In this document: positions 1-23,503 of the stretch, one piece after another
How positions within the stretch are numbered: the stretch's first letter is position 1
How the letters are laid out: every line of letters starts with the position of its first letter
IMG/VR virus record: IMGVR_UViG_3300048027_000194
Location: 1-23,503 of that record
Source of the DNA: a virus
Strand: one strand, 5' to 3'
Length of the DNA stretch: 23,503 nucleotides
The notes under the pieces: generated by a model
The model's database searches: none
What the model was told of the DNA's origin: nothing
What the model saw: the letters and a program-made list of their open reading frames with translations, nothing else
Program-made: the position numbers and the translations under genes

Positions 1-1799
1 TTAATGCACAAAATCAAATTGTAATAGGACAAGGCGCTACGGGTACTGCAAATAATCAAATTACTTTAGGTGATGCTAATGTAACGGCTCTGCGTATACC
101 GGGCTTACAGTCAGGTGCATCAGACGGAGATGTTTTAACATTTAGTTCAGGCACGGGTTTAATTACTTTAGCTGCCGCAGGTGGTGGTGGAGCAACATCA
201 TTAAATGGTCTTACTGATTGTTTAGTTGACGGAACATCAGTGTATGTCGCTGAAGTTCCTGCTGGTTTAAGTGGTAATCCAGGTAGTAATACAATATTTG
301 GAATAGATGCTGCTAATTCTTTAACAACTGGTGGATCAAATACGTATATTGGTCGTGAAGCTGGTAAAAATGCTACTACACAAACCTTTAATACAGCTGT
401 AGGTCTCGGCGCATTAACAGCTGGAGGTAGCACTAGTAGTAGTGAAACTACTGCAGTAGGTGTATACGCTGGAAGTGGGTCAACAGGAGGTAATAACGCC
501 TTTTTTGGAAAAAGCGCAGGACAAGTTTCAGGCAGTGGGTCTAGAAGTACTTATTTAGGCTATAAAGCTGGTATGTTTAATTCTTCTAATGATTCCGTAG
601 CTGTTGGTTATTTTTCACTTCAGCAAAATTCTGGCAATTCTGTTGCAATTGGTAGGCAAGCTGGAACCTCAAACACAGCTTCTGGTCACGTTTCAATGGG
701 ATACCAAGCTGGTTATTCTCAAACCTCTGGAGTAAACAATACAAACATAGGTTACCAAGCTGGATATTCTATAACAACTAACACCTCTACTACTAACGTA
801 GGGTATCAAGCGGGCTATCACAATACAAACGCTGGAACAACTAACGTTGGAACTGAAGCTGGTAAAGGTTTAACCGGTGGTTACAATACAACACTTGGAT
901 ATAGAGCTGGTTATAAAGGCGGATCTTCTCAAAGTGGTCAATACAGTGTTTATATAGGAGCTTTAGCTGCCTATGATGTGGCTGGTCAAGCGGAAAATAA
1001 CACCGCTGTTGGTGGTAGAGCAATGGAAAAAGTTTCAACAGGTAGTCAAAATACCTGTATTGGTAGAAGTTCTGGTGGTAGTGTAACAACTGGAGGGGAT
1101 AACACTTTAATAGGTTATCAAGCTGGAGATGCCATAACAACATCTACTGAAAATACTTTTATTGGTAGTGGTTCTGGAACAAGTGCAAATGCGAGTAGTA
1201 CGAATGGAAAAAATACTGGTGTAGGAAAAAGCGCATTGTCTGACTTGACTACTGGACTTAACAATACAGCTATGGGTTACAATTCTGCTCCAAGCTTATC
1301 TTCTGGCAGCAATAATGTTATGATTGGTTATCAAGCTGATGTTAGTACTGGTTCAGCATCAAATCAAAATAGCTTTGGTTATTCTGCATCTTGTAGTGGA
1401 AACAACCAAGTAACATTAGGAAATTCAAGTATTGGAACTTTAAGATGTCAAGCAACAAGTATAACGTCAGTATCAGATGAAAGAGATAAAACAGAAATAG
1501 AAGATTTAGGTTATGGCTTAGCTTTTATTGATGCTTTACAACCAAGACAGTTTGTTTGGGACAATAGAGCAGAAATTGATGGAGATGGTAATGAATATTT
1601 CAGTGCTAATAAAGGCAAAAAAGACTTTGGATTTGTAGCACAAGAAGTTAAAGAACTAGATAACGATACTTTAAGGCTAGTATATGATGAAGATCCTAAC
1701 AGGCTCGAGTTAAGCTACGGAAAACTTGTACCGATATTAGTAAAAGCAATACAAGAATTAAAAGAAGAAGTAGAAATTTTAAAATCACAAAATAATTAA
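1..1799 (+). CDS. Tail fibre/adhesin with YadA-head-like repeats and C-terminal peptidase S74 chaperone domain (5' partial)
   Basis: The reading frame is open from base 3, with fibre-like sequence (NQIVIGQGATGTANNQITLG) well upstream of the first GTG at 240. The gene is therefore cut by the window edge, and 240 is not its start. The middle is a long series of Gly/Ala/Asn-rich repeats of the form N-T-x-(I/V)-G-x-x-A-G, as in trimeric YadA-type adhesin heads and many phage fibres. The last ~110 residues match the intramolecular chaperone domain of endosialidase-type tail proteins: it starts with SDERDK, whose Ser (1473) and Lys (1488) have the five-residue spacing of the known Ser-Lys autocleavage pair, continues through FGFVAQEVKE and LSYGKLVPILVKAIQEL, and ends in a coiled coil. 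In this family the domain drives trimerisation and then cuts itself off. Inferred role: receptor binding. The next gene starts 4 bases later. Confidence 0.9.
   Translation, partial: NAQNQIVIGQGATGTANNQITLGDANVTALRIPGLQSGASDGDVLTFSSGTGLITLAAAGGGGATSLNGLTDCLVDGTSVYVAEVPAGLSGNPGSNTIFGIDAANSLTTGGSNTYIGREAGKNATTQTFNTAVGLGALTAGGSTSSSETTAVGVYAGSGSTGGNNAFFGKSAGQVSGSGSRSTYLGYKAGMFNSSNDSVAVGYFSLQQNSGNSVAIGRQAGTSNTASGHVSMGYQAGYSQTSGVNNTNIGYQAGYSITTNTSTTNVGYQAGYHNTNAGTTNVGTEAGKGLTGGYNTTLGYRAGYKGGSSQSGQYSVYIGALAAYDVAGQAENNTAVGGRAMEKVSTGSQNTCIGRSSGGSVTTGGDNTLIGYQAGDAITTSTENTFIGSGSGTSANASSTNGKNTGVGKSALSDLTTGLNNTAMGYNSAPSLSSGSNNVMIGYQADVSTGSASNQNSFGYSASCSGNNQVTLGNSSIGTLRCQATSITSVSDERDKTEIEDLGYGLAFIDALQPRQFVWDNRAEIDGDGNEYFSANKGKKDFGFVAQEVKELDNDTLRLVYDEDPNRLELSYGKLVPILVKAIQELKEEVEILKSQNN
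285..1440 (+). repeat. Array of degenerate YadA-head-like coding repeats in the fibre
   Basis: At protein level the motif (I/V/L)-G-x-x-A-G recurs throughout, often as GYQAGY or GYQAG. At DNA level, related blocks containing (A/T)A(C/T)CAAGC(T/G)GG lie near 701, 751, 801 and 1114, with a variant near 1327. Spacing and sequence vary, so this is a diverged coding repeat that builds a trimeric beta-roll and not a simple tandem DNA repeat. Confidence 0.8.
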
Positions 1800-1803
1800 A
1801 AAA

Positions 1804-2061
1804 ATGTACAAAAACGTAATTACATCAGAAAACACACCAGACAGTCACAAAGCGGTTATTGTAGGTCAAGTAGATGATCAATTAGCAGAAGCTGCAGATT
1901 CTGAAACTACAGAAGAAAAGCTGCAATGCCTAAAAGATCACTTTCTTTGGTTACTATCTAACGACTTTTACAAAGACGAATGTAGCGCTGAGCAAGTAAG
2001 TGGTATGGAATCGTATTTGCCTGCTGATTATGCAGATGGATATGAAGATCTACCTGAATAG
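1804..2061 (+). CDS. Small acidic protein of unknown function (85 aa)
   Basis: I do not recognise this gene. It encodes 85 residues, rich in Asp and Glu, with a central stretch (TTEEKLQCLKDHFLWLLSND) that looks helical and amphipathic, and an acidic C-terminus (ADYADGYEDLPE). There is no signal peptide or membrane segment. The ATG follows the fibre stop codon by 4 bases and sits behind a run of A residues, the usual leader type here, so it is probably co-transcribed with the fibre. A fibre-assembly or small virion accessory role is possible from position alone. Confidence 0.6.
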   Translation: MYKNVITSENTPDSHKAVIVGQVDDQLAEAADSETTEEKLQCLKDHFLWLLSNDFYKDECSAEQVSGMESYLPADYADGYEDLPE

Positions 2062-2122
2062 TAGATTTACTAAAACATGAGTAACTATATAAATATAAAA
2101 CAATTAACTTAAATTAAATCAA

Positions 2123-2377
2123 ATGGCAAAAATTAAAGAAAAACAATTAGAAACAATTGTTAAGTACCAAGACGAACTAACGGCAATATTAAATAATATT
2201 GGAGTTTTAGAAACGCAAAAGCATGCTTTACTACATAAAGTAGCTGAAGTTAACGAAGGCTTAGAAAAAGAAAAAGAAAAAATAGAAGAAGAGTACGGTA
2301 AGATATCTATTGATTTGAAAACAGGTGAATACACTGAAATCAAAGAAGAAGAAGACGCTCTAGAGGTAGTTGAGTAA
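2123..2377 (+). CDS. Small coiled-coil protein (84 aa), function unknown
   Basis: A highly charged protein of 84 residues. Residues 1-65 are almost entirely predicted helix with heptad-like hydrophobic spacing (LETIVKYQDELTAILNNIGV, then HALLHKVAEVNEGLEKEKEK), and the C-terminus is acidic. The ATG follows an A/T-rich leader (AACTTAAATTAAATCAA). Its stop codon overlaps the next start by one base, suggesting translational coupling. No catalytic motif is visible. It could be a small oligomerising virion or assembly protein; I cannot assign a function. Confidence 0.6.
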   Translation: MAKIKEKQLETIVKYQDELTAILNNIGVLETQKHALLHKVAEVNEGLEKEKEKIEEEYGKISIDLKTGEYTEIKEEEDALEVVE

Positions 2378-2604
2378 TGGATTCAGTTATAAGAAAAATC
2401 AGTATTGGTTCTGATTATAAAAATGAAGCTATGCATTATTCTGTTGGCCAGCAAGTATATGGTGGTCACGAAATAGCTTATATTTTATTTAACGACTCTG
2501 ATAGTTCTTATAATATACACATAAAGAAAAACAACGAGGTATTGCCATGGAAAAAATTTAATTCTAACATGGCTATATCTGTTGAGTATGATTTAGAGTA
2601 TTAA
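2377..2604 (+). CDS. Small conserved-looking phage protein (75 aa), function unknown
   Basis: A compact protein of 75 residues, probably beta-rich, with a patterned central part (GQQVYGGHEIAYILFNDSD) and a C-terminal segment, EVLPWKKFNSNMAISVEYDL. It looks like a small folded phage protein, but I cannot name it. It overlaps the upstream stop by one base (TAATG), and its own TAA overlaps the next ATG in the same way, so it belongs to a coupled run of small genes leading to the terminase. No membrane segment or cysteine is present. Confidence 0.6.
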   Translation: MDSVIRKISIGSDYKNEAMHYSVGQQVYGGHEIAYILFNDSDSSYNIHIKKNNEVLPWKKFNSNMAISVEYDLEY

Positions 2605-3209
2605 TGAAGAGTCTATACGATTTTATTGTCGAGCCAGTTGGCGATAAATACAGCAATACTGTTAACGTAGGTGATAAAAAATTAGTTGTAAATACTAAAA
2701 TTGAAAACTGGAAGTTTGTAAATAGGTTGGCTAGGGTTGTAGAAACCCCAGCCGCCTTTTCAACACCTATAAAGAAAGGTGCTATAATAATCATACATCA
2801 AAACGTGTTTAGAACGTTTTATGATATGAAAGGTGAAAAGAAAAAAAGCAGATCTTATTTTAAAAATGATCACTATTTCTGCGCAGTTGACCAAATTTAT
2901 TTATATAAAAATAAAAACACTTGGAAAACTATAAACAATAGATGCTTTGTAACACCTATAAAAAGCAAACAAGATCTAACACTAGATAAAGAGGCAAATC
3001 TTATTGGTATACTTAAATACGGTAATAAGTCCTTAGAAGCGCTTAATATAAGCCCAGGTGATCTTGTAGGATTTACTCCCAACAGTGAATGGGAGTTTTT
3101 AGTCGAAAATAAACGACTTTATTGTATGAAATCTAATGATATTGTAATTAAGTATGAATACCAAGGAAACGAAGAAGAATATAATCCAAGCTGGACAGCG
3201 AGCAGTTGA
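2604..3209 (+). CDS. Probable phage co-chaperonin with two tandem GroES-like domains
   Basis: Residues ~1-103 read as a GroES fold: an opening strand with Pro at 11 (LYDFIVEPVGD), a probable mobile loop carrying the hydrophobic tripeptide LVV at 27-29 (IVL at 25-27 in E. coli GroES), strand LARVVETP, then IKKGAIIIIHQNVF and a closing strand (AVDQIYLYK). Residues ~112-186 repeat the plan without a long loop: CFVTPIKS, SPGDLVGFTPNSEWEF, and LYCMKSNDIVIKYE, which is close to the GroES C-terminus. Phage co-chaperonins such as T4 gp31 replace host GroES so that GroEL can fold the capsid protein. That role is inferred here from the fold and from the packaging/capsid genes downstream. The start overlaps the previous stop by one base. 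Two-domain architecture is moderately sure; function is less so. Confidence 0.6.
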   Translation: MKSLYDFIVEPVGDKYSNTVNVGDKKLVVNTKIENWKFVNRLARVVETPAAFSTPIKKGAIIIIHQNVFRTFYDMKGEKKKSRSYFKNDHYFCAVDQIYLYKNKNTWKTINNRCFVTPIKSKQDLTLDKEANLIGILKYGNKSLEALNISPGDLVGFTPNSEWEFLVENKRLYCMKSNDIVIKYEYQGNEEEYNPSWTASS

Positions 3210-3432
3210 GGAGTTAATCAAGGTAGCTAAAGAAGCTATTGTTGATTCAGATGATGATATATCAGCTGACAGACTTAAAAACGCCGCAGCCACTAAAAAG
3301 CTAGCTATATTCGATGCCTTTGAAATACTTAGTCGCATTGAAGAAGAAGAAAACTTATTAAACGATAAACCAAAAGAAGTTAAAGAAGAAAGAACTTTTA
3401 AAGGTTTTGCTGAAGGTAGATCTAAGAAGTAA
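3154..3432 (+). CDS. Probable terminase small subunit (92 aa)
   Basis: A helical, charged protein of 92 residues. The central segment (SADRLKNAAATKKLAIFDAF) followed by EILSRIEEEENLL suggests a helical oligomerisation region, and the C-terminus is basic (FAEGRSKK). The assignment rests mainly on position: it lies directly before the large terminase gene and overlaps it by one base (TAATG), as small terminase subunits commonly do. Its start lies 56 bases inside the 3' end of the GroES-like gene in another frame. This is the first ATG in the frame and gives the full helical protein. Small terminases recognise viral DNA and regulate the motor. No clear DNA-binding motif is visible, so an unrelated small protein remains possible. 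Confidence 0.5.
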   Translation: MNTKETKKNIIQAGQRAVEELIKVAKEAIVDSDDDISADRLKNAAATKKLAIFDAFEILSRIEEEENLLNDKPKEVKEERTFKGFAEGRSKK

Positions 3433-5642
3433 TGTACGAACAAACATTATATAAAGTATTAAAAGATCACATAAAACCTAAGGTTTTAAATCGTATGAAC
3501 CGTTATAAAAAATGGGAGTATGGTTACAACAAAGAGCATGATATTATTGTTATAAGTAGAGACGGTATAATAGGTGATATATACGAAATACAAAACTTAA
3601 AAATAGCTTTACCTAAAGCTAAAAAAATACATAAGTTTGAAACTAATAAATGGGAGTATACGGAATACCCTAAAGTGTTAAAAAAAATAAAGTCTGTATT
3701 TGATTGGGAAGAATATCCGTTAGACTTTAAGGAAAAATGGTATGATTACATCGATAATGAGTTCGTCCGCAGGGAAGAAGGCTTTTGGTTCTATAATAAG
3801 AATGTGGCTACTTACATTACTGGTACTCACTATATGTACTTGCAGTGGTCCAAAATTGATGTTGGGCAACCAGATTTTAGGGAATCAAACAGATTATTCT
3901 ACATATTCTGGGAAGCTTGTAAGGCCGATCATAGGTCATATGGAATGTGCTACCTTAAGAATAGACGATCTGGATTCTCATTTATGGCGTCCGGGGAGTG
4001 CGTTAATATGGCAACCATATCAAGCGACTCTAGGTTTGGAATATTATCTAAATCTGGACCTGATGCGAAGAAGATGTTTACAGACAAGGTGGTACCGATA
4101 TCGGTTAATTACCCCTTCTTTTTCAAACCAATTCAGGACGGTATGGACAGGCCAAAGACAGAGCTTGCGTACAGAGTACCCGCGACAAAATACACGCGTA
4201 AGAAACTTGAAAACAACGAGACGCTACGTGAACTCGACGGGCTCGACACCACGATCGACTGGAAAAACACGGGCGACAACTCGTATGACGGTGAGAAACT
4301 CAAGCTCCTCGTCCACGATGAGAGCGGCAAGTGGGAACGTCCGACGAACATCCTCAACAACTGGAGGGTCACGAAAACCTGCTTACGATTAGGTAGTAGA
4401 ATTATAGGTAAGTGTATGATGGGTTCAACTAGTAACTCATTAGACAAAGGTGGAGACAATTTTAAAAAACTATACAATGACTCAGACGTTACGCAACGAA
4501 ATGCGAATGGACAAACTCGCTCTGGATTATATAGCTTGTTTATACCTATGGAGTGGAATTACGAAGGATACATTGATTCTTATGGACTACCTGTCTTCGA
4601 CACGCCTAAAAAACCAGTTGAAGGACCGCAAAGTGAGATAATAGATCTAGGTGTAATAGAATATTGGGATAACGAAGTAGATGGTCTTAAAAAAGATCAA
4701 GACGCTTTAAATGAATTTTATAGACAATTTCCAAGAACTACTAAACACGCTTTTAGAGATGAGTCAAAAGAGTCTTTATTTAATCTAACTAAAATCTATG
4801 AACAAATAGATTTTAACGAAGACATGCGTAATTCTATAAATATCACACAAGGTAGTTTTCAATGGCAAAACGCGGAGCAAGACACAAATGTTATATTTGT
4901 TCCAAATAAAAATGGTAGATTTAAAGTAAGCTGGGTGCCACCATCACATTTACAAAACAAGCGTTATAATAAAAACGGCACTAATTACCCAGGTAATGAT
5001 TTTATGGGTGCATTCGGATGTGATCCATATGACATATCAGGTACAGTAGATAAAAGAGGTTCTAAAGGATCTTTGCACGGTCTTACAAAGTTTTCAATGG
5101 AAGACGTACCGCCAAATCATTTTTTTTTAGAATACATAGCAAGACCTCAAACTGCTGAAACATTTTTTGAAGATGTACTCATGGCTTGTGTTTTTTATGG
5201 CATGCCAATATTAGCAGAAAATAATAAACCAAGATTATTATATTATTTTAAAAAAAGAGGTTATAGAGGCTTTTCAATGAACAGGCCTGATAGAAGATAT
5301 AATAAACTTTCTATAACAGAAAGAGAGCTAGGTGGCATACCAAACTCAAGTGAAGATATAAAGCAAGCGCACGCGTCTGCTATTGAAACCTACATAGAAA
5401 CATTCGTGGGACTGAAAGAGTCAGGTTATGGTGATATGTACTTTCAAAAAACATTAGAAGATTGGGCTAAATTCAATATAAATAATAGAACAAAGCATGA
5501 TGCTTCTATTAGTTCTGGATTAGCTTTAATGGCTTGTAACAAGCATAGATATTCTCCAGTAAACAAAATTAAATTAGAACCTGTGGATCTTGGAATAAAA
5601 AGATATGATAACAGGGGTAATTCATCAAAAATAATAAGTTAA
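3432..5642 (+). CDS. terL: Terminase large subunit (DNA packaging ATPase/nuclease)
   Basis: A 736-residue packaging motor protein. The N-terminal ATPase domain has a Walker A-like element at ~175-183 (LKNRRSGFS, with an Arg-rich variant loop) and a Walker B at ~290-297 (LKLLVHDE; Asp296, Glu297). The C-terminal half fits an RNase H-like nuclease: acidic candidates are Asp531 in GAFGCDPYD, Glu596 in ILAENNKP and Asp690 in TKHDASISSG. The motor docks on the portal, translocates DNA by ATP hydrolysis and cuts the concatemer. The gene overlaps the small subunit gene by one base, and the portal gene begins immediately after its stop. Oddity: codons ~237-316, including Walker B, are far more GC-rich than the rest, with different codon choice but an unbroken frame. 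Length is large but plausible for Bacteroidota podoviruses. Confidence 0.9.
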   Translation: MYEQTLYKVLKDHIKPKVLNRMNRYKKWEYGYNKEHDIIVISRDGIIGDIYEIQNLKIALPKAKKIHKFETNKWEYTEYPKVLKKIKSVFDWEEYPLDFKEKWYDYIDNEFVRREEGFWFYNKNVATYITGTHYMYLQWSKIDVGQPDFRESNRLFYIFWEACKADHRSYGMCYLKNRRSGFSFMASGECVNMATISSDSRFGILSKSGPDAKKMFTDKVVPISVNYPFFFKPIQDGMDRPKTELAYRVPATKYTRKKLENNETLRELDGLDTTIDWKNTGDNSYDGEKLKLLVHDESGKWERPTNILNNWRVTKTCLRLGSRIIGKCMMGSTSNSLDKGGDNFKKLYNDSDVTQRNANGQTRSGLYSLFIPMEWNYEGYIDSYGLPVFDTPKKPVEGPQSEIIDLGVIEYWDNEVDGLKKDQDALNEFYRQFPRTTKHAFRDESKESLFNLTKIYEQIDFNEDMRNSINITQGSFQWQNAEQDTNVIFVPNKNGRFKVSWVPPSHLQNKRYNKNGTNYPGNDFMGAFGCDPYDISGTVDKRGSKGSLHGLTKFSMEDVPPNHFFLEYIARPQTAETFFEDVLMACVFYGMPILAENNKPRLLYYFKKRGYRGFSMNRPDRRYNKLSITERELGGIPNSSEDIKQAHASAIETYIETFVGLKESGYGDMYFQKTLEDWAKFNINNRTKHDASISSGLALMACNKHRYSPVNKIKLEPVDLGIKRYDNRGNSSKIIS
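4141..4380 (+). other. GC-rich block with foreign codon use inside the terminase gene
   Basis: By hand count, these 240 bases are about 53% G+C (127/240), against 35% in the next 60 bases and 33% at 5161-5220. Leu codons are six CTC, two CTT, one CTA and no TTA; Asn is always AAC (7); Thr is mostly ACG (6 of 10). Flanking codons favour TTA, AAT and AGA. The 3' edge is abrupt at about 4380. The 5' side is a shoulder of about 38-45% from about 3900. The frame and Walker B motif are intact. Confidence 0.85.
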
Positions 5643-8030
5643 ATGAATATATATACTAACTCAAATAGCGCTTTTCCAAGTCAAGTAGTAAGCGATGCTG
5701 AAAAAGCAAGTTTGGAATACGGCAGCCAAGTTGCTATGGCTATTGAATATGAGTGGTTTAAATCAGGTAGAACTAATGGTAATAGATACCTAACTAACTG
5801 GAATAACTTTAACACACTAAGATTGTACGCTCGAGGAGAGCAGCCTATACAAAAATACAAAGATGAATTATCTATTAATGGTGATTTATCTTATCTTAAT
5901 TTAGACTGGAAACCAGTACCTATTTTATCAAAGTTTGTAGATATTGTAGTTAATGGTATATCGCAAAAAGCTTATGAAATAAAAGCTTACGCTCAAGATC
6001 CTAGCTCTGTTAAAAAAAGAACTTCATACGCTTCTAAGATGTATGAAGATATGTTAGCAAAAGAATATATTGAAAACATAAAAAACACATTAGGTATTGA
6101 TTTATATCAAACACCAAATCCTGACGTAATACCTGAAACAGAAGAAGAGTTAGAGCTTCATATGCAATTAGGTTATAAACAAGCTATTGAAATAGCAGAA
6201 GAAGAAGCAATATCTTCTGTTATGGCTAAAAATAAATATAACTTAGTTAGAAGAAGATTAAACATGGATTTAGCAGTATGTGGTATTGCTGCTTCTAAAA
6301 CTAATTTTAATACATCAAATGGTATAACAGTTGATTATGTAGATCCTGCATATATGGTTTATTCATATACTGAAGATCCTAATTTTGAAGATATATATTA
6401 TGTTGGAGAAGTAAAATCAATAACAATACCAGAACTTAAAAAAGAGTTTCCAAATATATCTGAAGAAGAATTAAAAAGAATACAAGCTATGCCAGGTAAC
6501 AGACAATATGTTACAGGCTGGGGTGGTTATGACGAAAATACTGTACAAGTTTTATATTTTGATTATAAAACATACCATAATCAAGTATTTAAAATAAAAC
6601 AAACAGATCAAGGATTAATGAAAGCTATTGAAAAGCCTGATACATTTAATCCGCCAGAAAGTGATATGTTTGAAAGAGTGTCTAGATCTATTGAAGTATT
6701 ATATAGCGGTGCTAAAGTTTTAGGAACTGATACATTATTAAAATGGGAACTTGCTGAAAACATGTCAAGACCTTATGCTGATACAACAAAAGTTGAAATG
6801 AATTATTCTATATGCGCGCCACGTATGTACAAAGGTAGAATTGATTCATTGGTTAGTAAGTGTATTGGCTTTGCTGATATGATTCAAATAACACATTTAA
6901 AACTGCAGCAAGTTTTATCTCGTATGGTACCAGATGGTGTATATTTAGATATGGACGGCTTAGCTGAAGTTGATCTTGGTAATGGTACTAATTATAATCC
7001 TGCCGAAGCTTTAAACATGTATTTCCAAACAGGTTCTATTGTTGGTAGATCACTTACGCAAGATGGTGAAATTAATAGAGGTAAAGTACCTATTCAAGAA
7101 TTACAAAGCAGTAGTGGTGGCGCTAAAATACAAAGTTTAATTACTACGTATCAATATTATTTACAAATGATACGTGACGTGACCGGACTTAACGAAGCAA
7201 GAGATGGTAGCTTGCCTGATCGAAATACGTTAGTTGGATTACAAAAGTTAGCAGCTACTGCTTCAAATACAGCTACTAGACATATAAATCAATCAAGTTT
7301 ATATATAACTCTTAGAATAGCTGAAAACATTGCTTTAAAAATAGCAGATGCTTTAGAGTTTCCATTAACTGCAGAGTCATTGAAAAACTCAATATCTGCT
7401 TTTAATGTTGAAACATTAAGACAAGTAGAAGATTTAAACTTACACGATTTTGGTATATTCTTAGAATTAGAACCAGACGAAGAAGAGCAAGCTAAATTAG
7501 AGGCTAATATTCAAGTTGCTTTACAATCAGGTAATATTGATTTAGATGACGCTATAGATTTACGTCAAATAAAAAATATTAAACTTGCTAATCAAATGCT
7601 TAAAATTAAGCGTAAGAAAAAGCAAAAACAAGATATGCTTACTCAGCAGTCTAATATACAAGCTCAAGCAGCTGCTCAAGCTGAAACTGCTGAAAAAACA
7701 GCTATGGCTGAAGTACAAAAGCAAGAAGCAATATCAGGATCTAAGGTTCAATACGAGCAGGCTAGAACTGAAATGGAAATTAAAAAAATGGAAATACAGT
7801 CTCAGCTTGACCAACAAAAAATGCAAATGCAACATCAGTTTGACATGCAATTAAAGCAGATGGAAACTCAAATGCAAACGCAAAAAGAAAATCAAAAAGA
7901 AGATAGAAAAGACAAGCGTATAAAAATTGAAGGTACGCAACAGAGTGAAATGATAAGCCAAAGAAAAAATGATGGTATACCTTTAAACTTTGAACAACAA
8001 TCGGAGCAAGGCGCACAAGCGTTTATGTAA
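5643..8030 (+). CDS. Portal protein with long Gln/Met-rich C-terminal tail
   Basis: A 795-residue protein placed immediately after the large terminase gene. The N-terminal region contains a portal-like stretch (FNTLRLYARGEQPIQKYKDE, then LNLDWKPVPILSKFVDIVVN), followed by long alpha/beta regions and a helical crown (MIRDVTGLNEARDG, LVGLQKLAATASNTATRHIN). This fits the dodecameric portal through which DNA enters and leaves the capsid. From about residue 656 the sequence becomes basic, then rich in Gln, Met and Lys, with a probable coiled coil at ~710-750 and a polar end. This tail probably projects into the head or contacts scaffold or internal proteins (inference). The start ATG directly follows the terminase stop and has an A-rich leader with no Shine-Dalgarno sequence. 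Identification rests on position, length and sequence character. Confidence 0.8.
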   Translation: MNIYTNSNSAFPSQVVSDAEKASLEYGSQVAMAIEYEWFKSGRTNGNRYLTNWNNFNTLRLYARGEQPIQKYKDELSINGDLSYLNLDWKPVPILSKFVDIVVNGISQKAYEIKAYAQDPSSVKKRTSYASKMYEDMLAKEYIENIKNTLGIDLYQTPNPDVIPETEEELELHMQLGYKQAIEIAEEEAISSVMAKNKYNLVRRRLNMDLAVCGIAASKTNFNTSNGITVDYVDPAYMVYSYTEDPNFEDIYYVGEVKSITIPELKKEFPNISEEELKRIQAMPGNRQYVTGWGGYDENTVQVLYFDYKTYHNQVFKIKQTDQGLMKAIEKPDTFNPPESDMFERVSRSIEVLYSGAKVLGTDTLLKWELAENMSRPYADTTKVEMNYSICAPRMYKGRIDSLVSKCIGFADMIQITHLKLQQVLSRMVPDGVYLDMDGLAEVDLGNGTNYNPAEALNMYFQTGSIVGRSLTQDGEINRGKVPIQELQSSSGGAKIQSLITTYQYYLQMIRDVTGLNEARDGSLPDRNTLVGLQKLAATASNTATRHINQSSLYITLRIAENIALKIADALEFPLTAESLKNSISAFNVETLRQVEDLNLHDFGIFLELEPDEEEQAKLEANIQVALQSGNIDLDDAIDLRQIKNIKLANQMLKIKRKKKQKQDMLTQQSNIQAQAAAQAETAEKTAMAEVQKQEAISGSKVQYEQARTEMEIKKMEIQSQLDQQKMQMQHQFDMQLKQMETQMQTQKENQKEDRKDKRIKIEGTQQSEMISQRKNDGIPLNFEQQSEQGAQAFM

Positions 8031-8043
8031 ATGTTTATTTAAT

Positions 8044-8062
8044 TATTTAATTATATTATATT
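8044..8062 (+). promoter_or_regulatory. AT-rich leader element (copy 1), abutting the scaffold start codon
   Basis: The 19 bases immediately before the ATG at 8063 read TATTTAATTATATTATATT. The same sequence with one change lies directly before the ATG at 10805. No other start I inspected in the window has it. Adjacency to the ATG suggests a translation-initiation leader, or the -10 part of a promoter giving a very short 5' UTR. Which one cannot be decided from sequence. Confidence 0.4.
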
Positions 8063-9265
8063 ATGTCAGAAGTAAAAACAAATGAACCTGTTAAACAGGA
8101 AGGTGACTTTAAATTAAAAACAAAGAAAACACCTAAAAAATTAAACGAAACTAAAGATAATATTACTAAAGTAAATATTAATCAAAAAGAACCTTTGGTA
8201 GAGTTAGAAAGTAACATTACTAAAGTAGAAATAAAAAAAGAAGACGATGCCATTCAAATCGGAGAAGCAAAGGAGGTATCTGTGGAAGAACCATCCGGAA
8301 ATAGCGCAGAGGTGGGAAAACCTGTACAAGAGTCCAACGAGACTACTGAAGGGTTTTCTCCGATCCAAGAAGTAACAGAAGCTGAAGTTAAACAAGTTGA
8401 AGCTGAAGTTAAAGAAGCTATAAGAGATGAAAAAGTATTAGGCAAACCATTGCCAGAAAACATTGAAAAGCTAGTTGCTTTTATGGAAGAAACTGGTGGG
8501 ACAATAGAAGATTATACTCGTCTTAATGCTGACTATAGCAATGTAGACGATAAAACTCTTATTAAAGAGTATTACAAAAAAAATAAACCTTATTTAGATT
8601 CTGAAGATCTTGATCTTTTGTTAGAAGATTTTGACTACGATGAAGACATAGATGAAGATAAGGATATACGCAAAAAGAAACTTGCGTTTAAAGAAGAAGT
8701 TGCAAAAGCCAAAAACTTTTTAGAGGAAACCAAGAGTAAATATTACGACGAGATCAAGTTGAGACCGGGCGTTACTCAGGAACAACAAAAAGCTATGGAT
8801 TTTTTCAATAGATATAACAAGGAGCAAGAACAAGCTGAGCAACAGCATCAAATGTTTAAAGATAATACAAAAAAGCTTTTTAGCGATGATTTCAAAGGTT
8901 TTGATATCAGTGTTGGTGAAAAGAAATATAAGTATAACATTCAAAACAAAGATAAAGTTGCAGAAAACCAGTCTAATATAACAAACCTCGTTGGGAAGTT
9001 CCTAGACGAATCTGGTAATGTTAAAGACGTTAATGGTTATCACAAGGCTATGTATGCTGCTGAAAACGTAGATAAGATTGCCTCTCATTTCTATGAGCAA
9101 GGAAAAGCAGACGCTGTAAAAGAAGTTGTAAACAAATCTAAAAACCTTACTGACACTAAAGCTAGGACTAGTCAAGGAGATGTGTTTATTGGCGGATTTA
9201 AAGTTAAAGCTATTTCAGGTGCTGATTCTACAAAACTTAAAATAAAAACTAAAAAATTTAACTAA
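8063..9265 (+). CDS. Probable capsid scaffolding protein
   Basis: A 400-residue, very charged protein lying between portal and major capsid genes, the standard place for a scaffold. The N-terminal ~110 residues are Lys/Glu-rich and look disordered, with a short internal repeat (DNITKVNI and SNITKVEI). An acidic patch near residue 190 (DFDYDEDIDEDKDI) is followed by a long helical, coiled-coil-prone region (AFKEEVAKAKNFLEETKSKY; NKEQEQAEQQHQMF). The extreme C-terminus is basic (KLKIKTKKFN), like the capsid-binding end of several known scaffolds. Scaffolds direct assembly of the procapsid and then leave. No protease motif is visible here, nor is there a separate protease gene nearby. Bases 8250-8370 are richer in G+C than the surroundings. 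Assignment rests on position and composition. Confidence 0.65.
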   Translation: MSEVKTNEPVKQEGDFKLKTKKTPKKLNETKDNITKVNINQKEPLVELESNITKVEIKKEDDAIQIGEAKEVSVEEPSGNSAEVGKPVQESNETTEGFSPIQEVTEAEVKQVEAEVKEAIRDEKVLGKPLPENIEKLVAFMEETGGTIEDYTRLNADYSNVDDKTLIKEYYKKNKPYLDSEDLDLLLEDFDYDEDIDEDKDIRKKKLAFKEEVAKAKNFLEETKSKYYDEIKLRPGVTQEQQKAMDFFNRYNKEQEQAEQQHQMFKDNTKKLFSDDFKGFDISVGEKKYKYNIQNKDKVAENQSNITNLVGKFLDESGNVKDVNGYHKAMYAAENVDKIASHFYEQGKADAVKEVVNKSKNLTDTKARTSQGDVFIGGFKVKAISGADSTKLKIKTKKFN

Positions 9266-9280
9266 TAAAAACTTAAAATT

Positions 9281-10729
9281 ATGAGTTTAACTCCTCAATT
9301 TGGTAAAATTGTTCCATCTCAAAGTCAAGAGTTATTGAACAGTAATTACCTACAATTTGACAATACTGCAGGTGGTGCATATGATGCTACAAAAACAAGC
9401 ACTTTCGCACAGCAGTATTTGCCTGAAATTTATGAACAAGAAGTAGAGCGTTATGGAAACAGAACGTTATCTGGATTCTTAAGAATGGTTGGCGCTGAAA
9501 TGCCAATGACATCTGATCAAGTTATTTGGTCTGAACAAAATAGATTACACATTGCATATGATGGATGTACTCTACCAGGTGGTGCTCCTCAGTTAACTAT
9601 TAAAGTTAACAATGTAGCAGGTACAACAAACGTTATTTCACCTAGAGCTACTGTTGTTGTTTTAGATCCAGCTACTGGTCTTGAAGAAAAATGTTTAGTA
9701 ACTGATTCTAATACCACTACTGGTGTTATTACTGTACAACCTTATACTCTTGCTAATCTTAATACTTTTACAACTACAGGATTAAAAGTATTTGTTTACG
9801 GTTCTGAGTATGCGAAAGGTGGTAAAATTGACACTGGCGCTGTTGGCGCTAACACTGGAACTCAATACGTAAGTGTTGAGCCTTCTTTCCAGCAATATGC
9901 TAATTCACCAATTATCCTAAAAAGCCAATACGTAGTATCTGGTTCTGATATGGCTCAAATTGGATGGGTTGAAGTTGCTACTGAAGATGGTGCTTCTGGA
10001 TATTTATGGTACTTAAAAGCTGAGTCTGAAACAAGACTACGTTTTGAAGATTACTTAGAAATGTCTATGGTTGAATCTGAAAAAGCAACTGGTGCTGCTG
10101 CGGCTTCTGCAAACGGTAGTGAAGGTTTATTTGCTGCTATTAATGATCGTGGTAATGTACAAGTAGGGTTTACAGCTGCTGCTGGACTTGATGATTTTGA
10201 TGCTATTTTGAAAAACTTAGATACTCAAGGTGCTATTGAAGAAAACATGCTTTTCTTACAAAGACAAACTGCTCTTGATTTTGATGATATGCTAGCTGCG
10301 ATCTCTGGTGGAACTGCCGGAGGTACTGCATTTGGATTATTTGAAAACTCTGAGGAAATGGCATTAAATCTTGGATTTAGTGGTTTCCGTAGAGGATCTT
10401 ACGATTTCTACAAAACTGATTGGAAATACTTAAATGATGCTTCAACTCGTGGCGCTATCGACGGAATTAATTCTATCGAAGGTGTTTTAATACCTGCTGG
10501 AACATCAACAGTATACGATCAAGTATTAGGAACTAATATCCGTAGACCTTTCTTACACGTGCGATACAGAGCTTCACAAAGTGATGATCGTCGTATGAAG
10601 TCTTGGTTGACTGGTTCTGCTGGTGGTGCGTTTACATCTACATTAGATGCTATGGAAGTAAACTTCCTATCTGAAAGATGTTTAGTAACACAAGCTGCTA
10701 ACAATTTTGTATTATTCAAAGGAATCTAA
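9281..10729 (+). CDS. Major capsid protein
   Basis: A 482-residue protein following the scaffold, with the balanced composition and Gly/Ala/Thr-rich character of an HK97-fold capsid protein. The N-terminus (TFAQQYLPEIYEQEVERYGN) resembles the N-arm/E-loop side of such proteins. Residues ~104-181 are Thr/Val-rich, beta-like (ISPRATVVVLDPATG, TNTTTGVITVQPYT-like), and may be an inserted surface domain. The region after ~190 carries conserved-looking helical core sequence (NSPIILKSQYVVSGSDMAQI; RLRFEDYLEMSMVESEKATG). The C-terminus ends with AANNFVLFKGI. Codons look well chosen (mixed GGT, GCT, CTT and ATC, rather than the AT-maximal set), consistent with high expression. A strong hairpin terminator follows 18 bases after the stop, as is usual behind capsid genes. 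Confidence 0.85.
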   Translation: MSLTPQFGKIVPSQSQELLNSNYLQFDNTAGGAYDATKTSTFAQQYLPEIYEQEVERYGNRTLSGFLRMVGAEMPMTSDQVIWSEQNRLHIAYDGCTLPGGAPQLTIKVNNVAGTTNVISPRATVVVLDPATGLEEKCLVTDSNTTTGVITVQPYTLANLNTFTTTGLKVFVYGSEYAKGGKIDTGAVGANTGTQYVSVEPSFQQYANSPIILKSQYVVSGSDMAQIGWVEVATEDGASGYLWYLKAESETRLRFEDYLEMSMVESEKATGAAAASANGSEGLFAAINDRGNVQVGFTAAAGLDDFDAILKNLDTQGAIEENMLFLQRQTALDFDDMLAAISGGTAGGTAFGLFENSEEMALNLGFSGFRRGSYDFYKTDWKYLNDASTRGAIDGINSIEGVLIPAGTSTVYDQVLGTNIRRPFLHVRYRASQSDDRRMKSWLTGSAGGAFTSTLDAMEVNFLSERCLVTQAANNFVLFKGI

Positions 10730-10747
10730 TAATGATTCAAACTTAAT

Positions 10748-10780
10748 AATATCCCCGTCTTCGGGCGGGGTATTATTTTT
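10748..10780 (+). terminator. Intrinsic terminator after the major capsid gene
   Basis: A GC stem CCCCGTC / GGCGGGG (one T-G wobble) closes on a TTCG tetraloop. It is extended by AATA / TATT with a single bulged T on the left arm, and is followed by ATTTTT. This is a textbook rho-independent terminator with a stable cUUCGg loop. It likely limits read-through from the abundant capsid transcript. Confidence 0.85.
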
Positions 10781-10785
10781 ATAAC

Positions 10786-10804
10786 TATTTAATTTTATTA
10801 TATT
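10786..10804 (+). promoter_or_regulatory. AT-rich leader element (copy 2), abutting the start at 10805
   Basis: TATTTAATTTTATTATATT lies directly before the ATG and differs by one base from the element before the scaffold gene at 8044-8062. Because a terminator lies just upstream, this gene needs either read-through or its own promoter. The element, with its TATTATATT end, is the obvious candidate, although a promoter touching the start codon would give an almost leaderless mRNA. Confidence 0.4.
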
Positions 10805-11620
10805 ATGGCTAAAAAAGCTAAAGCAGAAACTATTGAGGTTGCACCTCAAGAAGTGGCAGTAAAAACTGCTCCTAAACCCACAAAACCAACGTGGGAAATT
10901 AAAGATAGAATTTATTATTTAAAAAATAGTAAATCTCCTCTTACTTTCACAATACCTGGAAAGCATACTAAAAAACACGCATTACTTTATTTTGATGAAA
11001 AAACAGGTAAGCAAAGAGAAATTAGATATGCTACTAACCAAGATTCACCTCTTGTAGACGAGCAAAAAGGTGAAGCAACTTTAGGTCATATTATTTTTAA
11101 AGATGGTGATTTAAAAGTGCCAAAAGAAAAACAAAATCTACAAAAACTACTTTCTTTGTATCACCCTTTAAAAGGTAGAATGTATGAAGAGTTTAGCGCT
11201 GTGCAAGAAGCTTCTGATGATTTAGATATTTTAGATCTTCAAATTGACGCTTTAAATGCAGCTAGAAACATGGACGTAGATCAAGCAGAAGCTATTTTAA
11301 GAGTTGAAAAAGGCTCTGAAGTAAATAGCATGAGTTCTAAAGAACTTAAAAGAGATTTGCTTATATTCGCAAGAAATAATCCTGGATTATTTATTAATTT
11401 AGCAAATGATGATAATGTTCAATTGAGAAACGTAGCTATTAGAGCTCAAGAAGCTGGAATAATAGCTTTATCTCAAGACCAAAGAACATTTACATGGGGA
11501 TCAAACGGTAGAAAATTAATGAACGTACCTTTTGATGAAAACCCTTACTCAGCATTTGCTGCTTTCTTAAAAACAGATGAAGGTGTTGAGATCTATAAAT
11601 CTATAGATAAAAAACTATAA
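10805..11620 (+). CDS. Conserved-looking phage protein of unknown function downstream of the capsid gene (271 aa)
   Basis: The N-terminus is a low-complexity Lys/Ala/Pro linker (residues 1-30). Next come a beta-rich part (DRIYYLKNSKSPLTFTIPGK; ALLYFDEKTGKQREIRYATN) and a segment with KEKQNLQKLLSLYHPLKGRM. The C-terminal half is helical and looks strongly constrained: MSSKELKRDLLIFARNNPGL, LRNVAIRAQEAGIIALSQDQ, RTFTWGSNGRKLMNVPFDEN, and TDEGVEIYKSIDKKL. I recall similar proteins beside capsid genes in marine phages but know no assigned function. A capsid auxiliary or head-completion protein is possible from position. The gene is bracketed by two hairpins and has the same special leader as the scaffold gene, so it may be its own expression unit. 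The start is the only ATG giving the Lys-rich N-terminus. Confidence 0.75.
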   Translation: MAKKAKAETIEVAPQEVAVKTAPKPTKPTWEIKDRIYYLKNSKSPLTFTIPGKHTKKHALLYFDEKTGKQREIRYATNQDSPLVDEQKGEATLGHIIFKDGDLKVPKEKQNLQKLLSLYHPLKGRMYEEFSAVQEASDDLDILDLQIDALNAARNMDVDQAEAILRVEKGSEVNSMSSKELKRDLLIFARNNPGLFINLANDDNVQLRNVAIRAQEAGIIALSQDQRTFTWGSNGRKLMNVPFDENPYSAFAAFLKTDEGVEIYKSIDKKL

Positions 11621-11629
11621 AAACAAGTG

Positions 11630-11668
11630 ATACTATAACAGAGGCGGTTTCGGCCGCCTTTATAGTAT
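11630..11668 (+). terminator. Long hairpin with UUCG loop between 10805-11620 and the ring protein gene
   Basis: The outer arms ATACTATAA and TTATAGTAT pair perfectly (9 bp). The inner arms AGGCGGT and GCCGCCT pair with one T-G wobble around TTCG, with three unpaired bases (CAG) on the left side. There is no classic T-run after it, since the next bases are AATAAAAAATTA. It may therefore be a terminator with an AT-rich base, an RNA-processing or stability element, or a structure that tunes translation of the ATG 16 bases downstream. Confidence 0.7.
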
Positions 11669-11683
11669 AATAAAAAATTAATA

Positions 11684-12496
11684 ATGGCGGTAAATATAAA
11701 CACAGTATATCAAACAGTCTTGTATATTTTAAACAAAGAGCAAAGAGGTTATATTCCACCAGCTGAATTTAATAGTTTAGCAGCACAAGTACAAGACGAA
11801 ATATTTCAATCATACTTTCCTGATGGTAATCAAGTAAATAGACTAAATCAAAACAATACACAAAACGATACGGAGTTTTTTAACATGTTTAAAGATATTA
11901 GTTATAAACTATATCCTTTTGAAAGAGAAATTCCTTTTTCTTATGATGCAACTATAGATGGATGGTCAACTCAAGGTATGAACATTTATAAGATAGGTAA
12001 TATAACGGCTACATATGATAGAGCTAACGTAGGTCCAATTCAATTGCAAAATATAACACAATCTGATTGGCTAGGTGGAGCTTCAATAAATCCAATAGTA
12101 CAATTAACTTCTAAGAGTGATTATGATAAAATAACAAGATCTAAGTTAACCGCTCCAACACAGCAATATCCTATATGTTATACTACACACGTTCTTTATA
12201 ATTCGACTGGCCAATACCAAACAGGTAGTTTACTTTTAAAAATATCTCCTCTTCCAAACTCTGTTAGTGTTAACTGCTTAATGTCGCCTAATAGACCTCA
12301 ATGGAATTTTACAGTAGGTTCTCTTGGGCAATACATATATAGCGGATCTTCTATTAATTTTCAATTAGATATTTCTGAAAAAACAAATATAATAACAAAC
12401 ATATTAAAGTATGCTGGAGTTATAGTAAATGATCCTACTGTTATACAAGTAGCAGAGCAAGAGGCTAAGTCTGTAGAAATTAACACAAAATCTTAA
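11684..12496 (+). CDS. Probable head-to-tail ring/adaptor protein (270 aa)
   Basis: The N-terminus (VNINTVYQTVLYILNKEQRG, then YIPPAEFNSLAAQVQDEIFQ) is a helical segment that I associate with ring or tail-tubular structural proteins of crAss-like and marine Bacteroidota podoviruses. The rest is beta-rich with many aromatic and Asn residues. The C-terminus is helical (KTNIITNILKYAGVIVNDPT). Position between capsid and nozzle genes fits a connector ring that sits under the portal. There are no catalytic motifs or membrane segments. The ATG follows an A/T-rich leader right after the long hairpin, and the next gene starts 3 bases after its stop. The assignment is from a remembered family pattern and gene order, so the exact ring position is uncertain. 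Confidence 0.6.
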   Translation: MAVNINTVYQTVLYILNKEQRGYIPPAEFNSLAAQVQDEIFQSYFPDGNQVNRLNQNNTQNDTEFFNMFKDISYKLYPFEREIPFSYDATIDGWSTQGMNIYKIGNITATYDRANVGPIQLQNITQSDWLGGASINPIVQLTSKSDYDKITRSKLTAPTQQYPICYTTHVLYNSTGQYQTGSLLLKISPLPNSVSVNCLMSPNRPQWNFTVGSLGQYIYSGSSINFQLDISEKTNIITNILKYAGVIVNDPTVIQVAEQEAKSVEINTKS

Positions 12497-12499
12497 AAA

Positions 12500-13744
12500 A
12501 TGAGTTATACGGCAAACGCGAGTAGTTTAACAACAGAAACAAACCAACAGTATTATCAAGGTGCTCAAGTGTTCTTTTCTAACGCAAACCTACCTAATCC
12601 AAACGTGCAAGTGTTTACTACTACGTTTAACACTGATTTAATGTATGGAGATCATAATCCTACTAATGTAAAGTACGCGCTAAATAATTTTAAATTATAT
12701 ACTAGTGCTACTGGTTTACCAGGTTCTTTTACAGAATACACATCAGCTTATACTGTTCTTAATAATGCTATAACACTAACAGGATTAGCCGCTTCAACAT
12801 ATGTAGTCGTGCAGTTAAAAACATTAGACGGTGGTAATTATGGTAATCAAGATGCTATTGGAACTACTGTAGAAGAAAATTATGGTGGCTACGAATACTT
12901 AAGTTTAGGCGATATTTGTGATAACTTTATGGTAGGTTATGTTGGTGATGGAAAAATATTACAAAACGCTAAGAAATCTGATGTATTGTTTTTTGCTAAA
13001 AGATCTTTACAAGAGTTTAGCTATGATACTTTAAAATGTATATATTCACAAGAGCTTAACGTGCCTCCTAGTTTAAGTTTGCCATTACCTCAAGACTACG
13101 TAAACTATGTTAGAGTTTCTTGGATAGACCAGCTTGGTATAAAAAGAATTATATATCCAACAAACAATCTTACAACAAGTCCTTACAGTAACCCTATACA
13201 AGATAACACAGGGATTCCAACTCAAGATAATTTTGGCCAAACACTTGAAGGAGATTCTATAACAGAAGATAGATGGAAAACAGCCAACGATACAGTAATA
13301 AGTCAAACGTTTTTTAATAATATAGATGACTATGCTTATTGGGCTAATTATTATGGATTTGATAATAGCATTTTCTACGGTCAACAATACGGTTTAGAAC
13401 CTCAATACTCACAAGTAAATGGCTGGTTTAACATGAATGAAAGAGAAGGCAAGATAAGTTTCTCTAGTAGTTTAGTTGGAAAATTAATAGTCTTAGAATA
13501 TATATCTGATGGTCTTTCTAGTAATGGCAGTAGTAAAATACCTAAAATGGCAGAAGACGCTCTTTATGCATCTATACTATATAACATAGTATCTACGCGA
13601 TCTGGCCAACAAGAGTACACTGTTCAAAGATTGAAAAGAGATAGATCAGCTAAGCTTAGAAACGCTAAAATAAGATTATCAAACATAAAACTAGACGAAA
13701 TAGTTCAAGTAATGCGAGGTAAATCTAAATGGATAAAACACTAA
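12500..13744 (+). CDS. Probable tail adaptor/ring protein (P22 gp4- or T7 gp11-like position) with extra N-terminal beta domain
   Basis: The core, residues ~135-215, has a helical start (LSLGDICDNFMVGYVGDGKI; SDVLFFAKRSLQEFSYDTLK) and then LPLPQDYVNYVRVSWIDQLG, a pattern typical of portal-adaptor proteins in this phage group. The C-terminus is helical and very basic (RLKRDRSAKLRNAKIRLSNI, ending MRGKSKWIKH), suited to contact with the portal or DNA. Residues ~25-125 are Thr/Asn-rich and beta-like, and look like an added domain ahead of the adaptor core. It lies 3 bases after the previous gene and 6 bases before the giant nozzle gene, so the three are probably co-expressed. Inferred role: ring joining portal and nozzle after packaging. 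Confidence 0.6.
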   Translation: MSYTANASSLTTETNQQYYQGAQVFFSNANLPNPNVQVFTTTFNTDLMYGDHNPTNVKYALNNFKLYTSATGLPGSFTEYTSAYTVLNNAITLTGLAASTYVVVQLKTLDGGNYGNQDAIGTTVEENYGGYEYLSLGDICDNFMVGYVGDGKILQNAKKSDVLFFAKRSLQEFSYDTLKCIYSQELNVPPSLSLPLPQDYVNYVRVSWIDQLGIKRIIYPTNNLTTSPYSNPIQDNTGIPTQDNFGQTLEGDSITEDRWKTANDTVISQTFFNNIDDYAYWANYYGFDNSIFYGQQYGLEPQYSQVNGWFNMNEREGKISFSSSLVGKLIVLEYISDGLSSNGSSKIPKMAEDALYASILYNIVSTRSGQQEYTVQRLKRDRSAKLRNAKIRLSNIKLDEIVQVMRGKSKWIKH

Positions 13745-13750
13745 AATTTA

Positions 13751-16700
13751 ATGGCTAAAGCTCAAAATACTTTCTTAAAGTCTAAGATGAATAAAGACTT
13801 AGACGCTCGTATACTACCAAATGGTGAATATAGAGATGCTATAAATGTTCAAATAAGTAAATCAGAAGGAGCACAAGTAGGTAATTTAGAAAATGTTTTA
13901 GGAAACACTTCCGTTTTAAACATTCAAACAGTAACAAATACAACAGACTTAGTTTGTATAGGGAATTTTGCTGATGAAATAAATAGTACTGTTTATTTAT
14001 TTTTAACTGATTATACCGACACTACACCTGACGAGCCAAATTACAGTCCAACAAATGGATCTTGTATAATATCTTACAATGTTCTTTCTGGTTCTTCTGT
14101 TGTTTTAGTTAAAGGTGGTTTTTTAAATTTTTCAACTACTAATTTAATTACAGGTATAAACATATTAGAAACATTATTATTTTTTACAGATAATAGGAAT
14201 CAACCTAGAGTTATAGATGTTTCTTTAGCTAATCCAAACAATCTATCACAACCAATATATTACTCTAGTGAAGACTCTATATCAGTAGCTAAATATAATC
14301 CTTATCAAACTATAGAGCTTTGGCAAAAAAGTATTTTAGGTCAAAGTGCTTCAGTGCCTTACGAAACTACTATGAAAGATGTTAGTAGTAAATTTCTTCC
14401 AAATGGTGGATTAGGTACAAGACTAGGACCTTACACTGGATCCGCAAGTATATTGTTAGACGCAGGGACAGTAGCTGGAGATATATTAAATCCATTAAAC
14501 CCATCAGGAGGTTTTACTAGAGTAGGTTATATAACTTCTTCAGGTGGAGATATAGTTATTATAAGCGGAGCAACTGTAGCCTCTACCTCTTATAATTCTA
14601 GCGCAAATAAGTGGACAATAAATATAAGTGGTGGTAATTTTCCTAGCATACCTAGCAACGAAACATATCAAATAATAATAAATCCTAACCCGTATTATAA
14701 CTCTACTTTTTCAGGTGATCCTGATTATTTAGAAGATAAATTTGTTAGGTTTAGTTACAGATATAGATTTGAAGACAATACTTATTCTATATTTGCTCCA
14801 TTTACACAAACAGCTTTTATACCTAAGCAAGATGGTTATTTTATGTATGTAGATCAAGCAGGTGTTCAAGACGTTGATGATGAATCAGAAACATATAGAA
14901 GTACAGTAGTTTATTTTGTAGAAAATAAAGTTAATAGTATAGATCTTAGAATACCATTACCGTATTTTAATTATGATTTGCAAAATGCTTTAAAAGTGTC
15001 TCAAATTGATATTCTTTATAAAGAATCTGACGGCTTAAGTGTTAAAGTAATTGAAACAATACCTGTTAGCGAAATAACTACATCTTCTGGTATATGCTTA
15101 GCAGCTGGCGCTCAAACAGTTTCAGCAGGCAGCGCAATAAATGTAGACAATATAAGAGGAGGTATAAATGTAGGATCTAGAGTTATTGGATCAGGTGTTC
15201 CTGATAATACTTTTGTAACAAGTTTTACACCTACAGATCCCAGTAATCCTGTAGCTGGAGTATTGATTGTAGATCAAAACGTTGTTTTAGCAGATAATGA
15301 TTTTATGACTGTTGGAGATATTAGTTATTTTGAATATAACTATAATTCTAGCAAACCCACTAAAACATTACCTGAATCTGAATTAATAAGAGTATATGAT
15401 AAAGTTCCAGTAAAAGCCTTAGCTCAAGAGGTGGCTGGTAATAGAGTAATGTATGGTAACTTTATAAACAAAAACAATCCACCTGATTTCATAAACTATA
15501 ATGTAGCGTGCACACCTAAATCTGACTTTACTTTAAATGAAGCTACTGTCGCGTATAGTGGTGGAGCTGCTACGTATTCTGCTGGAAGTACTATAGCTGT
15601 CAATGTAAGTAAGGCTCCTGAAGGGTTTTTTGCTGGTATGATAATTACTTGTAATGCAGCTGGGGCTATAATACCAAATGGAACTCTTTTAACTAGCACT
15701 AGTAATAACGGTGCTGGTTCTGCGAACATAACATTAGATCAAAATATAACTCTACCTAGCGGATCTGTTGTTTTAATTTTTGAACCAGGTGGTAATGTAG
15801 AGACTACAACTAGTATTGTAGAATACCCTAATAGCTCTGTTAAAACAAATAGAAACTATCAAGTAGGTTTTGTACTTTCAGATAGATACGGTAGACAGTC
15901 TAGCGTGATATTATCAAACAATAAAGAAACAATAACCGTAGGAGGTATTTCATATTCTGGATCTACTTTGTACTCTCCTTATATAGACAATATTGATAAA
16001 GATCAATGGCCTGGTAATTCTATAAAGTTATTAGTTAATGAGCTTATAGCTCCAGACAATTCATACAATGGAAACATTAATAGTGCTTCTTATAATCCTC
16101 TAGGATGGTATTCTTATAAAGTTGTTGTTAAACAAACAGAGCAAGATTATTACAATGTTTATCTGCCAGGTATTATGGCTGGTTATCCTGAAGATAATAT
16201 AATTGAACTTGGAAAAACATCTCATGCTGTTTTAATAAACGATAATATTAATAAAGTTCCTAGAGACTTAAGCGAAGTAGGTCCTGATCAAAAACAATTT
16301 AGAAGCTCTGTTCAGTTATTTGGTAGAGTAGAAAACACAAATATAGCTATAAGCACAAATACAGGTGCTAGCAATGAACAGTATTATCCTGAAAGAAGCT
16401 CAGATACTGTAAGTTCTATAGCTACAGCTAAAGATCTTTTTGAATATGACGCGTCTAATCCACCTCAACCTAATTACTTTCCACAGTTTTATTCCATAGA
16501 TTCAAATCCTTTAATAGCTAGAATAAGTACTGAAAAACAAATAGGTGAAATATCTACTACTAACTACGCTCCAGCTTCAGCAAAAGTTAATATTGCTGTT
16601 ACTAATGGTAATGTGGTTCAGTTAACAAATATTTCTGGGACTGTTAGTCCTAATGATTTAGTTTCTGGAGGAGATTTACCTGAAGGAGTTTACGTTTTTT

Positions 16701-18985
16701 CTATAAGCGCGGGTCCTCCATTTACAATAACATTAAGACGTGAAACCTCTAATTTTGATACTAATTTAGACGTAGACACTGTTTTAACGTTTACACCATC
16801 TTCTAATCCTAGCACAAATCCAACTCCAAAACATCCTGGTATACAGTATTTAGCTGTTTATGAAACAGAGCCTGTAGAAAGTTTATTAGATATATACTGG
16901 GAAACATCTACGTCAGGTTTAATATCTGATTTAAATTCTGCTGTTTTAAATAATCAATCCACGCCTGCTGCAGCTAATATCTCAGGGTGGAATGCAGACA
17001 CTTTTGATGAAGGATTATCGGCGCAGTCTAATATATTGGCACAACCTTTTTCTTTAGTAAATGATTTTGGGCTTGCGATAACATTAGATCCAAGCAACGG
17101 AGATTATTTACAGTTATTAGGAGTAATAAATGGACAAGGTGTTAATGTTGCTAATTTTAATCAAGATCCATCATTTCCACTTCCTTTGTATTTTGAATTA
17201 GTTGACACTAGTTCTGGAACAACAGGTGTTGGCCCTTGGCAAATTAGAACAACAGACTCAAGTGACATTGCAGATAATTTTTATGATAATATTTTCTTTA
17301 TGTATAATGAAGAAAATAGTGTTACTAATCGTCTTAGAAATTTTACGTTTCATTTTAGAATACAAGTAAATGGGCAAGTAAGTGATTTATTTGAACAAGC
17401 TAATTTAAGCAATGTTAAACCTTTATTTACAAAAATAACCCAAGGTCCTACTACAACAATACCAGGATCTCCATTAACACCTCCATCTATACCTCTATTT
17501 CCAAATATTCTTGCTGTTGAAGCTAATAGAGATTCAATAAATATAGCTTTTATAGAATTTCAAAATGGAGCTAACAACCCAGTTTTAGCTAGAAACACCC
17601 CTGACTTTATATTAGGAGGAGATCTTAGTCTAATTAGCAATAATCAATTAGGCTACGATGGCATAATAAAGGCAAAAATAGGTAGTAATGACGAGTCCGC
17701 TGAAGATGCTTTTTTAGATGGTGAGCCTATATTTAGAATTGAAACCTTCTCGCTTGCATCTGGTCAAATCAACGCTAAATTAATTAACATACAAAGTGAA
17801 AATCCTTATTTACAAGCCTTAGTTTACTATGTTACAATAAGAGTCCAAGATGCTGGTGATTTTCAAGATATAATTTTTGAAGTAGACATGAGTTTAGATG
17901 TTCCTACAGATGTAATTAAAAATCAAGTAGCTTATACAAATGTGTTGGGTAGTGGCTATCAAGGTTTGTGGAATTCTCAATATGGTGTAGGACCTATATA
18001 TACATATCCTACTATAGCTGGGCATCCTTATACTTTAATAGATTTAACTGCTGCATCTATACCTGGATTATTACCAGCTCAAAGAGGTTACTACATATAT
18101 GCTCAAGGTTTTTTTAATACTCCTAATTTTCCTAGTAGTTTTGATACAAGATCTAGGTTTAATAGACCTCTTACTGAATACTCTGGAATACCACAAGATT
18201 TATCTTTTGGAGGACCACCTATAGTTTTACCCTGGAATGAACCCAACTCTCAAAACCACAAAATAATAAGAGAATCAGATCCAACTGTTATTAATTTTGG
18301 CGGAACTACTCCGATACAAATTTACAGTGAATGCACTCTTTTATCTTCTTCTACTATTGGAACAGCTCCTATTCCGGGAGATGGAGGTAGAACTAGACTT
18401 AATGTTCAAGTAGATTCTGGTGTTTTTCCTTTTAATAGTATGCAGGTTTTTGTAGGTGACCCAAACACTGAAGTTCCGAGAAGAGACGCTCAAATTTCTA
18501 ATGGTGGATGTAGCACCTGCTCAGGAGGTTTACTTAATTTTCAAATGCTAGTTCTTCAAGTTGATGAAGTAAATGGAACTGTTGATCTTTGGGGAAATAT
18601 TTCAAATGCTTTTAATTTAACAGTAGGTCAAAAAGTTTATTTTCTCGCAGGTAGTTCTAGTTTTTATGCAAATGATTTTGATTTATTACCAAGCGCTCAA
18701 AGTTGGTGGAATAATCCTAATGGAAGTTCAGTATATGGAAGCCCTTGGTATTTTTCACAAGATTTAAATAAAGTTAGAAAAATGTTTGAATATTCTGCGT
18801 GGACTGGATTAAGGATTCTTTACAATCTTCCTGGAGTAGATGGAGAGTATCAACATTCTTGCCCTACAAATTGTATACATCCAGGATCTACATCAGGTTA
18901 TCAAACTAACTATCTTAGTAACACATATGCTGGAATAGAATGTGAAGTGCAAGATTATAGTAATTTAAATTTTGAAATAATATAA
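13751..18985 (+). CDS. Giant beta-rich tail nozzle/'muzzle'-type protein (1744 aa)
   Basis: The opening segment, residues ~14-52 (NKDLDARILPNGEYRDAINV, then QISKSEGAQVGNLENVLGN), is typical of nozzle or tail-stabilisation proteins of podoviruses (P22 gp10 / T7 gp12 type, and the crAss 'muzzle'), whose body is a beta-propeller. Propeller-like strands follow (LVCIGNFADEINSTVYLFLT; GINILETLLFFTDNRNQPRV). The regular body is interrupted by Ser/Thr/Gly-rich modules at ~444-523, ~596-682 and ~943-1018 that resemble each other and two modules in the next gene. The C-terminus has cysteines at 1587 and 1590 (GCSTCSGG) and at 1704, 1708 and 1731. The length greatly exceeds P22 or T7 nozzle proteins. 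Inferred role: the distal tail tube through which DNA leaves. Confident it is a tail protein; less sure of the exact homologue. Confidence 0.7.
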   Translation: MAKAQNTFLKSKMNKDLDARILPNGEYRDAINVQISKSEGAQVGNLENVLGNTSVLNIQTVTNTTDLVCIGNFADEINSTVYLFLTDYTDTTPDEPNYSPTNGSCIISYNVLSGSSVVLVKGGFLNFSTTNLITGINILETLLFFTDNRNQPRVIDVSLANPNNLSQPIYYSSEDSISVAKYNPYQTIELWQKSILGQSASVPYETTMKDVSSKFLPNGGLGTRLGPYTGSASILLDAGTVAGDILNPLNPSGGFTRVGYITSSGGDIVIISGATVASTSYNSSANKWTINISGGNFPSIPSNETYQIIINPNPYYNSTFSGDPDYLEDKFVRFSYRYRFEDNTYSIFAPFTQTAFIPKQDGYFMYVDQAGVQDVDDESETYRSTVVYFVENKVNSIDLRIPLPYFNYDLQNALKVSQIDILYKESDGLSVKVIETIPVSEITTSSGICLAAGAQTVSAGSAINVDNIRGGINVGSRVIGSGVPDNTFVTSFTPTDPSNPVAGVLIVDQNVVLADNDFMTVGDISYFEYNYNSSKPTKTLPESELIRVYDKVPVKALAQEVAGNRVMYGNFINKNNPPDFINYNVACTPKSDFTLNEATVAYSGGAATYSAGSTIAVNVSKAPEGFFAGMIITCNAAGAIIPNGTLLTSTSNNGAGSANITLDQNITLPSGSVVLIFEPGGNVETTTSIVEYPNSSVKTNRNYQVGFVLSDRYGRQSSVILSNNKETITVGGISYSGSTLYSPYIDNIDKDQWPGNSIKLLVNELIAPDNSYNGNINSASYNPLGWYSYKVVVKQTEQDYYNVYLPGIMAGYPEDNIIELGKTSHAVLINDNINKVPRDLSEVGPDQKQFRSSVQLFGRVENTNIAISTNTGASNEQYYPERSSDTVSSIATAKDLFEYDASNPPQPNYFPQFYSIDSNPLIARISTEKQIGEISTTNYAPASAKVNIAVTNGNVVQLTNISGTVSPNDLVSGGDLPEGVYVFSISAGPPFTITLRRETSNFDTNLDVDTVLTFTPSSNPSTNPTPKHPGIQYLAVYETEPVESLLDIYWETSTSGLISDLNSAVLNNQSTPAAANISGWNADTFDEGLSAQSNILAQPFSLVNDFGLAITLDPSNGDYLQLLGVINGQGVNVANFNQDPSFPLPLYFELVDTSSGTTGVGPWQIRTTDSSDIADNFYDNIFFMYNEENSVTNRLRNFTFHFRIQVNGQVSDLFEQANLSNVKPLFTKITQGPTTTIPGSPLTPPSIPLFPNILAVEANRDSINIAFIEFQNGANNPVLARNTPDFILGGDLSLISNNQLGYDGIIKAKIGSNDESAEDAFLDGEPIFRIETFSLASGQINAKLINIQSENPYLQALVYYVTIRVQDAGDFQDIIFEVDMSLDVPTDVIKNQVAYTNVLGSGYQGLWNSQYGVGPIYTYPTIAGHPYTLIDLTAASIPGLLPAQRGYYIYAQGFFNTPNFPSSFDTRSRFNRPLTEYSGIPQDLSFGGPPIVLPWNEPNSQNHKIIRESDPTVINFGGTTPIQIYSECTLLSSSTIGTAPIPGDGGRTRLNVQVDSGVFPFNSMQVFVGDPNTEVPRRDAQISNGGCSTCSGGLLNFQMLVLQVDEVNGTVDLWGNISNAFNLTVGQKVYFLAGSSSFYANDFDLLPSAQSWWNNPNGSSVYGSPWYFSQDLNKVRKMFEYSAWTGLRILYNLPGVDGEYQHSCPTNCIHPGSTSGYQTNYLSNTYAGIECEVQDYSNLNFEII
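15081..15320 (+). other. Inserted beta module, copy A
   Basis: Coding module in the 1744-aa tail protein, residues ~444-523. Landmarks: AGSAINVDNIRGGINVGSRV, IGSGVPDNTFVTSF, VLIVDQNVVLADNDFMTVG. The shared plan is G-S-x-V-x-G-x-G-(I/V)-P-x-x-T-x-V-x-S-(F/Y), then a spacer, then (L/V)-x-(L/V)-x-x-x-(V/I)-x-L and a final strand. Confidence 0.55.
15535..15795 (+). other. Inserted beta module, copy B
   Basis: Residues ~596-682 of the 1744-aa protein. Landmarks: AGSTIAVNVSKAPEGFFAGM, AIIPNGTLLTSTSNNGAGSA, NITLDQNITLPSGSVVLIFE. It follows the same order of elements as copy A, including DQN(I/V)x(L)x, but is diverged. Confidence 0.5.
16577..16803 (+). other. Inserted beta module, copy C
   Basis: Residues ~943-1018 of the 1744-aa protein. 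Landmarks: NGNVVQLTNISGTVSPNDLV, SGGDLPEGVYVFSISAGPPF, TITLRRE, VLTFTPS. This is the most divergent copy, but the element order (strand, G-D-L-P-x-G-V-x-V-x-S, strand, L-T-F) is kept. Confidence 0.45.
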
Positions 18986-19020
18986 AAGTAATTTATATTT
19001 AAAATAAGTAATAATTAAAT

Positions 19021-20910
19021 ATGGCAGGCGCAGTAATAGAAGTTAAATATTTTAACACATTTATACTTAAAAAAGTAAATGTAGGTGATAAACAAGTTTG
19101 GAATGGCTCTTTTGGTATACCAGGAGGCACAAACGGTATTGGTGGTTATCCTACTTTTGGCTCTGGTGTTGGTGGTGATTACAGCTGGGCTATTGAAGAA
19201 TCTAGAATAAGGGGTGGTTATAATAATACAACTGTAGATTTTGGAGCAAAAGCTTATATAGTAGAAGAAGAACCTCAAGGCACTAGAAAATTTAATACTC
19301 TTATATACTCTGGTATATTTAATTCTAGAACTGGTATAAACCAAACAAATGTTTTTTCTGTAGGTGAAGATATTACTAAATCTACAGATCCAGCTAATGG
19401 TTCTATACAAAAGCTATATGCAGAAGATACTAATTTAAATATATTTCAAGAACTAAAAGTAAGCAGAGCATTAATAGACAAAGATGCTATATACGCCGCT
19501 GAGGGTGGAGGAACTGTTACTGCTAGTAATTTAGTAATTGGTGTTATACAACCATATGCGGGTAAATTTGGTATATCTCAAAATCCAGAAAGTTTTGCTA
19601 CATATGGTTATAGAAAGTATTTTGCAGATCAAAACAACAATGCAATTCTAAGATTATCTAGAGACGGTATTGAAGAAATATCTTCTTATGGAATGAAAGA
19701 TTTTTTCAGAGACAAACTAAGTGGTGTAAATACTTTTTTTAATATTGGTAAAATTATAGGAGCTTATGACATACGTAATGACGACTATTTATTATCTTTA
19801 CAAAACAATATTTTTTATAATACTTTAAACTTTGATGAAAAAGCAAAAGGATGGGTTAGCTTTTTTAGTTATTCTCCAGATCAAGCCTTTAGTTTAAGAA
19901 ATAACTTTTACACAGTAAAAACAGTAGGAGGACAAGCTCAAACAAACGGAGCTGTTACAAGTTCTACTAATTTAGTAATAGATAATGTTCAAAACTTTAT
20001 CCAAGCAGGATCTATAGTTACAACTTTAGGTTCTGGAATACCTGCAAATACAACTGTAGTAAGCTTTAACGCGACAACAGGTGCTTTAGTTTTAAGTGCT
20101 GCTGTTACGCTTGCAAACAATATAACATTAACATTTAGTGGTGTTGCGCAATTATGGAAACATTACGATGAACTAGTCAATAGAAATAACTTTTATGGAC
20201 AAAATAATAGAAGTAGTATAACTTTTGTTTTTAATCCTAACCCTGTTAAATCTAAAACTTTTAAAACAATAGCTTATGAAGGAAGCAGCGGATGGGAAGT
20301 AAGTTCATTTATTTCAGATCCTACTGGATCAAACAGAACTTCTTCAAACACTTTTACAACAAGTAACGATTCTACTTTTAGAATTACAAGCTACGATGAA
20401 GGAGAATACGCTATAATAAACACTCAAGCAACAGGCTTAGCGGCATCGACCAATACTACGGTTTTATTAAATACAACTACAGTTACTGGTCAAATATTAA
20501 CTGGTGGAGATGTTAGTGGTATAGGTGTAATACCAGGAACTCGAGTAGTTTCATACGTTGCTACATCAGGTTTATTAACTGTAGATCAAAATTTAAATAT
20601 AGCAATAGGAGCAAGTTTAAGTTTTTCTAGTGGAGTTCCTCAATCGCAATATTTAGCTGTTTTTGGAACAACTAACCCAGCGGAACAAAAATACTATGCA
20701 GGCTTTAATAGAAAAGAAAATAAATATGTAGCTAACCTGTTTAATAACACTCAAGCTATGCCAGATGAAGTTCATTTTGGAGAGCAAATAGGCGGTATAA
20801 AAGGCTTTTATGCTACTGTAAAACTAAGCACAGATACTACAACAGATTTTGGTGGAGAGAAGAATTTATTTGTAGCAGAATCAGAATATATAATGAATAA
20901 TGGATATTAA
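19021..20910 (+). CDS. Second nozzle/tail protein with two inserted beta modules (629 aa)
   Basis: A beta-rich tail protein that seems to continue the nozzle cassette. Its body has patterned segments (NTLIYSGIFNSRTGINQTNV, SIQKLYAEDTNLNIFQELKV, FATYGYRKYFADQNNNAILR, LSRDGIEEISSYGMKDFFRD and IIGAYDIRNDDYLLSLQ) that read as successive propeller-type blades. I recall this set from tail proteins of marine and crAss-like podoviruses. Two modules at residues ~306-377 and ~469-541 match the modules in the upstream 1744-aa gene. There is no signal peptide. The start lies 35 bases after the upstream stop behind an A/T-rich leader. The two proteins may be parts of one nozzle assembly, possibly a split version of a single ancestral gene (inference). 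Confidence 0.65.
   Translation: MAGAVIEVKYFNTFILKKVNVGDKQVWNGSFGIPGGTNGIGGYPTFGSGVGGDYSWAIEESRIRGGYNNTTVDFGAKAYIVEEEPQGTRKFNTLIYSGIFNSRTGINQTNVFSVGEDITKSTDPANGSIQKLYAEDTNLNIFQELKVSRALIDKDAIYAAEGGGTVTASNLVIGVIQPYAGKFGISQNPESFATYGYRKYFADQNNNAILRLSRDGIEEISSYGMKDFFRDKLSGVNTFFNIGKIIGAYDIRNDDYLLSLQNNIFYNTLNFDEKAKGWVSFFSYSPDQAFSLRNNFYTVKTVGGQAQTNGAVTSSTNLVIDNVQNFIQAGSIVTTLGSGIPANTTVVSFNATTGALVLSAAVTLANNITLTFSGVAQLWKHYDELVNRNNFYGQNNRSSITFVFNPNPVKSKTFKTIAYEGSSGWEVSSFISDPTGSNRTSSNTFTTSNDSTFRITSYDEGEYAIINTQATGLAASTNTTVLLNTTTVTGQILTGGDVSGIGVIPGTRVVSYVATSGLLTVDQNLNIAIGASLSFSSGVPQSQYLAVFGTTNPAEQKYYAGFNRKENKYVANLFNNTQAMPDEVHFGEQIGGIKGFYATVKLSTDTTTDFGGEKNLFVAESEYIMNNGY
19936..20150 (+). other. Inserted beta module, copy D
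   Basis: Residues ~306-377 of the 629-aa protein. Landmarks: TNLVIDNVQNFIQAGSIVTT, LGSGIPANTTVVSFNATTGA, LVLSAAVTLANNITLTFSG. This is the clearest example of the module. It separates NNFYTVKTVGG from QLWKHYDELVNRNNFYG, which otherwise look like continuous tail sequence. Confidence 0.6.
20425..20642 (+). other. Inserted beta module, copy E
   Basis: Residues ~469-541 of the 629-aa protein. Landmarks: NTTVLLNTTTVTGQILTGGD, VSGIGVIPGTRVVSYVATSG, LLTVDQNLNIAIGASLSFSS. It shares the DQN element with copies A and B, and the IPxxTxVVS(F/Y) element with copy D. Confidence 0.6.
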
Positions 20911-20924
20911 TAAAAAAAAATAAT

Positions 20925-21590
20925 ATGGCACTACCCGCAATAATAGGAATGGGATTTTCATTAGCTGGAGGAATCTTTGGCGCTAGTGCAGCTAAAAGCG
21001 CGGCTAGACAAGCAGCTAGAGAAAGAAGCAGACTTCAAGCTAAATTATCAATGTTAGAAAATACGCGTCAAGAAATTATAAATCCTTATGACGCAGTTGA
21101 AGATACTTCTAATCTTATAACTAATCCTTTTGCAAATTTAGGAGTAGCTACAAAAGCAGCTGAAATAAAAATAGAAGAAGCTGATCTTGCTTTAGCTAGC
21201 ACGCTAGATACTCTTAGAGCCACTGGAGCGTCTGCAGGTGGAGCAACAGCCCTTGCTCAAGCAGCATTAAGAAGCAAAAAAGGTGTAGCTGCTAGCATAG
21301 AACAACAAGAGTCTCAAAACGAAAAAATGAGAGCTCAAGGCGAGCAGCAAAGACAGCAGCAATTAAGAGCAGAACAAATGAGATTACAGCAAGCTGAAGT
21401 AGCTGGTGAACAATTTATGTTTAGTACAAGAGAGCAGAGACAGATGCAGGAGTTAGATAGAACGGCGGCTTTATTAGGCGCGGCAACACAGGCAAATGCT
21501 CAAGCTAGAGCTGATCAAACACAAGCTATAACAGGCATGTTCGGTAGTTTAGCACAATTAGCACCGAGTGCATTTGGTAAAACAAGTTAA
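20925..21590 (+). CDS. Probable internal virion (ejection) protein, T7 gp14-like in character (221 aa)
   Basis: The N-terminus (ALPAIIGMGFSLAGGIFGAS) is a Gly/Ala-rich hydrophobic segment that could cross a membrane. It is followed by AAKSAARQAARERSRLQAKL and a long Ala/Gln/Arg-rich helical region (AQAALRSKKGVAASIEQQES; QQRQQQLRAEQMRLQQAEVA). This layout, one membrane-active N-terminus plus a long polar helix, is typical of small podovirus ejection proteins that help DNA cross the cell envelope. The gene lies right after the nozzle genes, behind a run of A residues (AATAAAAAAAAATAAT), and ends 1 base before the next ATG. Function is inferred from architecture and position; no specific homologue is recognised. 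Confidence 0.6.
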   Translation: MALPAIIGMGFSLAGGIFGASAAKSAARQAARERSRLQAKLSMLENTRQEIINPYDAVEDTSNLITNPFANLGVATKAAEIKIEEADLALASTLDTLRATGASAGGATALAQAALRSKKGVAASIEQQESQNEKMRAQGEQQRQQQLRAEQMRLQQAEVAGEQFMFSTREQRQMQELDRTAALLGAATQANAQARADQTQAITGMFGSLAQLAPSAFGKTS

Positions 21591-21591
21591 T

Positions 21592-22689
21592 ATGGAAAAT
21601 AAAAATATAACTACAAATTTACTTCTTAAGCAAATAAATCAAAGTAATGCTATAGCATACAATAATGATTTTTTAGCTCAAAGCTCTGATTATAATTTTA
21701 AAATATTAGAGGTTGCCTATGCTGATACAGCTAGAAAATATGCTGCAATAAAAATGGATATAAAAAATAATAATTGCACAACTGGTAATTGTTATTATGA
21801 AAATCAAAAACTAAAGCAACTAGAAGAAGCTCCTCAAGTTTCTATTAATTTTATTCAAAACATTTTAGGTGAACTGGCTGTTACAGACACACCTAATTAT
21901 GATGTAAATAATGATTATAGATATTTAGTTGCAAACTCTATATTTACATCTAAGCCTGGCTTTTCTAAAACAGATGGTTATAAGTTAGATTTATTTTTAA
22001 ACGATGATGGTACACAAACTATAGTATTTGATGGGCCTATGTTTGAAAAAGAATTAGTTATAAATAGTGCTGCATTAGAATCTATTTTAGAAGCAGATAC
22101 GTTTTTAGTTACACCTACCCCAGGTATTGAAGCAGAAATGGTAGAACTTTTAGCTCAAGTAGGTATATTTAACTTAGAAGACGTTTTAGAAAATGGTACT
22201 TTATCTCCTAACGCTAAAATATCAGAAGAGTTTATTTCTAAAAATGCTGATGGTAGTTTTGATTATATGATTATAGACATTGGAAACGGTAAAGGTAGAA
22301 ATACTTTGAAATTTGATTTAGATAAAATACAAAGAAAAGTAGATCCTTTTATAAACGCTGAAGTAGCTGGCTTATTGAGTTCTGAGCAACAAGCAGTTGC
22401 AGCATGGAACGTTTATATAGCTAAAGGATCTACACCTGAAGAAGATGATCAAATGGTACAAAATGCTAATGCGGCTTCAGATAGTTGGAGTTACGAAAAA
22501 GATTTACCATTATCACAAGATAAAAAAACATTGTTTGAAAGCAAATACAAAGAATACTTTATGAACAATTATTTAAAGCAGTTTATAACTAATCAATTAC
22601 CAACTGTTCAAGAAGATGCTGGAGTATTTGATTTAGAAGAAGCAAGATCTGCTAAAGCACAAAAATTTATTGACGATAACAATTTATAA
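21592..22689 (+). CDS. Putative internal virion protein, function unknown (365 aa)
   Basis: I prefer the ATG at 21592. An in-frame GTG at 21568 would overlap the previous gene by 23 bases, whereas the ATG follows the upstream stop by one base, as other starts here do. The protein has 365 residues, is acidic and mixed alpha/beta, with a pair of cysteines near residue 60 (NNNCTTGNCYYEN) and a helical C-terminus (QEDAGVFDLEEARSAKAQKF). I see no signal peptide, membrane segment or enzyme motif. Lying between two probable ejection proteins, it is likely a virion component, perhaps packaged inside the head. It could also be an assembly factor. Confidence 0.55.
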   Translation: MENKNITTNLLLKQINQSNAIAYNNDFLAQSSDYNFKILEVAYADTARKYAAIKMDIKNNNCTTGNCYYENQKLKQLEEAPQVSINFIQNILGELAVTDTPNYDVNNDYRYLVANSIFTSKPGFSKTDGYKLDLFLNDDGTQTIVFDGPMFEKELVINSAALESILEADTFLVTPTPGIEAEMVELLAQVGIFNLEDVLENGTLSPNAKISEEFISKNADGSFDYMIIDIGNGKGRNTLKFDLDKIQRKVDPFINAEVAGLLSSEQQAVAAWNVYIAKGSTPEEDDQMVQNANAASDSWSYEKDLPLSQDKKTLFESKYKEYFMNNYLKQFITNQLPTVQEDAGVFDLEEARSAKAQKFIDDNNL

Positions 22690-22700
22690 AATATAATTAA

Positions 22701-23503
22701 ATGAGTCACATTACGTTATTACAGTATATTACTAAACTTCAAAACTTAGGTTTGACAGAGCCACAAGTAAACGCTGCTGCACAAGAGTGGAAAAAAACTC
22801 ATACACCTGCACAAGGTCAAGAACCATCTGAAGTAATAGAACAAGTTGAAGTTTCTGAAGAGGGAAAGACAAGCGATGTAGGGACACAAGGTGCGAGCCC
22901 TACATCAAATACGGAATTAGTACCAGAGAGTTCACCTTCTTTAGATGGACTATCAGCATCACAATCTCCAGTAATAAAAAATCTACTAGCTAGAAATAAA
23001 GCTAAAGAAACATACGAAAAAAACGTAAAACAAGTAGGTTTTTTAATAGAAGATCTAAATAAAACAGGAGATTTTACTGATATATACAAGTTTAATGAAT
23101 CAAATCCAGGATACGTAGATATAGAGGCTATTAAAGAATTTGAAAAAAAGTATAATGATCATCAGGCTAAAGTTCAAAAAGAAAGAGAGAAATATACAAC
23201 TGTAGTAGATTTTGGTGAAGTGTATGCCCCAGGTGATGGATATGAGTATAAATTTGAAATAAATCAAGATACTAATCAAATTGATTATTATTCTAAATCT
23301 GACGGTCAAAAAGATTTTACACTTGTTGATCCTAATTCTAGTGATGATGAAAAAAGATTATTAGCTTTATCTGTTGTAAATAAATTAGGTCATTTAAGCG
23401 GCGAGTTAAAAGAGCAAGTAGAAGCTATATTAAAAACAAATAGAATTAAATCTAAAAGATTAGAAGCTGAAGCTAGACAATATCAAAAATACTTAGAGGA
23501 ACA
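22701..23503 (+). CDS. Probable large internal virion protein, 3' end outside the window (267 codons seen)
   Basis: From the ATG at 22701 (leader AAATATAATTAA) the frame stays open to the end of the window. The N-terminus (MSHITLLQYITKLQNLGLTE) is followed by a Ser/Pro/Glu-rich linker to about residue 90. After that comes a charged, helical region (NLLARNKAKETYEKNVKQVG; IKEFEKKYNDHQAKVQKERE), then more mixed alpha/beta sequence and another helix (RIKSKRLEAEARQYQKYLEE). The position at the end of the structural cassette suggests the long ejection protein common in such phages, sometimes with a lysozyme or protease domain further on, but no such domain is visible in the part present. Bases ~22850-22930 are richer in G+C than their surroundings. 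Confidence 0.6.
   Translation, partial: MSHITLLQYITKLQNLGLTEPQVNAAAQEWKKTHTPAQGQEPSEVIEQVEVSEEGKTSDVGTQGASPTSNTELVPESSPSLDGLSASQSPVIKNLLARNKAKETYEKNVKQVGFLIEDLNKTGDFTDIYKFNESNPGYVDIEAIKEFEKKYNDHQAKVQKEREKYTTVVDFGEVYAPGDGYEYKFEINQDTNQIDYYSKSDGQKDFTLVDPNSSDDEKRLLALSVVNKLGHLSGELKEQVEAILKTNRIKSKRLEAEARQYQKYLEE

Follow-up and report, generated by a model that had tools for sequence, protein, structure and literature searches.

Recurrent insertion of a small β module in the split muzzle of a marine crAss-like phage

Ig-like accessory domains of tailed phages are small β domains that occur at various places in several virion proteins, with a patchy distribution. Among crAss-like phages, the BACON tandem repeats of crAssphage are β domains whose copy number varies within a crAss protein (PMC6949934). 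For the muzzle of these phages, Bayfield et al. (2023; PMC10172136) describe surface loops as well as crass and IG2 insertions, which alter muzzle length and possibly its surface properties. The muzzle protein gp44 of φcrAss001 (7QOK) belongs to the same protein family as the two proteins analyzed here, P1 and P2. In φcrAss001 this protein is a single chain, whereas here it is encoded by two genes, and both of them contain copies of one small module.

Muzzle genes and module copies in the window

The window, that is, the whole analyzed stretch of 23,503 nucleotides, comprises the structural genes of a crAss-like phage in one operon: TerL, portal, MCP, a ring-type protein, a second tail structural protein, P1, and P2. 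By the PHROGs of its genes, the window has the order TerL, portal, MCP, ring proteins, muzzle, and the same order was found in phi38:1 and elemo. The phage is marine and related to the crAss phages of the gut. Relatives were found in MAGs of Bacteroidetes and Saprospiraceae, which is compatible with Bacteroidota hosts. The two genes of interest are as follows.

13751..18985, + strand: P1, N-terminal and distal part of the split crAss-like muzzle, 1744 aa (phrog_14478, 1.8e-38)
19021..20910, + strand: P2, second muzzle part (remaining propeller and MUZ_C domain), 629 aa (Pfam PF25729)

P1 and P2 are one crAss-like muzzle, because the crAss_MUZ_C domain (PF25729) is present in P2 at residues 387-463 (1.4e-11, 45 bits, cut-off 27), both proteins can be aligned to gp44, and the φcrAss001 muzzle (7qok) is the best PDB match of the AlphaFold2 model of P2 (E 3e-10). 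In the HHalign comparisons, gp44 residues 1-439 corresponded to the module-free P1 backbone (prob 100%, E 9e-43) and residues 1030-1294 to the module-free P2 family (E 2e-35). The muzzle is split in the window and in those relatives for which both genes were examined; crAss001, phi38:1, and elemo have a single muzzle gene.

Some further features of the region were observed. The break between the muzzle genes (18986-19020 with the flanking genes) lies near the IG2-to-propeller return of gp44, equivalent to a point between residues ~439 and 1030, probably 905-1030, so that the propeller would need two chains in the split-muzzle marine clade. The muzzle is likewise split in the MAG relatives L204 and L205. 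Positions 3-1799 encode a fibre protein with a C-terminal Peptidase_S74 (endosialidase-type chaperone) and many GYQAGY-type repeats resembling the head repeats of trimeric autotransporters. At 12500-12870, about 120 N-terminal residues of a 414-aa structural protein lie outside its PHROG match and form a putative added domain.

The module copies in P1 and P2 are listed below; bit scores refer to the family HMM except where the s1-site HMM is named.

14402..14686, + strand: probable sixth, divergent module, 's1' site, IG1 region, P1 residues 218-312 (s1-site HMM, 19.4 bits)
15089..15319, + strand: module A, P1 residues 447-523, IG1 region of gp44 (58 bits)
15545..15793, + strand: module B, P1 residues 599-681, IG2 region of gp44 (35 bits)
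16568..16804, + strand: module C, P1 residues 940-1018, crass-domain region (43 bits)
19924..20142, + strand: module D, P2 residues 302-374, propeller β-hairpin (67 bits)
20416..20631, + strand: module E, P2 residues 466-537, just after MUZ_C (37 bits)

Modules A-E are homologous copies of one domain of ~72 aa. The family model, an iterated model of 72 positions, scored them at 35-67 bits, with a maximum of 11 bits in about 600 shuffles and at most 2.9 bits for the reversed sequence; the five-copy recurrence in two adjacent proteins, proposed in an earlier note from the sequence alone, is thus real. In pairwise Smith-Waterman comparisons against 500 shuffles, the scores of A-D and A-E were reached in 0/500 cases each and those of A-B and D-E in 1/500 each; the pairwise result was clear for A, D, and E and weaker for B and C, module C being weak when taken alone. 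A leave-window-out model, built solely from the D- and E-site modules of other phages, gave 68 bits for D, 65 for E, 40 for A, 10.5 for C, and 3.7 for B, with a shuffle maximum of 5.4. Module B is below this maximum and therefore needs the wider family profile.

A further model was built solely from the third site (s1) of other phages. With this model, P1 residues 218-312 obtained the highest score, followed by A (14.7 bits), B (14.3 bits), and C (9.5 bits), with a shuffle maximum of 7.8 bits. The same segment scored -0.6 bits with the general model, and its HHalign test was also negative or weak. In total, the window contains at least five copies and probably six. The coordinates in the earlier note were correct to a few residues for A-E, and the sixth copy, located outside the range considered there, had been missed. 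Placement in the propeller holds for module D, whose gp44 equivalent is the turn of FYAFK-DG-KMW, but not for the four others, which are located in IG1, IG2, the crass-domain region, and just after MUZ_C.

Predicted fold and composition of the module

Module D was predicted by AlphaFold2, with 54 aligned modules, as a compact six-stranded β fold (mean pLDDT 96.4; strands 3-7, 11-23, 31-34, 44-49, 54-63, and 68-72). The module is thus, by prediction, a separately folding domain and not a set of ordinary, unrelated propeller strands; the latter outcome would have spoken against an inserted domain. In the P2 model, the junctions between module and host are crossed by long single strands (295-308, 369-380, 462-472, and 532-540), as would be expected had the module replaced a hairpin turn.

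No match to the module was found in the Pfam, NCBIfam, or PDB sequence families, and the comparison of its model with the PDB gave no significant structural match (best E 0.11). The nearest PDB folds, all weak, were those of phage tail tube, baseplate, and tail-tip proteins and the N-terminal β-barrel domain of F1-ATPase; the term six-stranded barrel would be a reading of these weak matches. The best matches in the viral structure library were proteins of the cyanophages P-HM1 (E3SMS4, TM 0.88 over the module) and S-PM2 (Q5GQW2, TM 0.79 over the module). The matching regions belong to an unnamed domain of these cyanophage proteins, and their likeness to the module is one of predicted fold.

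Modules are rich in T, S, V, and G and depleted in W/Y/F/H (4.8 vs 12.2%) and K/R (2.1 vs 6.7%), with W at 0.1%, Y at 1.4%, and H at 0.0%. Conservation is confined to structural Gly and turn positions. Scanning of 54 module members yielded no match to CBM, lectin, or BACON families at E<=1, and matches to Ig-like Pfam families were isolated and weak (E 0.009 and 0.16), with no consistent family. Carbohydrate binding, considered in the earlier note, is hence unsupported by the module sequences. Because aromatic and basic residues are depleted and only structural positions are conserved, the composition appears to favour a robust, bland decoration or spacer over a conserved binding site.

Distribution, exchange, and nesting of modules

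The survey covered 177 non-redundant relatives (94 P1 and 83 P2), in which 369 modules were called at about 20 sites (~14 in P1 and ~7 in P2); the count is approximate owing to nested copies, and a few singleton positions may be alignment noise. The number of modules per protein varies from 0 to 6 in P1 and from 0 to 2 in P2. In P1, the sites of modules A, B, and C are filled in 72, 84, and ~75 of the 94 relatives, respectively. Module E was found in about half of the P2 orthologues and module D in only 10 of 83; elsewhere, the conserved D-site flanks, SFFSYxPDQMFSLRNxFYS and LWxHY, are separated by 0-15 residues. Four relatives (L015-L018) have a module ~10 residues beyond the D site. On the tree of the module-free P2 backbone, this shifted module has a single origin and module D requires 6 changes, whatever their direction, at least 4 of them forced by well-supported branches. 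The MAG relatives L204 and L205 lack modules in both proteins. Module content therefore differs among relatives and empty D sites retain intact flanks, contrary to a picture of the same modules in the same places everywhere.

For modules at the main sites, the best match is almost always the same site in other phages, so most of the spread took place long ago and most insertions have since been inherited. Modules at sites A and B diverged only moderately faster than the backbone. Since the s1, A, B, and C sites are filled in most relatives, the copies there may have become structural.

Traces of movement were found at the DNA level. In the relatives L062 and L066, the DNA on either side of module C is closely similar (90% identity across 2.6 kb upstream, 91.5% across 1.1 kb downstream), but the ~270 bp in between share no detectable similarity and code for different modules. 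This pair represents a recombinational exchange. A similar pattern, with more divergence, makes a swap probable for L122/L127. L042 carries one module at site B and another at a private site, and the two have 72.7% DNA identity over 220 nt; this pair arose by copying within the gene. Other apparent cases were rejected: seemingly 100% identical DNA at different sites reflected overlapping coordinates of nested hits (the L042 pair being genuine), and in the putative swaps L010/L012 and L050/L055 outer nested modules had been compared with inner ones.

Twelve related proteins, which form one clade, have a nested arrangement at the E site: one module interrupts another and occupies the loop that joins strands 4 and 5 of the outer copy. 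When the inner module was excised and the outer halves were joined, the score increased by more than 5 bits in only 5 of 22 C-site and 0 of 12 E-site cases. As this gain was so rare, nesting was re-tested by the model positions matched by each flank, with single-module controls. The left E-site flanks matched model positions 1-46 and the right ones 51-72, each scoring in 11 of 12 proteins, compared with 3/28 (left) and 1/28 (right) in the controls. The same arrangement, with weaker statistics, was found at the C site in about 20 proteins.

The module was also found in other virion proteins by collection searches with single modules as queries; a query with the module consensus matched only CRP-345. 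Orthologues of the 270-aa ring-type protein of the window (11684-12496, itself without a module) carry it at two positions, one in L056, L140, and L150 and the other in L071 (L056:2590-3573, L150:6775-7755, L071:2838-3833). Outside the crAss-like phages, it is present in tail sheath proteins (L182, identified by a PHROG match; L183 to L186, which resemble L182 and have its length; and L203), with a textbook copy near residues 150-220 of the sheath-like proteins at L182:594-2504 and L203:1176-2873. It was further found in phrog_3287 virion proteins (L187, L188, L191, and L199), in a Roseobacter phage tail protein, and in the nozzle of the Prochlorococcus phage P-RSP2 (L163:2689-5561). The latter is annotated as two ORFs with the module in the N-terminal one, and its Pfam nozzle match ends at position 117 and resumes at 235. 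The β-barrel of the crAss MCP I-domain was considered as a source of the module and rejected: HHalign of the module against the MCP alignment gave no homology to the E-loop insertion (prob 0.4%, with the matched region outside the I-domain).

Together, presence and absence with intact flanks, the shifted site, the swap, the intragenic copy, nesting, and occurrence in other structural genes support the earlier suggestion of a spreading decoration domain.

Interpretation and comparison with known systems

The module is probably a small, self-contained six-stranded β domain, used by marine crAss-like phages as a promiscuous insertion cassette in their exposed muzzle, where it would vary the tail-tip surface. 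Its most likely identity would be a surface-variation domain inserted into β-hairpin turns. Both module ends would lie on strands continuing those of the host hairpin, so the module could replace the turn with the host fold unbroken, and the replaced turn may belong to another module copy. New copies would arise by duplication inside the gene, and recombination through the conserved flanks could pass them from one phage to another. With a hexameric muzzle as in φcrAss001, and with six copies in each subunit, the tail tip would bear about 36 modules. They could change its surface (spacing, steric masking, receptor contact, or stability), leaving gate and propeller untouched. A wider reading is plausible but more tentative: an unnamed phage-wide domain family that fits any β-hairpin turn, including its own, would serve as a surface-variation cassette across outer tail proteins, namely muzzle, nozzle, ring, and sheath of several tailed-phage types, and would build nested decorations.

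Convergent β-strand and turn composition in low-complexity T/V/G-rich segments is a highly improbable cause of the likeness between copies and is refuted for A, D, and E. The biased composition and the weakness of B and C in the leave-window-out test are in its favour, but shuffles of the same composition and the reversed sequence do not reproduce the scores, the elements follow one another in the same order along all 72 positions, and cross-site DNA identity in L042 and the nested halves speak for homology. More of a contender, though still rather unlikely as the full account, is a role of the modules as structural spacers or stabilisers, which would make the muzzle stiffer or hold neighbouring subunits together and whose turnover would be largely neutral. 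The bland T/S/V/G-rich composition, the mostly occupied sites A, B, and s1, and the module-bearing sheath and ring proteins fit this role. However, relatives without D or E, as well as the module-less L204 and L205, keep the muzzle genes, so the fold does not depend on the modules.

Sheath and ring proteins are unlikely receptor binders, and their modules weigh against host recognition, in which receptor- or glycan-binding modules would turn over with changes of the host surface. This explanation is improbable also in view of the depleted aromatic and basic residues, the purely structural conservation, and the lack of CBM, lectin, or BACON matches, even though the tail-tip location and the pattern of presence, absence, and swaps would suit it, and the crass domain has been proposed to contact the cell surface.

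With the insertion cassette as the preferred explanation, muzzle length variation in crAss-like phages gains a concrete and countable mechanism, one domain family with about 20 insertion positions, and a recurrent cause of such variation is identified in this clade. Gain, loss, swap, and nesting can be traced in sequence, and remodelling of the tail tip without touching the DNA gate becomes testable. Since related phages gain, lose, swap, and nest them, the modules resemble exchangeable surface components more than fixed parts of the machinery. The analysis also points to a domain that Pfam lacks and that reappears in the sheath and nozzle proteins of further phages; because it can nest within itself, it might serve as a natural scaffold when domains are to be placed into β-hairpins of virion proteins.

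No module was found in gp44 with the module model (best -0.3 bits), and a recurring homologous module is not described in the excerpted account of gp44 (PMC10172136). A limited literature search yielded no description of the module, which does not disprove that one exists. Unlike the tandem array of crAssphage BACON domains, the modules analyzed here are dispersed and nested insertions without a BACON match. Like the Ig-like accessory domains of phages, the module is optional and inserted in several virion proteins; it differs from them in having no consistent Ig Pfam match, and its best fold neighbours, all of them weak, were phage tail domains and the F1-ATPase barrel rather than Ig folds. 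The module belongs to a known kind, the promiscuous accessory β domains of phage virions.
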